From contig NZ_CP070506.1 of NCBI RefSeq assembly GCF_016925675.1, positions 3,470,501 to 3,534,500 on the forward strand: a DNA stretch of 64,000 nucleotides, written 5' to 3'. A program made the translations under genes and the position numbers. Source of the stretch: Pseudomonas hygromyciniae (lineage in GTDB: Bacteria; Pseudomonadota; Gammaproteobacteria; Pseudomonadales; Pseudomonadaceae). Shown here in pieces: positions 1 to 64,000 of this stretch (its first letter is position 1; the number at the start of each line of letters is the position of its first letter). The notes beneath the pieces were generated by a model. It was not told where the DNA came from, did no database searches, and saw only the letters and a program-made list of their open reading frames with translations.

Positions 1-119
1 GTTTCCCATTCCATCACTCCCTGATGCCGATTAGCCACATTGCGCGCAAAGGTATCACGCCCCCTCTCGCACTGGCGATCAGCACAATGCAAGCGGCCCC
101 GACGCCGCAATCCTATTGA

Positions 120-1025
120 CTGCCGCGAGACTGGACCGACCGGCGGCTACCCTTTGCGCCAGATGATGCCGCACTATATCGGGCATGCCTCTACGCCCGA
201 CTCTCCCCCGCCCCACCCTTCGAGTACCCTGCCCACCTTCGCGCCCAGGCCGAGGCGGCACCGCGCGCACCTGGCGTGTATTTCTTCTACGCGCAAGGCG
301 AGTCGATGCCGTTGTACATTGGTAAAAGTGTCGATCTTCGCAGCCGCCTGCTGGCGCACCTGCGCAACCCAGAAGAAGCGCGCATGTTGCGCCAGGCACA
401 GCGGATCGAGTACCAGCAGACCGCAGGGGAAATCGGTGCATTGTTGCTGGAGTCGCGCCTGATCAAAGAGATGCAGCCCCTGAAGAACAAACGCCTGCGC
501 AGGCAGCGGCGCCTGTGCTCGCTGCGCCTGCACAACGGCAAACTCGAGATCATCGACACCACCGCGCTGGCTGAGGGGCCACAGTTGTACGGGCTGTTTC
601 GCAGCCGACGCATGGCAATCGAAGCGTTGATGCTGCTCGCCGACGAGCACCGTCTCTGCCATGGCCTGCTGGGTATAGAACCACCCAGCGCAAAGGGCTG
701 TTTCCGCGCGCAGATCCGTAAATGCGCCGGAGCATGCCGGGGCGATGAAACCCATGCAGCCCACACCGAGCGTTTGCTGCTGGCGTTGGCGCACTGGGCC
801 GTCCATCGCTGGCCTTACCCCGCCGCCATTGCGCTGCATGAACGCCATGGCCAGATGGAGCAATACCACGTCGTGGACAACTGGCGGTACATCGGGACTT
901 ACACCTCGGAGACCGAAGCCCGGTTGGCGCCGGCCCTGCCACCGCAGGCGTTCGATGCTGACAGCTACAAAATTCTTGTACGGCCCGTGCTATTCGAGAG
1001 CGCCCGTGTGGTGCTGCTTTCGTAG
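120..1025 (+). CDS. GIY-YIG nuclease, Cho/UvrC N-domain-like
   Basis: Resembles Cho, the UvrC-like endonuclease that makes a 3' incision in nucleotide excision repair. The GIY motif appears as PGVYFFY and the YIG motif as PLYIGKS about 16 residues later, followed by the R..R...H of the fold; the C-terminal part carries Cys residues as in Cho. The start is uncertain. Coding with the right character runs upstream of the GTG at 276, which would cut the GIY motif itself. Between an in-frame TGA at 117-119 and that GTG there is no ATG or TTG, only CTG at 120. An ATG at 87 lies in the same frame but is cut off by the TGA after ten codons. The gene may be damaged at its 5' end or use a non-standard start. 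No LexA box is visible upstream. Confidence 0.75.
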   Translation: MPRDWTDRRLPFAPDDAALYRACLYARLSPAPPFEYPAHLRAQAEAAPRAPGVYFFYAQGESMPLYIGKSVDLRSRLLAHLRNPEEARMLRQAQRIEYQQTAGEIGALLLESRLIKEMQPLKNKRLRRQRRLCSLRLHNGKLEIIDTTALAEGPQLYGLFRSRRMAIEALMLLADEHRLCHGLLGIEPPSAKGCFRAQIRKCAGACRGDETHAAHTERLLLALAHWAVHRWPYPAAIALHERHGQMEQYHVVDNWRYIGTYTSETEARLAPALPPQAFDADSYKILVRPVLFESARVVLLS

Positions 1026-1118
1026 GTCGCGCCTAGCAGAACCCGCACGCCAGGAACCTTTTGTACAATCGGGAATCAGTGCTGCATGTTTTCATACCCA
1101 TGACTCAGCGAATTCCCG

Positions 1119-1268
1119 ATGACTTTAAGAAGATCCCTGCTCTATATCGCGCTGCTGACCATCGGCTTTTCTGCCGGGTACGCCGCAAAACCCAATGATG
1201 TGCTTCAAGTAACCGCAGGCCAACTCATCGAATGTGGCCAGGTGACCATTCCTACCCTGGGCATGTAA
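1119..1268 (+). CDS. small exported protein, 49 aa
   Basis: ATG at 1119, 49 codons, TAA at 1266. The N-terminus has two Arg then a hydrophobic run (LLYIALLTIGFSAGYA) that reads as a signal peptide with possible cleavage after AGYAA, leaving about 25 mature residues with one Cys. No family recognised. It is either a genuine short periplasmic protein or the 5' remnant of a longer secreted protein. It faces the next two genes, which are on the other strand. Confidence 0.4.
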   Translation: MTLRRSLLYIALLTIGFSAGYAAKPNDVLQVTAGQLIECGQVTIPTLGM

Positions 1269-1297
1269 GCCCGGGGCCCCAGCGCCATCGGCAGCAC

Positions 1298-1669
1298 TTA
1301 CTGCGGTTTGACTTCAGGAACCCACAAGGTGCATGCGGTTGCAGCTTGGGCGACGAGCCAATCATGACCGCGGTTGCCGAAGGGACGTGGCATCGTGTGG
1401 GAGATCCGTAGCGCCATGTTGTAGGCGCCCGTCATTTCGTTCTCAGTCGGGTTTGTCTCTTCCAGCTTTGTATTGTTCTTGAGCCCATTAATCGCCCCAT
1501 GTAGAGCGATTGCCTGTTTGTAGGTGTCCTCGCTTTCTTCAAGGATAGACACCGCGATAAACGCGGCAGTCGAGCAGCGGTCCATCTTTTCCCACTGTTT
1601 CAGTTGCGCGTCATCCCCGACCGCAGTTGCGCACGCCAGCAAAACCATACATCCCAGTAAATAACGCAT
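1298..1669 (-). CDS. putative periplasmic protein, 123 aa
   Basis: Starts MRYLLGCMVLLACATAVG, a short signal peptide; the mature part is charged and mostly helical with two Cys. Family not recognised. It lies tail-to-tail with the small exported protein on its left and is separated by about 130 bases from the lipoprotein gene on its right, which has the same orientation. Confidence 0.55.
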   Translation of the reverse strand: MRYLLGCMVLLACATAVGDDAQLKQWEKMDRCSTAAFIAVSILEESEDTYKQAIALHGAINGLKNNTKLEETNPTENEMTGAYNMALRISHTMPRPFGNRGHDWLVAQAATACTLWVPEVKPQ

Positions 1670-1802
1670 TGATAGCTTCCCAGCGAATAGTCGGCAGCTT
1701 TAATAACCCATTGCAATCCACATTGCCACAACGCTACTCGCTGCATCGGTCATTCATGCTCGTTGGCGGGATGAGGTCCAGGCGCAGCAGCCCTGAATAT
1801 CC

Positions 1803-2123
1803 CTAGCCGGCCTTCAAACTGCGATGGTTAGTCAACACTCCTTTGTCGTCAAACAAGAAAATCATCTGCCCCCCACCATTATCCTGACAAATAACGCCTT
1901 GCGTTTCTCCGTCGACGATCCCTTGGCAAGCCATGTTCCAGACATAAGGGCGAATTTGGCATTTCAGCGTCTTGCCATCTTCAATCACCAGATGATTGGT
2001 GGCCGAAATGCTCCCTGGGGCGGGCTTTGGACAGGCCCCATCCCCCCAATTGACAACCTGATGATTGGGTTGCGAAATACAACCAGCCAGTAGAAGCATG
2101 GGCAGCAGGCATCGGTAATTCAT
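1803..2123 (-). CDS. putative lipoprotein
   Basis: Start placed at the ATG at 2123, which has AGGAG about 8 bases upstream, rather than at an ATG seven codons earlier with no ribosome site. The product is about 106 residues and begins MNYRCLLPMLLLAGC, a lipobox (LAGC) giving lipid attachment at Cys15. The mature part has further Cys residues (possible disulfides) and a C-terminal stretch rich in Gly/Asp. No known family recognised; likely an envelope lipoprotein. Confidence 0.6.
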   Translation of the reverse strand: MNYRCLLPMLLLAGCISQPNHQVVNWGDGACPKPAPGSISATNHLVIEDGKTLKCQIRPYVWNMACQGIVDGETQGVICQDNGGGQMIFLFDDKGVLTNHRSLKAG

Positions 2124-2497
2124 GATCACTCTCCTGAGTTCCAATATGGTTAAGCGCGCCCTAACTTTGGCTCCGATGGGGAAATGGGCGCTTATTAATT
2201 ATCGCGACCAATAGACTCTTAAAGGAGGCACTAAACACAGAACCCTCTTTCACTACAAAAATAAAGTCAAAAAGTTAGCACTTATCCCTTCACGAGAGAA
2301 CTAGCACAGATGGGCTAGTGGCTCATTGCCTATTATAAAACACCCTGGTTATTTTTTTAGATGCCGCTCCCGCGCCTATTGCCTAGAGGGTACCCTTTCG
2401 ACTCAATGTGCTATCTACTCAGTAGTCACCTGGTATCTAATACCCAAAAAACCCATCCTGCATCTGCACAAATCCGCAAGACAAGGACGTAAACACA
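2124..2497. other. intergenic gap, nothing recognised
   Basis: About 370 bases between divergent genes. AT-richer than the flanks, so probably holds the promoters of the lipoprotein gene (left) and the histidine phosphatase (right). No hairpin terminator or coding stretch was found. Confidence 0.4.
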
Positions 2498-3061
2498 GTG
2501 AACAGGGAGATCATCCTGATGCGCCATGGCCAGCCGAAACTGACAATGAGCGGCAAGGTTTCATTAGCCGAAATGAAACACTGGATCGAGCATTACAACT
2601 TATCCGAAATCATCAACCAGCCCGCGCCGCAGGCTAGCGTGCAACTGGCGGCGAGCGCTCAGGTGATCGTATCGAGTAGTGCCCCGCGAGCGCTGACATC
2701 CGTAAGGGCGCTGTGCCTTCAGCCTAGTGTGGTAGACGCTGTATTCTGTGAAGCACAACTGCCCCATGGCCGCTGGAGACTACCGCGGCTCTCTCCCTTT
2801 ACCTGGGCATTTATCCTTCGTATCTCATGGCTGTGTGGTTTTTCAGGAACGGTCGAATCAGCCCGCCAGGCCAGGCTACGGGCCAGCAAGGCCGCGCAAC
2901 AGCTTCAAGATCTTTCCAGCACCGGGCCGGTCTTGTTGCTCGGCCATGGCTTCATGAATCGAATGATTGGTAAGCAGCTAGAGGCTAGCGGCTGGACTCG
3001 CCAGATGCGTAACGCAAACCGCTACTGGAGCGCAGTGATCTATCAGATGCATCAGAAGTAA
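2498..3061 (+). CDS. histidine phosphatase family protein
   Basis: Phosphoglycerate-mutase-like phosphatase of 187 aa. The catalytic RHG motif is at residues 9-11 (LMRHGQPKL), the second catalytic His is in LGHGFMNR near residue 150, and Arg residues in SSAPRALTSVRAL fit the phosphate pocket. Start is GTG with AAGGA 11 bases upstream. No signal peptide, so probably cytoplasmic. Substrate cannot be told from sequence. Confidence 0.8.
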   Translation: MNREIILMRHGQPKLTMSGKVSLAEMKHWIEHYNLSEIINQPAPQASVQLAASAQVIVSSSAPRALTSVRALCLQPSVVDAVFCEAQLPHGRWRLPRLSPFTWAFILRISWLCGFSGTVESARQARLRASKAAQQLQDLSSTGPVLLLGHGFMNRMIGKQLEASGWTRQMRNANRYWSAVIYQMHQK

Positions 3062-3373
3062 GTTATGCAATACCCATCAAATACCATCATGAAAAGGCCT
3101 GCTACTGCAGCAGTATATAATCCACGCATTGCGTGACTCGTATAAGTTTTCCGCCTAAAACTCTATCTACATTTAAACGCGTTTAAGCCCAATGAATGCG
3201 CGGTACGACTAGGTAAAATTAGACAGCAAAAAACACTACCCCTGCGTTCTGCCGGCCGAGCACAACCGAAAAAAATTAAATCGCCAACTAGCAACAATAA
3301 GAGACACTATATAAATAGAAAAAAACTACGCATTTAATAGACAATCAAAGGTTGGTTGCTCTGGAGGAATCAC
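3062..3373. other. AT-rich intergenic gap
   Basis: Just over 300 bases with no coding character on either strand and strongly AT-rich near 3220-3340. Likely contains the promoter for the small membrane protein that follows; nothing else recognised. Confidence 0.35.
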
Positions 3374-3523
3374 ATGACCACTTTTCAATTTATCTTTGGC
3401 ATGATTTTCTGCCTTGCACTACTCACTATCAGGGCCTACTTGACCATACAAAGCCACGGAAAGTATGATAGAAATCGCCCGAAAAAACAAGTAAACCCTA
3501 CAAATAAAACCTATATATCATAA
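3374..3523 (+). CDS. small membrane protein, 49 aa
   Basis: ATG at 3374 with GGAGG 7-8 bases upstream; 49 codons to TAA at 3521. One hydrophobic segment (FIFGMIFCLALLTI) followed by a basic tail (RNRPKKQ), so a single-pass inner-membrane micropeptide with cytoplasmic C-terminus is likely. The strong ribosome site and the terminator just downstream support it as a real transcription unit. Function unknown. Confidence 0.55.
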   Translation: MTTFQFIFGMIFCLALLTIRAYLTIQSHGKYDRNRPKKQVNPTNKTYIS

Positions 3524-3534
3524 GTATAATCTGG

Positions 3535-3568
3535 AGCCCCGAATCATAGGCCAATTCGGGGCTTTTTT
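3535..3568 (+). terminator. Rho-independent terminator
   Basis: Ten-base perfect inverted repeat AGCCCCGAAT/ATTCGGGGCT followed by six T, 11 bases after the small membrane protein's stop codon. Confidence 0.85.
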
Positions 3569-3607
3569 GGCCCGTACCAATTTTCACGACCGCAACGGTT
3601 GAGAGCC

Positions 3608-3815
3608 CTGACATACGCCTGGCACGCCCGCAACGCGATCAATTCTCTATCGCCGGCATTGGTGATGGGCACTCTATTTCCAGTTTCACCAGACGAGCTC
3701 ATTCCCGAAGACCATTTGGTTCGGGTGATCGAGGCCTATATTTCCCTGCTGGACCTTGAGCATCGACCGGAACGAAGAGCTCATCAAGCTAGCCTTAGCC
3801 GTGCTCAATAAGCCT
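3608..3815 (+). pseudogene. fused relic: spanin tail, IS1182 transposase start, small phage ORF end
   Basis: Three unrelated fragments lie end to end. Bases 3611-3669 match, with roughly one mismatch in six, the 3' end of the spanin gene at 23529-23587. Bases 3670-3763 encode TLFPVSPDELIPEDHLVRV, the N-terminal signature of IS1182-type transposases, cut off after about 30 residues. Bases 3764-3815 match the last codons of the small ORF ending at 22588 (DRNEE.IKL.LAVLN). A continuous reading frame crosses parts of this but is not expected to be a functional gene. It looks like scar tissue of repeated phage and IS rearrangement. Confidence 0.7.
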
Positions 3816-4235
3816 GATTGAGCGCCCTGATATCTGTAGTTCGTTGCTCAAATCTCGCAACCCGCAAACTTAGATATAACTTAAAATACCTATAGGCCAA
3901 TCCATTCGCGTGCCACTTTAAAAAAAATAGAAAAAAAGCGGCCAAATGAATGTTTTTTTTGAAAACCTTAAGTTTTAAGTATTTTTTGCGCACCAATTTT
4001 GATATCTAGTCAAAAAGCCGAAAAGAAATATTTCAAACCCCGTAAATTCAAGACGAGGCATTCACTCAAACCTAAGTGAGAACTTATACAGGCCTAGCAT
4101 TGGACTGCCAACGTTGTACTCAGCCATAGCCACCAAGCTCGTCCAGAAATTTATTCGGGCATTTACTGCTCACACACTCATGCTTCGCTTGCGTAAGCCG
4201 ATACTTAATTGAAAGCTAATTTTTGGAGTGGTGAA
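3816..4235. other. AT-rich gap upstream of chemoreceptor gene
   Basis: About 420 bases, very AT-rich at 3900-4030 with A and T runs. A 63-codon minus-strand frame exists but looks like chance. Probably contains the promoter of the chemoreceptor gene; its base composition is unlike either neighbour. Confidence 0.4.
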
Positions 4236-5864
4236 ATGAGAAACTTAAGAGTATCTGTGCGCGCAATACTCAGCTTTGCGTTCATTGCTCTATTATTGGT
4301 CACGCTAGGCGGTGTTTCCGTCTGGAAAATGGGGCAGATCCGAGAGACCGCCAAGAGTCTGGAAGAGGACTCATTGGCAAGCATTCTCGTTGCAGAAAAA
4401 ATCAATGTGGCCACGTTACAGCTACGCTTAGAAAACCGGCGGTTGATATATCAGACTGACCCGCAAGACCTGACCAACACACTAAAAACCATCAGAGCTG
4501 CGCGCGACAACTTAAAAAACGAGATCCAAGCCTATGCACACTTTGTCGCCAGCGAGAAAGAGGGTCAATTGTTCAAGGCCGTTTCAGATAATGGTGAAGA
4601 TTTTTTTGTAGCGCTTGATCAAGTTAACGCACTCGTCAACCGCAACGCTCTTTCGGAAGCACAAACATTTACGAATGAAAATATTACGCCTATCACTAGG
4701 CGTCTCTCAGAAGCAGCAGATGGGCTTGTCAAAATGAATATAGACGAGGCCGGTAATGCTGGCCGTGTCTCCGAGGATACCTATCAAAGCGGCTTGAAGT
4801 TTGTAGTTTTTATCATCTTGACAGCGGCACTGGCGACTATTGTGTTGGCTGTGCTATTCACCAAAAGCATTATCACCCCATTGCGCGAAATGTTGCTGAT
4901 TAATGAGACCATCGCCAAGGGTGATCTCCGCAGCACTATCAAGGTGACGGGCAATGACGAATTTTCAGACCTATTGCGCTCAACACAGATCATGCAGAGT
5001 AATCTGCGCGATACGATCAAGCTCATTGGCGACTCATCAACTCAACTGGCATCAGCTTCTGAAGAGATGAGCGCCGCTACTGAAGAGTCCAGCCGAGGTT
5101 TGCTGCGTCAGAACAACGAAATCGATCAGGCGGCCACTGCTGTGAACCAAATGACCGCTGCGGTTGATGAGGTCGCTCGTAATGCCGCCTCCGCATCCGA
5201 TGCCGCTAAGTCATCTGACCAATCGACACGCACTGGCGCCGCCAGGGTGACAAGCACCGTCCACGCCATCGAAAGCCTTAGCGAGACGATACAGAACACC
5301 AGCGCCGACGTAGAGCGCTTGGCGGTCCAGTCCAAGGACATAAGCAAGGTACTGGAAGTTATCCGCACGATTGCAGAGCAGACCAATCTACTGGCCTTGA
5401 ACGCAGCAATTGAAGCTGCGCGAGCCGGAGAGCAAGGACGCGGTTTTGCGGTAGTTGCCGACGAAGTCAGGGCTCTCGCACATCGAACTCAGACATCCAC
5501 CCAAGAAATTGAGCAGATGATCGGCGGCATTCTCAAGGGTACAGCACAGGCGACGAAAGCTATGAGTGAAAGCTGCGGACAGGCGGAAGGAACCCTGACG
5601 ATTGCTCACGAAGCCGGCGCGGCGCTGACCCTGATATCGAAAGCTATAAACGAAATAAACGAAATGAACGAAATGAACATGATGATAGCGACTGCCTCCG
5701 AGCAGCAGGCCCAAGTAGCCCGTTCGGTGGACGGAAACCTAATGAGTATTCGCGACCTTTCTATCCAGAGCGCAACGGGGGCCCGCCAAACTGCGGCTGC
5801 GAGTTCTGAGCTTTTACGCCTATCTGTTGACATGAGCACACTGGTGGCAAGATTTTCGCTTTAA
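4236..5864 (+). CDS. methyl-accepting chemotaxis protein
   Basis: Transmembrane chemoreceptor of 542 aa. Start at ATG 4236, preceded by GGAG with 8-base spacing, in preference to a TTG nine codons earlier. TM1 is at about residues 8-30, then a periplasmic helical segment of about 150 residues fitting a four-helix-bundle sensor, TM2 near 185-206 ([21 protein letters not shown] region), a HAMP domain, and a long cytoplasmic signalling hairpin with the conserved tip around [19 protein letters not shown]. It signals to CheA through CheW. The ligand is unknown. Near the end a triplet of near-repeats ([12 protein letters not shown]) slightly lengthens the adaptation region. It sits alone between two patches of phage debris, suggesting it arrived as cargo. 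Confidence 0.9.
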
Positions 5865-5889
5865 GGAAAGTAACGCAGAGATCCATTTA

Positions 5890-6346
5890 AAGAAGAGAGC
5901 CGGCGGTGGAGTGACTTGGATGCCCTGTGCCGCTTGAAATGCACAAGCAACACACGCAGCTCCTGGAGAGTGAGATTCAGGAACTGCAGCTGCAGCTTCA
6001 CAAAGCCCGAGAGGACATCTACGGCCTGGTGAGAATGCACGCTGAGTTGTCTATCGAACGCGACAAGCTTCGGACAGGGCTCAAGGCCTCCGATAACGCT
6101 CTTGCTAGTTGCAAAACTGACCTGAGCTTTGTCATGCGCACTGATGACGTTGAAGGCGACTACCTACTGGTACCACAAGGGCCGACACTCCCTGCAAAGA
6201 TCAGTGGGTTTCAGTTCCGAGATATTCGACCCAAGGCGGCGTCGGAAATCGTGGATATCGGCCACGCGAGCCTGCTGCTGGGGCATAGCAATCAGCAGAT
6301 CACAAAGCGCGTTTACAGAAGTCTCGGCGCCACTGCGGTGCCGTAA
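5890..6346 (+). pseudogene. chimeric relic: coiled-coil phage ORF fused to integrase C-terminus
   Basis: The first part (about 5890-6140) is a close copy of the gene at 22685-23032, but the Trp codon of its EWLGCP start region has become TGA, so translation could only begin later (GTG 5927). After TDLSFV the frame jumps to a few residues matching the integrase relic at 21.6 kb (EGDYLLV.QG), then, after an internal deletion, to the tyrosine-recombinase C-terminus (FRDIRPKAASEI.DI, LLGHS, ITKRVYR). The last includes the HxxR-adjacent and catalytic Tyr regions. The product of about 139 residues cannot recombine DNA. Confidence 0.75.
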
Positions 6347-6430
6347 AAATAGAAAAGTTCTGGAACGATTCCATAATAGTTATGGAACTCCGAGCAAGTA
6401 CAAGCCCGCCGCAGCCAAACCCCAGAAACA

Positions 6431-6458
6431 CTAAAGCCCCGCAATCGCGGGGCTTTAG
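6431..6458. terminator. hairpin terminator after integrase relic
   Basis: Twelve-base perfect inverted repeat CTAAAGCCCCGC/GCGGGGCTTTAG. A similar hairpin lies in the same place in the second copy of this segment at 22.08 kb. Confidence 0.7.
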
Positions 6459-6467
6459 TGTGAATCT

Positions 6468-6529
6468 TGGCGGGAAACCGGGGATTCGAACCCTGAGAAC
6501 GCTATTAACGTTCACCGGCTTTCAAGACT
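6468..6529 (-). repeat. tRNA-Ser(UGA) 3' fragment, att-like site (copy 1)
   Basis: Read on the minus strand, this is the 3' part of a class II tRNA: anticodon loop CUUGAAA (anticodon UGA), long variable arm GAACGUUAAUAGCGUUC, T-arm GGGUUCGAAUCCC and GCCA end. The acceptor 5' strand and D-arm are missing, so it is not a working tRNA. tRNA fragments starting at the anticodon loop are the usual mark of tyrosine-recombinase integration. Copy 2 is at 22114-22175 in the same orientation. Confidence 0.7.
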
Positions 6530-6690
6530 GGCGATTTTTTCTTTAAATACAGCAAGTTAACCTTTTTACCATTTCTGCATCACTCCTTATATCGACGCGC
6601 TGAAAGCCCCATAACTCAAGGGGTGCACATCAGGTTGCAGAAATGATTACTCCCCGCCCCGGCGGCCTGCCGACCGCACACAAGCTACCA
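6470..6690. repeat. direct repeat flanking TPS island, left copy
   Basis: From the tRNA fragment onward, about 220 bases match 22116-22330 closely. Shared blocks include AAATACAGCAAGTTAACCTT, CGACGCGCTGAAAG.CCCATA and CTCAAGGGGTGC.CATCAGG. With the integrase tail before it, the repeated unit exceeds 400 bases. Confidence 0.7.
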
Positions 6691-7027
6691 AATAGCCCAC
6701 GATTCGTGGCGTTTGTCCTATGCCCCCCCAGCCGCATTTGTAAAAGGCAAAGGGGTAAATACGTCTGAAAGGCAGGGTTGATCGGTGAGTCAGCAGAATG
6801 AGGGCAGAAATCGCCTCATGAAACGCCCAAGGAGTTATCGCCTGGCCCTCCCGCACCACCTCTATGCATTTATTTTGTGAATAACGCGGCATTCCCCACG
6901 TTTTACGTAAAAAATCCTGCCACTGATGAACAAACCGTTTAATGATGGCTCAACTGTGCAAAGTCCCTGAGTTCACCCTTTGGCCAAGGGGTATGGATTG
7001 TGCGTATTTCTACGTTAAGGATGTCGA
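6691..7027. other. non-coding region upstream of tpsB
   Basis: About 340 bases. Minus-strand frames exist but have no recognisable content. Likely carries the promoter of the tpsB/tpsA pair; no operator recognised. Confidence 0.35.
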
Positions 7028-8740
7028 GTGCCGAATCAGCCCTCAACCCAACGCTTGTGTTGTATCCAGAGCCTGGGCGTCGCCCTGCTCTGCCTGTGCG
7101 CGCTGCCGGCCGCCGCCGATGGGCGGCAAGCGGGCCAGGAAGCGCTGCGCTTGCAGCAACAACAGCAGCGCGACTTGCAGCAATTACACCTGGAACAACG
7201 CCAACGACAGCTGCAACGCGGTAGTTTCGGTACACAAGCGGCCACGCCGGCCTTGCCAACAGACATCGCCAAAGATGAACGCTGCTGGCCGCTAAGTGGC
7301 ACGCGCCTGGCCGGGGTCACGCTGTTCAGCAAGGCTGAGCTGAACAAACGCATCGAACCCTACGTGGCGCCGTGCATGGGCGTCACCCAGATCAACCGCC
7401 TGCTGGCCGAGATCACCCAGCTGTATGTGCAAGCCGGCTATATCGCCAGCCGCCCGTACCTGATCAGCCCGCCGGCGGCCGGGCAGTCGCTGGATATTCA
7501 CGTCGAAGAGGGCTACCTCGAAGCCATCGAACTGGCCGACCAGAGCCTGCCGGTGTCGTTAGGCGGCGCGTTCCCCGGGATGCTCGGCAAGCCGCTGAAC
7601 CTGCGCGACTTGGAGCAAGGCCTGGACCAGCTCAACCGCCTGCGTTCGGTGGACCTCACCGCCGACATCGCCCCTGGCAGTGAAGCTGGCGCCTCGCGCA
7701 TCATCCTGCGCTCGCGCAGCACGGCGTCACGCTGGGGGCTGGGGCTTGGAGTGGATAACCTCGGCAGTGCCGGCACGGGGCGTGATCGCAATGCCATCAA
7801 CCTGAGCCTGGACAGCCCGCTGGAGCTCAACGATTCGCTCAACCTGAGCTTCAGCGACACGCTCAACCACGGGCCGCGCTACAGCCGCAGCAACAGCCTG
7901 TTTTATTCCATCCCTTACGGGTACTGGACCTACAGCCTGTTCGCCAGCCACAACGAATACCGCACGCCGTTCAAGCTCAGCCGCGCCACGCTTTACAACA
8001 GCGGCCGTACCGACCAGGTCAGTTTGCGCACCGACCGCGTGCTGTGGCGCGACCAGGGCCATCAACTCAGCGCCAACCTGCAACTGGCCTACAAGGACGT
8101 CGACAGCTACCTGCAAAAGGTTCGCTTAGGCATCCAGAGCCCGACGCTGACAGTGGCCGAGGCTGGCCTGAATCTGTTCTGGCTCAACAGCGCAGTGTGG
8201 AACCTCGACGTCAATTACGCCCAAGGCCTGACATGGTTTGGCGCCGACCGTGATGCTGACCAAACGCAAAAAAACCTGCCCCAGGCGCAATTCCATAAGT
8301 ACCGCGCCAACCTCACCCAATGGCGCAACGGCCAATGGCTGGGGCAACCGTGGCAGTGGCAGAGCCAGCTGTCGGCGCAATACAGCCCGGATGCGTTGCC
8401 TGCCATCGAACAACTGCTGGGCACCGACGATTCGGCGGTGCGTGGCTACCGCGACAACATCGCGTCCGGGGCCATCGGCGCGGTATGGCGCAACACCTTG
8501 CGCCTGCCGCTCACCAGCGACCTGCCGGTAAAAATCACCCCGCGCCTGGGCCTGGACAACGGCTGGATCAAGCGCGAACACGGCGCTCAAAGCCAGCGCC
8601 TGAGCGGTGCCAGTGCAGGGCTCAACCTGAGCTGGAAAAACGTGCAACTGGACCTCGATTACCAACGCAACCTCAACACGCCCACAGGGTTTAGCCAGGA
8701 GCGGGAGGTCTGGCTGACGCGCCTTAGCGTGCAGATTTGA
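7028..8740 (+). CDS. TpsB outer-membrane transporter (ShlB/FhaC/HecB family)
   Basis: Transporter of a two-partner (type Vb) secretion system, which moves the partner exoprotein across the outer membrane. 570 aa. GTG start with AAGGA 6-7 bases upstream. Signal peptide near residues 12-31 (LGVALLCLCALPAAA); a Gln-rich helical plug segment at about 43-64; a POTRA domain near 95-165 (SKAELNKRIEPYV.., VQAGYIASRPY); then a long beta-barrel half with alternating hydrophobic strands, ending in a C-terminal strand suitable for Bam recognition (LSVQI). The tpsA gene begins about 100 bases downstream in the same direction, the usual operon order. It could equally be called CdiB-like, but the partner lacks a recognisable toxin end. 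Confidence 0.9.
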   Translation: MPNQPSTQRLCCIQSLGVALLCLCALPAAADGRQAGQEALRLQQQQQRDLQQLHLEQRQRQLQRGSFGTQAATPALPTDIAKDERCWPLSGTRLAGVTLFSKAELNKRIEPYVAPCMGVTQINRLLAEITQLYVQAGYIASRPYLISPPAAGQSLDIHVEEGYLEAIELADQSLPVSLGGAFPGMLGKPLNLRDLEQGLDQLNRLRSVDLTADIAPGSEAGASRIILRSRSTASRWGLGLGVDNLGSAGTGRDRNAINLSLDSPLELNDSLNLSFSDTLNHGPRYSRSNSLFYSIPYGYWTYSLFASHNEYRTPFKLSRATLYNSGRTDQVSLRTDRVLWRDQGHQLSANLQLAYKDVDSYLQKVRLGIQSPTLTVAEAGLNLFWLNSAVWNLDVNYAQGLTWFGADRDADQTQKNLPQAQFHKYRANLTQWRNGQWLGQPWQWQSQLSAQYSPDALPAIEQLLGTDDSAVRGYRDNIASGAIGAVWRNTLRLPLTSDLPVKITPRLGLDNGWIKREHGAQSQRLSGASAGLNLSWKNVQLDLDYQRNLNTPTGFSQEREVWLTRLSVQI

Positions 8741-8844
8741 GCAACACCTGTTTAGCCTGAGTTAACCGCCGTACCTGACCACCACAGCAGCGTTGCAACG
8801 AACAACGCACGTCGCGGATCAGCCAACACAGAGCGAATTTATTT

Positions 8845-11800
8845 ATGCCGACTGACACCCATACGTTTCACCTTTCACCCCAGGGCAAACTGCGCTGGGC
8901 CATCGCCAGCCTGTTCCTGCTGCCGCAGCTGGTACTGGCCGGTGGCTTAACCGTCGTCGAAGGGCCTGGCGGTACGCCGCAGCTGCAAAACCAGGGCGGC
9001 GTGCCCATCGTCAACATCGTCGCGCCGAATGCCGGCGGCCTGTCCCATAACCAGTTCCTGGACTACAACGTCGACCGCCAGGGCGTGGTGTTGAACAACG
9101 CCTTGCAGGCAGGTCAATCGCAACTCGCCGGGCAGCTGGCGGCCAACCCGCAGTTCCAGGGCCAGGCGGCGAGCGTGATCCTCAACGAAGTGGTGAGCCG
9201 CAACGCCTCGGCCATCAACGGCGCTCAGGAGATTTTTGGCCGGGCTGCCGATTATGTGCTGGCCAACCCCAATGGCATTTCCGTCAACGGCGCCAGTTTC
9301 ATCAACACCCCAAATGCCAACCTGGTAGTGGGCCGCCCTGAACTGAACGACGGCAAGCTGCAAGGCTTGAACACTCGCGATGCAAGCGGCCAACTGACGG
9401 TGCAAGGCCAGGGCCTGCAAAACGGCGCGGGTTCGATCAACCTGATCGCGCCGCGTATTGACAGCGATGGGCGCCTCAGTGCGCGTGACCAATTGAACCT
9501 CACGGTCGGCCGCAATCAGGTCGACTACGCCAGCGGCCAGGTGCGCCAGGTCGACCCGGCGAGCAAAACCCAGGACCAGCGTATCGACGCCCGACTGTTC
9601 GGAGCAATGCAGGCCGGCCGTATCAACATCATCAGCACCGCCGAAGGTGCCGGGGTGCGCGTGGGCGCGGTGCAAGTCGAGGGTCGTGATGGGGTGAAGG
9701 TCAGCTCGGCCGGCGACCTCGATATCAGCGGCCAGGTCTACGCCAACAGCCTCGACGCCACCCGCGCCGGTGTGCAGAGCCGCCAGGGCGATGTCGACTT
9801 GCACAGTGCCAAAGACTTGAACCTCGCCGCCACCGACGTCGGCGGGCGCAACGTCAAGCTAGACGCCGGCCGCAACCTCACCCTCAGCAGCCTGGAAAGC
9901 AAAAAACTTCAGGAAAAACGTGAGCAGTGGAACAACAGCAACTTCCTGTTCACCTACGAAACCTATGACCGCACCACCACCGACAAGGACTCGCGTCAGC
10001 ACGGCAACAACGTCGTCGCACAACAACTTGCCACGCTGTTGTCCGGCGCCAACACCGAGATCAAGGCCAGCAAGGTCGAAGCAGGCGACGCATTACGCGT
10101 CAACAGCGGCGCCGACCTGCAACTGAGCGCCGCCACCGAAACCCACGAAACCCGCGACCAGGGCAACCACCGCAAGCACCTGTGGAAAGCCAACTGGGAC
10201 AATTCCAGCAGCGAACAGCGCAGCGTCACCAGCAGCCTCAAGGCCGGCAAAGCCCTGGAGTTGACTAGCCAGCAAAAACTGCAACTGCAAGGCGCCGAAC
10301 TGAAATCTGCGGGCGATATTCAATTGGCCGCTCGGCAAGTCGACATCACCAGCGCCAGCCGTACCCAGAGCAGCAGCGACAACGCTTACTCCGGCGACCT
10401 GACTGGCGGCAGTTTCTTCGGCAAGAACGGCGATGGCGATAAGGGCAAGACCCTGAACACCGGCAGCAAGGTCAACGCCGATGGCAAGCTGATCGTCAAG
10501 GCGGACGATGTGCGCATCAGCGGCAGCCAGGCGCGTGGCGGCCAACAGGCCAGCGTCATCAGCGACAAAGGCTCGCTGGTGATCGACGGCGTGCAAGACA
10601 CCTCCCACGACAATAGCTACAGCAATGACAGCAAGTTCTTTGGTATCACCAAGGATGAAAGCCGCAAGAACCTCAAGGACAGCACCGTCGTCGCCAGCAA
10701 CCTGCGCTCGGACAGCAACCTCAAACTGCAAAGCGCCAAAGACATCAGCGTCAGCGGCTCCAAGGTCTCTGCGGCAGGCGAACTGCAAGCGAATGCCAAG
10801 GGTGACATCAACGTCGCGTCGGCTGAAAACACCTCTCACACCACTACCAGCACTCACACGCGGGGTTTCGATAGCTACGCCAAGGGAAACCGCCGACGGC
10901 ACGCGTCAGTACCGCGCGGGTGTGAACTATGCAGACCAGCAGCACGCCAGCAAGACCGACACTACCCAGCAGCAAGCTTCCAGCCTCAGCGGCGGCAGCC
11001 TGGCCGTCACGGCCGGTGGCGACGTGAGCATCAAGGGTTCCGAGCTGAAGGCGGCCCAGGGCGATGCGACCGTGAGCGGCAAAAACGTCGAGCTGTTGGC
11101 GACCGATGACAGCACCCGTAGCCAAACCGACACCACCACCACCGCTGGCGGCGTCTATTACACCGGCGGCCTGGATCGAGCCGGCAATGGTGCGCAGTTC
11201 AGCCACCAGAGCAGCAATGACACCAGCCTCAAAACCACCGCGCAAACCAGCAGCATTGCGTCGGCAGGCACGCTGACGATCAACGCCGGCAACACCCTGA
11301 CCAGCCAGGGCGCGCAGGTGAAGGCCGGTTCTGAGTTGCAGGTCAACGCGGCGCAGGTCGATAACCAGGCGGCGCATAACACCAAGACCAGCAACCACAA
11401 AGAGAATGGTTGGACCGCCGACGTCGGCGCCAATGTTGAATACAAAGGCATCACCCGGCCGATCGAAAAAGCCGTCGACGGCGTGGCCCAGGCCAAATTC
11501 CATCAGCCCGGCCTGCTGGATGCCTTCGAGCAACCGAATGTCGGGCTCGATGTGGAAGTCGGCCATACCAACAAGACCCGCACACAGCAGGACAGTACCG
11601 CCGTGGTCAGCCAGTTCAGCGGTGGCACGGTGCAGGTCAATGTCGCCAACACCGTGAAAGATGAAGGCACCCAGTACCGCGCCAGTGAGGGCGGGCTGAA
11701 GATCAATGCCGGCGAGCACCTCGCCACGGCCGCCGCCAACACCCACACCAGCAGCGAGCAAGGCGTTGACGCCAAAGTGGGCGTGCGCGTCTACACCACC

Positions 11801-13798
11801 ACCGGTGAAGACTTGAACGTGCGCGGCAATGGCGCAGGCGGCAGCAGCGATGTGCGCGAATCCAGCAGCACGGCGGTGGTCGGCAGCTACGCCGGGGCCC
11901 AGGGTGTGAACATCGAGACCCAAGGCGACGCGCGTTATGAAGGTAGCCAGTTCAGCGGCGGCCAGGCGGGCGTCAACCTCAAAGGCGGTGGCGAATTGGC
12001 GCTGAACCGGGCCAGCGATACCCAGAGCAACACCAATAACAGCCTGCGTGGCAGCGGTTCATTGACCGTGGGCACGGCGCCGGGCAGCAACGGTACGAAC
12101 GTCAACCTCGGCGCCGGTGTGCAACTGGACGACAAGCGCCTTAACACCCAGGACAGCCAGGCGCGTGTCGCGACGCTGCAGGGCAACGGCCCGATCCAGC
12201 TCAGCAGCGGTGGCGACATGACCCTGCAAGGCACTCAGGTCGGCAGCAGCACCGCGAAGACCGGTGACATCAGCCTCAACGCTGGCGGCAAGCTGAACCT
12301 GCAAGCAGCCACCGATACTCACGTGAGCAGTGGCAGCAACCTGGGCGGCGGCCTGACGGTCGGTGCCGGCAAGACCAGCAGCGCCGAAAGCAGCGGCACC
12401 ACCGGCAGCCTGAGCGCCAACTTCAACATCGGCAAAGTCGCCGAAAACGACCAAGGCGTTAGCGTCGGGCAGTTGCACAGCAACGGTAAGGTGAGCCTCA
12501 CCAGCGGCGCCAACGCGGCGGATGCCATCCACCTGCAAGGCACTCAGGTGGTGGCTGACAGCGTCAATCTGGATGCGCAAAACGGCGGCATCCTGCAAGA
12601 GTCGGCGCAATCGACCCAGGCACATAACAGCTGGGGCGTGACCCTGGGCGCGGGCGGCAGCGGCGGCAAAACCACCCTGGCCGACGCCGGTGAACACGAC
12701 ACCCCCAAGACCCAGCACGGCATCAATGCGCGGGCCAAGGTCGACGTTGATCACCTGCAAGGCACCACCCAGCACGACAGCCTGATCAAGGCGAATAAGG
12801 TGGTGATCAACAGTGCCGGTGACACCCATCTGGCCGGCGCGCGGATTGAAGCCGAGCAGGTCAGTGGCAATGTCGGCGGCGACCTCGTCGTTGAGAGCCG
12901 CAAGGATCAAGTCAGCAGCACCCAAGTCAACGTCGACGCCAAGCTTGATGTCGAGAAAAACCAGCCCGGCGTGGTCAACAAACTGGCCAAGGCCAGCGGC
13001 CCGCTCAAGGACAAGGTGCAAGCCAAGGCCGAGGGCGCGTTTGACAAGCACCGCGAAAAGCTTGAGAACGCCGTGGACAAGGGCACCGAGCACCTGGCCT
13101 CGGCCAAGGACAGCGTGGTCAACAGCGTTGGTAACGCCAAGGAACGCCTGGGCGAAAAACTCACTCGCAGCGGTAGCTACGACGTGAACCCCGAGCCCCG
13201 CGGCGCCTTCGGTACGAACGTGGACAAAGCCAAGGCTTACCTGGCGGACAAGAAGGATGCCGTGGGCACTCGCCTGTCCGATCTCAAGGAAAAGGTCTGG
13301 CCAAAAACCACTGACAGCTACGCCGTCAACGGCAAAAACACCACCGGCAATTCGGTGGCCAATACCACCGAAAACGTGCTGTTCGGCGACAAGAGCGGCA
13401 ACACGTCCTACACACCGACGTTGAACCTGGACGTCAGCCATGTGGTGAAAGACAGCGTCACTCAAGCGTCGGGCATCCGCACGCAAGGCGTCAACCTGCA
13501 GGTGAGTGGCCAAACCCACCTGACTGGCGCCCGGATCAGCGCGGACCAGGGCAAGGTCGACCTGGGTGGCTCCAAGGTAACGGCAACGACGTTGGCCGGC
13601 AGCGATTACCGAGCGGATGTCGGGCTGAACCTGTCGAAGTCACCGGTCAACCTGGTGCTGGGCGCCAAGGACGAATTGACCCAGAAACAGGACGACGCCA
13701 TACGTAAGGATCAAGCCTTCAACCTTGGACCGCTGAGGGTCGGCGGGCACAGTGATAGCCAGGCGTTACAGGCCGGGATTGATCAGCAAGCCAATTAG
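8845..13798 (+). CDS. TpsA filamentous haemagglutinin, one frameshift
   Basis: Large secreted exoprotein, about 1650 aa when the frames are joined. The N-terminus has a signal peptide ending near LVLAGG and a TPS domain with the NPNGI motif at residues 141-145, used for recognition by TpsB. The rest is haemagglutinin-type beta-helix repeat (many SAGDL, NAGG, ..GG.V.I turns), with a helical Lys/Ala-rich insert around 12950-13300 (KLAKASGPLKDKVQAKAEG). At 10884-10886 the coding frame changes by +1: removing one G of GGG restores S-Y-A-K-E-T-A-D-G. As written, translation ends at 11109. No VENN motif or distinct C-terminal toxin follows, so adhesion or biofilm function is likelier than contact-dependent inhibition. 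Confidence 0.85.
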
Positions 13799-13808
13799 CA
13801 ATCCACTC

Positions 13809-14135
13809 ATGGAAGCAGGAGGCTACCTGCGCAATAACATGGAGGCCGCCGATATAAAAACGATCAGGCGGCCCTTGTTCACGATCACTTTGGCTCTAGC
13901 GCCCGAAAAGGTCATCGTCGATAAAGAGGACGATATCCCGGACGACTTCATCGACACCAAAACCGTGTTCTCTCCCGACAAGCGCGCCATCGCGGCCAAG
14001 CTCAAGGAAATCCGAGAGCAGAACGTAGCCGTACGAAAACGCATGGCCGCCGGTGAAGATGCTGAGCACGAACTGCTCGAAGAGCCCATCTGGGCACACC
14101 TCGAGCGCGGTGACAGCTCCATACGGATCAAGTAA
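13809..14135 (+). CDS. hypothetical protein downstream of tpsA
   Basis: About 108 residues, charged, with a helical centre (KRAIAAKLKEIREQNVAVRKR) and acidic stretches (DKEDDIPDDF). No signal peptide. Possible starts are ATG 13809 (no clear ribosome site) or ATG 13839; an AGGAGG lies 17 bases before the latter. It begins only about 10 bases after tpsA ends, so it is probably co-transcribed. Because the exoprotein shows no toxin, an immunity role cannot be argued; function unknown. Confidence 0.5.
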   Translation: MEAGGYLRNNMEAADIKTIRRPLFTITLALAPEKVIVDKEDDIPDDFIDTKTVFSPDKRAIAAKLKEIREQNVAVRKRMAAGEDAEHELLEEPIWAHLERGDSSIRIK

Positions 14136-14236
14136 GACACCATGATTTTGTAGAAAAAGTGGCGTTATGACGGCGGTCATGCACTTCGGGTCAATTCGAC
14201 CTGCACTCATACGCACTTCACTTAAGGATGAGTATC

Positions 14237-15013
14237 ATGAACGATGATTTGAAGCAGTCTGGCTCTACTACCACCTCGCAAACTACCACCTCGTTAGAGC
14301 AGGTTAAAACCGGCAGGGTATTGGATTTCACCTGGGCGCCAAACGCCAACACAACGACCACCACCGTCTCTGCAGACTTTGTCGATTACAAGGTCGACAC
14401 CTCCCAGGGCAGCCCTACTGGAGACAGCCACTCCATCGCCCGATTCACCTATGTCCAGGGCAAAGGCGGTGGCAAGATCAGTCAGTTGTTTCTCGAAGAG
14501 ATGCGTGCCGGGGTACGCGCCAACACCCAGATCGGGCTGATGGTAGGACGCAAATGGGTTCTGGATCCCAACGCTGAAGTATCAGGCAGCATCGGCACCT
14601 ACGTGGTCGAGCAATTCGATGACATGCGCGCCAGTGTCAATTATGTCGGCGCCTTCGCCCGCGTCTTCGCAGACCCACGAATGGTCAGCTACCACGCTGG
14701 GGGCCACGTACACACCAACGTCTCCATCACCGGCAGCAGACCACTGACTATGGCGGACTCAGGTAAGTCGATCCTGGTCATCAGCGATACGGATGTCACG
14801 CTCACCATTGATGATGACGTGACTGAAGGGTTCAAGGTGAATCTGATCCAGGCGGCCGCCGGCAAGGTCAACATCGCCGTATCAAGCAGCCATGTGATCT
14901 ACAGCAATGCTGGGAGTCGCACGCGCACGCTAAACCCGCTAGATGAGTTGGAAGTCAGTACCTTCCCATTCGGCCCAGTGTTCCTGGCCTTCCGGGTCAG
15001 ACCCACGGCCTAG
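14237..15013 (+). CDS. hypothetical beta-rich protein, 258 aa
   Basis: Start chosen at ATG 14237, with AAGGA about 8 bases upstream, instead of ATG 14228, which sits too close to that site. The N-terminus is Ser/Thr/Gln-rich and low-complexity (SGSTTTSQTTTS). The C-terminal half (KVNLIQAAAGKVNIAVSSS, LDELEVS) has the beta-turn pattern seen in some phage fibre or receptor-binding tips. No signal peptide. Family not recognised; phage origin is possible because the next gene is phage-like. Confidence 0.5.
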   Translation: MNDDLKQSGSTTTSQTTTSLEQVKTGRVLDFTWAPNANTTTTTVSADFVDYKVDTSQGSPTGDSHSIARFTYVQGKGGGKISQLFLEEMRAGVRANTQIGLMVGRKWVLDPNAEVSGSIGTYVVEQFDDMRASVNYVGAFARVFADPRMVSYHAGGHVHTNVSITGSRPLTMADSGKSILVISDTDVTLTIDDDVTEGFKVNLIQAAAGKVNIAVSSSHVIYSNAGSRTRTLNPLDELEVSTFPFGPVFLAFRVRPTA

Positions 15014-15125
15014 TGATCCATTGCGCGCTGGCAGGGGTGGGTCTTACTGCCAGCGCCGAATCAACATCCGAATCACCGGTAGACCTGGCTTGCACTGCCG
15101 GCCAGTGGAATAGAAGAGGTAGGCC

Positions 15126-15611
15126 GTGGCAGCCGAACAGAAGGAGCGCACGGTAAAGCTTGCCGAGAAACGGCAGGAGCTGGGCGAACAGGAGTTCCGA
15201 CACACGGTACCGTACGGCACCCGGCGGATGCTCGACGAGCTGATGCGCTGGCATGAGATAGAGGAAGTCAGTGAGGCGGTGCAACTGCTGGTGCTCAACG
15301 GCCGGGCCGAGGATCTGCCGCCGGCGCCGCCGAGAGTCAAAGGGCCATCCGACATTATCCGCCACTACTTCCGGCAGGGAATGCGTGACCGGCTGGAAGC
15401 GCTCACCGATGAACTGGGCGAGACGAAAGACCGTGCAACCATCTGGAGACTTATCTCTCACGCCCAATCTCTGGGCGCCAAGAAATCCGCAGCCCTCTTC
15501 AAAATTAAGCGCCACGGTTACGAGATATCCGAAACCGTGGCGCGCAAATTACGGCAGGCAGGTTTTGCCGAATCGCTACAGATGAACGCCGACGACGACG
15601 GCGGCGAATAA
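15126..15611 (+). CDS. phage-type small protein, possible DNA-binding
   Basis: 161 aa from GTG 15126 with AGAGGT upstream. The pattern RH.V..GTRRMLDELMRWH.IEE.. followed by a C-terminal H..EIS..VARK..  is one I associate with Pseudomonas prophage proteins of unknown function. The N-terminal two-thirds looks like paired helices, which could bind DNA, but this is inference. The C-terminal motif is encoded across a perfect dyad (GCGCCACGGTT/AACCGTGGCGC, 15509-15543). A relic of a paralogue lies at 16485-16658. Confidence 0.6.
   Translation: MAAEQKERTVKLAEKRQELGEQEFRHTVPYGTRRMLDELMRWHEIEEVSEAVQLLVLNGRAEDLPPAPPRVKGPSDIIRHYFRQGMRDRLEALTDELGETKDRATIWRLISHAQSLGAKKSAALFKIKRHGYEISETVARKLRQAGFAESLQMNADDDGGE
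15509..15543. repeat. GCGCCACG dyad element, copy 1
   Basis: Eleven-base arms GCGCCACGGTT and AACCGTGGCGC around 13 bases. It lies inside the preceding coding region, where it encodes RHG..IS.TVAR. Related dyads occur at 16543, 50704 and 57980. Confidence 0.6.
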
Positions 15612-15839
15612 CCCACCCTCCTCGCGGCATCTTGAGGGCGATCTTTCCCTGGAAATGATCATTGCAGAGAGGGGAAAGGTAAGGCGCAAACTGAAATCTG
15701 AGCCCTCTATAGAACTGCAGAGTTGCTGTCCGGGTAAACTGCATCGCCGACGCTGCTCGCTCTGAATCAGAAAGGCACGGACGCGTATTTCCTTTTTCTG
15801 GATTTAAGCACCAGAACATCAATATCGAAGGATAGGGAT

Positions 15840-16379
15840 ATGAAGCACTTCTACAAAACGTTTCTACTACCTACGGGTATCGGTATTGGGGTGTTGTGTT
15901 CGATGAATGTCGAAGCGATAACGCGGGACGAGATGCTCAAGCTCAATGCCGCCTACCCGCCCGGTAGCATTGTTAGCTGTGAGACGCAGCTTGAGGGAAA
16001 CGGGAAGAATTTATTGCCAACGCTCCTGAAAACTCGCGCACACATCAAAGAAAGAACGGGGAACCTAACCCGTACTGATGTGAGCGTAACGTTTATCCCG
16101 CTGGGATCAGCAACCACCACAATGACCGTGAATTACCAGTCGCGGGCAACCATGGAAGATGACGGTGAGTTAATTGAGATTGACCCAGATAGCCTAACTG
16201 TCTCATTCAGCCCTGCAAATCCAGCCAGCGAGTCCATTGTGGCGAACAAAATGCGCAGTATTCTCCCTCCTACTGGAAGCGATCTCAGGCTATACAAGAC
16301 GGTAAAAATTACCGATTTCCCTTCGTTCATAATCACTCCCCAAGATCAGCCTCCCACCTACTGTCTTAAGGAAGAATAA
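15840..16379 (+). CDS. putative exported protein, 179 aa
   Basis: ATG preceded by AAGGATAGGGAT. N-terminal signal peptide (LLPTGIGIGVLCSMNVEA, cleavage likely after VEA) and two mature Cys (SCET, TYCLKEE) that may pair. The remainder looks beta-rich with Thr-rich strands (SATTTMTVNYQS). Family not recognised; stands alone. Confidence 0.6.
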   Translation: MKHFYKTFLLPTGIGIGVLCSMNVEAITRDEMLKLNAAYPPGSIVSCETQLEGNGKNLLPTLLKTRAHIKERTGNLTRTDVSVTFIPLGSATTTMTVNYQSRATMEDDGELIEIDPDSLTVSFSPANPASESIVANKMRSILPPTGSDLRLYKTVKITDFPSFIITPQDQPPTYCLKEE

Positions 16380-16484
16380 GCAGTGGCACTTTGCATCATC
16401 GATGCCGAGACTTGGAATACGCTAGACCCTAGTCGATCTGATGGAGTAGTCAGGCATTACTGAGCAGGGCGAGGCAATGACGCT

Positions 16485-16658
16485 GTGATTCATCACCTGC
16501 ACGCCATGGGCTCAGCAAAGTGCCAGCCACTGCTGAATCCTCCGCGCCACGAAATCGTGATATCGCAAAACGTGGCGCGGGAATTCCGCAATAAAAGCCT
16601 GCTCGCCATCCAGAAAGACCCTGGCGACGAGATCATCGAGCCGGACAGTGTTCGCTAA
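16485..16658 (+). pseudogene. C-terminal relic of phage-type protein
   Basis: An open stretch ending TAA at 16656 encodes PPRHEIVISQNVAREF, clearly related to the H.YEISETVARKL end of the gene at 15126. The N-terminal part of that family is absent, and the open frame is interrupted just upstream at 16461. It reads as a truncated paralogue. Confidence 0.55.
16543..16579. repeat. GCGCCACG dyad element, copy 2
   Basis: Nine-base arms CGCGCCACG and CGTGGCGCG around 19 bases, inside the relic at 16485-16658 and again encoding RH....NVAR. Confidence 0.6.
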
Positions 16659-16969
16659 AGCCCCTTATTAAGCCTGCCCTTCACGTAATGCAGGTGACCC
16701 GCCTTCTGCATCTCTGCCCAATTTTCGAAATCGGTATTTGCTGCGATGAACGCATCCCATTGATCGTAGGGTATTGCCGCGAAGTCATCAGGACCGTCGA
16801 TCTTGAACCCGGAAGCAGCAAAAAGGGACGCGAGGTCGTCAAACTCGCTATGGGCCGATACGAATTGGGGGCTCAGCATGTCGACCATCTTCACCTGATG
16901 CTTGCCGTCCAATTCCTTTGCATTCTTGATTAATTGGTCGAGTCCGCGGCGATCTATTTTTATTGGCAT
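16655..16969 (-). CDS. small acidic mobile-element protein, 104 aa
   Basis: Start at ATG 16969, which has AAGGAGA 9 bases upstream; a longer frame above it lacks a ribosome site. The sequence (IKIDRRGLDQL..A.ELDGKH, DMLSPQFV..H, ASGFKI, FIAANTDF.NWAEMQ) resembles small proteins found widely in phages and integrative elements, function unknown. Its leader shares about 38 bases with the leader of the gene ending at 18089. Confidence 0.6.
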   Translation of the reverse strand: MPIKIDRRGLDQLIKNAKELDGKHQVKMVDMLSPQFVSAHSEFDDLASLFAASGFKIDGPDDFAAIPYDQWDAFIAANTDFENWAEMQKAGHLHYVKGRLNKGL

Positions 16970-16977
16970 TTTCGAAC

Positions 16978-17016
16978 GTCTCCTTGATCCGGGTCCATGC
17001 CGGTCACCCGTAATAC
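16978..17016 (-). promoter_or_regulatory. conserved 5' leader, copy 1
   Basis: On the minus strand: ATTACGGGTGACCGGCATGG, then A-C-CCGGA and AAGGAGA just before the start codon. The same leader with two or three changes precedes the gene at 18089-18316. An in-frame stop above copy 2 argues against it being translated. Confidence 0.5.
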
Positions 17017-17079
17017 CCCAACCCAAACCAAATTGCCACCACCGTTACCGGAGGGCGGCGCCTACCTGAGGTAAACGCA

Positions 17080-18087
17080 ATGCCCGTACTTCACAGCGCA
17101 ATCCACAAGATCGACAAGAAGCCCGACGGCACCCCGGCCGTTCTGTTCCTTGGCGGCGCCGAGCAAGTCGAAAGCCAAGCCCGCGACGACCTGATGCACC
17201 AGTTCAATGAAAGCTACAACGGTACCGCCGGCAAGGGCTGGGGGTTCTTTCATGCTGAATCAGGGGCCTTCCCACTCAGCGGCTGGCTCGGTAAGTACCT
17301 GGCTGGAGTCGGTGACTTCCTCAAATTCAGCACCATCGCTGTCGAGCACCTGGTTAGGCTGATGGAAGAGTCGAACCTGACCACCGGCGGGCACGCCCTC
17401 TTCTGCCACTATCAGCAAGGCCTGACCGAATACCTGATCATCGCCCTGGTGCAGGAAACCGAAGCAGTGACCATGACCGAGGAGCTAAGCCTACTGACGA
17501 TCAAGCGCCTCGACTTGGACCACATCCGCCTGGCCGCGCGCATCAACCTCAGTGAATGGAAAGGCAATCCGCAGTCGAAGCAATACATCTCGTACATCAA
17601 GGGCAAACAGGGCCGCAGGATCAATGAGTACTTCCGCGACTTCATCGGTTCCCAGGAAGGGATCGACGGCCCAAGCGAAACCCGGACCTTGCTCAAGGCG
17701 TTCAGCGACTTTGTTGAAAGCGAGGATCTGCCAGAAGAGTCAGCACGCGAGAAAACACACGCGCTGGTCAGCTATTCCATGGCCCAGGCCAAGCTGGGCG
17801 AGCCGATCACCCTCGACGAGCTGTCAGGACTGATCGACGAAGACCGCCCAAAGAGCTTTTATGACTTCATCAAGGCGAAGGACTACGGGCTTTCCGAGAC
17901 TCTGCCGCCAGATAAGAAGACCCTCAACAAATTCCGGCGATTCACCGGCCGGGCCGAGGGTCTATCGATCAGCTTCGAAGCGCACCTACTGGGTGACAAG
18001 ATCAAGTTCAATCCGGCCGACGGCACACTGACGATGCGCGGGTTACCAACCCAGCTCACGGAACAGCTCAAGCGCGCTACGGCCTAA
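17080..18087 (+). CDS. nucleoid-associated protein, YejK/NdpA family
   Basis: 335 aa, the usual length for the 37-kDa nucleoid-associated family. Typical start (HSAIHKIDK), central [23 protein letters not shown] and terminal regions ([12 protein letters not shown]) fit the family. Members bind double-stranded DNA, probably with a preference for single-strand-containing DNA, and coat the nucleoid. An extra copy on a mobile region could modulate expression of acquired DNA. It sits alone between small minus-strand genes. Confidence 0.85.
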
Positions 18088-18088
18088 A

Positions 18089-18316
18089 TCAGTTTGGATC
18101 GGCGGGCTCTGAAGGCAGAGAAACATGTTTTGTTTTCATCCAGATCAGCGTTCCGCCCTTCTGATACTTCCTGGTCCATTCGTCTTCGCAGTCCTTACAT
18201 TTAATGAGCAGTTCCTCATCAACCGCATCACGACCACCGATTACTAAGAAAAGTCCGAGATCATCCTCGCCATCATAAGAGTGCATTGATTTTTCGCAGC
18301 ATGCATTTGGAAACAT
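18089..18316 (-). CDS. hypothetical protein, 75 aa, CxxC
   Basis: ATG 18316 with AAGGAGA 8 bases upstream. Contains Cys pairs (NACCEK, CKDCED) that could bind zinc. Its leader is a copy of the one upstream of the gene at 16655-16969. Ends only two bases from the convergent YejK-type gene. Family not recognised. Confidence 0.5.
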   Translation of the reverse strand: MFPNACCEKSMHSYDGEDDLGLFLVIGGRDAVDEELLIKCKDCEDEWTRKYQKGGTLIWMKTKHVSLPSEPADPN

Positions 18317-18317
18317 T

Positions 18318-18357
18318 TCCCTCTCCTTGGTCCGGCTCCATGCCGGTCACCCGTAAT
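18318..18357 (-). promoter_or_regulatory. conserved 5' leader, copy 2
   Basis: Matches copy 1 at 16978-17016: ATTACGGGTGACCGGCATGG followed by GCCGGACC and AAGGAGA. Likely a shared expression signal of mobile-element genes. Confidence 0.5.
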
Positions 18358-18529
18358 ATCCTATATCAACGATATCACGCGAGCCGGCGAGGATCCGAGA
18401 CCCTTACAGCAGTTTTCAGCCTCTCCGGTTTTGCGCGGAGGGGGCGGAAATCGAAAAACTCAAAGTTGTATGAGCGGCATATCTTGGCATACCGAGTTAA
18501 AATTTAACTGCCAGACTAATCTACATCCC

Positions 18530-18974
18530 TCACTTAGCTTTAACCTTAACTTTTAGGATATCGAGGTACTCGCCGCCATCCAGATCACTACCAAGATCAA
18601 TATTATTGATGACTAGGCTTTCGTTATGAAAAGTCGCGAGACCTTTCATAGTGCTTAAAAAACTCGTCCGCGCCACTCACATTAATCACATTATGAATCA
18701 CGTTTGGCTTTACAGAATGCAACATCGCCTGATTTTGCTTTAATAATTCCTTTAAAGCGTCTATCTCATCTGTTTTTTTCTTTAATTTTTTTTATTAGTA
18801 TCAACACCGGATATTTTTTTCACGCCCTACAGCTACCAGCGCTGTGGCGGCGAGTAAAATTGCGCCTATGTAGCTCATACTCAAGCCTGAAGCCTGAGTA
18901 CTAAAATATACAACTAGTGATGTATAAGCTACAGACGTAACCAGCGTATATACTATCAGAAGGATTTTAGTCAT
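18530..18974 (-). pseudogene. two-TM plus coiled-coil protein, broken by four +1 shifts
   Basis: ATG at 18974, overlapping by eight bases the end of the gene to its right. The first frame gives a membrane segment (LLIVYTLVTSVAYTSLVVYF), a second (YIGAILLAATALVAV) and then GRE. Deleting one base from each of four homopolymers (A7 near 18817, A8 near 18793, A7 near 18779, T6 near 18661) restores one continuous frame. It continues KISGVDTNKKIKEK, TDEIDALKELLKQNQAML (coiled coil), KPNVIHNVINVSG, STMKGLATFHNESLVINNID and ends VKVKAK at TGA 18530-18532. The intact protein would be about 145 aa. Unrecognised family. Confidence 0.65.
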
Positions 18975-19446
18975 TATACTTGGCGTCTTTTATCGTTATA
19001 CCATGCCCCCCTAAACTCCCGACAAGCAGTCTCCCGCTAGTTTTAAGCACCTTTATTGCAGGATGAATAATTTCATCACTCAACAATGCATCTGGACAAA
19101 TAAACTCCAAGCTAAACTTAGCCTCAAAATAGTCCTTTTGCACGTCACCAAGTACCGCCTTAAGCGCAATCCTGGACTTATTGTAAGAATTAATCATGGC
19201 ATATAACTTTGAACGCTCTGGCTTTTTCGCTGTAGGAAATCGAAATGACACACTTATATTATTAACAGTAAGAACAGCCGTGCTAATTTGCAGACTATGA
19301 AATATCGCCGCCCCTAATTTAAATTCAACTTCCTCAACACCTGCCCCACTTGACTTTATTATTTCATCCTTCTCTTTATTACATTCCTGTTCAATTTCCT
19401 GATACCCATCGAACCTCATTAATGACTGACGAAGTTTAGAAGACAT
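18967..19446 (-). CDS. hypothetical protein, 159 aa, unit with downstream membrane gene
   Basis: ATG 19446 with AGGAATAG upstream. No signal peptide or TM; mixed alpha/beta (LGAAIFHSLQISTAVLTVNNISVSF). AT-rich and with codon use unlike the GC-rich neighbours. Its stop overlaps the start of the membrane/coiled-coil gene below, so the two form one transcription unit. Family not recognised; the pair may be a defence or exclusion cassette, but that is only inference. Confidence 0.6.
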   Translation of the reverse strand: MSSKLRQSLMRFDGYQEIEQECNKEKDEIIKSSGAGVEEVEFKLGAAIFHSLQISTAVLTVNNISVSFRFPTAKKPERSKLYAMINSYNKSRIALKAVLGDVQKDYFEAKFSLEFICPDALLSDEIIHPAIKVLKTSGRLLVGSLGGHGITIKDAKYND

Positions 19447-19559
19447 TACTATTCCTTTCCTACATTGCTTAAATTTAGCATTACGTTTGAAAACAAAGCG
19501 TTACGGCACGCTAAATATCATTGATCAACACTGATATCAAGCGACAATTTCATCACGCA

Positions 19560-19866
19560 ACTATCGCCCCACGCCCGGACATGGCCCGGCAAGTACTCTT
19601 GCTGTCTACAAAAAACAAAACCGGCCCGAACGGTCGAACCTTTCACATTCATCTGAGCGTACGCGGTGCAATTCGCGATTTCGCAGGCGCCAGCTCAAAG
19701 GCATGTTCCGAGTTGATGGACCTGAATGCACCGCTGACGAGGCGAAGGATCATCTGCTCGAAGCGCTGGCCAAGGGCAAAAAGAGATGCTTCCATTCGGG
19801 GCGCCGTTTGAGGGACTCGACTTTGCCGGCGGCGGCTGCCCAGGGCATGACAAGGAGCCAACATAA
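19560..19866 (+). pseudogene. degraded prophage gene
   Basis: Fragments of a phage-type protein read in alternating frames: TGPNGRTFHIHLSVRGAI, then FRVDGPECTADEAKDHLLEALAKGK, then LPFGAPFEGLDFAGGGCPGHD before a stop. At least two frame changes are needed, so it is non-functional as written. It precedes another phage relic. Confidence 0.5.
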
Positions 19867-20177
19867 TAAATCTCTTCTGGCGCATAGTCGCTAAGCCGCT
19901 TGCTTGCCCGGCGGTTGACGCTTGGCTCATCAGCCGCGCCCAGCGCACCCCGTACCAACACATCATGTCCGCCGACGGCGCCGAGATGTACAACATGGGT
20001 CGCTGGTGGCTGTTCAACCCCTACTCCCAAGACACGTTCAAGCCAGTGCTGTGGTGGCACCTGTGGTCGTTCCGCGTGCACCACATCATGCGGTCGGACG
20101 AAGACCGGGATCTGCATGATCAGCCGTGGGATGCTCGCACGAAAACGCTGCGCGGCTGGTACACGGAACAGTGTTAA
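19867..20177 (+). pseudogene. degraded prophage gene with truncated C-terminus
   Basis: An open frame lacking a normal start (II NLFWRIVAKPL) continues through AQRTPYQHIMSADGAEMYNMGRWW, FRVHHIMRSDEDRDLHDQPW and RGWYTEQC. This is a pattern of a phage protein family that I associate with a His-rich metal-binding cupin-like fold. It stops early, where the family would continue. Internal ATGs (19965) give about 70 residues. Together with the fragment before it, this marks a decayed prophage segment inside the island. Confidence 0.45.
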
Positions 20178-20227
20178 TCGCCGGCCTATCTCCATGCTTA
20201 ACGATGTGTTTCTTTCCGCCAAGGTAA

Positions 20228-21222
20228 TTATTCGTTTCTATCGGGCGGCCCACTTTTTAACCTTCCAATTATATATTGATTACTCCCATAAGCTTCGTAA
20301 GTAAAAAGATTTATATCCTCAGAACTCAAAAGAAGACTGTCATCCAAATTATCAAACAGACCAAAGCGATAGACATACTTACTAAAACCCACCCCCTTTT
20401 TCCGAAAGACAATTATAAAATATCAGAACCAACTCATAGTCTGAAATTAGAGATCGAACCACCACGCCGAATTTATCTGAATCTTGGTGTTTTGACTCAT
20501 CAACAAAGCGAAACACGGAGTACAAACTTCGGAAGTACAATCCTAGATCCGTCCTGCCGATATGATAGATTGCCTGATAAGCCATCCTCTTTGGATTGTC
20601 CACTTTATTTTTTAACACAATTTTTATGTATCTCGTCCAACATGGCTGCCCATTCCCGAAAACAATCTCGGCCGCGAGCGAAAACCTCATCAGTATCTAT
20701 TTTCTGCAAGTCTAGGTTTCTAACGATTTCTTGCTGCTGATTTAGCATGTTATAAAACTGAGATTCAATTTGCTGCCTTGCAATTTGGCTCCGCGTTTCA
20801 GAAAGATCTTTGCGTTGAAACAAAAGGGTTATTAGCACACCAGAGAACGCCAAGCCTGAAAACAAGGCATTAAGTGTGCCAAAACTGTCTCCAAAAACAC
20901 CCTCTCGCACCTGCCCAGGAACACTTACAAATGGAGTATCCCATAACAACCCAACCAAATAACAACCATATAAAAAAAGGACAGAAAACAACACTATAGC
21001 GACTCTACAATAACCCGCTATCCGGTCCTCCGACATACTGGCTCGCGCGTATAATAACTTTGCACAAAACAGGCTAAATCCGAAAAATAGAGCATAAAAA
21101 AACCAAGGTATATCTGAAAAAGAAAACCCAAGCCATCCGTAGGGCGTGAGTTCTCCATAACGCCATGAACCCATGAGATTTCTATAGTCAAGATCAGCTG
21201 CTCGCAGTTCAAACCAACTCAT
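20228..21222 (-). pseudogene. putative phage abortive-infection (putAbiC-like) gene, frameshifted twice
   Basis: ATG 21222 preceded by GGAGGGAGAGGG. The first frame has two or three TM segments and then FYNMLNQQQEIVRNLD. It shifts near 20620 (A6 run) into QAIYHIGRTDLGLYFRSLY, FRFVDESKHQDSDKFG.VVRSLISDYEL.LIFYNCLSE, and again near 20395 (G5 run) into GFSKYVYRFGLFDNL, ending at TAA 20228-20230. This matches the architecture of putative phage abortive infection proteins: N-terminal membrane helices, then the (Y/F)FR.LY...FID and FYN blocks. Both shifts equal one added base in a homopolymer. If real, the defence gene is dead; if sequence error, it is intact at about 331 aa. Confidence 0.65.
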
Positions 21223-21516
21223 TCCCTCTCCCTCCGCTATGCATGTGCGTGATATGCGGGCGATATAAGACACCAACAAAAAGCAAAAAGCCATCACGAG
21301 TTGGCGCGCTCATGACGCCTCTTGCGGAATCGATCAGAGATAAAGCACCACGAACGGCATCACCTACCTAGAGCAGCGCTGAGTTGATCACATCGACAGG
21401 CCTCCACCGATTGACTGATCAACCAAACCTCAATAGGAGCACATCCGTACTCCACCCGCGCAACCTGTAACCCCTCCCCCTTCAAAGTCAGCCGCTATAG
21501 CGGCAAGGACGAAGTC

Positions 21517-21999
21517 ATGACCACTGTAAACCAAAGCCCTGAATTCGAATTGGACGGCTCACAGACTGCACGCCATACCGAGGGTGACTACTTCTTGGTA
21601 ACGCAGGGCAAGACAGGTCAGAAGCTCAGAATCCTGATGCGTACGGAAGCCGGGGAAAACAGCTTAGGGAGATTGGTTAGGGAGATCAGCGAAAGGAATG
21701 TCGGTCATTCGTCCAAGTACCTGTTGATCAACAGACACGGAAAGCGGATGACGAAGGGGATGTTGCGCTTGCGCTGGGACAAGGCGCGGGAAAAAAGCCA
21801 AGCAGAACGCCATCGAACAAGGCGACCCGCTGCTCGCTGCCAAGATTGGAGGGTTTCAGTTCCGCGACATCCGGCCGAAGGCCGCGTCGGAAATCATCGA
21901 TATCGGGGATGCCAGCCTGCTGCTGGGACACAGCAAACAGGAGATCACAAAGCGGGTTTACAGGAGGATTGGCGCCACCGCGAAACCCTCCAAATAGGC
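21517..21999 (+). pseudogene. tyrosine integrase C-terminal relic, frameshifted
   Basis: Encodes the catalytic half of a phage integrase without its N-terminal arm- and core-binding domains. It reads GDYFLVTQGKTGQKL, HGKRMTKGMLR.RWDKAREK, then after one extra A in an A6 run (about 21794) KAKQNAIEQGDPLLAAKI, FRDIRPKAASEIIDI, LLGHSKQEITKRVYRR (catalytic Tyr region) and stops at TAG 21995-21997. Its end lies about 115 bases from a tRNA-Ser fragment, the normal position of an integrase gene. A smaller relic of the same family is at 5.9-6.35 kb. Confidence 0.75.
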
Positions 22000-22078
22000 A
22001 GAGTTTCGGAACTCCTACCCGAAAGTTTCGGAACTCCAGCCAAAAGCAGGAGAAACCTTCTCAAACCCCAGAAACACA

Positions 22079-22103
22079 AAAGCCCCGCATAAGCGGGGCT
22101 TTC
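22079..22103. terminator. hairpin terminator after integrase relic
   Basis: AGCCCCGC/GCGGGGCT with flanking A and T runs; equivalent to the hairpin at 6431-6458. Confidence 0.7.
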
Positions 22104-22113
22104 GTATGAATCT

Positions 22114-22175
22114 TGGCGGGAAACCAGGGATTCGAACCCTGGGAACGCTATTAACGTTCGCCGGTTTTCAAGACT
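22114..22175 (-). repeat. tRNA-Ser(UGA) 3' fragment, att-like site (copy 2)
   Basis: Minus-strand 3' part of tRNA-Ser: CUUGAAA loop, variable arm GAACGUUAAUAGCGUUC, T-arm GGGUUCGAAUCCC, GCCA. The D-arm and 5' acceptor strand are absent. Less diverged than copy 1 at 6468-6529. Marks an integration junction at the right end of the island and possibly the left end of the prophage. Confidence 0.7.
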
Positions 22176-22330
22176 GGCGATTTTTCCTTTAAATACAGCA
22201 AGTTAACCTTCTATCATTTCCGCACCACTCCATTTTTCGACGCGCTGAAAGACCCATAACTCAAGGGGTGCGCATCAGGTTGCGGAAATGATTTGCCCCT
22301 CCCCCGGCGTCCTGCCGACCGCTCACAATC
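22116..22330. repeat. direct repeat flanking TPS island, right copy
   Basis: Matches 6470-6690 in the same orientation. The pair encloses the island carrying tpsB/tpsA and the abortive-infection-like gene. Confidence 0.7.
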
Positions 22331-22381
22331 CACCACCAAGCAACCCAACTGCTACGCTGTTCACTCCAAGGAGAAACACCG

Positions 22382-22588
22382 ATGCCGAACTCTGACCTGC
22401 TCCCTTCCCTACTGTCCAAAATCAACGAAAACCAACTCGCCCTTGAAGCGGCCATCATGGAGCTTACGAACTGGGTTGAGCAGCAGGGCGGCACCGAAGT
22501 AGCCGACAACGTTCGCGGCGCGTTAGACACCATCGACCGCAACGAAGAGTTCATCAAGCTAACCCTAGCCGTTCTCAATGCTCCCTAA
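22382..22588 (+). CDS. small phage-associated protein, 68 aa
   Basis: ATG with AAGGAGAAACACC upstream. The helical pattern (SKINENQLALEAAIMELTNWVEQ, NVRGALDTIDRNEEFIK) recurs at the ends of many Pseudomonas prophages; function unknown. Its 3' end is copied as a relic at 3764-3815. Confidence 0.6.
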   Translation: MPNSDLLPSLLSKINENQLALEAAIMELTNWVEQQGGTEVADNVRGALDTIDRNEEFIKLTLAVLNAP

Positions 22589-22651
22589 CTGATCGTCGGG
22601 AACACCTGCAGCTCGTCGCCTCGCAACCTCAGTCCGCACGAATCTCGATTA

Positions 22652-22667
22652 CTGTATGTATATACAG
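22652..22667. promoter_or_regulatory. LexA box (SOS operator)
   Basis: CTGTATGTATATACAG, a perfect CTGT-N8-ACAG palindrome, 18 bases upstream of the start codon at 22685. It would place the coiled-coil gene and the following SRAP gene under DNA-damage control. Confidence 0.8.
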
Positions 22668-22684
22668 TTTCGGATTCCCCAACC

Positions 22685-23032
22685 ATGAACATCGATGAAG
22701 ACACCTGCGAGTGGCTTGGATGCCCTACGCCTCTAGAAATGCACAAGCAACACGCGCTGCTCTTGGAGAACGAGATTCAAGAACTGCACCTGCAGCTTCG
22801 CAAGGCCCGAGAGGACATCTACGGCCTAGTGCGAATGCACGCTGAGCTATCTATCGAACGCGACAAGCTTCGGGCAGAGCTCAAGGCGTCCGATAGCGCT
22901 CTTTCTAGCTGCAATACAGACCTGGGTTTTGTCACAAGCAAGCTCAATTCACTTGAATGGGCGCTTGCGCGGGCTACAAACGGGGCCTGGGGAAGCACCC
23001 CCATGAAGATTCTGCCGAGCGATCTAAGCTGA
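22685..23032 (+). CDS. coiled-coil small protein, SOS-controlled
   Basis: 115 aa. An N-terminal motif CEWLGCPTPLEMHKQH is followed by a long heptad region (LLLENEIQELHLQLRKAREDIYGLVRMHAELSIERDKLR, about residues 25-65). Function unknown. It is preceded by a LexA box and followed 22 bases later by an SRAP-type start, an arrangement common in Pseudomonas prophages. A damaged copy with a stop in the EWLGCP region lies at 5.89 kb. Confidence 0.6.
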   Translation: MNIDEDTCEWLGCPTPLEMHKQHALLLENEIQELHLQLRKAREDIYGLVRMHAELSIERDKLRAELKASDSALSSCNTDLGFVTSKLNSLEWALARATNGAWGSTPMKILPSDLS

Positions 23033-23054
23033 CGTTTCTACCGAGGGCTTGCCG

Positions 23055-23378
23055 ATGTGCGGAAGACTTTCACAGTACAGCGGAATTCATGACTTCGTTG
23101 CGGTACTGAGCATGCCCAACGCCCTGGCAAACTCAGTGGGTGAGGCACGGCTTGAGCGGTACAACGTAGCACCTCAAGCATCACAGGTCGAGGTTGGGGG
23201 CTATAAAGCATGGATTATAACATTTACATCAAAGGCGCTCGATACTGATATATTGAATATGCAGCTATATATGCTATCAGATAATAATCTGATAGTTGCA
23301 ACATTTAATATGACTAAGAACAATGTCAACGAATATCAATCTCTTGCTAAAAAAAACACTTATCTCAATAAAGCCTAA
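23055..23378 (+). pseudogene. truncated SRAP (HMCES/YedK) gene fused to unrelated AT-rich end
   Basis: Starts ATG-TGC-GGA (Met, catalytic Cys2, Gly, Arg) with GAGGG upstream. The first 45 or so residues (MCGRLSQYSGIHDFV, ERYNVAPQ) are the N-terminus of SOS-response-associated peptidases, which protect abasic sites by forming a Cys2-DNA crosslink. After VAPQASQVEV the sequence becomes AT-rich and unrelated (GGYKAWIITFTSKAL, FNMTKNNVNEY) and stops; normal members run past 200 aa. The catalytic domain is mostly missing, so it is non-functional. The junction near 23190 is a recombination scar. Confidence 0.7.
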
Positions 23379-23503
23379 TGGATAAACAGTGCTAGGCTCG
23401 ATCCGCCTTGCGCACGAAGTAGGGACCTTGGCTGGACTTGCAGGGACCTGCTGCGGGGAAGGTGGCAGGGTGGATGTTGACGCATCCTGCCCGGCCGCTC
23501 CTT

Positions 23504-24031
23504 TTACTTCGGTGTAGAAACCTCTTTTACGTAGGCCTGACACGCCCGCAGCGCGATCAGTCCTTGGTCGCCGGCATCTGTGATGGCGATAATTCGTTGA
23601 GCATGCGCTGGGTCAAGTTGGGCTCGACGGGCTGCATGAACCACGCCGACGGAGCCGGAGGCGGCAGGCACGTTGCAGCCACTGGCTGAATCCGTGGCGT
23701 CGAGAAGGACTGACAGCCGCACATCAGCAGTAGCAAGGCGGTCACGCAGCAGTGCCTGGTTGCGTTGAGCATCGGAAAGTTCTCGGGTGTGTTGTTGATC
23801 GGAGGTGGCCAGCGTCTTCTCCAGGCCCAGGCGCCTGTCCTGCTCGTCGCGCACTTGCTTGATGGCCACCGCGCTGATCCTGTCCAGCTCGCCCTGGTGC
23901 AGGCCGTCCTGCTCGGCCAGCATGTTGCCCATGCGCCACTCCTGAACCTGCCAGGTGAAGCCGGCAGCGCTGACCAGCAGCGCCAGGATTAGCGCCACCA
24001 GCCCGGCCAGCTTCTGCACGGGCGTCATCAC
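23504..24031 (-). CDS. Rz-like inner-membrane spanin
   Basis: 175 aa, last gene of the late operon. An N-terminal signal-anchor helix (LAGLVALILALLVSAAGFTW) is followed by a long periplasmic helix (EQDGLHQGELDRISAVAIKQVRDEQ..) and a C-terminal end with Cys. With Rz1 it fuses inner and outer membranes at the last step of lysis. The start overlaps the hydrolase gene by four bases (ATGA). Rz1 is nested in another frame. Confidence 0.85.
   Translation of the reverse strand: MMTPVQKLAGLVALILALLVSAAGFTWQVQEWRMGNMLAEQDGLHQGELDRISAVAIKQVRDEQDRRLGLEKTLATSDQQHTRELSDAQRNQALLRDRLATADVRLSVLLDATDSASGCNVPAASGSVGVVHAARRAQLDPAHAQRIIAITDAGDQGLIALRACQAYVKEVSTPK
23557..23772 (-). CDS. Rz1-like outer-membrane lipoprotein spanin, nested in Rz
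   Basis: 71 aa in a different frame wholly inside Rz. Signal peptide with lipobox (ALLLLMCGC), then a short Pro-containing mature part (CLPPPAPSAW, MQPVEPNL). The size, lipobox and nested position are those of o-spanins. Confidence 0.8.
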   Translation of the reverse strand: MLNATRHCCVTALLLLMCGCQSFSTPRIQPVAATCLPPPAPSAWFMQPVEPNLTQRMLNELSPSQMPATKD

Positions 24032-24453
24032 GGCACATCCTTGAAAAAGACGTGATGCCCGAGGCGCAGCGTTTGCTTGGCCTTCGCCGCCCAGGCCGGG
24101 GCCTTGGGCATCGTGGTTGCGTAGTAGTGCGTGGCGCCGCCGGTTGGATCCGGTACCGCACCGGCCATCACCTGGTCAGCAGCGCGCTGGGCCTGGGCGA
24201 ACTGCGCGGCCGGGATCGGCTTCGCACCGCTGAGGTAGGCGTAGTTGGGGTCGTTCTGGTTCCAGCAACTGAACTGCCAGGGCTTCAGGCACACGCCGGC
24301 GTAGCCTTCCCCCCACCAGGACTTGGCCTTGCCGTCGAACACGCGGTTGCGGATAGTCCAGGCCACGGCGATCTGGCCGGCCAGCCCCTCGCCACGGGCC
24401 TCCCCCCACAGCGTGCGCGCCAGGATGTCCCGGTCTTTATCGGAAGTGGTCAT
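24028..24453 (-). CDS. phage cell-wall hydrolase (endolysin)
   Basis: 141 aa. Resembles Hydrolase_2/SleB-type enzymes, which cut peptidoglycan glycan strands: an early RTLWGEARGEG with the acidic residue typical of the family, then AVAWTIRNRV, WQFSCWN and GGATHYYA. No signal peptide, so it needs a holin. It precedes the spanins; the candidate holins are far away at 51 kb. The start codon follows a hairpin and a GGAGAAAAGC ribosome site. Confidence 0.8.
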   Translation of the reverse strand: MTTSDKDRDILARTLWGEARGEGLAGQIAVAWTIRNRVFDGKAKSWWGEGYAGVCLKPWQFSCWNQNDPNYAYLSGAKPIPAAQFAQAQRAADQVMAGAVPDPTGGATHYYATTMPKAPAWAAKAKQTLRLGHHVFFKDVP

Positions 24454-24467
24454 GCTTTTCTCCAGGC

Positions 24468-24492
24468 AAAAATAAACCCGCTCAAGGCGGGT
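24468..24492 (-). terminator. hairpin terminator in leader of hydrolase gene
   Basis: ACCCGC/GCGGGT with a U-rich tail on the minus strand, about 15 bases before the start codon. One of a series of hairpin-plus-ribosome-site modules in the late operon. Confidence 0.6.
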
Positions 24493-24511
24493 GTCGGTGT
24501 TCGGGAAGAAC

Positions 24512-24724
24512 TCAGGATGCGGGCGACGGGGCCAGTTGGTTGATAGTTGCCCGTGCGGCGGTACGCGCTACCTTGACGTCCGAGGGGATGGGCGTCTCGT
24601 CTTCCAGCAGAGCAAAGGCGTACCAGTCGGTTTCCTTCAGATATGCGCGGGCTTGGTCCAAGCTAATCTGATCGGTCAGATCCTGGGGCGTTTGGATCTT
24701 TTCAAGCTGACTCCAATCAACCAT
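24512..24724 (-). CDS. tail-fibre assembly-like small protein
   Basis: 70 aa (DWSQLEKIQTPQDLTDQ, LKETDWYAFALLEDET). The TDWYA pattern recalls tail-fibre assembly chaperones. It lies directly downstream of the fibre genes, overlapping the gene before it by eight bases. Confidence 0.5.
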   Translation of the reverse strand: MVDWSQLEKIQTPQDLTDQISLDQARAYLKETDWYAFALLEDETPIPSDVKVARTAARATINQLAPSPAS

Positions 24725-25100
24725 GTTCTGGTTCCTCCTGAATAGCTTCCTCGATTATTGGCAACTCAAACACCGGAGGTGCTGGCGGGGTAGTGTTCGG
24801 GAAGTTGACCTGTCCGGCACCCACATCAAGGATGATTGGCTCGGGCGGATTGCGGTACTCCTCTGGACTATCCCAATCAACGGGCAACCTCAGAGTGATA
24901 TGCAGAACGCCGTTCACGCGCTCAACATATTCAGACTCCACAAAAAATTTGTTACCAATGGCAGCACCGGGTAGTCGATACCCATCTAGAATCCCAGATA
25001 GATCAATAGTTTCACCGTTGATTGTAATCTTGTCTTTATCAACCGTCGCGACCAAAAAATCAGCCATAAGGTCCGGCCAAAGTTTTATTTTCATTTCCAT
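24717..25100 (-). CDS. hypothetical tail-module protein
   Basis: 127 aa, or two residues shorter if the ATG at 25094 is used. Beta-rich with a Pro-rich acidic C-terminus (PPAPPVFELPIIEEAIQEEPEH). Overlaps both neighbours slightly, so it is part of the fibre operon. Family not recognised. Confidence 0.55.
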   Translation of the reverse strand: MEMKIKLWPDLMADFLVATVDKDKITINGETIDLSGILDGYRLPGAAIGNKFFVESEYVERVNGVLHITLRLPVDWDSPEEYRNPPEPIILDVGAGQVNFPNTTPPAPPVFELPIIEEAIQEEPEHG

Positions 25101-25885
25101 CGCCCTTCGATTTTTAGGGTGGTGTAAGTATCCTGCGCGACTGGACCCAGTCTAATGCACAGTCGAAAGTTTGTAAGGGAGGTCATCATGCACTCTGGAG
25201 CGCCAGGTAAATTGAATGCACTCTGCGGCACAACGTTAGCAGAGGCAAATAAATAGTTGGTGGTAATAAATCCTACGCTAGGAATAGTAACGTTGTAGTA
25301 GTTGGTGGAATTGGCCGGCAAAATACCACTCAACCCCCATGGCTGCATGACCACCATAAGGCCGTTTGCGTATTTGAAAATATTAGCCCCACCAATAGTG
25401 GTGTAAGACATTAGCCCGCCGCTAGCTGGATCTACAAGCGCGTTAACCCCGTTATACACTGGGACCCACGCCTTCCCGGCAGCCGACCCCGATACAAAAA
25501 AACGCTCCCACATTCCATCCGAGTTAATGGAGTACGCAAGTTGGCGAGTCCAAGTTCCAGAACCACTAGTAAACTGATCAATATAGACATAAGAATCTGG
25601 AAGGTTGCCACCGCCGTTACCAAACACGAAACGAGCGTTTATTGCGGGTAGGGTGTCTGCGCTTGCGGAATTTGTCATTACTATAGGTGATGCTCCCAAC
25701 CCCATCCACCCCGGTGTCACAAGCCGGTCAGGATTGGTGTCAGTGGCTGAGTCAACTTTAACCAACTCCCCTATCGCAGCATAAAGCTCAGCCATCATCG
25801 CATTGATCTTCATGCTTGCCGTTCGCGGCGGATCACCGCCAAGGCCCTGAGGCGGCGTACCCAGAATAATTTCTTGTCTTGCCAT
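25091..25885 (-). CDS. phage tail fibre protein
   Basis: Start placed at ATG 25885 (MARQEIILGTPPQG) rather than a longer frame with no ribosome site. 264 aa. The N-terminal attachment motif GTPPQGLGGDPPRTASMKINAMMAELYAAIG is common to Pseudomonas phage fibres and is followed by Gly/Ser-rich beta repeats typical of trimeric receptor-binding tips. Likely binds the host surface. Confidence 0.75.
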   Translation of the reverse strand: MARQEIILGTPPQGLGGDPPRTASMKINAMMAELYAAIGELVKVDSATDTNPDRLVTPGWMGLGASPIVMTNSASADTLPAINARFVFGNGGGNLPDSYVYIDQFTSGSGTWTRQLAYSINSDGMWERFFVSGSAAGKAWVPVYNGVNALVDPASGGLMSYTTIGGANIFKYANGLMVVMQPWGLSGILPANSTNYYNVTIPSVGFITTNYLFASANVVPQSAFNLPGAPECMMTSLTNFRLCIRLGPVAQDTYTTLKIEGRWK

Positions 25886-25899
25886 ACATTTCTCCAAGC

Positions 25900-25924
25900 A
25901 AAAAAACACCCGCACTTAGCGGGT
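25900..25924 (-). terminator. hairpin terminator in leader of tail fibre gene
   Basis: ACCCGC/GCGGGT followed on the minus strand by seven U, directly before GGAGAAATGT and the fibre start codon. Confidence 0.65.
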
Positions 25925-25942
25925 CGTGAACGTTCAAGAAAA

Positions 25943-26806
25943 TCAATTAAACGGAAATGGGAGGCCGCCAGTTTTTATAACAAGTGCAGACGGTCGCCGA
26001 TCAACAGGAAGAGAGTGATAGCCAATAGACGCAGTACCATCGGGCGGCCAATCCTGACTCGTAGTTCTGCCCGGCGGGGCAAACATAAATGAGATACCAC
26101 CAGACCTCCCGAAAGCCCCTTCAGCCATACCGTAAGTTGTTGTATAGGCACCCGGGATTGTGTCCGGATCAACGATGCCGCACGATCTGCTCCACGAGAG
26201 GAAAGCCGCGTACTCAGTGCCGCTTTCGATATTGATGTCGACAAGGCTGTGCACAGAGGCCGAGCGCGATGTGGACTGGTAGGAAATCCGCTCATTTCTT
26301 CCGCCGAGATAAGTGGTGAAAGGCCGGCCGTGCCTGTCCAGAGGACCACGATCTGGAGCAACGATCGAAGAAACAATGTTCAGCGGTATTTGGTTGGAGT
26401 TAAAGGTAAAGACATTGCTCGCCTCCCTAGTTTTTAAATAAGGGCCCGGCAGACCATCATCCCTCATCAAATCAAAACAGTAGTATTTGGTCGATGCGCT
26501 GGCTCCGGCGAACAGGTAGGTCCAGGTATTCCCGTTGACCTTTAAACCAGTAACCACTCCTCGACCACTCAAGAAAACTATCGGAGCGACCGGACTGACA
26601 ATTGAAAACCCAAACTGGTCGTCACCCGGAATACCTTGCTCGACCCAGCTACTACCAATATTTGGATCGACGTTTACTCCTCTCAACCTCAACCGACGCC
26701 AGTTCTCTACATATGACAAGTACCCAGCTTTTACCAACCCGAAACTAATTTTATTTGTGTCATAAAGAAGACTGGAATCACTTAGCCCAACGACAAGACC
26801 TGCCAT
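25943..26806 (-). CDS. phage tail protein (distal tail or fibre)
   Basis: Start at ATG 26806 (MAGLVVGLSDSSLLYD). 287 aa, Gly-rich with many short beta strands and aromatic residues. Sits between the tip-attachment protein J with its small partner and the fibre, so it is a tail-tip or side-fibre component. Family not recognised. Confidence 0.6.
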   Translation of the reverse strand: MAGLVVGLSDSSLLYDTNKISFGLVKAGYLSYVENWRRLRLRGVNVDPNIGSSWVEQGIPGDDQFGFSIVSPVAPIVFLSGRGVVTGLKVNGNTWTYLFAGASASTKYYCFDLMRDDGLPGPYLKTREASNVFTFNSNQIPLNIVSSIVAPDRGPLDRHGRPFTTYLGGRNERISYQSTSRSASVHSLVDINIESGTEYAAFLSWSRSCGIVDPDTIPGAYTTTYGMAEGAFGRSGGISFMFAPPGRTTSQDWPPDGTASIGYHSLPVDRRPSALVIKTGGLPFPFN

Positions 26807-26808
26807 AT

Positions 26809-27114
26809 CTAATAGTACCCGTAAGAGATACGGCAATTGGCCGAGAAGAATCCCCAGCCAGCCGTGTTATATGAATAGGCCCAAGACAGAGTGGTTCCAA
26901 CAAGAGTAACGCCGGGCCTCTTCCCTTTTTCCACCTGCAAATCAACGAGCGGGCGAACGGAAAAGAACAAGTGCCGACCTAGCGGCGCATCCGGGATCTG
27001 AATAGACCCATTCTGCCCGCCAGTATCAACGCTGCCTATCTCCTGACTGATGAAGCTGGTCATATCTACCTTTATTAGGCCAGTCTCTTTATCCCTTATT
27101 ACTAGTCCCACCAT
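26809..27114 (-). CDS. small tail-tip protein
   Basis: 101 aa beginning MVGLVIRDKETGLIKVDMTS; a short all-beta protein following the J homologue by one base, so translation is coupled. Similar short genes follow J in many siphophages. Exact role unknown. Confidence 0.6.
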   Translation of the reverse strand: MVGLVIRDKETGLIKVDMTSFISQEIGSVDTGGQNGSIQIPDAPLGRHLFFSVRPLVDLQVEKGKRPGVTLVGTTLSWAYSYNTAGWGFFSANCRISYGYY

Positions 27115-27115
27115 G

Positions 27116-30100
27116 TCAAAGACTCAGGTCGATGCCAACGACACCGTTGGAGTAAATAAACTTCAGGAATGTATTCGTAAGCCTCATTGTTCCGAGCCCT
27201 GCAATATTTCCGTTCATTTCAAATGTCCCATCAAAAGACAACCTCCAACCAGAAACGCCGGCCACGTAGTTGTTCGACTGGATGTAGTTACCGATCATTG
27301 CGTTGGTAATCATGCCTGTCTGAATTACGGCAGAATTGATAAACACCTGCCCCCCGGAAACCACAAACGGCAGGATCAACTGCCCGCTGGCCTCATCGAC
27401 AATGGCGAAGCGTTGAGCGAACGCGATGATCTCCGATGTGTCGCCGTCGGAGCCCATAGAAAGCCCAGCCATAACCTTCTTGCCGTTGGAGATGGTTTCG
27501 ACCTTCAGCGTCTTCATGGCCGAGACCTTTCCGTCGGTCTCGGTCAGGACTCGGTTTGTCTCCTGGATCGCCGCCGTGTTTTCGCCCGAGACCGCCTGAA
27601 CAGTTTCAACCTTTTCAGCCAAAGCTTTATCCGCATTGGCCAGCGCAGTCGTTTCAGACTTGAAGGCCGCTTCATTGCTTGCAACCTTGGCCCCCATCGT
27701 CGTAACCCTTTCAGCCAAGGCCGAGGTGGCTGTTGCAGAGGCCGTGGACACGTCGAGAATGCTCGCGGCGTTTTGCCCTATTTTGGCCTCCAGCACGTCG
27801 GATCTGACGGACTGTGCAAAGTCGCGCTCGGCAATAGCAGACATCAAAGACCAGGCTCCGGCAGATGAAGTGCTGTCGCCTGCGCTGCCCTCCTCCGAAC
27901 CCGCAGAGTCAGACTTCACCAACGCATAAACCCCGTCCAGCTTCTCAGCGGTAGCCGTGACCTTGCCATCCACTTCCTCGATAGAGGCCTTGTTCTTACT
28001 GATCTCCAGAGCCATGGCCGCGTTGGTTTCGGCGATGGTGCCCAAGTTGAACCAGTAGTTGGCGTTCGGCGGCGAGGTGTCGACCGGTACCGCCGTAGTT
28101 GCCTGGAACAGTTGCTGCCCTGCTCGCACCATGTCGCCCTTGGCGTAGGTCTTTGTGGACACATACTCCAGGGCATCGACTACTTCCGAGATCAGGTCTT
28201 CCAGCTCCTGCTTGGCCTGCTCCAGACGGTCATTCACAGACCCAGGCCCATCACCAGTGATCAGGTCGATCTCTTCGCGCAGGCTTTGGTACAGCGCCCC
28301 CTTACCGATCTTCTCCGCGAAATACTTGTCGTATTCAGTCTGGTCCGAACTGGCCTGGCCATTGACCGCACCAGGGATCGGGAAGAACGGCCCGACGTTG
28401 CCGGTACGGTCCACCAGCCGCGCCCAGAAGAACAGACTCGCCCCCGCCAGCAGGCTGTGCATTTCGTGCGTGGCCTGCGGGTAGCTGAAGTCGCTCAGCT
28501 TGATCGCCGTAGTCAGGTCCGGCGACTCGCTATACCAGAGCTCCGTGCGCTGGGTGTCCTCTGCACCTGGTGGAAAACCCCACTGGATGCCGATGCCGTA
28601 GACCAGGCTGGTGGTGGTCAGGAACGCGACCGCCGGCGGTAGGCCAACCTTGCCTTCCAGGTTGGTCAGGTTTGAGCTCTTCCAAATCGAAGAGATCTCA
28701 AATGCGCTCACTGAACGTACCCGGGCCAGATAGGCGCCCGAGTAGATGCCCGTAACGTCCACGCTCGTCGAGCCAGTGCGCTGCAGCTTGATCCAGTTGC
28801 CGCTGTCCTTGCGCCACTCCACGTCATAGGCGACAGCGCCAGCAACGGCGGGCCACGAGATGTTCATGGTGTTGATGGCCAGGCCCTGGTCGATCGCGAC
28901 GTTCGACGTGATGTTGACGCTCGCCGGCGCCGGAACCACGGTGATTGGCACAACGCTTATCGGCCGTTCTTCTAGGCGCGCGCCGGTGTCGATGTGCGCG
29001 AACTTGCTCGGGTCGTACTGCACGGCCGAGATTTCAAAGACGCCGGGCTCCGGCCGGGCCACGCTCACCACCCTGTACAGCGGGATTGCGAGGTCATCGG
29101 CATCCAGCGCCCACACCAGCTCAGGTTCCGGCACCACGGAGTAAGCAACAGTCACGGTGACCTGCCGGCCGCTGACTAACTGCACGGTGCGCCCCTCACA
29201 CTTACCGTCGGGCAGGTTGAGGATCAATCGGTCACCGGGCTTGGCCTGGGTGTCGCGGTCCAACTTGATGACCTTGCCGTTCACCGCCGAGATGCGCCCG
29301 CCCACCGGCCGACCGGCCAGCAGTTCGTCCGCGATCGGGATCACGTAGCCAGGCAGCGGAATGCGCCCGTCGAGGCCGACCTTGAAGGTGACCGCCCGAT
29401 CCTTGGAGTTTGTGAGCAGCGCCCATTTACCGCGGCGCTGGGCCTCCGACTCGCGGGTACACCCGATTGCACTGATCTCCAGCGGGTTATCGCCGTAGCG
29501 TCGCTGAAGCTTCTGGTCAGTAACCGCGGTGACGTCTGTGTCGTAGTTATTCGCCGGATTGTCGTAGCTGATCAGCACGCGGCTGTAGCGGGTGCGCTCC
29601 GACGCGCTGGAGTAAGTGAACTTGCCGTCGATGACGTTCGCCCGGGTGTAGGCGAAGTCAAAGTCAGTGGCGCGTGGCATATCCGAGAGGGTAAACACCT
29701 GGCCTTGGGCCCAATAGGTCATGCCTCGGTAGATTGCCGAGATATCGCGCAACAGCGACCAGGCATCGGCCTTGCTCTGCAGGTTCAGGTTGCAGATAAA
29801 GCGCGGCTCCTGGCCGCCCTTCCCGTCCGGCACCAGTTGGTCGCAGTACTGGGAAATTCGGTAGAGCTCCCACTTGTCCACCATCCACGGCTTGATACGG
29901 CGGCCGAGACCGAAGCGGTCAGCGGTGGTGATGTCGTAGGTCATCCAAACCGCGTTATCGGTCCAAGCTTGCTTGAATGTGCCGTCCCAAATCCCCGTGT
30001 ACGATCGAGCCACAGGGTCGTAGTTGCTCGGGACCTGCATCTTCTTCAGCTTGGTCTCAACGGTCACCGCCGGGATGCTACGGAACTGCTCAGCCGAAAA

Positions 30101-30799
30101 CTCGATATAGAGCAGCGCAGTGTTCGGGTACCGAATCTTTGCGTCGATCACTTCCGTGAAACCAGTAATCTGCATGGTGTCGGCGATTTTGTTGTTGTTC
30201 TGATTGGCGGTCAGCCGAGTAACTTTTAGCAGCCAGCCCGTAGTCGCCTTCGGTAAATTGATTCGTCGGGTACGCTCGTAGGTGCTGGTGGTTTTGCCGT
30301 CGACAGCCTCGCTCAGGACTTCCTGATACGCGCCGCCGTCAGTGGCCACCTCAACTTTGTAGGCGATCCGATATCCGTTGATGTTGCCACCAGCGTCAAT
30401 GGACTGAAGCATCGGCCAAGCAAAACGAACGCGCACCGCTGAAAGCTGAGTGTTGCTGATTGCCCGAACCCACGGCGTACCGCTACGCAGCTCGGTGCTG
30501 ATGGTGGTTTCGTTCTCAACAGATGGAATGCCCTGGATATAGATCTGATCCACCGCACCGGTGCGCCACTCCCACTTCACGTTGGGAAAGTTCATGTTCC
30601 CCTGCGGGTCTTGCAGTGGTGTGTTGTCGAGGAAGATGTCTCGCGCCGTTGGCGTGCCTTCAAACTCACCCTCGCCCACAGCGATCAGCATCTTGGCAAT
30701 TGCGACAGAGCGCAGGCTATCCGGAGCTTCAGTTGGCGTTTTCGGCTTATCTTCGCCGCCTTTGGCGCCGTGGATATCAATCTTGCGTGCTGCGCCCAT
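27116..30799 (-). CDS. tail tip attachment protein J (host specificity)
   Basis: 1227 aa, the size of lambda J. N-terminus RKIDIHGAKGGEDKPKTPTEAPDSLRS and the ISVGEGE-like block (IAVGEGEFEG) are typical. The middle has fibronectin-type beta domains; the C-terminal third has long helical heptads (around 27550-28200) and a DUF1983-like end. It forms the central fibre that binds the host receptor and triggers DNA ejection. The start follows a hairpin and GGAGGAAAGC. Confidence 0.9.
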   Translation of the reverse strand: MGAARKIDIHGAKGGEDKPKTPTEAPDSLRSVAIAKMLIAVGEGEFEGTPTARDIFLDNTPLQDPQGNMNFPNVKWEWRTGAVDQIYIQGIPSVENETTISTELRSGTPWVRAISNTQLSAVRVRFAWPMLQSIDAGGNINGYRIAYKVEVATDGGAYQEVLSEAVDGKTTSTYERTRRINLPKATTGWLLKVTRLTANQNNNKIADTMQITGFTEVIDAKIRYPNTALLYIEFSAEQFRSIPAVTVETKLKKMQVPSNYDPVARSYTGIWDGTFKQAWTDNAVWMTYDITTADRFGLGRRIKPWMVDKWELYRISQYCDQLVPDGKGGQEPRFICNLNLQSKADAWSLLRDISAIYRGMTYWAQGQVFTLSDMPRATDFDFAYTRANVIDGKFTYSSASERTRYSRVLISYDNPANNYDTDVTAVTDQKLQRRYGDNPLEISAIGCTRESEAQRRGKWALLTNSKDRAVTFKVGLDGRIPLPGYVIPIADELLAGRPVGGRISAVNGKVIKLDRDTQAKPGDRLILNLPDGKCEGRTVQLVSGRQVTVTVAYSVVPEPELVWALDADDLAIPLYRVVSVARPEPGVFEISAVQYDPSKFAHIDTGARLEERPISVVPITVVPAPASVNITSNVAIDQGLAINTMNISWPAVAGAVAYDVEWRKDSGNWIKLQRTGSTSVDVTGIYSGAYLARVRSVSAFEISSIWKSSNLTNLEGKVGLPPAVAFLTTTSLVYGIGIQWGFPPGAEDTQRTELWYSESPDLTTAIKLSDFSYPQATHEMHSLLAGASLFFWARLVDRTGNVGPFFPIPGAVNGQASSDQTEYDKYFAEKIGKGALYQSLREEIDLITGDGPGSVNDRLEQAKQELEDLISEVVDALEYVSTKTYAKGDMVRAGQQLFQATTAVPVDTSPPNANYWFNLGTIAETNAAMALEISKNKASIEEVDGKVTATAEKLDGVYALVKSDSAGSEEGSAGDSTSSAGAWSLMSAIAERDFAQSVRSDVLEAKIGQNAASILDVSTASATATSALAERVTTMGAKVASNEAAFKSETTALANADKALAEKVETVQAVSGENTAAIQETNRVLTETDGKVSAMKTLKVETISNGKKVMAGLSMGSDGDTSEIIAFAQRFAIVDEASGQLILPFVVSGGQVFINSAVIQTGMITNAMIGNYIQSNNYVAGVSGWRLSFDGTFEMNGNIAGLGTMRLTNTFLKFIYSNGVVGIDLSL

Positions 30800-30816
30800 G
30801 CTTTCCTCCAGGTAAT

Positions 30817-30839
30817 GAAAAGCCGCCTCATGGGCGGCT
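30817..30839 (-). terminator. hairpin terminator in leader of gene J
   Basis: AGCCGCC/GGCGGCT followed by U-rich bases on the minus strand, then GGAGGAAAGC and the J start. Confidence 0.6.
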
Positions 30840-30858
30840 GCGGTGCTTCAGTTTCTGG

Positions 30859-31461
30859 CTACATCTGGTCTTCGGCATAGATTGCGGCGCTGATGATCGC
30901 CCCGCCCACCCGACGCTTGCCGTAGCAGAGCGGTACCGGGTTGCCAGATGCAGTGGTGTTCTTGGCACTGCCGAATGCGTAGCCAGGGGTGTTCTCTGGG
31001 GCTGCGCTGGTCTTGAGGCCGCCGGCCTGAGGGCTGAGCATTTGAATCGCGCCCCCAATAGCCATTGAGCCGCCTCCCATGCCGACCGCGAGCGCCGTAG
31101 CGGCTGACCACCCAAGCGGGTTCCACCACGCCAGCGCCACAATCACAACACCAATGATGGTTTGAAGAAGCCCAGCGCGCTTGCTGCCACAAATCACTGG
31201 AGCTATACGAATGTCGCCGGAGCCGCTGTAGCCGAGCTCTTTCTCTTCAAGGTTTTTACTTCCCCTGAAAACCGCGAACTCGATACCTCTAGACTTTGCG
31301 TTCGACAGGAATCGCTCGAATCCAGGGATCTGCACGCAGAGTGCCTTGATAGCCTCTGCTGGCGAGCGCACAGATAGCCTGAACGAACGGCCAAACTGCC
31401 GAAGTTGTCCGTAAAGCAAAATCGTGGTCATCGGTTGATATTCGATAGCTAATGCGGCCAT
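30859..31461 (-). CDS. tail assembly protein I
   Basis: 200 aa. Lambda I family: an N-terminal ubiquitin-like part (TTILLYGQLRQFGRSFRLSV..SPAEAIKAL) and a hydrophobic Gly-rich segment (TIIGVVIVALAWWNPLGW..AVGMGGGSMAIGGA). It acts in tail-tip assembly with K and L before J. A hairpin plus GGAGAAAGG lies in its leader. Confidence 0.85.
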   Translation of the reverse strand: MAALAIEYQPMTTILLYGQLRQFGRSFRLSVRSPAEAIKALCVQIPGFERFLSNAKSRGIEFAVFRGSKNLEEKELGYSGSGDIRIAPVICGSKRAGLLQTIIGVVIVALAWWNPLGWSAATALAVGMGGGSMAIGGAIQMLSPQAGGLKTSAAPENTPGYAFGSAKNTTASGNPVPLCYGKRRVGGAIISAAIYAEDQM

Positions 31462-31478
31462 TACCTTTCTCCAGCTGT

Positions 31479-31500
31479 AAAAAAACCACCCGTAGGTGGT
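31479..31500 (-). terminator. hairpin terminator in leader of gene I
   Basis: ACCACC/GGTGGT stem followed by seven U on the minus strand, immediately upstream of the ribosome site of gene I. Confidence 0.6.
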
Positions 31501-31517
31501 TTGTTGGTATGCCTTGC

Positions 31518-31874
31518 CTATCTAGCGCAAGACCTCACTACATCGGTGACTCTCTCGAGCGGAGATTGCCAGGTTCTATAGAAGTGGTAGCGCACGGTTG
31601 ATCCGTTTTTGCTGGGAGTCACATCAACCAGATGCAGCGGCGCCTGCGCATCCGGGGCCAGGATCGTGTAGTTATCACCTGATGTTTGCAAAGTTCCACC
31701 GATCCCCGCGCCAAGCACCGTGGTGCCCTGCCATCCATCTCGAATGCACTCAGCAACCGCCTTCGCTGGCTTGCTTGATTTCAGGGACAAAAGTGGCGGG
31801 TTGCTTCTGGTATCGCCAACGCTGGCACACCCCGCCAACATCGCCACCGCTACCGCCGCTATCAAAATCCGCAT
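31518..31874 (-). CDS. prophage lipoprotein, possible superinfection-exclusion factor
   Basis: 118 aa with signal peptide and lipobox MLAGC (Cys16). Mature part is small, mixed, with two more Cys. A lipoprotein gene inserted between tail genes K and I is not part of the tail; in other siphophages, lipoproteins at such positions (for example Cor of phi80/N15) block receptors against superinfection. That role is inferred from position only. Confidence 0.6.
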   Translation of the reverse strand: MRILIAAVAVAMLAGCASVGDTRSNPPLLSLKSSKPAKAVAECIRDGWQGTTVLGAGIGGTLQTSGDNYTILAPDAQAPLHLVDVTPSKNGSTVRYHFYRTWQSPLERVTDVVRSCAR

Positions 31875-31957
31875 GTCGTTCCCTCTTTGGTTTGGCGGGA
31901 CTGTAGCACTGGGAGACCAGATGCAAAAAGCGTAGCGTTGGGATGGGCTCTACACAC

Positions 31958-32467
31958 TTAACTTTCGGTGTTCTTTACTGATGATTTTCGAGGCTTAGAC
32001 TTGATGATCACCTCAATCTGATCAGCATCCACGCGATAAGCCTTAGCGAGCTCATCGATTGCTTTCTCCATAGAGAATAAGCCATCAATTTCACTCTGAG
32101 GCCTTATGCGTACAGGGTTGCCGACTTCAAAAAAATCGTCACTTTCAAACTCATGTACGAACGGCCAGCTCCCTTCCCGTCGTACACTCTCATAAGCCTT
32201 GTAAGCGGCTTCATACTCCTGGCTTATGCAGTCCAGTGACTTCGCGCTTTGAAGTCTAACAATCACTGATCCATCACCGTCTGGATCTATTACCACCTCG
32301 CGGATCTTAGCTACCAGTTTCGGCTCTTGTTTTTCGCATAGGATTAGGTACTTGGCACCAACCAAATCATCAATTTTAATGGATCCTGAGGGCTTCAGGC
32401 TTCCAGTCATGGAAATACTGGCTTTCAGCTCTTCTGAAAAAGTGTTCGAAGTTATTGTCTTGACCAT
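31958..32467 (-). CDS. hypothetical cargo protein
   Basis: Start at ATG 32467 (MVKTITSNTFSEELKAS). 169 aa, no signal peptide, mixed alpha/beta, C-terminus rich in Lys (KSKPRKSSVKN). Lower GC than the tail genes. Family not recognised; probably a cargo gene in the tail module. Confidence 0.5.
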   Translation of the reverse strand: MVKTITSNTFSEELKASISMTGSLKPSGSIKIDDLVGAKYLILCEKQEPKLVAKIREVVIDPDGDGSVIVRLQSAKSLDCISQEYEAAYKAYESVRREGSWPFVHEFESDDFFEVGNPVRIRPQSEIDGLFSMEKAIDELAKAYRVDADQIEVIIKSKPRKSSVKNTES

Positions 32468-32600
32468 CTCATTGCTCGCCACGAAAAAACCGAGAGTAGC
32501 TTGATCCTGTCCAGGCATCCAGTGTGGATGGAATGCCAGTGGCAGTGCTACGGCTCGCGATAGTAGGCTCGCCCGTCAATAACCTCTCAAGGGACTGAGC

Positions 32601-33128
32601 ATGAAACAAGATATTGATTCGAACCACTTCAATCGCTGGCCATATATTCCAGAGCTACGCGATGACGGAGACCGAAACAATGGCGGCATAGATCTAATCG
32701 AAAACCCAGATAACATTGCGCTCATCCACGAGGCAACCGAAGAAAACGGACTTCGCCCTCTACTCGTTGAGCTGAACAAGCCTGATGGAAGACTCATGTC
32801 TCTCGGCTGCGCATCGGGATTGGATGGAAGTTATGACTCGTATGTCGAGTTCACACTTCGAGACCATTCACTTGCGATAAACCAGAATGAGCTTGAGTCA
32901 ATTTACTCTCGCTGGCTGGATTGGCAAAACGAGGTGGACGCGAAACACCCAGGCTTTGCCAAATCTCTTCGTGAACATTCGGTATGGGAAACTCGCACAT
33001 TTTCACTCCGTGGAAACGAGCCGCAACATCTGATAACCGTCTACCATCGCGCGCCGGATGAAGCGAATCATCGAACTCTTGCTGAGTACATGGTGATTTT
33101 TCTTCGTTCACTTGAATCATCCTCTTAA
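32601..33128 (+). CDS. hypothetical cargo protein (plus strand)
   Basis: 175 aa from ATG 32601. Acidic, no TM. On the opposite strand to the late operon and between tail genes, so it is probably expressed in the lysogen from its own promoter. Converges on the tail gene K with a four-base overlap. Family not recognised. Confidence 0.55.
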   Translation: MKQDIDSNHFNRWPYIPELRDDGDRNNGGIDLIENPDNIALIHEATEENGLRPLLVELNKPDGRLMSLGCASGLDGSYDSYVEFTLRDHSLAINQNELESIYSRWLDWQNEVDAKHPGFAKSLREHSVWETRTFSLRGNEPQHLITVYHRAPDEANHRTLAEYMVIFLRSLESSS

Positions 33129-33895
33129 GACTCTGCGCGGCATCTCGCATCTTTGTGCCTGAGGATCAGGCGTGTCCGGTCATGCCATGGGCCGCCGTAG
33201 ACAATGATCTCGGACGGCCTGCCGTACAGATGGTGCAGCAAAAAGGGGCCAGGCCCGAAGGTGCCCGACTCTTCCTCTGGTAGCGCCGGATCGGTACCCA
33301 GGTAAATGCCGGCATGGTTCGGGTGAACCGTGCGCCCGACCTGCATAACGATCATGTCGCCGCGCTGAGGGCTGTCTACGCGCACGAAGCCTGCCTCCTC
33401 GTAGTTCGCCTCGTACAAGCTGGTGTTGTCGGCGCCCTCCCACCATCCATCGGCGCGCTGGAAGGTGTCGAACGCCAAACCCCATTCGCGCTGGTACCAG
33501 TCAGCGCAGACCTGCCAACAGTCCCAGGCGCAGTGTACGAACGGACGATTGAGTAATGGTGTATGACCGGTCGGCGTGATCGTGCGTAGGTCGCCCTCAG
33601 GCCAACTCAGGATGTGCCAGGGCAAGGCTGTGGCCTCGCACATTGCCAAGTCATGAGGTGACGGCCTGCTGGTTGCGTCCGGGTGCGAGTGAACGATGCC
33701 GATAACCTCACCCAGGTCTTCCGCCGCAGCGTAGTCCTCGGGGTCGAGCCTGAACTCCTCGCTCGGTTCCGTGGAGATGTTTCGGCACGGGAAGTACTTC
33801 TGCTTGCGCCCGATGGCGAGCAGCAGGCCACAGCACTCTTTCGGATATTCCGCCGCCGCGTGCGCCTGGATAGCCGCAATGATGTGCTTGCGCAT
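33125..33895 (-). CDS. tail assembly protein K (JAMM + NlpC/P60)
   Basis: 256 aa from ATG 33895. The N-terminal Mov34/JAMM metalloprotease domain has Glu20 and the H-x-H...S..D metal site (residues 69-82, HSHPDATSRPSPHD). The C-terminal NlpC/P60 domain has Cys126 (AWDCWQ) and a later His (HPNHAGIY). Lambda K family; processes or assembles the tail tip and may open peptidoglycan. Confidence 0.9.
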   Translation of the reverse strand: MRKHIIAAIQAHAAAEYPKECCGLLLAIGRKQKYFPCRNISTEPSEEFRLDPEDYAAAEDLGEVIGIVHSHPDATSRPSPHDLAMCEATALPWHILSWPEGDLRTITPTGHTPLLNRPFVHCAWDCWQVCADWYQREWGLAFDTFQRADGWWEGADNTSLYEANYEEAGFVRVDSPQRGDMIVMQVGRTVHPNHAGIYLGTDPALPEEESGTFGPGPFLLHHLYGRPSEIIVYGGPWHDRTRLILRHKDARCRAES

Positions 33896-33897
33896 GG

Positions 33898-34650
33898 TCA
33901 GCTCCGGGCAATCAGGGAAACGGCGGGGAATCCACCGAAGGACAGTTCGTTGTTCTCGCCGAAGCGCAACTTGCAAGACGACAAGCAGCCCTTGCACTGG
34001 TCCAGGGCCGGGTCGTCCGTGGGGTTGTCCTCGTCGTCGAACATCGCCGCACCGGTGTAGCCACAGTCTGGCCCCCGGTAACCATTGGTCATGGCCCAGT
34101 GGCAGAACGTCGTCATTTGGCGCCCGGGCAGACCGTGGTTGTCGATCTCGCCAGGGGAAGACAGCTCCCAGACCACGGCCTCGCCGTCCTCACTGGTTTT
34201 CTGGTCGATGTACCAGATCTCCAGCGCTTCCTGGGTCGGATCGGCTGTCGGGTTTCCCTCTGGGAAGTTCGTTGAATCCAGGTACTTGGCCAGCGTCTCG
34301 CGAACCGTCAGCTTGAACTTGAGCAGGTCCTCGAAGGCGAGGCATAGCGCGGTGACCCGCCCATTCACGTTGCCAGCGGCGAAAGTCGGTCGAGAGGCTG
34401 TGCCATCGCTGCTCGAGGAAACACCCTCAATCTGTACCGGCCAGGCCGCGTACTCCTCGCCCTGCCACCAAATCGACTTGGCCGGCAGATCCTCACCAGA
34501 ATGCTCGTAGGCCACCAGCTCTTCGGGCGTGTGCGGAATAGCGTGCCCGTGAAAGCGCAGGTAATCCGCGCCATACTCGGTCCCGTCAATTTCAAACAGG
34601 CGAATCTCGCCGCCAGGCTCCAGTTTTTGGATGTCCGTGATCAGTGCCAT
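33898..34650 (-). CDS. minor tail protein L
   Basis: 250 aa. Conserved start ITDIQKLEPGGEIRLFEIDGT and a C-terminal Cys cluster (CHWAMTNGYRGPDCGY, CKGCLSSCKLRF) that in lambda L binds an iron-sulfur cluster. Tail-tip hub assembly. Immediately upstream of K. Confidence 0.9.
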   Translation of the reverse strand: MALITDIQKLEPGGEIRLFEIDGTEYGADYLRFHGHAIPHTPEELVAYEHSGEDLPAKSIWWQGEEYAAWPVQIEGVSSSSDGTASRPTFAAGNVNGRVTALCLAFEDLLKFKLTVRETLAKYLDSTNFPEGNPTADPTQEALEIWYIDQKTSEDGEAVVWELSSPGEIDNHGLPGRQMTTFCHWAMTNGYRGPDCGYTGAAMFDDEDNPTDDPALDQCKGCLSSCKLRFGENNELSFGGFPAVSLIARS

Positions 34651-34661
34651 GGGCGGTTATC

Positions 34662-35000
34662 TCAGGGGTGAAAGGTTTGCTGAAAGGTGGCGGTGATGGC
34701 ATAGACCTGGCCGCCGCGGTGCACAGGCTTGTAGCCGTTACACTTGTAGAGGCCAAGCTCACCTAGGGGCGGCGTCCAGAGGAACGCCTTTGCCCCCTTG
34801 TGCCGATCAAGGAACGCCTTGATTAACAGAACCCGGGGCTTGGCACCGGTGAAGGTGAGCGGCCAGGACTGGGACTGGTTGTTGAGGCCGTCCTCGACCG
34901 ACTGCTCGTACCCGTCCCCGAACTGCTTGGTGCGGACGCGCTGGGCGACATCCCCTTCCGCGCCCTTCTCCGTCTCCCAGATGAATCGTTCGATGGCCAT
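34662..35000 (-). CDS. minor tail protein M
   Basis: 112 aa. Pattern of lambda M/DUF2460-like distal tail proteins: RTKQFGDGYEQ, LTFTG, FLDRHKGAKAFLWTPP. Overlaps the tape measure gene by one base. Confidence 0.85.
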   Translation of the reverse strand: MAIERFIWETEKGAEGDVAQRVRTKQFGDGYEQSVEDGLNNQSQSWPLTFTGAKPRVLLIKAFLDRHKGAKAFLWTPPLGELGLYKCNGYKPVHRGGQVYAITATFQQTFHP

Positions 35001-38000
35001 CAGCGCCCCTTGATTGCTTTGTTGATGACGCCGCCTTGGCGCATGTCCTTCGTCCGCAGCTCCAGGTACTTCTGCTCGACGAACGTTGCCAGCTCTTTGC
35101 CGAACAGGTCGTAGCCAGGGTCGTCGGAAGAGGACGACGCGTTGCCATCGCCATCGATGTGCACCTCGACATTGATCTGGGTAACGCCCGACCCGCCGCC
35201 GCCCATTGCCATTACACCCAACTTGCCGCTGGAGGTTCTGGTCAGCGGCATAATTGCCTCTTCTCCTGCCTCACCCATTACCCCTGTCTTACCGTTGGCC
35301 ATACCAAAGGCCGTCGGCTTGCTGACAATGGAGTTGGTGAACGCACCGCCGTCGGCGAACATCTGAATGCCGCCAGACCAGGCGCCACCCTTTGCCTGGG
35401 TCACACCGGACCAGCCAGCCAATACTTCAGGGCTATACCCGGCCGCTGTCGACCCTGCTGATGTCGCGGCGCCGCCGCCAAAGTACGAACCAGCAGCAGA
35501 GACCCCCATGCCCACGAGGGACCCGAGAAGGCCAGAGGCTGCTTGTCGTGTCGCGATGCGAGCCATATCCGCCAAAATCGACTTGGTGAAGTCAGCAAAC
35601 GAGAGCTTCCCGGTCATGGCGAAGTTGACGATTGAATCCTCCATCGAGCTGAACGCGTTGCCGAACAGGCTCTTGGTCTGCCCTGCGATGTTTTGCGCCG
35701 AATCCAGATAGTTTTCCCAGGCCGCTGTCGCGCCCTTCGTCCAATCGCCCTGAGCGGCCTCCACATCCGCGTAGTTTTGCCGGATCTGGTCGGTCGCCTT
35801 CTTGTTCGCGTCGGCGAGCGCCTGCGATTTGCGGGTGAACTCTTCGTCCGACATCTTGCGCGACGGATCGGAGCGCTGGTTTTCCAGTTCCAGCGATTGC
35901 TGAGCAAACCGGTCTTGCTGGCTGTTCAACTGCGCGTTGAGCGCGTTCTGGCGATCTCCCTGGCCAACGCCGAGCACCGCCCGCTGCCCCGCAAGCTCCA
36001 GGGCCCGCTGCTGCTGCCCTAGCGCCTGCACGTACGAGCTGATCGCCCGCTCCTGCTTAGCGAGTCGCCCGGTCTCATTGGTAGCCAACACCTCTAGCTG
36101 GCTGTCGGCGTCCTTCTGCGCCTTTACCATCCCTGCGCGCGCGTCGGCTATCTTCTGGTCGAGTTGGATGCTTTGCGCTGCCGATGTGGTCTTCTTGCCC
36201 TTGGCGGCTTCCAACGCCGCAATCTCGGCCTCGTACGCTGCCGTGGTCTGGTCGAGCTGATTGCCGATCAGCGCCTGGCGCCGCAGCAGGTAATCAGCCT
36301 CTGAAAGCAGGCCGGCCTTCTGCGCCGCGTCCAGTTCCTTCTGGTAGTTTTTTGTAGGTGTCGGTGATGGCAGCCAGGTCGTTCTTGGCGCTGTTGAAGC
36401 TGGTCAGGTCGACCTGGGTGCCGGGCGCTTTGGGGTCTTTGAACTTGGCGTTGATGTTCGCTATGTTCTTATCGACAGCGTCCTGCTGTAGGCGCGGATC
36501 GTTTGGCGAAACCTTTCGGATATCAGCCAGTTGCTGCTTGTAGTCCTCAAGCTCTTTGGTCCGCTTTTGCTCATTGGTTAACGACGACTTGGTCAGCGCG
36601 TCAACTTTGGTCATGGCAGTAACGGCCGCACCCTGTGCCTTGGCCTGCTCGCCCTCCCACTTGGCGATATCTTCCTGGGCGGCTTTCTCATCTTCCAGCA
36701 TGTTCAGGCGGTTTTGCCGGAACTCGATCAATGCATCCTTGGACTTTTGGTTTTGGAATAGGCCATCCATGCCCTGGGCTTCAGCCAAGCCAGCGCGGGC
36801 ATTTTCGATGTCCGCGTTGATATCTCGGCGGCCGGCATTTTTGAGGCCATCGGCTGCCTGAGCAACCGCGTTATAAGCCCTCTCCCAAAAACTGAGGTTC
36901 TCCAGGATCTTCGGTGTGCGCTCATTGATGGCATCGGCGTACTGCTCTGTGGCCAGCTTCACCGCGCCGGCGTGATCACCTTGCTCTTCCAGTGCGGCAA
37001 TCTGCGAGTAAACCGAGGCCGTCAGGTAGTGATACTGCTCGTTTAGTGCAGCAGATGCCTTTACCGGGTCGTCTGCCAGCTTGGAGAACTCGGCGACCGT
37101 CTCGCTCACCGCCTTGCCGGTGGCTTCCTGCATCGAAACGGCAGCCTGGGTGATGCCGGTGAAGCTCTCGCCGGCGATCTTTCCGTTACCAGCCAGCAGG
37201 GCCAAAACTTCGGCGGCCTGCCCGGTCGTGCCGACAGTGGCACTCACCTGCCGGGCCATATCGCCAAGCTGCCCAGCACTGATGCCGGCGTAGTTACCGG
37301 TGAGGATCAGTGATTTGTTGTAGCGGTCCTGCTCCTCACTACCTTTGTAGTAGGCAACAGCTAGGCCGCCAACGGCTGCTGTGGCCAGGGCCAGCGGCCC
37401 CAGAATGGCAAGCAACCCCGCTGCACCCGCCCCGGCGCCCGCGCCCAACTGAGCCACGGCGCGTACGCCGCTACCCCAGTCGCCAGACGACAGCGCGTTG
37501 CCCAGCTGAACAACGTTTTCCTGCGCCTGGCGCGTGCCGAGCCGCAGCTTGTCGAAACCGGTAGCCGTCTTTTCGAGCTTGGCGTAATCCTTGTCGATCT
37601 TGCCCAGGGCCTTGTTGTAGTCCTCCTGGCTCAGGCGCCCCTCGTCCAGATGCTTACCAAGCTGCTCGACCTGAGTATCCAGCTTCGCCAGAGCAGCGCG
37701 GGCCGGGTCGATGGCACCCAGAAGGCTGTTCAGGGCCTTCTGCTCATCCAGGGCAGACTTGGCCAGAGCCACCTGCTGCTTGTCGAGCTGCGCGGAGATC
37801 TTCGCCGCCTCGGCCTCGCCATAGACGCCATTCTTGGTCAGCTTGGCGAGTGCCTCACGCTGCTTTGCCAGGTCCTGTGTGGTCTTGGCACTGGTGGAAA
37901 GCGATTTCTCCAGCGCCTGCATTTCGTTCATCAGCGAAACGGCGGACTGCTCGGCCCGGCCGCCGGCCTTCGCCATTTCATCCAGGCTCGTTTTTGCCTG

Positions 38001-38048
38001 GATCGCATCGGCCGAGTCGATCTTGACGCCGAGTTCTGCAATGTTCAT
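35000..38048 (-). CDS. tail tape measure protein, one frameshift
   Basis: Lambda H family, about 1015 aa when joined. The first frame (38048 to 36294) has the typical coiled-coil start (VKIDSADAIQAKTSLDEM), a hydrophobic middle (AGAAGLLAILGPLALATAAVGGLAVAYY) and long helices; the second (to 35000) has further heptads and a Gly-rich end (GVMGEAGEEAIMPLTR). At 36349-36354 an A6 run on the coding strand needs one A removed to continue Y-K-N-Y-Q-K-E-L-D-A. As written the protein would be cut to about 584 aa, which would prevent normal tail assembly. Tape measure genes have no programmed shift here, so this is mutation or sequence error. Confidence 0.9.
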
Positions 38049-38075
38049 CGACTCACCTTGAATAAGTGCCCGTGG

Positions 38076-38378
38076 TTACGGGCTGTTTTCCCTTTCCTCC
38101 GCCATGACGCGCAGGGCTTCGCCTTCCAGGACTTGAAGGTCAGGGAAGATTTCAGGGAGCTTCTTTTTCTTGATGCCGAGGAACCCGGCCACGTCGCGGA
38201 TGCAGCTGTAGTCGAGACCGATCGCGCCGCCGGCGCCTGCTCGCCACTGGGTGGACATGCGGTTGAAAAGGAGGAAGGCCGGCCAGTTACAGGGCCAGAC
38301 CTCCACCTCCTCAACCAGATCTCCCGGGGCAAGGCCGAACATGCCGATAATCGCGTCGGGCACGCTCGGCGAGTACAT
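38076..38378 (-). CDS. tail assembly chaperone, frameshift partner (DUF1799-like)
   Basis: About 100 residues (NWPAFLLFNRMSTQWRAG.GGAIGLDY), the T part of the G-GT pair. Probably made as a C-terminal extension of the upstream chaperone: the heptamer GGGAAAC directly before that gene's stop lets ribosomes slip -1 and continue L-T-D-A-A-R-A-M-Y into this frame. Independent start at ATG 38378 lacks a good ribosome site. Binds tape measure and tail tube during assembly. Confidence 0.8.
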   Translation of the reverse strand: MYSPSVPDAIIGMFGLAPGDLVEEVEVWPCNWPAFLLFNRMSTQWRAGAGGAIGLDYSCIRDVAGFLGIKKKKLPEIFPDLQVLEGEALRVMAEERENSP

Positions 38379-38395
38379 CGCACGGGCGGCGTCAG

Positions 38396-38776
38396 TCAGT
38401 TTCCCAGGCGGGCCTGGTTGTATGCGCCTTCATGGGCTTTAACGACCGCCTCGGCAGCGCCCTGGCAGGACTTCACGAAGGCAACGATGTTGTCGTCGTT
38501 GTATTCGTCGTCGAAGCCCCAGCCTACTACCAGATCCTTGATCTGCTGGGTTTGCTGCTCGGTATCCACGGCCACAATTTCTGACCATGACGGTTTATCG
38601 CCCAATGCGGCCTGCGCCTTCTTCCGTTTCTCGTTCCATTCATCGAACAGAGCAGCAAGCTCGGCGCGATCCCGATACTTAAAAGTGAACTCAACCTTCT
38701 CAGGCGCGCTGCCGACGATTGGAATCAGCACTGGCGCAGCGAAAGTGGCGTTCTGCGCGATACGGATCTTGGCCAT
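38396..38776 (-). CDS. tail assembly chaperone (gpG-like)
   Basis: 126 aa (KVEFTFKYRDRAELAALFDEWN, FDDEYNDDNIVAFV), a phage tail assembly chaperone in the expected position between tail tube and tape measure. Ends L-G-N-stop, where GGA-AAC is part of the slippery heptamer at 38399-38405. Confidence 0.85.
   Translation of the reverse strand: MAKIRIAQNATFAAPVLIPIVGSAPEKVEFTFKYRDRAELAALFDEWNEKRKKAQAALGDKPSWSEIVAVDTEQQTQQIKDLVVGWGFDDEYNDDNIVAFVKSCQGAAEAVVKAHEGAYNQARLGN
38399..38405 (-). promoter_or_regulatory. slippery heptamer for -1 frameshift
   Basis: Minus-strand G-GGA-AAC in the reading frame of the gpG-like gene, immediately followed by its TGA stop. The -1 frame is open into the DUF1799-like gene. 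Same layout as lambda G/GT (G-GGA-AAG). Confidence 0.85.
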
Positions 38777-38779
38777 GGG

Positions 38780-39436
38780 TTACACCACCGCAGTCAGGTA
38801 GCGAGTCGGCTCGGCCTGCAGTGCCAGGTTGACGGTACGGGTCAGCAGGTTGTTACGGGACACCGCCGGCTGTTTGGAGAACGACGTGTAGGCGCCGTAC
38901 AGCAGCGTGTCATTGCCCGGCAGGTTCAAACGTGCGGCCTCGACCTGTTTGCCCGCATCGGCCTTCATCAACACCTTGTTGAAGTCTTGAATCGGATCGT
39001 CGGCGAGGGTAAGTACCATGCTGGCAGCCGACTTATCGGTGGGAATCTGCTTGCCCTGGTCGTCTTCGAGGAAAACCACGTCGAGGTAGTTCTGATCGCC
39101 ACCGGAGAAGGCCACATCGGAGATTTGCGGGATCTGAACCCAGGTCAGCACCTTGCGCATGGTCCCGGCACCACCACCGACAGGGAAGGCCTGGGTGTCG
39201 GTAGTGTCGATACTTTCCAGGGTGATTGCAGTAGCAGTCGCCGCCTTCACGCGCACGACCTTGCTATCCAGCTTGCTCCAGCCAGAAGTGAGCAGGACGA
39301 TGTCGCCCGCAGCCAGGGTGCCGCCGACAACGGTGGCCACGGCCTCAGCGGCGTTGGTGATGGTGGCAAACGCCAGAGCAGCTGCATAGGTTGCAGCGTG
39401 CTGGAAGGTGCCGCCATTCGGGATTTTGTAGCCCAT
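38780..39436 (-). CDS. major tail (tube) protein
   Basis: 218 aa from ATG 39436, which has AAGAGGAAA upstream; a longer frame would run into the hairpin. Begins MGYKIPNGGTFQHAATY, then beta-rich sequence with TWVQIPQISDVAFSGGDQN. Position before the chaperones and composition fit the tube subunit of a siphophage. Confidence 0.8.
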   Translation of the reverse strand: MGYKIPNGGTFQHAATYAAALAFATITNAAEAVATVVGGTLAAGDIVLLTSGWSKLDSKVVRVKAATATAITLESIDTTDTQAFPVGGGAGTMRKVLTWVQIPQISDVAFSGGDQNYLDVVFLEDDQGKQIPTDKSAASMVLTLADDPIQDFNKVLMKADAGKQVEAARLNLPGNDTLLYGAYTSFSKQPAVSRNNLLTRTVNLALQAEPTRYLTAVV

Positions 39437-39460
39437 GGGTATTTCCTCTTTGCAGATATG

Positions 39461-39482
39461 AAAAAACCCGCTCAATGGCGGG
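39461..39482 (-). terminator. hairpin terminator in leader of tail tube gene
   Basis: CCCGC/GCGGG stem with six U on the minus strand, about 25 bases before the tube start codon. Confidence 0.55.
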
Positions 39483-39508
39483 CTCGTGGGTTTGCCCAAT
39501 GGGCGGGA

Positions 39509-39925
39509 TCAGTTCGTGTCGGCTCGGTACAAGAACGAGACCGGGACGGTATAGGTGGAATCGCCGGTAATACCGGGGCCCTGGTCGACCGGCGACATCG
39601 TCACCACGGTGACCGGGCCCTTGGTGTCCCTGGCGTACAGCGGGAACAGATCTGTCAGTTCAGCTGCTATCGGGTTCGTCTTGGTCTTGCCGGTGCCCGC
39701 CGGCGCGATGATGCTCACTTGGAACACACCGGTGAACAGCCGGTGATCACCGCCAAGCGTGTTGCTCGCGGTGTCGCCCGGGATCGTGAAGGCTCGCAGG
39801 TAGGTCTCGCCCGCCGCCGGCGTGTAGGCCGTGTTCTCGAAGACGATCTTCAGCTTCTCCGACCTGGCAGCGCTCCAAGCGATGAGCTTGGCCTCGTAGA
39901 TCGAAGCGATGATTGCGTGACTCAT
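39509..39925 (-). CDS. tail terminator protein (DUF4128-like)
   Basis: 138 aa (IYEAKLIAW, IVFENTAYTPAAGETYLRAF, PLYARDTKGPVTV). This pattern and gene order (before the tail tube) are those of DUF4128 tail terminators, which cap the tail shaft and connect it to the head. Overlaps the gp10-like gene by four bases. Confidence 0.75.
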   Translation of the reverse strand: MSHAIIASIYEAKLIAWSAARSEKLKIVFENTAYTPAAGETYLRAFTIPGDTASNTLGGDHRLFTGVFQVSIIAPAGTGKTKTNPIAAELTDLFPLYARDTKGPVTVVTMSPVDQGPGITGDSTYTVPVSFLYRADTN

Positions 39926-40506
39926 ACCTGGTTGTTCCTGATGGCCTCCAGCACGATCTGCTGAAAGCGAGCCACGGTTACCCGGACCATACCGCCGGGG
40001 GCCTGGGTGGAATGGCCGAACTCCAACGGGATCGCGTAGGGCAAGTTGTTTACGATGTAGGCCATCTGGCCGGCGGTGAAGTCGCTCATTGCTGCGACCA
40101 GCGCCGCGGTAGTCTCGGCACCGCTCGGATCCACCTCGTCGAAGGTAACGCTCTCGACCACGCCCAGCGAGATGTGCCAGTTCGCGCGGAACCGGCCGCC
40201 GACGTAGCCTTCGGGCGCCTTGATGTCCATGCCGTCGTTGAGCTTGCGGCCTTTCTTGAGCCTTCCGGCCTTCGTGAGGTTGGCCGGAGCACTGCGCAGT
40301 GCGCTGTTGTGATCGTCGACGGCCTTGTTGTACTGGGTCGCCACAGCGTTCTGTGCCCAGATCTCCGGGTTACCCACGGGAGACATGCGAATCAGGCTGC
40401 TGCCGACTTCGATAATGATTTCGCGCACACTGGCGTCAATGGCTTCGCTGGTCTGGGCGGCGAACTCGGCCAGGCTCAGGGCGAAGCTGCCGGATTGGGT
40501 CGCCAT
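39922..40506 (-). CDS. HK97 gp10-like tail completion protein
   Basis: 194 aa. SLAEFAAQTSEAIDASVREIIIEVGSSLIRMSPVGNPE, FRANWHIS and YAIPLEFGHSTQAPGGMVRVTVA are typical of HK97 gp10-type connectors. Needed to join tails to heads. Confidence 0.8.
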   Translation of the reverse strand: MATQSGSFALSLAEFAAQTSEAIDASVREIIIEVGSSLIRMSPVGNPEIWAQNAVATQYNKAVDDHNSALRSAPANLTKAGRLKKGRKLNDGMDIKAPEGYVGGRFRANWHISLGVVESVTFDEVDPSGAETTAALVAAMSDFTAGQMAYIVNNLPYAIPLEFGHSTQAPGGMVRVTVARFQQIVLEAIRNNQV

Positions 40507-40507
40507 G

Positions 40508-40900
40508 TCATTTCCTCAGTTGCGCTGTCCACGTTGCATCAGCAGGGTCCGCAGACACATTCATCACCCGCAGCCCGTTGACGATATCGCCAATGGCCGG
40601 GGCAGCCGGTACCGCCGTCGGAACGCCGGCCTCCGACACGAACAGCTCGTTTTGCAGCACCAGCAGCTTCTTGTCGCTGGTCTGGATGAGGGAGCCGTCG
40701 ATTTCTTTGGACAGGTAGCTGCCAAGAACGCCGCGGCCCGAGTACGTCACGGTGGTCTCAGGCGTTTCGCCACCCAGGTCGGGGTCATACTCGCCCGTAA
40801 CCTTGCGCACACCTGTGACCGACTTGACTGCGTCGGCCAAGCCATCAGGATCGTCGAACGCTTCGGCCAGTTCGGCCTGGATCTCTTCACGCATGCCCAC
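40508..40900 (-). CDS. head-tail joining protein
   Basis: About 130 aa. Start either GTG 40900, with GAGGG 7 bases upstream, or ATG 40894 (MREEIQAELAEAF). Central VTYSGRGVLGSYLSKEIDGSLIQTSDKKLLVLQ matches head-closure proteins that occupy this slot. Other annotations of this family as 'glutamate 5-kinase' are misnomers. Confidence 0.65.
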   Translation of the reverse strand: MGMREEIQAELAEAFDDPDGLADAVKSVTGVRKVTGEYDPDLGGETPETTVTYSGRGVLGSYLSKEIDGSLIQTSDKKLLVLQNELFVSEAGVPTAVPAAPAIGDIVNGLRVMNVSADPADATWTAQLRK

Positions 40901-40902
40901 GG

Positions 40903-41280
40903 TCAGACCCTCTTCAGCATGATCACGCCGGAGCGCGTGATCCACGGCGTAAGCAGCGCAAGGGCGAAGTTCACGCCCGCCGACTGATCGGTAGAGCCTG
41001 CCACGTAGGTCTTGCTCACAGACGTGCCGGACTGAGCCGATACCGTCTTGCTCTGCACTTCCCTCTGCGTAGCAGTGTACAGCTTGCCCGCCGCTGCCTC
41101 TTTGGCGACCTGGGCGCCGGCTGTTTTGATCTCGGCCGGGACCGGATCGGGAACAGCCCGCTTAATCTTGGCTGTGAGCCAGGCATTGGCCATGGCCACA
41201 GCAAGGACCGGATCACCGGTGCCGGCCCAGTCAGGACCGAGCTGGGCGTCAACATCGGCAACGGTGATGAAGTCGGTCAT
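40903..41280 (-). CDS. head-tail connector protein (DnaT-like family)
   Basis: 125 aa from ATG 41280 (MTDFITVADVDAQLG). Helical N-terminus (AVAMANAWLTAKIKRAV) and a C-terminal ALALLTPWI. Resembles the putative connector family that databases call DnaT-like ssDNA-binding. Position after capsid supports a connector role. Confidence 0.65.
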   Translation of the reverse strand: MTDFITVADVDAQLGPDWAGTGDPVLAVAMANAWLTAKIKRAVPDPVPAEIKTAGAQVAKEAAAGKLYTATQREVQSKTVSAQSGTSVSKTYVAGSTDQSAGVNFALALLTPWITRSGVIMLKRV

Positions 41281-41290
41281 GTGCTTGTCC

Positions 41291-41596
41291 TTATTCTGCC
41301 GGCACCAGGGCCTGCAGGTCTTCTTTCTTGGCGGTTGCGTCGAAGGCAATGCCCTTGGCGGTCAGCCATTCTTTCAGCTCGGGGACCTTCATTTTCAGAG
41401 GGTCGGTTTCTTTGCTCTCTGGCTCCTTGCCGTCGGACACCTTAATGCCGGCCGCTTGGTAGGCGTCGTAGATGTCCGGGGCATCGCCATCGACCACCAC
41501 CTCGGTAGCGGCGCCGATGACACCGAAGAATTCGCTCAGCAGGCGGTAGCACACGCCGCGCTCTTTGCCCGGCTTGTCCGTGTAGATCACTTTCAT
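41291..41596 (-). CDS. small head-module protein with HeH/SAP-like end
   Basis: 101 aa. The C-terminus KMKVPELKEWLTAKGIAFDATAKKEDLQALV has the helix-extended-helix pattern used to bind nucleic acid. Follows the capsid gene; possibly a DNA-binding or decoration factor in the head. Confidence 0.65.
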   Translation of the reverse strand: MKVIYTDKPGKERGVCYRLLSEFFGVIGAATEVVVDGDAPDIYDAYQAAGIKVSDGKEPESKETDPLKMKVPELKEWLTAKGIAFDATAKKEDLQALVPAE

Positions 41597-41652
41597 GAGT
41601 CACCTCAAAAGCACCCCGGCGCCCATAAAGACGCCAGTTTGTGTGGGCCGGA

Positions 41653-42630
41653 TTACGGCGTGGTGGTACCGCTGATGACAGCGGCGAACGGGACTTGCTT
41701 GCGGCTGAACACACGCTTCCAGTTGCCTGCGGAGGCGTACTGAGTCGCGGTTGGGCTGAGGTTCTGAGCTTCGGAACCCTTCCAACTGAAGCCGGCAGGC
41801 TGGAGGATGTAGGTCTTCCGCTCCCACAGCACTTCGGCACCACCACCGTTACCGCCGCCAGGCTTACGCTCCAGCTCTACCGGCACCTTCGGCGTGCCTT
41901 CGCCGTAACCGAAAGCGCCCTGGCCGAAGAACACGGACAGGTACTTGCCCGCGCCATACACCAGGGCATCGTCCATGAACACTGGCTTGCCGAGGTAGGT
42001 GGCCAGGATGATCTTGCCGTCGGAGTCACGCAGATACTCGATGAGATCCTGCTTGACCATCTGGTTCATCACCACCGAATGCACACCGATCGCGCCAAAC
42101 TGGTCGGCTGCGTCACCGGCGGTAAACGCGGCATCCTGGAAGGCGTTCGCACTGATGGTTGCGCCCGCGTCGATGACCATGTCACCGCCGTTGTTCGCGA
42201 TGTTCGAGGCGATGATGCCGCGAGACGCGCCCAGGGTGTAGCGCTGCCACTGGCGAGTCCAGTAGGTGCCGAAACGGTTGCGGATCTGCTGTTGAGGCTC
42301 ACTGTTCGCAAGCTCAGCGGTCAGATCGGTGACGCCGTAGCCTTTGTTGAGGTACAGGACGCGGGCACGCATGCTGTCCTGGGTGACTTTGCCGACTTCG
42401 CCTTGGTCGTTCGGGTCATCGTTGCTGATGTTCGGAGCTTCATCAGCGTTGAGATCCTGCCAGTAGCTGATCTCGGCGGTGCCCTGGCTGCCGGAGGCGA
42501 TGGCGTCCAGCACAGGGGAGCGAGTCACGATGCCGGACTCGTACACAGCGGTCTTTTCCGGGCTGTTAACCGGTGCCAGGGAGGCGTAGTAGTCACCGAC
42601 GAAAATGTCGGTCAGTTGGGTAGTTGGCAT
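41653..42630 (-). CDS. major capsid protein
   Basis: 325 aa. Features of the Gp13-like HK97-fold capsid family: an early LTDIFVGDYYAS, GTAEISYWQDLNADEAPNIS, and a C-terminal WKGSEAQNLSPT..YASAGNW.RVF. Directly after the scaffold gene, as expected. Confidence 0.85.
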   Translation of the reverse strand: MPTTQLTDIFVGDYYASLAPVNSPEKTAVYESGIVTRSPVLDAIASGSQGTAEISYWQDLNADEAPNISNDDPNDQGEVGKVTQDSMRARVLYLNKGYGVTDLTAELANSEPQQQIRNRFGTYWTRQWQRYTLGASRGIIASNIANNGGDMVIDAGATISANAFQDAAFTAGDAADQFGAIGVHSVVMNQMVKQDLIEYLRDSDGKIILATYLGKPVFMDDALVYGAGKYLSVFFGQGAFGYGEGTPKVPVELERKPGGGNGGGAEVLWERKTYILQPAGFSWKGSEAQNLSPTATQYASAGNWKRVFSRKQVPFAAVISGTTTP

Positions 42631-42633
42631 GAG

Positions 42634-43371
42634 TTAGGTTCCTTTGGTGGCCTGGATTTTCTTGAAGAGCTCGGGGTTGTCACGGGCGATCGCTGCGCGC
42701 TCGGTTTCCGCGTACTCACCCCACTTTTTCGTGGCCTTGCCACCGTTGTCGCCGGTCTGCCCGGCACCCTGAGCCCTTGGCCACAGGTGTGTTGCTGTTT
42801 CACGCAGAGATTCCGCCCATTCGAGCGGCGACAGCGGGGTCTTCCCGTCCTTCCCGTAAACGACCTCGCCGTCACGGTCGGTGGCGATCGCCTCGCCGTC
42901 TTCACTGAGTTTGAAAGTGCCCCGGGCGCGCAAGATGATGTCCTCGGCAGCCTCAGGCAGCGCGCCAGCCTTGATGGCGGCAGCGCGAATGGAATCGGCC
43001 AGCACCTTATCGCTGTACTTGGCTGCGAATTGCTCGGCCTTGTCGGCGCGAGCTTTCTCAGCGGCCAACTTGGTGTCGTAGTCGGTGCGCAAGCGCTCGG
43101 TACGGCGAGTGATGACCTCGTCCAGCTTGCCCTCGGCAATCAGCTTGGTCTCCTCATCCTGGCCAACCTTGGTCAGCAGGCCCTTCACGGCTGCGATGTC
43201 CAGGCCTTCGAACTGGGTCTTGAAGCCGTCCAACTCGGTCTTGGTGGCCCGGAGCGAGCCAAGTAGCTCGGTGTTTTTGTTCTTGAGGCCCAGGGTTGCA
43301 GCCTCAACGGCGGCAGCAATGGCTGTCTGAACTGCCGGGTCTTCAAGATCAATCTGGTTTTCGTCTGCCAC
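42634..43371 (-). CDS. capsid scaffolding protein
   Basis: About 245 aa from GTG 43371 (AAGGGG about 8 bases upstream); an ATG 14 codons earlier overlaps the hairpin. Highly charged and helical (LKNKNTELLGSLRATKTELDGF, RADKAEQFAAKYSDK), the composition of phage scaffolds, with an N-terminal DPAVQTAIAAAVEAA segment. Confidence 0.8.
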   Translation of the reverse strand: MADENQIDLEDPAVQTAIAAAVEAATLGLKNKNTELLGSLRATKTELDGFKTQFEGLDIAAVKGLLTKVGQDEETKLIAEGKLDEVITRRTERLRTDYDTKLAAEKARADKAEQFAAKYSDKVLADSIRAAAIKAGALPEAAEDIILRARGTFKLSEDGEAIATDRDGEVVYGKDGKTPLSPLEWAESLRETATHLWPRAQGAGQTGDNGGKATKKWGEYAETERAAIARDNPELFKKIQATKGT

Positions 43372-43412
43372 TTGGTGCACCCCTTGGGTTTGGTCGGCCC
43401 GCTTTGCAGGCA

Positions 43413-43440
43413 TAAAAAAAACCCCGGCACGGCCGAGGTT
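43413..43440 (-). terminator. hairpin terminator in leader of scaffold gene
   Basis: Imperfect CCTCGGCC/GGCCGGGG-type stem followed on the minus strand by eight U, some 40 bases before the scaffold GTG. Confidence 0.55.
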
Positions 43441-43532
43441 TGAAGACGGAAGAAAAACATTTAGCCATACCTATGGCCAATTTAATTTATTTGATTTATA
43501 TTATTTCAATAAACCAAATAAAGGAAATCCCA

Positions 43533-44079
43533 ATGAGCAAAAAATATCCAATTCATACTGAACGATCAGGAAAAACCGGTTTTTGCTGTGCTTCCCTACC
43601 AGGCATACCTTGACCTAATAAAGGACAAAGATATTCCTGCTGAGTTGACCGTTGCTTCTAGCCTGATCAGCTCTGACGGACTCAAAATTCGTCTTCCATA
43701 CGGCGGTCCAGGCGCCGAAATCGATCTTATCCGTTTGGTCGATTATTGCCGTCGGTGCTCCATGTTCAGCATGTCGATAAATGCTCGACAGCAAGCCTTG
43801 GATAAATTTGAAGACAAACAAAAGGGCTCCCTTGAATATTTGTTGCGCACACAGTTTCTACAAGAAGATTCGCCATACAAAAACACGATGCAAGCAACGT
43901 CCGATGTGATTGATGCGCTTGAGCAAACAGGCATTTTCCGTCGCTCTAAGCGCGACTTTCCAGGTTATTACCGTCCGGTCCTTGCACTGGATTTCATTGC
44001 AGATCAGGGGGACGAATTCATGCGCGGCCGGAAACTCCCGCTGTTCAACAAAATTAACCAATATTTCTGGATTAATTAA
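43533..44079 (+). CDS. cargo protein of unknown function, one frameshift near start
   Basis: ATG 43533 with AAAGGAAAT upstream opens a frame that is right only if one A is removed from the A6 run at 43539-43544. The product then reads M-S-K-N-I-Q-F-I-L-N-D-Q-E-K-P-V-F-A-V-L-P-Y-Q and continues to 44079 (about 181 aa). As written, only GTG 43588 could start the rest. The beginning (QFIL.D..KPVFAVLP...Y) resembles the start of some antitoxin-type regulators; the remainder (KLPLFNKINQYFWIN) is unrecognised. AT-rich, plus strand, inside the head operon: lysogen-expressed cargo. Confidence 0.6.
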
Positions 44080-44590
44080 GCGCGCCCCTTCCGTGAACCA
44101 ATAGAAGGCCTCGCATTACGAGAAAGTCAGCGAACTGTGTCCTGCTTGGCGCATATGGCGGCGGGCGCATGCGCAGGCCAGGAGTGTCTCGCTGGAGCCG
44201 CGTGCGCCGGCCATTTGGCTCAGTGCAATGCGTCGGCTCCTCGATCTGGAAGCCCTGCTCGTCAGCGTATAGCTCGACCGCCAGCCGCACCTGACCCCAT
44301 TCAAGCTCAAAGGGCACGAACGTCTCGGACAGCGTCTGGTATTCGATCTTGCAGTCACGCCGGGGCCAGGCCATTGCCTGTTCAGGCTTGGCTTTTCGGC
44401 CCTTCCACTGACGACCGTTGATGTCAGCAGCGGCGCGCAGGAGCAGTTCGACCTGCTCAGCCTCAGCTTCAGGTATCCGGAACCCGTAGTAGTCGCGGTA
44501 GAAGGTCAGCTTCTCCAGCGCAACGAAGCTATTGGAAAACCTACTCCCCTGACCATGCTCGACTACCAGCACTCGTTCAGATATAAGCAT
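44072..44590 (-). CDS. DnaT-like ssDNA-binding family, head module
   Basis: 172 aa. Begins with a VEHGQG..FSNSFVAL pattern, then EQVELLLRAAADINGRQWKGRKAKPEQAMAWPR, the hallmark block of the family (...ATDYID..W.G....Q.LAWPR). Members lie in siphophage head modules, probably as connectors. The C-terminal end is longer and more basic than usual. Confidence 0.65.
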   Translation of the reverse strand: MLISERVLVVEHGQGSRFSNSFVALEKLTFYRDYYGFRIPEAEAEQVELLLRAAADINGRQWKGRKAKPEQAMAWPRRDCKIEYQTLSETFVPFELEWGQVRLAVELYADEQGFQIEEPTHCTEPNGRRTRLQRDTPGLRMRPPPYAPSRTQFADFLVMRGLLLVHGRGALN

Positions 44591-44620
44591 CTCGCCAAAA
44601 TACTCAATTAAGGAAGAAAA

Positions 44621-44986
44621 ATGTACCGCTTTGTCTTAAGCGAACTTTACCCCACAAAAGGCTGTGAAGATGGCGCACTTCTTTTCTGCATACGCCACAA
44701 ATCCGGCCTGAAAACTCTCATCGGATTCCAAGGCGTCTTGACACAGTCAAGCGCCCCTGTAGTGGTTCAGCTTACTGAAGAGTGTTTGCCGCTCATTCTG
44801 AATGAGGCACAGTGCGAGGTTGGAATTGCTACTTACGAGTTCCAAGAAGGAAAAGACCCGCACGTACTGATGCGCTCTGACATTCCCGGAGATTACAAAG
44901 TCGGATCCCTACGAATTTTTATCGGGAAAGAACCTCCCATGCTCAATAACGTATCGCGTGATTGGCCAGGTAGCATCTTAGGCTGA
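44621..44986 (+). CDS. hypothetical cargo protein (plus strand)
   Basis: 121 aa, ATG with AAGGAAG upstream. No TM or signal. Plus strand between minus-strand head genes, converging on the minor head gene with three bases between stops. Family not recognised. Confidence 0.55.
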   Translation: MYRFVLSELYPTKGCEDGALLFCIRHKSGLKTLIGFQGVLTQSSAPVVVQLTEECLPLILNEAQCEVGIATYEFQEGKDPHVLMRSDIPGDYKVGSLRIFIGKEPPMLNNVSRDWPGSILG

Positions 44987-44989
44987 CGC

Positions 44990-46081
44990 CTATAGATTCG
45001 CGCGGATGAACATGTCTGGCTCGGCAGCCCTCAGTTGCGCCAGGGTCAACGGCTTGAACGATTTATCAAGTTGCAACTTGGCGAATTTCTCCGGCGTTAG
45101 CCCTCCATCGCGGAACAACTTGCCTCGGACTGGCCCGAGGGCATGATCCTGGAAAGTCGCCGGCTGTGTAGCCAGCCATTCGTAGTAGTTCAACTCCGCA
45201 TCGACCTGGGCCCCGCCGTTGTCGCCCACCGAGGCGCGAGTGGCGTCCTTGGCGAACATCTCCGTAAGCCTGGTGGTCGGCACCGTTGTTGACCGACAGT
45301 TGATGTGCGCCGGAGGCAGCGGGCCTTTGCCCAGGTCGAAGCGCATGCCATCCAGGCCTTTGCATTGCTGCGAGGTCTTGCGGTCGAGCGTCGATACCCA
45401 GCGATAGCCCTGCACCACATCGCTGTTGGCCTTCAGCGTCTCCATTCGCGCCGTGGTGGCCACATGCTGGATTGCCGTCTGCAAAACGGCGGCAGCATTG
45501 CGGTTGCTCACCGCCAGGACGCCGTCCGTGAAGTTCTGCGCCGCGGTGCCGCGAATCGCCTGGGTGATCTGGGCATTGGTATGGCCCTGGCCGAAGCCGA
45601 GCCGGATCGTGTTCGTGACACGCATCGTCTCGGTACGCGTCCAGCCGCTGACGAAGCTCTTCAGCAGCTTGCCGCCGTCGATGCCCTTTACCTGAAGCGG
45701 ATAGGAGAGCACCGCCGCACGGATCACCGTATTTGTCGGTACCACCGCGTCGATGGAGAGCGCATTGCTCAGGCTGTTCGCCTCGAATGTTGACTCATAC
45801 AGAGCGATGTCGACTAAGTCGGCCTGCACCAGGTCGCCATAGGCCTTGTAGATCTCCAGCAGCTTACCGTCCACCCGGGCCAGGAACTGCTCGAGCCGGC
45901 TCCGGCTGTAGGTCGTCAGTTCCTTGCGTGTCAGTTGCTCCCGCACAAGTGTGTCTATCTGGCGCAGGTATTTCTCGAACTTTTTGACCTCGCCGGCCTT
46001 AAGCCGCTCCAGCATTACCGAGTGGCGGGTCGTCTGCTCCAGCAGCTGGCTGTCCGCCTGCACCAGGTTTGTCGATGACAT
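44990..46081 (-). CDS. minor head / head morphogenesis protein (Mu gpF-like)
   Basis: 363 aa from ATG 46081. Long helical N-terminus, then the gpF-type block: GFGQGHTNAQITQAIRGT, TTARMETLKANSDVVQGYRW, DRKTSQQCKGLDGMRFDLGKGPLPPAHINCRS. The last contains the conserved C..DG and P..H..CR. Few copies line the portal vertex. Overlaps the end of the portal gene. Confidence 0.85.
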   Translation of the reverse strand: MSSTNLVQADSQLLEQTTRHSVMLERLKAGEVKKFEKYLRQIDTLVREQLTRKELTTYSRSRLEQFLARVDGKLLEIYKAYGDLVQADLVDIALYESTFEANSLSNALSIDAVVPTNTVIRAAVLSYPLQVKGIDGGKLLKSFVSGWTRTETMRVTNTIRLGFGQGHTNAQITQAIRGTAAQNFTDGVLAVSNRNAAAVLQTAIQHVATTARMETLKANSDVVQGYRWVSTLDRKTSQQCKGLDGMRFDLGKGPLPPAHINCRSTTVPTTRLTEMFAKDATRASVGDNGGAQVDAELNYYEWLATQPATFQDHALGPVRGKLFRDGGLTPEKFAKLQLDKSFKPLTLAQLRAAEPDMFIRANL

Positions 46082-47459
46082 CGTCGTTGTCCAGGTTGAT
46101 GCCGGCCGACTCGCGCTCATCGCTGATCAGGTCGGCCTCTTCGTCATATGGGCGGTCCGGCAGCTTGCCGGTGGTGAGATACTGCCAGTAGGTGTCGGCG
46201 CTGAGCGTGCCGGCCATCACACCCTTGAGCAGTTCGGCGAGCACCTGGGCGTCGACCACCGGGGTCACGAACTCAGGTTTCACCTTGAACTTGACCTGTT
46301 TGGGGTCATAGCCCTTCCACTCGGCGGCGTATCGCAGGCCCTGCTCCACCGCCTCGGCCACAGTGATTACGATGCTGTGTAGAGTGGCATGCTGGTCGTT
46401 CTGGCGTGTTTTGCGCGCCTCACCCGACTCCGTGCCACCCACGTCCATGACCTTGGCACCGGCCTCAAGCGCGGCGTTCTTCTGGTCATCCATGGCCTTG
46501 CGGACAGCTTCAATACCGGCGCCCTGGAACTCCAGGTAGCCACAGGACCCGCTAGGCCCAAGATCCCAAGCCGCTGATGGACCCGTGACGCTCAACTCTA
46601 CCGATTCATCCATCCCAGACACCCAGGGTTGCGGGTGGCTGGTCTGGTGCAGTGAAGTGAAGTAGTCAGCGCTCAACTGGTAGGACTTCAGCGCGGCCCG
46701 CGCCATGGTTAGCAGTGGCACCTCGTCGACGTCCGGCGAGTTGTCGGTCGAGCCGCAGTAGATGACGGGCAAATAGGCCAGGCCTTTGACGAGACGGTTG
46801 TCGGTACCGGTGGTGCCCAGCGGGCGTTCGTCCTCGACCAGCTCACCGCCTTCATTCCTCACGGCGGTGTAGCAGACCTCGTTGAGCATAAAGAACTCAC
46901 GGAACACCGTGTCGCAGTCATGGCTGTATCGGTCCCCGCCCTTTTTGCGGAATTCCCGGAATACCGAAAGGACCAGGTCTTGCCGACCGCCTTGATCAGC
47001 GGTGTCCCAGTTGATGGCGTTGCGTGTGGCGTACGTCGAGAAGTACGGCTCGCCGCGGTCATCGATGTTCACCACTAGCGGCACCCGGCCGTGGGAGATC
47101 GCTTGGCGCACCATGCGGAAGAAAAGCTGCTTCAGGCCGAAGCCGTCGGCCGTGGCGTTGTCCTCCAGCCCTTTAAGGCCTGTGGGCAGCTCGATCTCCG
47201 GGATCAGTCGGGAGACCAGGCCCATCATCGAACGCAGCGAGTCGCGCACCCAGTGCTCGTACTGCGCTCTGTTCGTGTAGTTCTCGTAGAGGTACTTGTT
47301 ACCCGCGCCATCCAGCTTTTCAGCCTCAACCATACCGCTCGGCTTGGGCAGGTTGCGCTCGTTGCGCTTCACGGCGCACTCACCCTCGAGCGCGTCGTCC
47401 ATCATCTCCCACTCGGCGATGTGAGCGTCGTAGTCGGGGTTTGTCGATTGCACTGGCAT
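45999..47459 (-). CDS. portal protein (DUF4055-like)
   Basis: 486 aa from ATG 47459, whose TGATG overlaps the terminase stop; a longer frame lies inside terminase and is not real. Blocks YLYENYTNRAQYEHWVRDSLRSM, LLTMARAALKSYQLSADY and HQTSHPQPWVSG are typical of this portal family. Forms the dodecameric DNA channel. Confidence 0.85.
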   Translation of the reverse strand: MPVQSTNPDYDAHIAEWEMMDDALEGECAVKRNERNLPKPSGMVEAEKLDGAGNKYLYENYTNRAQYEHWVRDSLRSMMGLVSRLIPEIELPTGLKGLEDNATADGFGLKQLFFRMVRQAISHGRVPLVVNIDDRGEPYFSTYATRNAINWDTADQGGRQDLVLSVFREFRKKGGDRYSHDCDTVFREFFMLNEVCYTAVRNEGGELVEDERPLGTTGTDNRLVKGLAYLPVIYCGSTDNSPDVDEVPLLTMARAALKSYQLSADYFTSLHQTSHPQPWVSGMDESVELSVTGPSAAWDLGPSGSCGYLEFQGAGIEAVRKAMDDQKNAALEAGAKVMDVGGTESGEARKTRQNDQHATLHSIVITVAEAVEQGLRYAAEWKGYDPKQVKFKVKPEFVTPVVDAQVLAELLKGVMAGTLSADTYWQYLTTGKLPDRPYDEEADLISDERESAGINLDNDDVIDKPGAGGQPAAGADDPPLGNAGAA

Positions 47460-48949
47460 CAGGCCAAGCCTCCAATTCGGCGTGTTCCGCCTGTGCGTTT
47501 GCGTCGGCCCATCGATACGGCGAAGTAGCGGAAGGCATCCGCGCCGTGCGATGACCAGTCGTGAAGTGGTTTGTCTTTCCAGCAGCCGCGCTTGTCGTCC
47601 CACTCCTTGCGGTAGTTCTCCAGGCAGGAAATGCCCAGTTCGCACTTGGACTCATCGAAGGCGCAGGCCGGAAGGATCTCCCGCACCTGCTCAATGCCTT
47701 CGTCGATGCCGAGCTTCGGAACAACGCTAAACTTGAGGCTGTATTTTTGCCCGTCGATCTCGTAGCCCTCACGGGCCAGTTCACGGCGGGTCTTGCCATC
47801 GCTGCCGAATTCGCGGTTATCGATGTCGTGGGGGCCCCAGTGATCGCCGTACGTGTATTTGCGATCCTTGAGCACCTTCATGTAGTGCCGAAGGCCTTCA
47901 CCGCTGTTCTCGTAGAAGTCGATGACGTGATATTCCTCGCCAACGATCCGAACAAACCAGATGGCCGTCGAGTCGCCAACGCCGATATCCCAAATCGTGT
48001 GAACAGGAAGGTGGCTGTTGTCCGGCAGCGCGCCGATACGCTGAGCTGCATACAGTTTGGTGAACTGCTTGGCGTAGTAGGCACCCTCGACCGACTGCTG
48101 GAAGGCTTCGACAGGGATAGACGGGTATTCCCGCTTCATGTCGTCGCCGAGCGTCTTTTCCTTGGCCGCGTACCAAGCGCGCTGGCCGTCATTGGTGACA
48201 ATCCCGTGCTTGGCGTGCAGGTCGTTGAAATAGTCGGTCAGACGCTGCGGCAGCACTACGTCGGTGGAATACAGGCTGTAGGCCTTGTTGTTCCACCAAC
48301 TGAAGAAAAAGAACTTCCAGTCGAGCAGGCCCAGCGGCACACCAGAAAGCTGTTGTCGCTCTGCTGACTGGCTGTAATCGAAGAAATACCCTGCCCGGCC
48401 CTCGGCCGTCGACTCGATGGTGACGAAACACTCAGCAGCGACAGCCTCGAAAGCACCAGTGACGATCTCACGTGCCTTGTGTGGGAACTTGGCGCAGATC
48501 TTCCCGAACTCAGATACGTGCAGGTAGCGCAGCGTCCCGCCCCGGAACGAGGTAGAGACGTAAAGCGAGCCGCCCTTACTGAAAACCAGTTCACCGGCAG
48601 CGTCGTTTCTCGCTGGGTTGGCAGCGCGCAGCTCCTTCGGCAAGTTGTCGTAGGCGTACTTGACCTTTTCACGAAACAGGCGCTTCGCGTCGTTCAGTGT
48701 GTGAGCGATCAGGGCGCACTTGGCAGCCTCGAACAACGCTGCATCCAACTGGACGATGCACACCAGCGTCGTAAAGCCCAGCTGGCGGGCTTTCAGGATG
48801 ATGTTCCGGGTATGCATCCCCTGGAAGTAATCAATCTGCTCCTGCGTCATGCGGAAGCGAACCTTCTTCCCCTGCTTGTCGGTGATGAAGTAAAGGTTGT
48901 TCAGTCGCCAGAATCGGTCCCGAAGCAGTTTCATGTGCTCGGGTTTCAT
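47459..48949 (-). CDS. terminase large subunit
   Basis: 496 aa. ATPase Walker A variant KARQLGFTT at residues 53-61, Walker B-like LHVSEFGK, then a C-terminal nuclease with acidic residues (TIWDIGVGDSTAIW, PHDIDNRE, DWSSHGADAFRY). Packages and cuts DNA with the small subunit encoded just upstream. Confidence 0.9.
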   Translation of the reverse strand: MKPEHMKLLRDRFWRLNNLYFITDKQGKKVRFRMTQEQIDYFQGMHTRNIILKARQLGFTTLVCIVQLDAALFEAAKCALIAHTLNDAKRLFREKVKYAYDNLPKELRAANPARNDAAGELVFSKGGSLYVSTSFRGGTLRYLHVSEFGKICAKFPHKAREIVTGAFEAVAAECFVTIESTAEGRAGYFFDYSQSAERQQLSGVPLGLLDWKFFFFSWWNNKAYSLYSTDVVLPQRLTDYFNDLHAKHGIVTNDGQRAWYAAKEKTLGDDMKREYPSIPVEAFQQSVEGAYYAKQFTKLYAAQRIGALPDNSHLPVHTIWDIGVGDSTAIWFVRIVGEEYHVIDFYENSGEGLRHYMKVLKDRKYTYGDHWGPHDIDNREFGSDGKTRRELAREGYEIDGQKYSLKFSVVPKLGIDEGIEQVREILPACAFDESKCELGISCLENYRKEWDDKRGCWKDKPLHDWSSHGADAFRYFAVSMGRRKRTGGTRRIGGLA

Positions 48950-48950
48950 A

Positions 48951-49550
48951 TCAGGCGTCCTGTGATAATTCGTCCATCATCTTCGAGATCTCGTCGGCGT
49001 CGTCCGTCTTCTCCTTCTCGTCCAGGCTGAATGCCTGCCGCTCAAGGACTTGCAGGTTCTTCATTGCAGAGGAAAGCTGAAACAAGGTCTTGGAGTTGCT
49101 GGGCAGCGCAACAGCAGCGAGCATCGAGGCCCGGCGCATACCGTTGTTGTCCTCGTCAGTCTCGTCGATGATCGCGTCTTCGATCTCTTCGCGGCGCTGG
49201 ATGGTATTGAGCAGGTCATCCATCAGCAGGTTCGCAAGGTTCGTGGCCTTGCGAATGTCCCGACGGTGGCTGCGAACCACCCGAGCCCCTTCTTCTGCGG
49301 CCTCCTCGATGATCTCAGCGTCAAGTTCGCAGTTCGCGCCTTGGTCGTTGCGAACCTCTCCGCGAACCAGCTTGCTGCGAACCTCTTTGCGCACCTGGTC
49401 AGAAAGGTCTCTCGCCCATCCTTGGACTTTGGCTTTCTTCCTGATTGCGGTGTCGCTCACGCCTTGGCGCTCTGCGATAGTCCTGATGGAAAGCGAACCG
49501 GCCCGGTAGGCACGTTCGATTGCCTCCCAGTCGGGTTGCTTGGTTGTCAT
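48951..49550 (-). CDS. terminase small subunit
   Basis: 199 aa from ATG 49550 (MTTKQPDWEAIERAYRAG). N-terminal helix-turn-helix (SIRTIAERQGVSDTAIRKKAKVQGW) for recognising the packaging site, then an oligomerisation helix region and acidic tail. One base before the large subunit gene. Confidence 0.85.
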   Translation of the reverse strand: MTTKQPDWEAIERAYRAGSLSIRTIAERQGVSDTAIRKKAKVQGWARDLSDQVRKEVRSKLVRGEVRNDQGANCELDAEIIEEAAEEGARVVRSHRRDIRKATNLANLLMDDLLNTIQRREEIEDAIIDETDEDNNGMRRASMLAAVALPSNSKTLFQLSSAMKNLQVLERQAFSLDEKEKTDDADEISKMMDELSQDA

Positions 49551-49645
49551 GAGTGTGGATTCTCTTTGGTGCAAGTATCATCTGTGGAATGGCATAGTGA
49601 GACCTAGCCCGGCAAACGATGTTTTCAATCACAGGAGAAAAAGTA

Positions 49646-50029
49646 ATGGATAACGACGGTGCCCTTTGGCTCATAGCGCAGGTTTTGTCTGCAGCGTGCC
49701 TCTCTATGGAAGAAGGGATGACAGCCCCTAATAATCGCGACCTACCGCTAGCGAGAGAGCTGGCAGCTAATTGCGGGGATGTCCTAAAGAAACACGCGAT
49801 AGCCGTTTTTGCCATCACTGAGACCGGATCAAAAGTACAGCTTCCGGCGAACCAGGATGTCATAAGAGGAAGGGAGCACTTCTCTAAGATCGTTGCAGAA
49901 AGATCCGGGAGTCAGTCCGAAATTGATACAGGCACAATCAAGATGCACTCAACCCAATTTGAACCCGGAATCTGGGAGCGCTCCGAATTGAGTCAAGCTC
50001 TCGCAAAGGCGTTCCGACTCGTCGGCTGA
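49646..50029 (+). CDS. hypothetical cargo protein (plus strand)
   Basis: 127 aa from ATG 49646, which has AGGAGAAAAAG upstream. No signal or TM. Plus strand, divergent from the terminase genes. Family not recognised. Confidence 0.5.
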   Translation: MDNDGALWLIAQVLSAACLSMEEGMTAPNNRDLPLARELAANCGDVLKKHAIAVFAITETGSKVQLPANQDVIRGREHFSKIVAERSGSQSEIDTGTIKMHSTQFEPGIWERSELSQALAKAFRLVG

Positions 50030-50064
50030 TAAATTAATGAGTGCCGCATTCCCGCGCGGCACAC

Positions 50065-50319
50065 CTACCCTTCCCCGATGTCCAGCAGTACATCAATCAG
50101 CTTCTGCTCACCGAGGCGCATCGCACCCAGGCATTGCAGGTCATCGCACTTTGGACCGAGGCCGAACACGGTTACCTCTCCCTTCGCACCGATCAGCGTC
50201 AAGGCACCTACGGTGCACTCTGGATGCTCACCGGCATCCAGGTCATCGGCGATCTTGCGCAGGGTCTTGGCAGCATCGCGCCAGTCCTCCCGCTTGAACT
50301 CCAGAACCTTGATGGTCAT
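50065..50319 (-). CDS. hypothetical phage protein, 84 aa
   Basis: ATG 50319 (MTIKVLEFKREDWRDAAKTLRKIADDLDAGE). The helix-rich start and C-terminal beta pattern recur next to terminase genes in Pseudomonas phages. Overlaps the gene upstream by four bases. Function unknown. Confidence 0.6.
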   Translation of the reverse strand: MTIKVLEFKREDWRDAAKTLRKIADDLDAGEHPECTVGALTLIGAKGEVTVFGLGPKCDDLQCLGAMRLGEQKLIDVLLDIGEG

Positions 50320-50504
50320 TTGGTCACCTGCTGCAGCCACTCTTCAATGATCCGCTGCACCACGGGCTCAGTCAGGATCGAGGAAGGCTTGTCGCCGGCG
50401 ATCACCGATTGAACCAAAGCGTGCGGGACTACGTGGACGGCATCACTGGCTACCACCATCAGGTGCGGGCGCTGGTCGGCGATGTCGTGGATGGTCGCGG
50501 TCAT
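50316..50504 (-). CDS. hypothetical phage protein, 62 aa
   Basis: ATG 50504 (MTATIHDIADQRPHLMVVASD), ATGA-overlapping both neighbours, so translation is coupled. Function unknown. Confidence 0.55.
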   Translation of the reverse strand: MTATIHDIADQRPHLMVVASDAVHVVPHALVQSVIAGDKPSSILTEPVVQRIIEEWLQQVTK

Positions 50505-50692
50505 TGCGTCACCATCTGGTGTGTCTGTGCATGGGCGTGGCCGTGGAGCAATCCAACGATCAGGCCCTGGGGAAGTCCGGCGGCCTTGGCGGCGTCTACG
50601 GCATCGGCAATGGCCTTGTCGATAGCGCTCACCGCGCAGTTGATTTCCGGGCTCATCGGGAGCGCGTGGTACAGGCGGGTGACGTTGCTCAT
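50501..50692 (-). CDS. hypothetical phage protein, 63 aa
   Basis: ATG 50692 (MSNVTRLYHALPMSPEINCAV) or two codons earlier. Helical with a His-rich end (LLHGHAHAQTHQM) that might bind metal. A GCGCCACG dyad lies directly upstream. Confidence 0.55.
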   Translation of the reverse strand: MSNVTRLYHALPMSPEINCAVSAIDKAIADAVDAAKAAGLPQGLIVGLLHGHAHAQTHQMVTQ

Positions 50693-50703
50693 CTGCAAAA
50701 CCT

Positions 50704-50739
50704 CGCGCCACGATTTGGCGCATTCGAAAACGTGGCGCG
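50704..50739. repeat. GCGCCACG dyad element, copy 3
   Basis: CGCGCCACG and CGTGGCGCG arms around 18 bases, in the short gap between two small phage genes and just before the start at 50692. Confidence 0.6.
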
Positions 50740-50747
50740 GATTACCG

Positions 50748-50996
50748 TTACCCGACGCGCTGACCGGAGATCACCTCGCCGAGCGTCAGTCCATGCCGGC
50801 TACGGTGAGATTTGATGCCCGCCGCAGAATCCTTGGCGACCATTGCATCCGCGACGATGTCAGCCTGCTGAGAATTGCTGAACTCACCGACTGTGATCGA
50901 CGAGGCGCCACACCCTCCGCTGTCGCTTGGCGACTCCTGGGTGTAGCAAGTGACGATGTATCGGGTCACCGGGCGAACTTGGTATTCAGTACTCAT
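50748..50996 (-). CDS. hypothetical phage protein, 82 aa
   Basis: MSTEYQVRPVTRYIVTCYTQ; contains a few Cys and a Ser/Gly-rich loop. First of a run of small minus-strand genes. Function unknown. Confidence 0.5.
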   Translation of the reverse strand: MSTEYQVRPVTRYIVTCYTQESPSDSGGCGASSITVGEFSNSQQADIVADAMVAKDSAAGIKSHRSRHGLTLGEVISGQRVG

Positions 50997-51043
50997 AAAG
51001 CCTCCGGCCTGCGCACAGGCTGATTGTGGGTGAAGCGCGTCTG

Positions 51044-51388
51044 TTACTTGCCTCGGCGCTCGACACCACCTGGCGCCTTGTCACAGCTCATGCAGTGCTC
51101 GCAGTTCAGCGTCCGGCATAACCAGACCTTCACCCGCTGCCAGTAAGTGACCATGAAGATGTGCCGGGCACCGGCAAGGGCCAGGGCGACATGCAGCGTC
51201 AGGCCAGCCGTGGTCGGACCGAAGAAGATGTTCTGACTACGCACCGACACGACGAAACCAGTGATGGCGATCGTGGTGTAGATCAGCTTCCCGAGGATGC
51301 CGTCCCTCACCTTCCCGCTCAGTACGCACCAGGTCGCCCAGGCGGCGATCAGGCCGCAGGCGATGGAGTTGATCAGTTCAAGATTCAT
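51044..51388 (-). CDS. small membrane protein, candidate holin component
   Basis: 114 aa with about three TM segments (SIACGLIAAWATWCVL, IYTTIAITGFVVSV, LTLHVALALAGARHIFMV) and a Cys-rich basic tail (CRTLNCEHCMSC). ATGA overlap with the membrane protein before it. Could be one of a holin pair; no direct proof. Confidence 0.55.
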   Translation of the reverse strand: MNLELINSIACGLIAAWATWCVLSGKVRDGILGKLIYTTIAITGFVVSVRSQNIFFGPTTAGLTLHVALALAGARHIFMVTYWQRVKVWLCRTLNCEHCMSCDKAPGGVERRGK

Positions 51389-51723
51389 GGTGGATTGCCT
51401 CCCCCGAACCGCTGGCGAATGAGCGCCCAGAGATCAGCGGATTTAATGGCTCGATTAATGGCCGCCAGGAGCGAACCGCCAAATGCCCCCAGCAGAAAGC
51501 CGATGCCAGCGACGATCTTCGGCTCGGTCACACCCAGATAGGTGCTAACCATGCTCGTGAGGTAGATCGAGCAGGCCATGCCGGTGATGAGGAAGATCAT
51601 CCAGGCACGCCAGTCGTTCAAGTCGTCCTTGTGCCACCAACTGGCGATCACAGCTCCAACAAGGCCCGCGATCAGCAATTCGAACCTGTCGATCTTGTCG
51701 AGCAGGCGCTGTAGATACTCCAT
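51385..51723 (-). CDS. putative phage holin
   Basis: 112 aa with three TM segments (LLIAGLVGAVIASWW, AWMIFLITGMACSIYLTSMV, IVAGIGFLLGAFGGSLLAA) and a charged C-terminus, the usual holin design. Located at the start of the late region, about 27 kb from the endolysin. Confidence 0.6.
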   Translation of the reverse strand: MEYLQRLLDKIDRFELLIAGLVGAVIASWWHKDDLNDWRAWMIFLITGMACSIYLTSMVSTYLGVTEPKIVAGIGFLLGAFGGSLLAAINRAIKSADLWALIRQRFGGGNPP

Positions 51724-51841
51724 GCGCTCGACTCCCTGGGCATGATCAAAAAGGCTTTTGCCGGTCTGGGCGAAGCCCTAAGATAAAAATCACTAGATAG
51801 AAGACCCGGCACATGGCCGGGTCAGTGGCTACAGATAGCCT

Positions 51842-52201
51842 TTATGCAACCAGGTCCCAGGTGATGGCCAGAGATCCAGTAGCGGTAATACCTGGGATCC
51901 AGGAGCCAGCGGTCACCCAAAGCCCCATACCAGCAGGTACGAAAAGTGGAGCCGGAAGGAGAACTTGGGAATGGCTGTTCGCAACAGCCGGGCCATTGCC
52001 ATTGAAAATCATGCGAGTACTGGCGTCACCGGTAATGCTAGGCGCTGTCTCCGAGGCGTACAGATTGACGTACCCGCTGGTTGGGTCGATGGAGGCTGTC
52101 TGGATGGTCAGACCGTTCACGTTTTCGGCTGGCGAGACGATCTGAACAACACCCTTCGGAAACAGATTGCCGAAGTGTTTACCAACTTTTACTGCGTTCA
52201 T
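51842..52201 (-). CDS. hypothetical beta-rich phage protein
   Basis: 119 aa from ATG 52201 (MNAVKVGKHFGNLFPKG). Beta-strand-rich, Gly/Thr-rich, no TM; composition suggests a virion decoration or fibre-like protein. Directly follows the Com-like gene by five bases, in the place where Mu has mom, but it shows no resemblance to Mom. Confidence 0.55.
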   Translation of the reverse strand: MNAVKVGKHFGNLFPKGVVQIVSPAENVNGLTIQTASIDPTSGYVNLYASETAPSITGDASTRMIFNGNGPAVANSHSQVLLPAPLFVPAGMGLWVTAGSWIPGITATGSLAITWDLVA

Positions 52202-52206
52202 ATTTT

Positions 52207-52401
52207 TCACCTTTGAATTGAATGATTGTTCGCGGAGAATTCCGCTTTCATGTCGCTCAAAGGCGATTGCTCGAGGCTCGCGGCCTTCACATGATTCAAC
52301 GTCCCGCATCGGGAACATTTGATCTGGAGCTCTGTAAACCCACCCGTACGGGCGAGAAGTCTTTTGCAGTTACCGCATCTGAATTCTTTCAACATCTGCA
52401 A
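52207..52401 (-). CDS. Com-like zinc-finger regulator
   Basis: 64 aa. C-x2-C ... C-x2-C zinc finger (FRCGNCKRLLA, LQIKCSRCGTLNHVKA) as in phage Mu Com, which binds mRNA and switches on translation of the DNA-modification gene mom. By analogy it may control the gene immediately downstream at 51842-52201. Confidence 0.8.
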   Translation of the reverse strand: MQMLKEFRCGNCKRLLARTGGFTELQIKCSRCGTLNHVKAASLEQSPLSDMKAEFSANNHSIQR

Positions 52402-52436
52402 ATTCCTTTTGCTGAATCGCCCTTTCCGTGGGCAAC

Positions 52437-52467
52437 AAAAAACCCCGCTCTAGGCGGGGCTTTTTTT
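52437..52467. terminator. strong bidirectional terminator
   Basis: CCCCGC/GCGGGG stem with A6 before and T7 after, so it can work in either direction, between a small membrane gene and the Com-like gene. Confidence 0.75.
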
Positions 52468-52513
52468 GGACCATTACGACAGCCTCAATTGGTGATGCTG
52501 ACGGCAATGAACA

Positions 52514-52855
52514 TCAATGATGGTCAAATTTACTGGATCCGAACCAACCGATAAGCGCACCTAACACCGTCCAGAAGATATCGGCAAAGAAAAGAGCCTT
52601 CTGCGAAGGCGCCTTGATTGACTCTTCAAAAAGCCGCTCAGGCATGCTCGATGCAAATAAAGCGTTGTAGCCATGCGGAAAAAAGGCCCATAGGGCTAAC
52701 AAAACCAGCAAAGCTACTATCCACTTTCCGTCACTGGCGTAGCTGCGCTTGTAGCCTGCCAACAATGCATAGGTTAAAACGCCCGCGACTACCATTGTCA
52801 TCGGAAACTGCGCACCAAGCGCGCTCATCTGGTCAGCAATACCACTAAGACTCAT
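52514..52855 (-). CDS. small phage membrane protein
   Basis: 113 aa with TM segments (TMVVAGVLTYALLAGY, WIVALLVLLALWAFFP, IFWTVLGALIGWFG). Follows the presumed late-promoter region. Could be a holin or exclusion protein. Confidence 0.55.
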   Translation of the reverse strand: MSLSGIADQMSALGAQFPMTMVVAGVLTYALLAGYKRSYASDGKWIVALLVLLALWAFFPHGYNALFASSMPERLFEESIKAPSQKALFFADIFWTVLGALIGWFGSSKFDHH

Positions 52856-52911
52856 AAAGCTTTCTATTCCAAAATGCTAAAAAGAGAGAGCTAATACTGT
52901 TTTGTGGAAAT

Positions 52912-52941
52912 AAAAAAGCCCGGCAGAAACCGGACTTTCTT
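52912..52941 (-). terminator. terminator, tR'-like position
   Basis: AGTCCGG/CCGGGCT stem with one mismatch, then six U on the minus strand. It lies between the putative late regulator and the first late gene, where lambda has tR' read through by Q. Confidence 0.6.
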
Positions 52942-53013
52942 TAGCTCTGTGCGTTTCGCGTTACTTGTGCACTATGGGAAAAGTACGCGCGAAACCCCGT
53001 CATGTCAATATTA

Positions 53014-53691
53014 TTATGCCGCATCTTGATCTTTTTCCGCGTGGATCACCTGCCATAGTGGTTGTTGAGCCTGAATATCCACTTCCTCGATCATTTTTTT
53101 CAGGGACTCCCACAGGTCGAGCCAGTCACGCGTCCAGTTCTTCGGGTCGATGGTCACGCCGAAGAACGTGTTCATCTCGGCGGCTATCCGCGCCGGGCCC
53201 CACTCTGCCGATCCGGCGACCTCCCCTTTATACGATTGCAGGGCCAGGGTAACCAGGTACTGCGCCTTCACGCGCTTGGCCGATGTCAGGTCAGGCAGCG
53301 CCGCTTTAGCGGTGATCAGCAGCACCGCGTTCAACAGGTGCTTCATGTTCATCGCCGGGTGGTACAGGTAGTGCCCGAACTGCTGCACCTGGAACGGCAG
53401 CGTGTCGATGGCGCGCAACACTTTGCCGATGGTGGCCAGGTGTGCAGCCCGGGCGGTGGACCTGCCTGCGGGGGTGCCGCGCGTCTCGCTGATGCTGATC
53501 TTCTGGCGCACAACCTGAATGCGCTCCTCCTTGTCATCCCCCAGCGCAGCGAACACCGCTTCGGCGCGGCGCATGCGCTGGCCCTTCTTGATCGGTGCCG
53601 ACTGCGCTTTGTCGATGGCCACAGCGCTGATCGACGCGTTCGATTCGTGCTGAGCCTCAGTCCATACCTGCCTTGCGTTGATCAATTTCAT
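53014..53691 (-). CDS. hypothetical protein at the late-regulator (Q) position
   Basis: 225 aa, mostly helical, basic N-terminus (KKGQRMRRAEAVFAALGDDKEERI). Downstream of ninG and upstream of a terminator and the late genes, i.e. where lambdoid phages encode antiterminator Q. I see no clear Q motif, so this is position-based. Confidence 0.5.
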   Translation of the reverse strand: MKLINARQVWTEAQHESNASISAVAIDKAQSAPIKKGQRMRRAEAVFAALGDDKEERIQVVRQKISISETRGTPAGRSTARAAHLATIGKVLRAIDTLPFQVQQFGHYLYHPAMNMKHLLNAVLLITAKAALPDLTSAKRVKAQYLVTLALQSYKGEVAGSAEWGPARIAAEMNTFFGVTIDPKNWTRDWLDLWESLKKMIEEVDIQAQQPLWQVIHAEKDQDAA

Positions 53692-54362
53692 GCTGCGAGC
53701 CCCTTCTTAAGTTCTTTGGTCTTTGCCCGGTATTCGGCGGTGATGGCTTTCAATTGCTCTACTGTTTCTTTGCGTGGCGTGTGGTCGGCTTCCATCGCCT
53801 CGACAGCCTCCAGGCCGATTCGGGCGATAAGGCCGGTGCGGAAACCCTGGGAAACCGTCTCGCCTTTGCGGGCGAACTTGGACGACCCTGCGTTACAGCT
53901 CTTGCACTGGAGCCAGATATTGCTGGGCACCAGCCTTAACTCTGGCCGGGCGCCCTTACCGAGGAAGTGGCCTGCATCGAAAGCACCGCCGGTCTTCCAA
54001 CCCTGGGCGCTGAGGATTGATTCCTGCGACTCGCCGCAACTGATGCAGCCGCTACCAATGCTCAACTCGTAGGTGCGCCGGTAGTCGCGCACGGCCTTCT
54101 CTGCGTCCTTCATGTGGTCCGCCCGGGTCTTCAGCGCCTCTTTGCGCACCTTGATCTCGCGGCGACCGACATCCGCCAGGGCCTTCTTGGCGCTCGCCTG
54201 CCCTTTCTCGGACTTACCGTGTGCGATGGCACACTCGATAGCCCCGCAAACCGATTGCCCAGCGCGGGCCGGCGTGAACATCACCCGGCACACTGGGCAG
54301 CGCTTGCGGCGTGCGCCGCCGGACTTAAGCGGGGTTTTGCGCTGTAATGGGGTGCGCTTCAT
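53688..54362 (-). CDS. ninG: recombination protein NinG
   Basis: 224 aa. NinG/Rap family: basic start KRTPLQRKTPLK, Cys cluster CPVCRVMFTP, C-SCGE, then the DAGHFLGKGARPELRL and NIWLQCKSCN blocks. Rap-type enzymes cut D-loops and Holliday junctions and favour recombination. Overlaps the DUF1367-like gene by four bases. Confidence 0.9.
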   Translation of the reverse strand: MKRTPLQRKTPLKSGGARRKRCPVCRVMFTPARAGQSVCGAIECAIAHGKSEKGQASAKKALADVGRREIKVRKEALKTRADHMKDAEKAVRDYRRTYELSIGSGCISCGESQESILSAQGWKTGGAFDAGHFLGKGARPELRLVPSNIWLQCKSCNAGSSKFARKGETVSQGFRTGLIARIGLEAVEAMEADHTPRKETVEQLKAITAEYRAKTKELKKGLAA

Positions 54363-54946
54363 GCGAAGCTCCCGATTTGGTCAGCAGCGTTCAATGCCGC
54401 CTCTTCCGATTCAAAGTGGGCGGACAGGACCAGGCGCCAGCAGGCGTTGAATACGTCGCGATATAACGGCTCGAAGGCCGTGTCATCCATGGAGGCCCAG
54501 CTAATTGACTTGGCCTCCTTGCGCACGCCGTCGGGAGTTCGCACCAGGTGGAAGTGACCGGCCTCGATCGTCACCCATTCACGGAATGCCTCGCGGGACT
54601 TGTCCACCGCCGGAAAGCGCTCGGCCCTGGCCAACTCCAGACCGACGATGTACGCATCAACTGCATGCGACAACTGCCCAGGCTTTCCGCTCTGCGCCTC
54701 GAAGAACTTGGCCAGACCACGGATACCACGCATCTCTTGGCGAGGAACCAAGCCGCCTACCGGCTCCCAGTACTCCCACGCCAGATCCAGCATCGAGAAG
54801 AATTTGCCGTGGAACTTTGCGTTGCGCATTTTTGTGAACTTGCCGTGGACCACCTGGCCCAGCTTCCATTTTTGGGTTAATTCGCGGTCGGCCTCGGTCG
54901 CCGGCACAAGGCCTTGGACGGTACGGATAAGGGCGAGCTCAGCCAT
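54359..54946 (-). CDS. DUF1367 family phage protein
   Basis: 195 aa from ATG 54946. MAELALIRTVQGLVPAT, KWKLGQVVHGKFTKMRN.KFHGKFFSMLDLAWEYW and KSISWASMDDTAFEPLY are typical of DUF1367 (NinX-region) proteins; function unknown. Confidence 0.8.
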   Translation of the reverse strand: MAELALIRTVQGLVPATEADRELTQKWKLGQVVHGKFTKMRNAKFHGKFFSMLDLAWEYWEPVGGLVPRQEMRGIRGLAKFFEAQSGKPGQLSHAVDAYIVGLELARAERFPAVDKSREAFREWVTIEAGHFHLVRTPDGVRKEAKSISWASMDDTAFEPLYRDVFNACWRLVLSAHFESEEAALNAADQIGSFA

Positions 54947-55370
54947 GGCATTGATCTCCCTTGCCCGTGATGGCAATCACTTTCTGTGCTACCTCATGGG
55001 CGTCTTCGAAGCGCTGAACATTGTCCTGCATGCATAGCAGGCCACCATCAACAAGATCCCAGCAGTGCCCGTACATCGAGGTCATGCCCTTCAGGGCTGA
55101 AAGTAGAGCCTCGTTCTCGGCCTTTAGCTGGTCACGCTCTGCAATCAGGTCAGCGCAGTCGCCACGCAGCGAACGGATGGCCCGCATGTGCGCGCCTTCA
55201 CATAGCCGCACGTTCTCGGCGAGCAGCTCCAGCGCGACCTCCACCACGGTCTTATCACCCAGGAACTCATCCAGAGCCTCGGTGTTGCCTTTCCAACCTG
55301 CACAGTCAGCCCGATATGACGTGGCTTCGGCCCAGAGCAATCCCTTCAACTTTTCCTTGTCGATATCCAT
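54939..55370 (-). CDS. hypothetical phage protein with coiled coil
   Basis: 143 aa from ATG 55370. Central heptad region (CADLIAERDQLKAENEALLSALKGM) with Cys on either side, similar in look to lambdoid Ea22-type proteins. Coupled by ATGA to the gene before it. Confidence 0.55.
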   Translation of the reverse strand: MDIDKEKLKGLLWAEATSYRADCAGWKGNTEALDEFLGDKTVVEVALELLAENVRLCEGAHMRAIRSLRGDCADLIAERDQLKAENEALLSALKGMTSMYGHCWDLVDGGLLCMQDNVQRFEDAHEVAQKVIAITGKGDQCHG

Positions 55371-55585
55371 CACTTGCGCTCCCTTGCAGCCAGCATTTCA
55401 TCAGCGAAGTGATAGGCGGCGTTTGAGTACTCACGCATCGTCGTCCAGCTGTGGCGTTTTCCATCACCGTCGGTGTAGCCCCAGCCCTTGGCGATGACCA
55501 TCGCGTTCATGGCGTTTATGGCGATCTCATCGCGCAGACGCACAAGATCTTCGGTGGATGCGAGTTTTGCTTGTGGATTAGCCAT
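55370..55585 (-). CDS. hypothetical phage protein, 71 aa
   Basis: ATG 55585 (MANPQAKLASTEDLVRLRDEIA) overlapping the end of the DnaC-like gene by one base. Small helical protein with WGYTDGDGKRHSW. Function unknown. Confidence 0.55.
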   Translation of the reverse strand: MANPQAKLASTEDLVRLRDEIAINAMNAMVIAKGWGYTDGDGKRHSWTTMREYSNAAYHFADEMLAARERK

Positions 55586-56367
55586 CAGAAGCCCTCCTTG
55601 CCGCGATGAGATTCCCACTCGAACGCCACGCCTATGCAGCCGTTTTCGCGGATACGGTCGACACAGCGCACGCCCAGGGCATCATTCAGTTCACCGGGCG
55701 AAAGGTTGCTGACGATAATCATCGGGCGCCCCTGCTCATACCGGCCGTTGATGATGCTGAAAAGCGTGGCCAGCTCGAACTCGCTTTGCTTGGTAGCCCC
55801 CACTTCGTCCAATACCAGCAAGTCAGCGCCGATCAGCTCACGCATGATGTGGGCCTCGGTTTCGCCAGACTTGTCGCTGAAGGTCGCCTTGATATCGCCG
55901 ATGACCGAGCCGACAGTGCGGTAGATCGCCTTGACCATGTGCTCGTTGATCAGAACGCTCGCTACGGATGTGGCTAGGTGCGTCTTTCCGGTGCCGACCT
56001 TGCCAAGGAGCAGCATGCACCGCCCTTCCCGCTTGTGTTTCGAGAAGTTGTCGGCGTACTCCATGCAGGCGTCCAGAGCTACCTGCTGGGCAGGCAATGA
56101 CACCACGAAGTCGGCGAACGACTTATCAGCGAAACGCTTTGGGATTTTTGCTGCGTCGTGTTGCACCATCCGGAACTGAAAACGCTTGAGCTCAAGCTCT
56201 TCCATGTCGCGCTTGTCGCTGGCACAGATCGGGCAACCAGAAACACCGCCAGCCCTGAGCATCACCGCCGAGTATTCGCCGTGAGTGTCACATCGCGCCG
56301 GCTGACGGCCAATGACGCCGAACTTGCGATCCAGGTGCGGGCCAAGGTCAGAGACGGAACGTGCCAT
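55585..56367 (-). CDS. DnaC-like helicase loader
   Basis: 260 aa. AAA+ ATPase: Walker A GKVGTGKT at residues 122-129, Walker B LLVLDEVG at 183-190, sensor VSNLS. The N-terminal Cys/His cluster (CDTHG, CPIC) may bind zinc. Loads host DnaB at the phage origin together with the replication initiator upstream. Confidence 0.85.
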   Translation of the reverse strand: MARSVSDLGPHLDRKFGVIGRQPARCDTHGEYSAVMLRAGGVSGCPICASDKRDMEELELKRFQFRMVQHDAAKIPKRFADKSFADFVVSLPAQQVALDACMEYADNFSKHKREGRCMLLLGKVGTGKTHLATSVASVLINEHMVKAIYRTVGSVIGDIKATFSDKSGETEAHIMRELIGADLLVLDEVGATKQSEFELATLFSIINGRYEQGRPMIIVSNLSPGELNDALGVRCVDRIRENGCIGVAFEWESHRGKEGF

Positions 56368-57298
56368 TGGCGTTCTCCTTGGTGCCTGCTTTGTAATCGC
56401 GGCTACCGGTCAGGGTATGCCTTGCAATGGCTTGGGGTTTCGGGAATGGGCGGATATTGCTCGCTCTGTTCTTGTCGTCCTTCACCCATTTGACCAGCAG
56501 TGACACCCATTTGGATTGGGTTTGCAGGAGGCCAGTTGTCTCATGGTGCGCGGTGAACGGGGCCACGGCGTCCTTGGTGAACAGGTCAGTCGAGACGCCG
56601 AAGTGAGCGCAGTAGGTCTTCAGCAGATTGGCGTCAGGCATCCAATCCAGGGTCATCTCGACAGGAGCCTTTGGGTCTACAGGCTGCTTAGCGTCTTCCG
56701 GTGGAAGGTCTTCTAGATCATCGAAGCCTTCGAAGCTTGAGCCCGGAATTTCTTCGCCCGCGGTGAGAGAGTGGTGTTGATCTTGATTCGGAGAATCAGA
56801 GAATCCGGTATCAGGAATCAGGATTCCACAATCAGGTATCAGGGCGTTATCGAACGGTGGGTTAACAGGCTCTAACGGTTCTTTAACGTTAAAAACCTGT
56901 TCACCAACGAGAACCTTACGTTGAGAGCCTGCGACTACAACGTTCTTTTTACGTTCGTAAACAGTGAGATAACCGTTAACGTCCGGGAGAGTGCTGTCCT
57001 TTTCCGAACCATGCGGGCTCTGGTGTTTCTGGAAGTTGATGATTTCAATAACCGAGAATCCTGCCACCTGGTAGCGGGAAATGAACCCGGCGGCGGCAAG
57101 GCGTGCCAGGCCTTCCTCCACGTCGTAGTCATCGCACGGGAACAACTCGATCTTGATTCGCTTCACGCGATCCTCGAGGCGCCCTTCCCGATCCGCCAGG
57201 CACCACAGGCCAATGAAAGCCAGCCGGTCAAATGCTGGAAGCTCGACAAGCAGCTCATTGCTGAACAGGCCCGGTTTAATGTTGCGTGCGCGGGCCAT
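56348..57298 (-). CDS. replication initiation protein (DnaT/O-like)
   Basis: 316 aa from ATG 57298. N-terminal winged-helix region (LLVELPAFDRLAFIGLWCLADREGRLEDRVKRI) and, at the C-terminus, a DnaT-like block (DWMPDANLLKTYCAHFGVS...KWVSLLVKWVKDDK), joined by a Pro/Asp-rich linker. Likely binds the phage origin, which often lies inside such genes, and recruits the loader encoded next. Confidence 0.8.
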   Translation of the reverse strand: MARARNIKPGLFSNELLVELPAFDRLAFIGLWCLADREGRLEDRVKRIKIELFPCDDYDVEEGLARLAAAGFISRYQVAGFSVIEIINFQKHQSPHGSEKDSTLPDVNGYLTVYERKKNVVVAGSQRKVLVGEQVFNVKEPLEPVNPPFDNALIPDCGILIPDTGFSDSPNQDQHHSLTAGEEIPGSSFEGFDDLEDLPPEDAKQPVDPKAPVEMTLDWMPDANLLKTYCAHFGVSTDLFTKDAVAPFTAHHETTGLLQTQSKWVSLLVKWVKDDKNRASNIRPFPKPQAIARHTLTGSRDYKAGTKENANGTFRL

Positions 57299-58053
57299 TA
57301 TTGATTCACCTCGGCGGCGTAAGCAGCAATCAGTGCCTGAGCAGTGCATGCGATTTGCTCGAGTGCTTCGCCAGGATTCGTTGATGCGCTATAGAAAAGG
57401 CCTGCAATCTGACCTTCATCGAGCGTGTTTATGGCGAGGGAGGCATAGTTGAAGAAGTTGGTCATGCCTGAAGCGCTGGTCTCGAAGAGCCAGCCGCCGT
57501 ACAAATCATCGCGGTAAAGACGATCCAGTATTCGGGCGTGCGTCACCGAGGAAACCCACCGGGCCAGATCATCCGCATCTTTAGTGGCTGATGGCGGATT
57601 TGGCCCTGGGCGAGCAAACACCGTATGCAGCATGGTTTCCACGCGCCGCGATTGAGCCTCCCGCGCTGCGGTAAGGTAATCCGCTGTGTCGCCCATGAAG
57701 TGAGTGCCGAACAGCTCGGATACACCTTCAAAATCGACACCAGTGAACCATTCGCGCCCGTGAACGCTGGTTCCACGCTCAGAGCAGTACGCGATGAGTG
57801 CATTCTCGGCTGCACCAGAATCGGCCAGCACCCCGGAAATTACTGACCGGTCATACGTTGCACATCGCATTGACGAGGTGCCGATGTGAGAATTGATTCG
57901 TGACTGCGCGTCCCGGCCCCGGCCAACCTTAAGCCAGCCATCAGAGAACAAGACCGCGTAAACCTTTCCTTCGCGAAATCGCGCCACGTTTTCAGATTGC
58001 GGAAAACGTGGCGCGAGATTTGTAGGGGTATTGATATGTGACTGGGTTTGCAT
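57298..58053 (-). CDS. GIY-YIG/MUG113-like phage protein
   Basis: 251 aa from ATG 58053. Residues about 30-90 contain KVYAVLFSDGWLKVGRGRDAQSRINSH, like the T5orf172/MUG113 branch of GIY-YIG domains. The remainder is unrecognised. The segment R-F-P-Q-S-E-N-V-A-R is encoded by a near-perfect 14-base-arm dyad (57980-58015), so the dyad has entered or shaped the coding region. Overlaps the replication gene by one base. Confidence 0.6.
   Translation of the reverse strand: MQTQSHINTPTNLAPRFPQSENVARFREGKVYAVLFSDGWLKVGRGRDAQSRINSHIGTSSMRCATYDRSVISGVLADSGAAENALIAYCSERGTSVHGREWFTGVDFEGVSELFGTHFMGDTADYLTAAREAQSRRVETMLHTVFARPGPNPPSATKDADDLARWVSSVTHARILDRLYRDDLYGGWLFETSASGMTNFFNYASLAINTLDEGQIAGLFYSASTNPGEALEQIACTAQALIAAYAAEVNQ
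57980..58015. repeat. GCGCCACG dyad element, copy 4
   Basis: CGCGCCACGTTTTC and GAAAACGTGGCGCG: perfect 14-base arms around 8 bases; the best of the four copies, inside a coding region. Confidence 0.65.
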
Positions 58054-58082
58054 ATAATCGGCCTCACAAAGTGTTATCGAAT

Positions 58083-58108
58083 TAGCCACCCTCGTCCGGT
58101 GGCTTTTT
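58083..58108 (+). terminator. hairpin with T-run
   Basis: AGCCACC/GGTGGCT then five T on the plus strand, in the gap upstream of the MUG113-like gene. It would stop plus-strand transcription, for example antisense reads from the immunity region. Confidence 0.4.
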
Positions 58109-58198
58109 GGTGCCTGGAGTTTTCGGGGGCTTCTTTTACTAGTGCAGGCACCGAGCCCCCAAATCGCGGCATAAAAACCCGCGCACACCAAAAAAATT

Positions 58199-58816
58199 TC
58201 AAGCGATGGATTTCAGACTTGGCCGTGCGTCCTTGATCAACTGCTCAGCCTTTCGCCCCAACTCCCCCGCTTTCGCCTCAACCTGGCGGCACTGTTCAAC
58301 GAACGCCGGTAAGTGCGGCAGGTCCTGCTCGCACATCACCTGGTCGTCAAACACCTCGCTGCCGGTGTCGATCACGTCCCCCAAGGCGCGGATCAGTGCG
58401 CCGAAGCTCTTGTTCGCGCATTGGTCGCTGGTCATCTGGCGGGCGCCAGTCAAGCCGTGGCGGCTCGCCAGCTCGTTCAAGCAGTGGTCGCGGAATTCAG
58501 GCTCAAGAGCGTTCACCCACGATTCTTCTAGCCAGGACGGCATTTCCTGATCGCCGGACAGCCAGCGCTGAACACGCTTGAGCCAGCGCCCGGTCGCCCT
58601 CACAAAGTCGGACACGTCGTTCTGCAAGGTAAGCGCGGCGAAGTCCGGCACCTCTTTGGCGATAGCTTTCTGCGGGCACGACAGATGCAGCTCGCGGCTC
58701 AACGCCTGGGCGAAGTCGTCCTGGCTCAGGCTGGTGCGCGCAATCTGGTTTGCAGCGTGGGCGACCAGCACCTGATCACGGGTTTGTACGGTGTGTCTGG
58801 AACTGGACGTTTGCAT
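58199..58816 (-). CDS. phage early protein, possible CII-like regulator
   Basis: 205 aa, helical, Cys-poor N-terminus (HAANQIARTSLSQDDFAQALSREL), in the slot between Cro and the replication genes where lambda has cII. No clear HTH; function unknown. Confidence 0.5.
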   Translation of the reverse strand: MQTSSSRHTVQTRDQVLVAHAANQIARTSLSQDDFAQALSRELHLSCPQKAIAKEVPDFAALTLQNDVSDFVRATGRWLKRVQRWLSGDQEMPSWLEESWVNALEPEFRDHCLNELASRHGLTGARQMTSDQCANKSFGALIRALGDVIDTGSEVFDDQVMCEQDLPHLPAFVEQCRQVEAKAGELGRKAEQLIKDARPSLKSIA

Positions 58817-58866
58817 GGGGACTGTTCTCTTCTAATCTGGCTTTAATGGAACGGCGGACAGGGATG

Positions 58867-59103
58867 TCAGGCGGCGCCGCGTAGCACTTTGTGCGCCAGG
58901 TCGAGAAGATCCGGTCGCAAACCTGCGATGGTGATCTCTCCACCTGATGCGTCCTGAAGGCGCTCTGCCAGGTCAGCCGAGGCTTTTCGGTGACCGCCTG
59001 CCAGCTGCCACAGGTGCCCTACAGTTGTCTTGGCAGCGGCAGCCACTGACTGGCGCCGTTCGTTTGAAGCGCTGGCGAGCCAGTCACGCAGGTGGTCATT
59101 CAT
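58867..59103 (-). CDS. Cro-like repressor (YdaS-type)
   Basis: 78 aa. HTH region SVAAAAKTTVGHLWQLAGGHRKASADLAERL and the ending ITIAGLRPDLLDL, common in YdaS/Cro-like proteins. Divergent from the CI-like gene with three operator-like sites between. Would favour lytic growth. Confidence 0.75.
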   Translation of the reverse strand: MNDHLRDWLASASNERRQSVAAAAKTTVGHLWQLAGGHRKASADLAERLQDASGGEITIAGLRPDLLDLAHKVLRGAA

Positions 59104-59131
59104 GGGATCTCTCCTTAAACATGGGAGAAAT

Positions 59132-59195
59132 TTAGCTTACGGCTAATGTCGTAGCAAGGAATATTTAGCTTTGAGCACATTTAGCATTGAGCTAA
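59132..59195. promoter_or_regulatory. OR-like operator cluster
   Basis: Three sites in the gap between cro- and cI-like genes: TTAGCTTACGGCTAA (59132-59146), TTAGCTTTGAGCACA (59165-59179) and TTAGCATTGAGCTAA (59181-59195). The matching cluster at 62818-62956 supports binding by the same repressor. Confidence 0.75.
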
Positions 59196-59215
59196 ACGCT
59201 GGCATTCTTGCCCGC

Positions 59216-60034
59216 ATGGATATTTATGCGATTCGTAAACAGCAACTGATCAGCCTTATAGGCAGCCAGCGAAAAGGCGCGTGCGCCGAGCGCTGGGGAA
59301 TGGCGCCTGCGCACCTGAGTCAGATTTTGTCGGACAAGACGGCGAAGAATTTGGGGGACGACGTAGCGCGGAGAATCGAGTCGATCGAGGGGCTACCTAG
59401 AGGTTGGTTTGACTCCGTATCACCAGACGAAGAACCGACCACAGGCGCTCACTTAGGCGAGGTATCCGTACAGACAGCGGCTGACCAGATAAAGCAGATG
59501 CTTTCGAAGGTCAAAGGGTTATCGAGCACCGCTCGTGACAGGATCATTGCGGCCGCTGACGAGTCGAGTAACGTCATAACCGTTGACTTCTCTCGCCCAG
59601 GCCAGGTCGGCGATGAAGTGTGGATCGCTCACTATGATGTACGCGCAGCGATGGGCGGAGGCCAGATCCCGCACGAATACCCGGAAATGCTCCAGGACAT
59701 ACGGGTCAGCCCCAAGCACCTGCGTGACCTGGGCGTCACCTTCAAAGAGCACTTCCACCTCAAGATGATCACCGGATGGGGTCAGTCGATGGCCCCGACG
59801 ATCAAGGATCGCGACCCCCTGCTCGTGGACATCACGATCCGGGAGTTTACAGGCGACGGTATCTACCTCTTCTCCCACGACGAAATGCTGTACGTGAAGC
59901 GCCTGCAGAAGAAAGGGAAGGACCGCTTCAAGATGATCTCGGACAACAAGCACCATGATCCCGAGGACATCCGGGTGGACGACACCCACATCCTGGCCCG
60001 GGTGCTTTATGTATGGAACGGACAGCCGGTATAA
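59216..60034 (+). CDS. CI-like phage repressor (HTH + S24)
   Basis: 272 aa from ATG 59216. N-terminal HTH (RKGACAERWGMAPAHLSQIL) and a C-terminal S24/LexA-type domain with Ser191 (GWGQSMAPTI) and Lys228 (MLYVKRL) as the self-cleavage dyad; the likely cleavage region is around AAMGGGQ (144-150). Should keep the lysogen silent and be inactivated by RecA during DNA damage. No strong ribosome site; repressors of this kind are often leaderless or weakly translated. Confidence 0.85.
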   Translation: MDIYAIRKQQLISLIGSQRKGACAERWGMAPAHLSQILSDKTAKNLGDDVARRIESIEGLPRGWFDSVSPDEEPTTGAHLGEVSVQTAADQIKQMLSKVKGLSSTARDRIIAAADESSNVITVDFSRPGQVGDEVWIAHYDVRAAMGGGQIPHEYPEMLQDIRVSPKHLRDLGVTFKEHFHLKMITGWGQSMAPTIKDRDPLLVDITIREFTGDGIYLFSHDEMLYVKRLQKKGKDRFKMISDNKHHDPEDIRVDDTHILARVLYVWNGQPV

Positions 60035-60038
60035 CGCC

Positions 60039-60269
60039 ATGGCTCTGACCAAACCCAACCAGCAGCTGCGCCGCGAACTGAAAGAGGCTGCAGCCCTACT
60101 CAAGTGGTCTGGCGTTGATTTGTGTGTCTTTGCCAAATGCCTTCTGGCGGCAGGGGACGAGCAAAGCGCTAACGATATGATGAAGATCGCGCTGAGTTTT
60201 CAGGAAACTGAGGACAAGCTGGCGGGGTATGCGGAAGAGGTAAAGATTGGCGGAATAGAGCGCGGATGA
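60039..60269 (+). CDS. hypothetical phage protein, 76 aa
   Basis: ATG 60039, five bases after the repressor stop. Helical (QQLRRELKEAAALLKWSGVDLC, AGDEQSANDMMKIAL). Co-transcribed with the repressor, so expressed in the lysogen. Function unknown. Confidence 0.55.
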   Translation: MALTKPNQQLRRELKEAAALLKWSGVDLCVFAKCLLAAGDEQSANDMMKIALSFQETEDKLAGYAEEVKIGGIERG

Positions 60270-60387
60270 CGTGATGACTAAATCAGAGAGTCTGAGGCGA
60301 GATGTGGACTCAAAATATTTGTGCTTTTTCCTGATCAAGTCAATCTAGGAACGAACAAAAAGTAATACATGGAAGGTATAATTTTAA

Positions 60388-61539
60388 ATGAAAAAAAACC
60401 TTGATATAAACTCAGCTCACAGGCTGCGCGCAGCTAATAAGCGAAATCGCCGAGCACTGAGAGTTAAAGGCCCAGGGGTTTTAGGATATGTCAGCCTTAG
60501 ATACTTAAAGCCAAAGTTCAAAGACCTAAAATTTACTTACAACTCATTCAATCCGACAGTATATTCACCACCTGAGCTTGATATGTATGCGCGCTCCAAT
60601 CTCGAGCTGTTTTCAAACTTTCTTGAAAACCTTAGACTTAGTTCAAAATACAATAACCATGTGATTATTTCATTTAAAGGAACCAACAAAATAACCGCAT
60701 GCGCAGGGCTTCGTCTATTAGCCGAAGTTTCTCACCTATTAAAAATTCACCCAACACTTTCCTTTGGTTGCTCATTTGCGAAGAAGCGGCGTAACCGAAA
60801 TAAAAAAAATGATAACCAGATAGAAAAAGCATTGCAGGAAATAGGCTTTTTTGATGCCATTCGACAGCCTAATTTTTTGCCCTCACGCAGCGAGGGGGTT
60901 GCGGTATGGCAACAACTTTCCGGAAATCTTGCTGATGGAAGTTTAGCTGCAAGTCTGCTCAACAATCTACCTAGTTCAATATCAAAAATATCTAAATCCC
61001 ACTTATATAAGGGGGCGATTGAAGCGATGGCCAATAGCGTAGATCACGCCTACCCTCCAGAAGAGATTGAAAGCTCTAATACCGAGAACAGGTGGTGGAT
61101 GCTAGTAGGAAAAAAACAAAACAGCATAACCCAGATCATTTGCGACCTAGGTGTTGGTATACCAGTAACTTTGCCGAAAAAACACGAAGAAAGTACACTC
61201 ACTACTATTTTTAGGGCAATAGGAATACTAGGTAGTGGCGATGCTGAATTGATACATGCTTCAACATTTATAAAAAGGTCTAGAACAAATCTCCCATATA
61301 GAGGCAAAGGAGGCGCGGACATAAGATCGATCACAGAGCACTTTCCTTCTGCGCTGCTGTCTATCCGGAGCAACAGGGGGTGCTACGTGGTAGCTGGACT
61401 CGACCACCCAGGCATTGTCTCGGGCGGGTATAAGGAGATCCCGGATGCACAGGGTCGCGAGTGGTCTGCGAGCTACAATGGATCTATTCATGGTACTATG
61501 ATTGAGTGGACTGTGTCCTTGAAGGATTTAGAAGCATGA
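60388..61539 (+). CDS. GHKL ATPase-like protein, first gene of cassette
   Basis: 383 aa, AT-rich. GHKL nucleotide-binding motifs are clear: N-box E212-A-M-A-N216-S-V-D-H-A, G1 box D253-L-G-V-G-I, G2 box G306-K-G-G-A-D. Residues about 70-165 (HVIISFKGTNKITACAGLRLLAEV) look like a STAS-type strand-helix fold. This recalls SpoIIAB-type anti-sigma kinases or other GHKL switches rather than a membrane sensor kinase; there is no His phosphoacceptor domain or TM. The next gene starts inside its stop (ATGA) and encodes a STAS-like protein, the natural partner of such a kinase. Confidence 0.8.
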   Translation: MKKNLDINSAHRLRAANKRNRRALRVKGPGVLGYVSLRYLKPKFKDLKFTYNSFNPTVYSPPELDMYARSNLELFSNFLENLRLSSKYNNHVIISFKGTNKITACAGLRLLAEVSHLLKIHPTLSFGCSFAKKRRNRNKKNDNQIEKALQEIGFFDAIRQPNFLPSRSEGVAVWQQLSGNLADGSLAASLLNNLPSSISKISKSHLYKGAIEAMANSVDHAYPPEEIESSNTENRWWMLVGKKQNSITQIICDLGVGIPVTLPKKHEESTLTTIFRAIGILGSGDAELIHASTFIKRSRTNLPYRGKGGADIRSITEHFPSALLSIRSNRGCYVVAGLDHPGIVSGGYKEIPDAQGREWSASYNGSIHGTMIEWTVSLKDLEA

Positions 61540-61880
61540 AAAGTATATTTGTTACATCGTTCTCAGAATTTCCGGGGCCTAGATATATTGATTTAGGTCC
61601 TTTTTCTGGAGAGTTATTCAGGAAAAAAGTTTTGCTACCTGAAATCGAAGCCAACAAAGGCGAAATCACTGTTGTGCTTGATGGGGCATTCGGATATGGG
61701 TCTTCGTTCTTGGATGAGGCTTTTGGTGGTTTAATTCGTGATGGAGTACCAAAAGAGATAGTTTTAAAAATATGTGACAACTTAATCTCTAATGATGACC
61801 CTTCCTTAAAGCTAGAGGTAACTCAATGGGTTAACGAGGCCATAGCCCATGGAGAAGCTTTTAATGGCAACAGAATCTAA
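61536..61880 (+). CDS. STAS-like DUF4325 protein, second gene of cassette
   Basis: 114 aa; ATGA overlap with the GHKL gene. Diagnostic block TVVLDGAFGYGSSFLDEAFGGLI (about residues 45-67): a strand, then a Ser pair at 56-57 and FLDEAFGGL, the signature of DUF4325. In anti-anti-sigma STAS proteins a Ser at this place is phosphorylated by the partner GHKL kinase; that activity is inferred here. Confidence 0.8.
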   Translation: MKSIFVTSFSEFPGPRYIDLGPFSGELFRKKVLLPEIEANKGEITVVLDGAFGYGSSFLDEAFGGLIRDGVPKEIVLKICDNLISNDDPSLKLEVTQWVNEAIAHGEAFNGNRI

Positions 61881-62355
61881 TACTGGACTAGATATAGGTT
61901 CAATTGTAGGTTGGACGTTCGCCATCGTCGGACTTGTCGCAACACTAGTTGGCTGGTATGTGCGAGGCCAACAACAAAGATGGCTAGCAAAGAAAAAAGA
62001 CGTCCATGACGCCATTGATCGCGCAATCAAATCCCTAGTAGACTTTGAGGATTGTGCGCTCAGTTTCTGGATCGATAAGGATACAAAGCACTCTCAGCAT
62101 CATGTCCTTGCATTGCATAGACGATTGGTTGTAGCCTTCAAGCAAGTGTCTGAGTTAAGCGAAAAAGACCTGCCTGTCCAATATATTTCTGACTTAAGAA
62201 AGCACTCCACTCTAGACTTTGAACAAGCTAAACGGCCGATCAGCCCCACTTCGCCGAGAGTTTCGAACATAGCATTAGCTTCGGGGCGATTGCTAAATTC
62301 GAGTTATCTATTGAAGTCATGGAAAAAAATTTCAGAGGCGAGTAAGCCAAGATAA
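61864..62355 (+). CDS. single-pass membrane protein, third gene of cassette
   Basis: 163 aa from ATG 61864, which has GGAGAAG 9 bases upstream; it overlaps the DUF4325 gene by 17 bases. One N-terminal TM helix (GSIVGWTFAIVGLVATLVGWYV), then a basic cytoplasmic helical domain (RWLAKKKDVHDAIDRAIKSLVDFEDCALSFW). Translational overlap ties it to the two genes before. A membrane effector controlled by the GHKL/STAS pair is a reasonable but untested reading. Confidence 0.7.
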   Translation: MATESNTGLDIGSIVGWTFAIVGLVATLVGWYVRGQQQRWLAKKKDVHDAIDRAIKSLVDFEDCALSFWIDKDTKHSQHHVLALHRRLVVAFKQVSELSEKDLPVQYISDLRKHSTLDFEQAKRPISPTSPRVSNIALASGRLLNSSYLLKSWKKISEASKPR

Positions 62356-62421
62356 AACAATTATTGAGCGCCCGACCATGCGCCGGGCTTGTTGTATCTG
62401 CCCTTCCTGATCTGAGTCCGT

Positions 62422-62446
62422 AGCCCGCCATTGAGCGGGCTTTTTC
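62422..62446 (+). terminator. Rho-independent terminator of cassette
   Basis: AGCCCGC/GCGGGCT followed by five T, 66 bases after the third cassette gene. Confidence 0.8.
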
Positions 62447-62453
62447 ATGTCTG

Positions 62454-62765
62454 TCAGAAAGGCGACGCCTCTTCTTCCTGCTCAAACTCAACCTCTCCCC
62501 CGCCCTCCACCTCGACTTCTTGCTGTTCCCATCTCACCGTCACGCTACCGTCGTCATTGAGCGTCAACTCAAGCTCGTCCGTATCGGCGATCACGCCCAG
62601 CACCTCTTCCCATTCCCGTTCCCCGTCCGTGTCCAGGCGATGGATCGTCACCCAGCGCTGAGCCTGTGCCACCGGGTGGTTAATCATGGATGAGACGCGC
62701 AGCGCCAAGCGCTCCATGCCGCTCATTTCCTGTCGTGCTACCGGTGCCACATTCTTCTTCGCCAT
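62454..62765 (-). CDS. DUF1654 family protein, SOS-controlled
   Basis: 103 aa from ATG 62765. MERLALRVSSMINHP.AQ.QRWVTIHRLDTDGEREWEEVL and a Glu-rich end are typical of DUF1654, a small family of Pseudomonas and its phages. A LexA box lies 24 bases upstream. Confidence 0.8.
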   Translation of the reverse strand: MAKKNVAPVARQEMSGMERLALRVSSMINHPVAQAQRWVTIHRLDTDGEREWEEVLGVIADTDELELTLNDDGSVTVRWEQQEVEVEGGGEVEFEQEEEASPF

Positions 62766-62788
62766 GAAATTCCCTCCCAACTAAATGC

Positions 62789-62804
62789 TGTATATCCATA
62801 CAGC
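62789..62804. promoter_or_regulatory. LexA box (SOS operator)
   Basis: CTGTATATCCATACAG, perfect CTGT-N8-ACAG, 24 bases upstream of the DUF1654 start codon and next to the OL-like cluster. Confidence 0.75.
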
Positions 62805-62817
62805 TAATTGAAAAATC

Positions 62818-62956
62818 ATAGCTCACTGCTAATGGGCGCGTAAAGCGTTTGTGGACCTCAGCCATCGGCTCGGAGAAGCCTGGCGGATCGCGATAATTTC
62901 GCCCACCGCTAAATATTTAGCTTGGAGCTATTGACGATATTTTAGCTTGGGGCTAA
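62818..62956. promoter_or_regulatory. OL-like operator cluster
   Basis: Three sites like those at 59.1 kb: ATAGCTCACTGCTAA (62818-62832), TTAGCTTGGAGCTAT (62917-62931) and TTAGCTTGGGGCTAA (62942-62956). A perfect palindrome GCTAAATATTTAGC (62908-62921) overlaps the second site. Probably controls leftward early transcription. Confidence 0.75.
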
Positions 62957-63624
62957 ATTAACCCCATCGCAGCGACACACAGCCACTGCGAAGGGCATCC
63001 GCCCACCGCTCTTTGGTTTTACCCCTTGCCGGATCACCACCGGCCCAGATTCAAAGGCAGCGATGAACCGGCCTAAACGGTTCAGAGGGTTGGCAACTGA
63101 CCCGGGCGTGCAGCGTAAAGCGCCAAGAACAGTTTTCCAGCGGGAGAACAAGCCGAAAGGCCCGCGGCTGGAGTGACATTCGATTCAAGCCGGTGACCGA
63201 CGCCAGTAGCGGGTCTCGGCCAGCTCCAAAAGATTTGAATTAGCGATCCCGATAGCATCGGCTGGGAACGCCGGACCTCATGCACCCTGCCCCACTCAAT
63301 CAGGGCACTTAGAGCTGTAGCGTGCATGTTGTAAGGACCTGTGATCCACGGCGAACAGATGCTGTTTGACGCTGTGAGTAGGAAGCTCGAAGCCCGCACC
63401 CATAACGAACCGCCGACCTGCAATCAGCAGCGGGATACGCGGCGCCGCCCTAGCGAAGAGGGAGCCACCGCTGACGCAACAAACCCAGGCCGTCGCCAGT
63501 AGCGGGCCTGGGCACCATTCCCCACCTCTATTACGTCAGCACTCCCCCCGCACCCATCGGCAACCAGCGGGAGGCATGAGTGTTGACGAATACAGGTGAA
63601 CAACCCGCCAATCTGGAGGCGACC
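62957..63624. other. early leader region, no recognised gene
   Basis: About 670 bases. Minus-strand frames exist but carry no recognisable protein. A short plus-strand frame (63359-63502, 47 codons) exists without a convincing ribosome site. The block CGCCAGTAGCGGG.CT occurs twice (about 63201 and 63494). May be a long early leader with antitermination elements; nothing specific found. Confidence 0.35.
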
Positions 63625-63891
63625 ATGATCCAAAGTCACCAAGCTCACTGCGATGTAGCACTTGCAATGAACCAGCGCCGCAATATGTCTCTAGCCCTTT
63701 GTCTGGGCATGGTCAGCTCCAGTACGCCAAAGAGCTCCCCCCGCTACCGTGTAGTTCCAGCGGGCCACGAGTTCTTCCACGTCGTCGAGGCCTCCACCGG
63801 AAAGGTGAAGGGGTTCCGGCAAGACCACAATGAAGCCTGTGCCCTTGCCCGGTTCCTGGAGTCTCGTCATGCAAACAAGCTACGCGGATAG
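63625..63891 (+). CDS. hypothetical phage protein, 88 aa
   Basis: ATG 63625 with GGAGG upstream. C-terminal part PRYRVVPAGHEFFHVVEASTGKVKGFRQDHNEACALARFLE looks like a small alpha/beta domain. Plus strand, right arm of the prophage. Overlaps the next gene. Function unknown. Confidence 0.6.
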   Translation: MIQSHQAHCDVALAMNQRRNMSLALCLGMVSSSTPKSSPRYRVVPAGHEFFHVVEASTGKVKGFRQDHNEACALARFLESRHANKLRG

Positions 63892-64000
63892 CGCCCAGGC
63901 CCGCGAATCCGACAGGCGCTGGGACTTGCCGAACTTCGGAAGGGCTAAGCATATCGATCTGTTCCACGAGTACACGGCAGATGACCTGGCAGAGCGTGAG
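63869..64000 (+). CDS. hypothetical phage protein, cut by window edge
   Basis: ATG 63869 inside the end of the previous gene; 44 codons are visible (RRWDLPNFGRAKHIDLFHEYTADDLAE). The pattern matches small proteins of the right arm of Pseudomonas prophages. Incomplete. Confidence 0.55.
   Translation, partial: MQTSYADSAQARESDRRWDLPNFGRAKHIDLFHEYTADDLAERE

Follow-up and report, generated by a model that had tools for sequence, protein, structure and literature searches.

A cassette of three genes, encoding a GHKL kinase-like protein (gene1), a DUF4325 protein (gene2) and a predicted membrane protein (gene3), lies behind the CI-like repressor of a prophage, and the three genes form one inherited unit. 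The kinase signatures and one serine of gene2 (Ser57) are invariant among its relatives, and gene3 usually carries a transmembrane-like (TM-like) segment. With a probability of about one half, the cassette is read here as a kinase-controlled growth-arrest switch in which gene3 would act as a membrane effector and a superinfecting phage would fail; for a defence role of the cassette, the odds are about even.

The cassette and its surroundings

The window (the whole stretch of DNA analysed, 64 kb) comes from a genome of 6.29 Mb (G000) and holds a tailed prophage that in parts is similar to structural genes of the Pseudomonas phages Cruim01 and phiAH14a; Pseudomonas is also the source of the closest named relatives of the cassette proteins. 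The first-pass annotation had described three overlapping AT-rich genes between a CI-like repressor and an OL-like cluster, and the coordinates, GC content, S24 match and operator scan all bear this description out (Table 1). The GC content of the cassette is 42.8%, versus 56.3% for the window, and AT-richness is a frequent trait of recently acquired cargo. Exact copies of TTTAGC-N5-GCTA occur at only four sites in the 64 kb, two flanking each side of the repressor-cassette block. With up to two mismatches there are 63 copies in the window against a chance mean of 42, chance having been computed at this laxity only.

Table 1. Features of the immunity region, in window coordinates
Feature	Position	Strand	Evidence or remark
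OR-like operators TTTAGC-N5-GCTA	59131..59196	.	exact at 59131, 59180
CI-like S24 repressor	59216..60034	+	Pfam Peptidase_S24, E 2.6e-18; PHROG 4 transcriptional repressor, E 1.8e-34
Small ORF between cI and cassette	60039..60269	+	PHROG 6388 (no assigned function), E 2.8e-17
gene1, GHKL kinase-like, 383 aa	60388..61539	+	
gene2, DUF4325, 114 aa	61536..61880	+	PF14213, E 2.1e-8
gene3, predicted membrane protein, 163 aa	61864..62355	+	AlphaFold2 model; TM helix
Terminator-like hairpin 3' of gene3	62422..62441	+	consensus scan only
DUF1654 protein gene just past cassette	62454..62780	-	Pfam, E 4.2e-26
OL-like operators	62916..62957	.	exact at 62916, 62941; one-mismatch copy at 62897

The repressor more likely starts at ATG 59216 than at TTG 59171, where its ORF opens, and the PHROG 6388 match of the small ORF begins at residue 29 of that ORF as listed. 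Gene1 and gene2 are joined by an ATGA overlap. For gene3, the start at 61864, within the end of gene2, is probably correct and the first-listed start at 61849 too early, because close homologues begin MAT/MST... and GGAGAAG precedes 61864. The suggestion that the cassette is closed by its own terminator stands insofar as a hairpin is present there, but such matches are only about twice as frequent in the region as in shuffled sequence (8 versus a mean of 4.4).

Distribution of the trio

Relatives of gene1 were collected at 30 viral-contig loci, at 37 loci from 84,980 species genomes and in 22 of 398 genus genomes (G000 included), the viral-contig and species-genome scans having relied on DNA patterns of the kinase boxes. 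With the window locus added via gene2, 90 loci were scanned, two of which are the window itself (L001 and L069). A DUF4325 gene adjoins gene1 in 89 of the 90, the exception being L024, which stops 52 bases past gene1. An ORF of 130-218 amino acids follows the DUF4325 gene in all 89, this third ORF being defined as the longest one starting between -150 and +300 bases from the DUF4325 stop. Removal of duplicates left 79 non-identical gene1 proteins, with L001, L024, L067, L068 and L089 also left out. Across these 79 loci the pairwise distances of the genes correlate (Spearman 0.69, 0.47 and 0.40), and none of 500 permutations gave values as high, although common descent of the hosts may contribute to it.

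An independent HMM-based sample gave the same arrangement: gene1 was found in eight of 398 Pseudomonadota genomes (one being G000), with DUF4325 beside it and an ORF following in 8/8, that ORF being TM-like in all except L112. Seven annotated records, comprising Marinobacter phage AS1, a Helicobacter prophage, one Vibrio and two Acinetobacter plasmids and two Escherichia coli prophages, likewise contain the trio, and in all seven gene1 matches its profile at E 4.6e-23 or better, gene2 at E 3.1e-21 or better, and the third gene has a hydrophobic segment of at least 1.55 on the Kyte-Doolittle scale. The expectation that the genes would be found together elsewhere is thus upheld, with the trio near complete as a unit in each of these collections (89/90 loci, 8/8 genomes, 7/7 records). 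A published table for Francisella phage KIRK gives, in this order, CI, a protein of 293 aa, DUF4325 and a TM protein of 125 aa, and the accompanying passage does not comment on them.

The trio is rare among 50,697 phage records, where one was found by gene1 and two by gene2. Close DNA relatives of the cassette were absent from phages, and in plasmids were limited to a 48-base stretch in one. As a simple, testable three-gene set it is also present in a few E. coli genomes (8/5426 match, and each of the eight holds 91% or more of the query cassette). In one copy (L124) the kinase gene is short and adjoins an insertion sequence. At L089 (1108-2046, minus strand) a single ORF of about 312 amino acids, likely a natural fusion, matches both the GHKL and the DUF4325 profiles; next to it comes a 146-aa ORF that has a TM-like segment.

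The kinase-like protein and the DUF4325 protein

The N, G1 and G2 boxes of GHKL ATPases had been recognised in gene1 at the outset, and both residue conservation and fold confirm them. E212/N216/H220, D253/G255 and G306/G308 are unchanged in 79/79 non-identical loci, a set partly picked by DNA patterns for the kinase boxes and therefore possibly biased towards invariance, and G257 is glycine in 78/79. The same residues are invariant in 18 loci found by HMM, including the window, with G257 kept in 17/18. In a fold search, SpoIIAB, RsbW and an anti-SigF factor are nearest (the best nine rows), with coverage mainly of residues 173-383, and residues about 171-383 are likely a SpoIIAB-like GHKL serine-kinase domain. 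Neither Pfam nor NCBIfam has a family that gene1 matches; in PHROGs it matches PHROG 3364 (no assigned function) at E 2.7e-37, and a precomputed assignment to PF13581, a GHKL ATPase family, is present on two among the 52 gene1 homologues listed.

The N-terminal half of gene1 probably includes a STAS-like domain behind a basic extension, judging from the predicted alpha/beta elements in its model. The rows of the fold search lie mainly in the kinase half, and similarity between the N-terminal half and DUF4325 was not detected by hhalign. The first 50 residues are modelled as one helix and loose coil. The N-terminal stretch is net positive in 79/79 sequences, with a median of +25 per 100 residues versus +3 elsewhere, a count in which one of the 79 sequences has just five residues in that stretch.

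Gene2 was correctly named as DUF4325 by the first-pass annotation, its score against PF14213 being 34.2 bits and the Pfam gathering cut-off 23. Among PDB sequences DUF4325 best matches that of a STAS protein (E 0.3), and gene2 is likely STAS-like. Ser56 and Ser57 had both been singled out as sites for variants; Ser57 is present in 79/79 loci and is, from this conservation, the candidate phospho-acceptor, whereas Ser56 is serine in only 73/79. DUF4325 is scarcely named in the open-licence literature, where two of 5.39 million papers (preprints not included) mention it.

The domain also has a life beyond this cassette, and the idea that DUF4325 always marks it was rejected. In the phylum sample, 11 of 31 PF14213 places lie within ORFs of 335-533 amino acids, and there are stand-alone cases (L094, L108 and L110) in which a kinase-like gene precedes DUF4325 and no TM gene follows. 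The long ORFs (L095, L097, L098, L104-L107, L109, L113 and L115) form a second, possibly fused class.

The third gene product

The description of gene3 as one TM helix plus a basic helical domain agrees with its AlphaFold2 model (pLDDT 84; helices 12-75, 83-104, 110-121 and 136-149, numbered from 61849), in which a long helix containing the TM segment is followed by three shorter helices, with almost nothing N-terminal of the TM segment. The helical part is probably cytosolic, because basic residues, as read by eye, directly follow the TM segment. T121 is invariant in an alignment of 39 sequences.

A TM-like segment (Kyte-Doolittle at least 1.2) is present in 72/81 distinct third genes versus 93/237 flanking ORFs of like size, unconfirmed ORFs being among these controls, and at a threshold of 1.6 the counts are 54/81 and 45/237. 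Nine of the 81 fall below the laxer threshold; the third gene of L112, at 0.77, has no TM-like segment. In L085-L088, from genus genomes, the sole segment above 1.6 lies near residue 155 and not N-terminally, and two topologies are possible in the family.

Gene3 is the fastest diverging of the three (median pairwise identity 0.16, versus 0.27 and 0.42 for the other two), and fast divergence is common in effectors. Weak constraint on gene3 would give a similar picture, and among closer pairs (86 pairs with gene1 50-90% identical) the excess divergence is modest, with identities of 0.58 for gene3 versus 0.64 and 0.68.

Gene3 itself gave only weak matches, to PHROG 30059 (0.002) and to PADLOC LeoBC (0.027). 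Among 88 third-gene proteins, eight Pfam families were matched at E 0.01, each of them by a single protein. In PADLOC, one of the 88 matches 'Cyclase' at 2e-7 and two match LeoBC, at 0.0013 at best; these matches perhaps reflect merely shared TM segments. A PIN domain or other known toxin was rejected as an identity for the third gene, with Pfam families at no more than 1/88 and PADLOC models at no more than 2/88. In the viral fold library, gene3 matches one unnamed 159-aa protein (E 1.5e-8, TM 0.83), perhaps AS1_39 of Marinobacter phage AS1, which is 159 aa long.

A search of PDB folds with gene3 returned nothing at E 0.001 or better, and its best rows, not significant at E 0.29 and above, are histidine-kinase sensor domains. 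Partner switches often stand under an upstream membrane sensor, and this loose resemblance to receptor sensor bundles can be read as favouring a gene3 that serves as a membrane sensor or anchor, responding to a membrane event such as DNA injection or depolarisation and steering the kinase-STAS pair, whose output would be another target, a host or phage regulator. Such a role appears unlikely: the gene3 model has almost no N-terminal part ahead of its TM helix, and the gene order matches that of VapKSC, whose third gene, according to the available text of PMC13373217, is a toxin.

Small membrane proteins encoded near prophage repressors are often superinfection-exclusion proteins, and gene3 could also be a moron product of this kind that constitutively blocks entry, with the kinase pair merely tuning its level. 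This is quite improbable, as it leaves the invariant kinase residues and Ser57 unexplained, along with the plasmid and chromosomal copies.

A role for gene3 as membrane effector of the switch is likely by analogy, and is a reasonable one because the RexAB system of a Pseudomonas putida prophage, in the available text of PMC12894663, pairs a DNA-binding sensor with a growth-suppressing membrane effector.

Relation to known systems and a proposed mechanism

Gene1, a putative kinase, comes near to the kinases of SpoIIAB-SpoIIAA and RsbW-RsbV in its modelled fold and has GHKL boxes; the cassette differs in having no sigma factor and in about 170 extra N-terminal residues of gene1. Lambda RexAB pairs a prophage-borne sensor with a membrane partner beside the repressor.

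Closer analogues are described in PMC13373217 (Chambers et al., EMBO J 2026). In that report, CapK is activated by ssDNA and phosphorylates Ser54 of CapS, an asparagine of the kinase and the STAS serine are both needed, and CapKS controls transcription of a neighbouring operon. VapKSC, a three-gene relative, appears to release a PIN toxin by the same logic, and the protection it confers against phage Bas42 is about 2-log; direct activation by ssDNA is reported there for CapK and not for VapK. The main text contains neither DUF4325 nor PF14213.

With CapK-CapS the cassette has in common a GHKL kinase with a preceding STAS domain (predicted in gene1) and a STAS substrate serine, and the invariant N216 and Ser57 are in line with the asparagine and serine required there (PMC13373217, available text). 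The N-terminal HTH of CapK and the DNA-binding wHTH of CapS set them apart, as gene1 and gene2 match no HTH family, and gene2, at 114 aa, has about the length of a lone STAS domain. With VapKSC the cassette shares its gene order, in which a STAS-GHKL kinase (predicted in gene1) is followed by a small STAS protein (STAS-like in gene2) whose Ser/Thr is invariant, and then by a third-gene partner. VapK (STAS and GHKL, without HTH) agrees with gene1 by fold in the kinase half, its STAS domain having a putative counterpart in the predicted alpha/beta elements of the N-terminal half; VapS, which has a short C-terminal region, and gene2, both small with an invariant Ser/Thr, are likened by description and not by sequence. 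The third genes differ, that of VapKSC encoding a PIN nuclease and that of the cassette a predicted all-helical TM protein, with no PIN family among the Pfam matches of 88 third-gene proteins. The cassette may thus be a variant of the kinase/STAS-gated system with a likely membrane effector, sharing logic and gene order with VapKSC and not its toxin.

RexAB as described in the available text of PMC12894663 shares with the cassette a prophage-borne sensor and a membrane partner, and differs in having neither a kinase nor a STAS protein. No match of the trio in NCBIfam, PADLOC, Pfam or PHROGs names Rex, and at E 0.01 the trio is without a PADLOC match. The earlier statement that no described system has these three parts needs qualification: the kinase/STAS logic is that of VapKSC, while a PIN toxin takes the place of the membrane protein there (PMC13373217, available text). 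For the kinase/DUF4325/membrane-protein trio itself, no description was found in the open-licence literature covered, which excludes preprints.

The partner-switch interpretation offered by the first-pass annotation has been strengthened by the SpoIIAB/RsbW-like fold, the invariant Ser57, the near-complete co-occurrence and the analogue VapKSC, for which there is published experimental work (PMC13373217). In the growth-arrest switch proposed here, expression of the cassette in the lysogen would probably come from the cI side. Gene1 would be a SpoIIAB/RsbW-type serine kinase with an N-terminal regulatory half, and gene2 its STAS-like substrate, which when unphosphorylated would keep the helical domain of gene3 inactive. 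The kinase may be activated by a signal that stems from infection or damage; in analogy to CapK/VapK this could be ssDNA, to which the basic N-terminal half of gene1 would bind. Once active, it would phosphorylate Ser57 of gene2 and so release gene3. Freed gene3 would then assemble in the inner membrane and halt growth, presumably by membrane damage, and the superinfecting phage would fail.

This reading is favoured by the co-occurrence and correlated distances, the SpoIIAB-like fold, the invariant N216 and Ser57, the basic N-terminus of gene1, and the TM enrichment and fastest divergence of gene3, as well as by the protection that VapKSC gives against Bas42 (PMC13373217) and the RexAB precedent (PMC12894663), each as given in the available text. 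It is weakened by the lack of a STAS fold match and of any family or PDB fold for gene3, by the rarity of the trio in phages, by the nine third genes under the TM threshold and by the modest divergence in close pairs. An ssDNA-triggered toxin would, moreover, fire also upon DNA-damage induction of its own prophage. If the reading is correct, the kinase/STAS switch that in the 2026 report serves a nuclease toxin and repressors (PMC13373217, available text) also gates a membrane protein, DUF4325 gains a role, and prophages own a phosphorylation-gated counterpart of RexAB.

Genomic settings

The cassette had been placed at the rex position of a prophage, and in viral contigs this position is common. 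Of the 63 loci whose upstream sequence is 1 kb or longer, 26 have a CI-type repressor profile match no more than 3 kb upstream, namely 21/30 viral and 5/33 genome loci, on the same strand except in L051. Three of the 21 viral matches (L015, L016 and L018) are weak, involving short genes at E 3.2e-5 to 2.2e-4, with L015 HTH-like by eye. Nine viral loci have no CI-profile match, and two of these (L017 and L019) have a short upstream gene that is HTH-like by eye. The restriction of the cassette to the rex position was rejected, given the Q-holin, plasmid and chromosomal copies and the few genome loci with CI. Prophages favour a few sites, and the cassette is not limited to these.

The position behind the repressor in 21/30 viral loci can also be taken to favour a regulator of lysogeny or stress, in which DUF4325 would switch the repressor or a host sigma factor with no role in phage exclusion, much as CapK/CapS is a transcription switch in the available text of PMC13373217. 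Gene2 matches no DNA-binding family in Pfam or NCBIfam at its 114 aa, and the trio also resides on plasmids and at E. coli Q-holin sites away from the repressor, which makes a purely regulatory role improbable.

Somewhat short of even odds, the growth-arrest switch may represent a widespread and previously unrecognised class of immune switches, in which a GHKL kinase and a DUF4325 antitoxin would gate a fast-evolving single-TM toxin in prophages (behind the repressor or at Q-holin), plasmids and chromosomes, as a membrane-acting sister of VapKSC that would do the job of RexB via phosphorylation.

In the two E. coli prophages (L133, 6005-7871, and L134, 5865-7740), the cassette lies antisense between antiterminator Q and holin, and is annotated as hypothetical, STAS-like and hypothetical. 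In Marinobacter phage AS1 the trio (AS1_41-AS1_39) is annotated as hypothetical throughout, and lies behind the small AS1_42 and opposite a Cro/CI-family gene. Five plasmids gave gene1 matches, and toxin-antitoxin genes are nearby in two of the three viewed.

The flanks of 36 genome loci (L033-L068, some prophage-like) were scanned as 125 proteins, giving raw counts from which no enrichment is claimed. Type I restriction, MADS, Mza and DRT are among the PADLOC families listed (the best 25 of 58, at E 1e-10 or better), and five integrases and four S24 peptidases are among the best 25 of 167 Pfam families.
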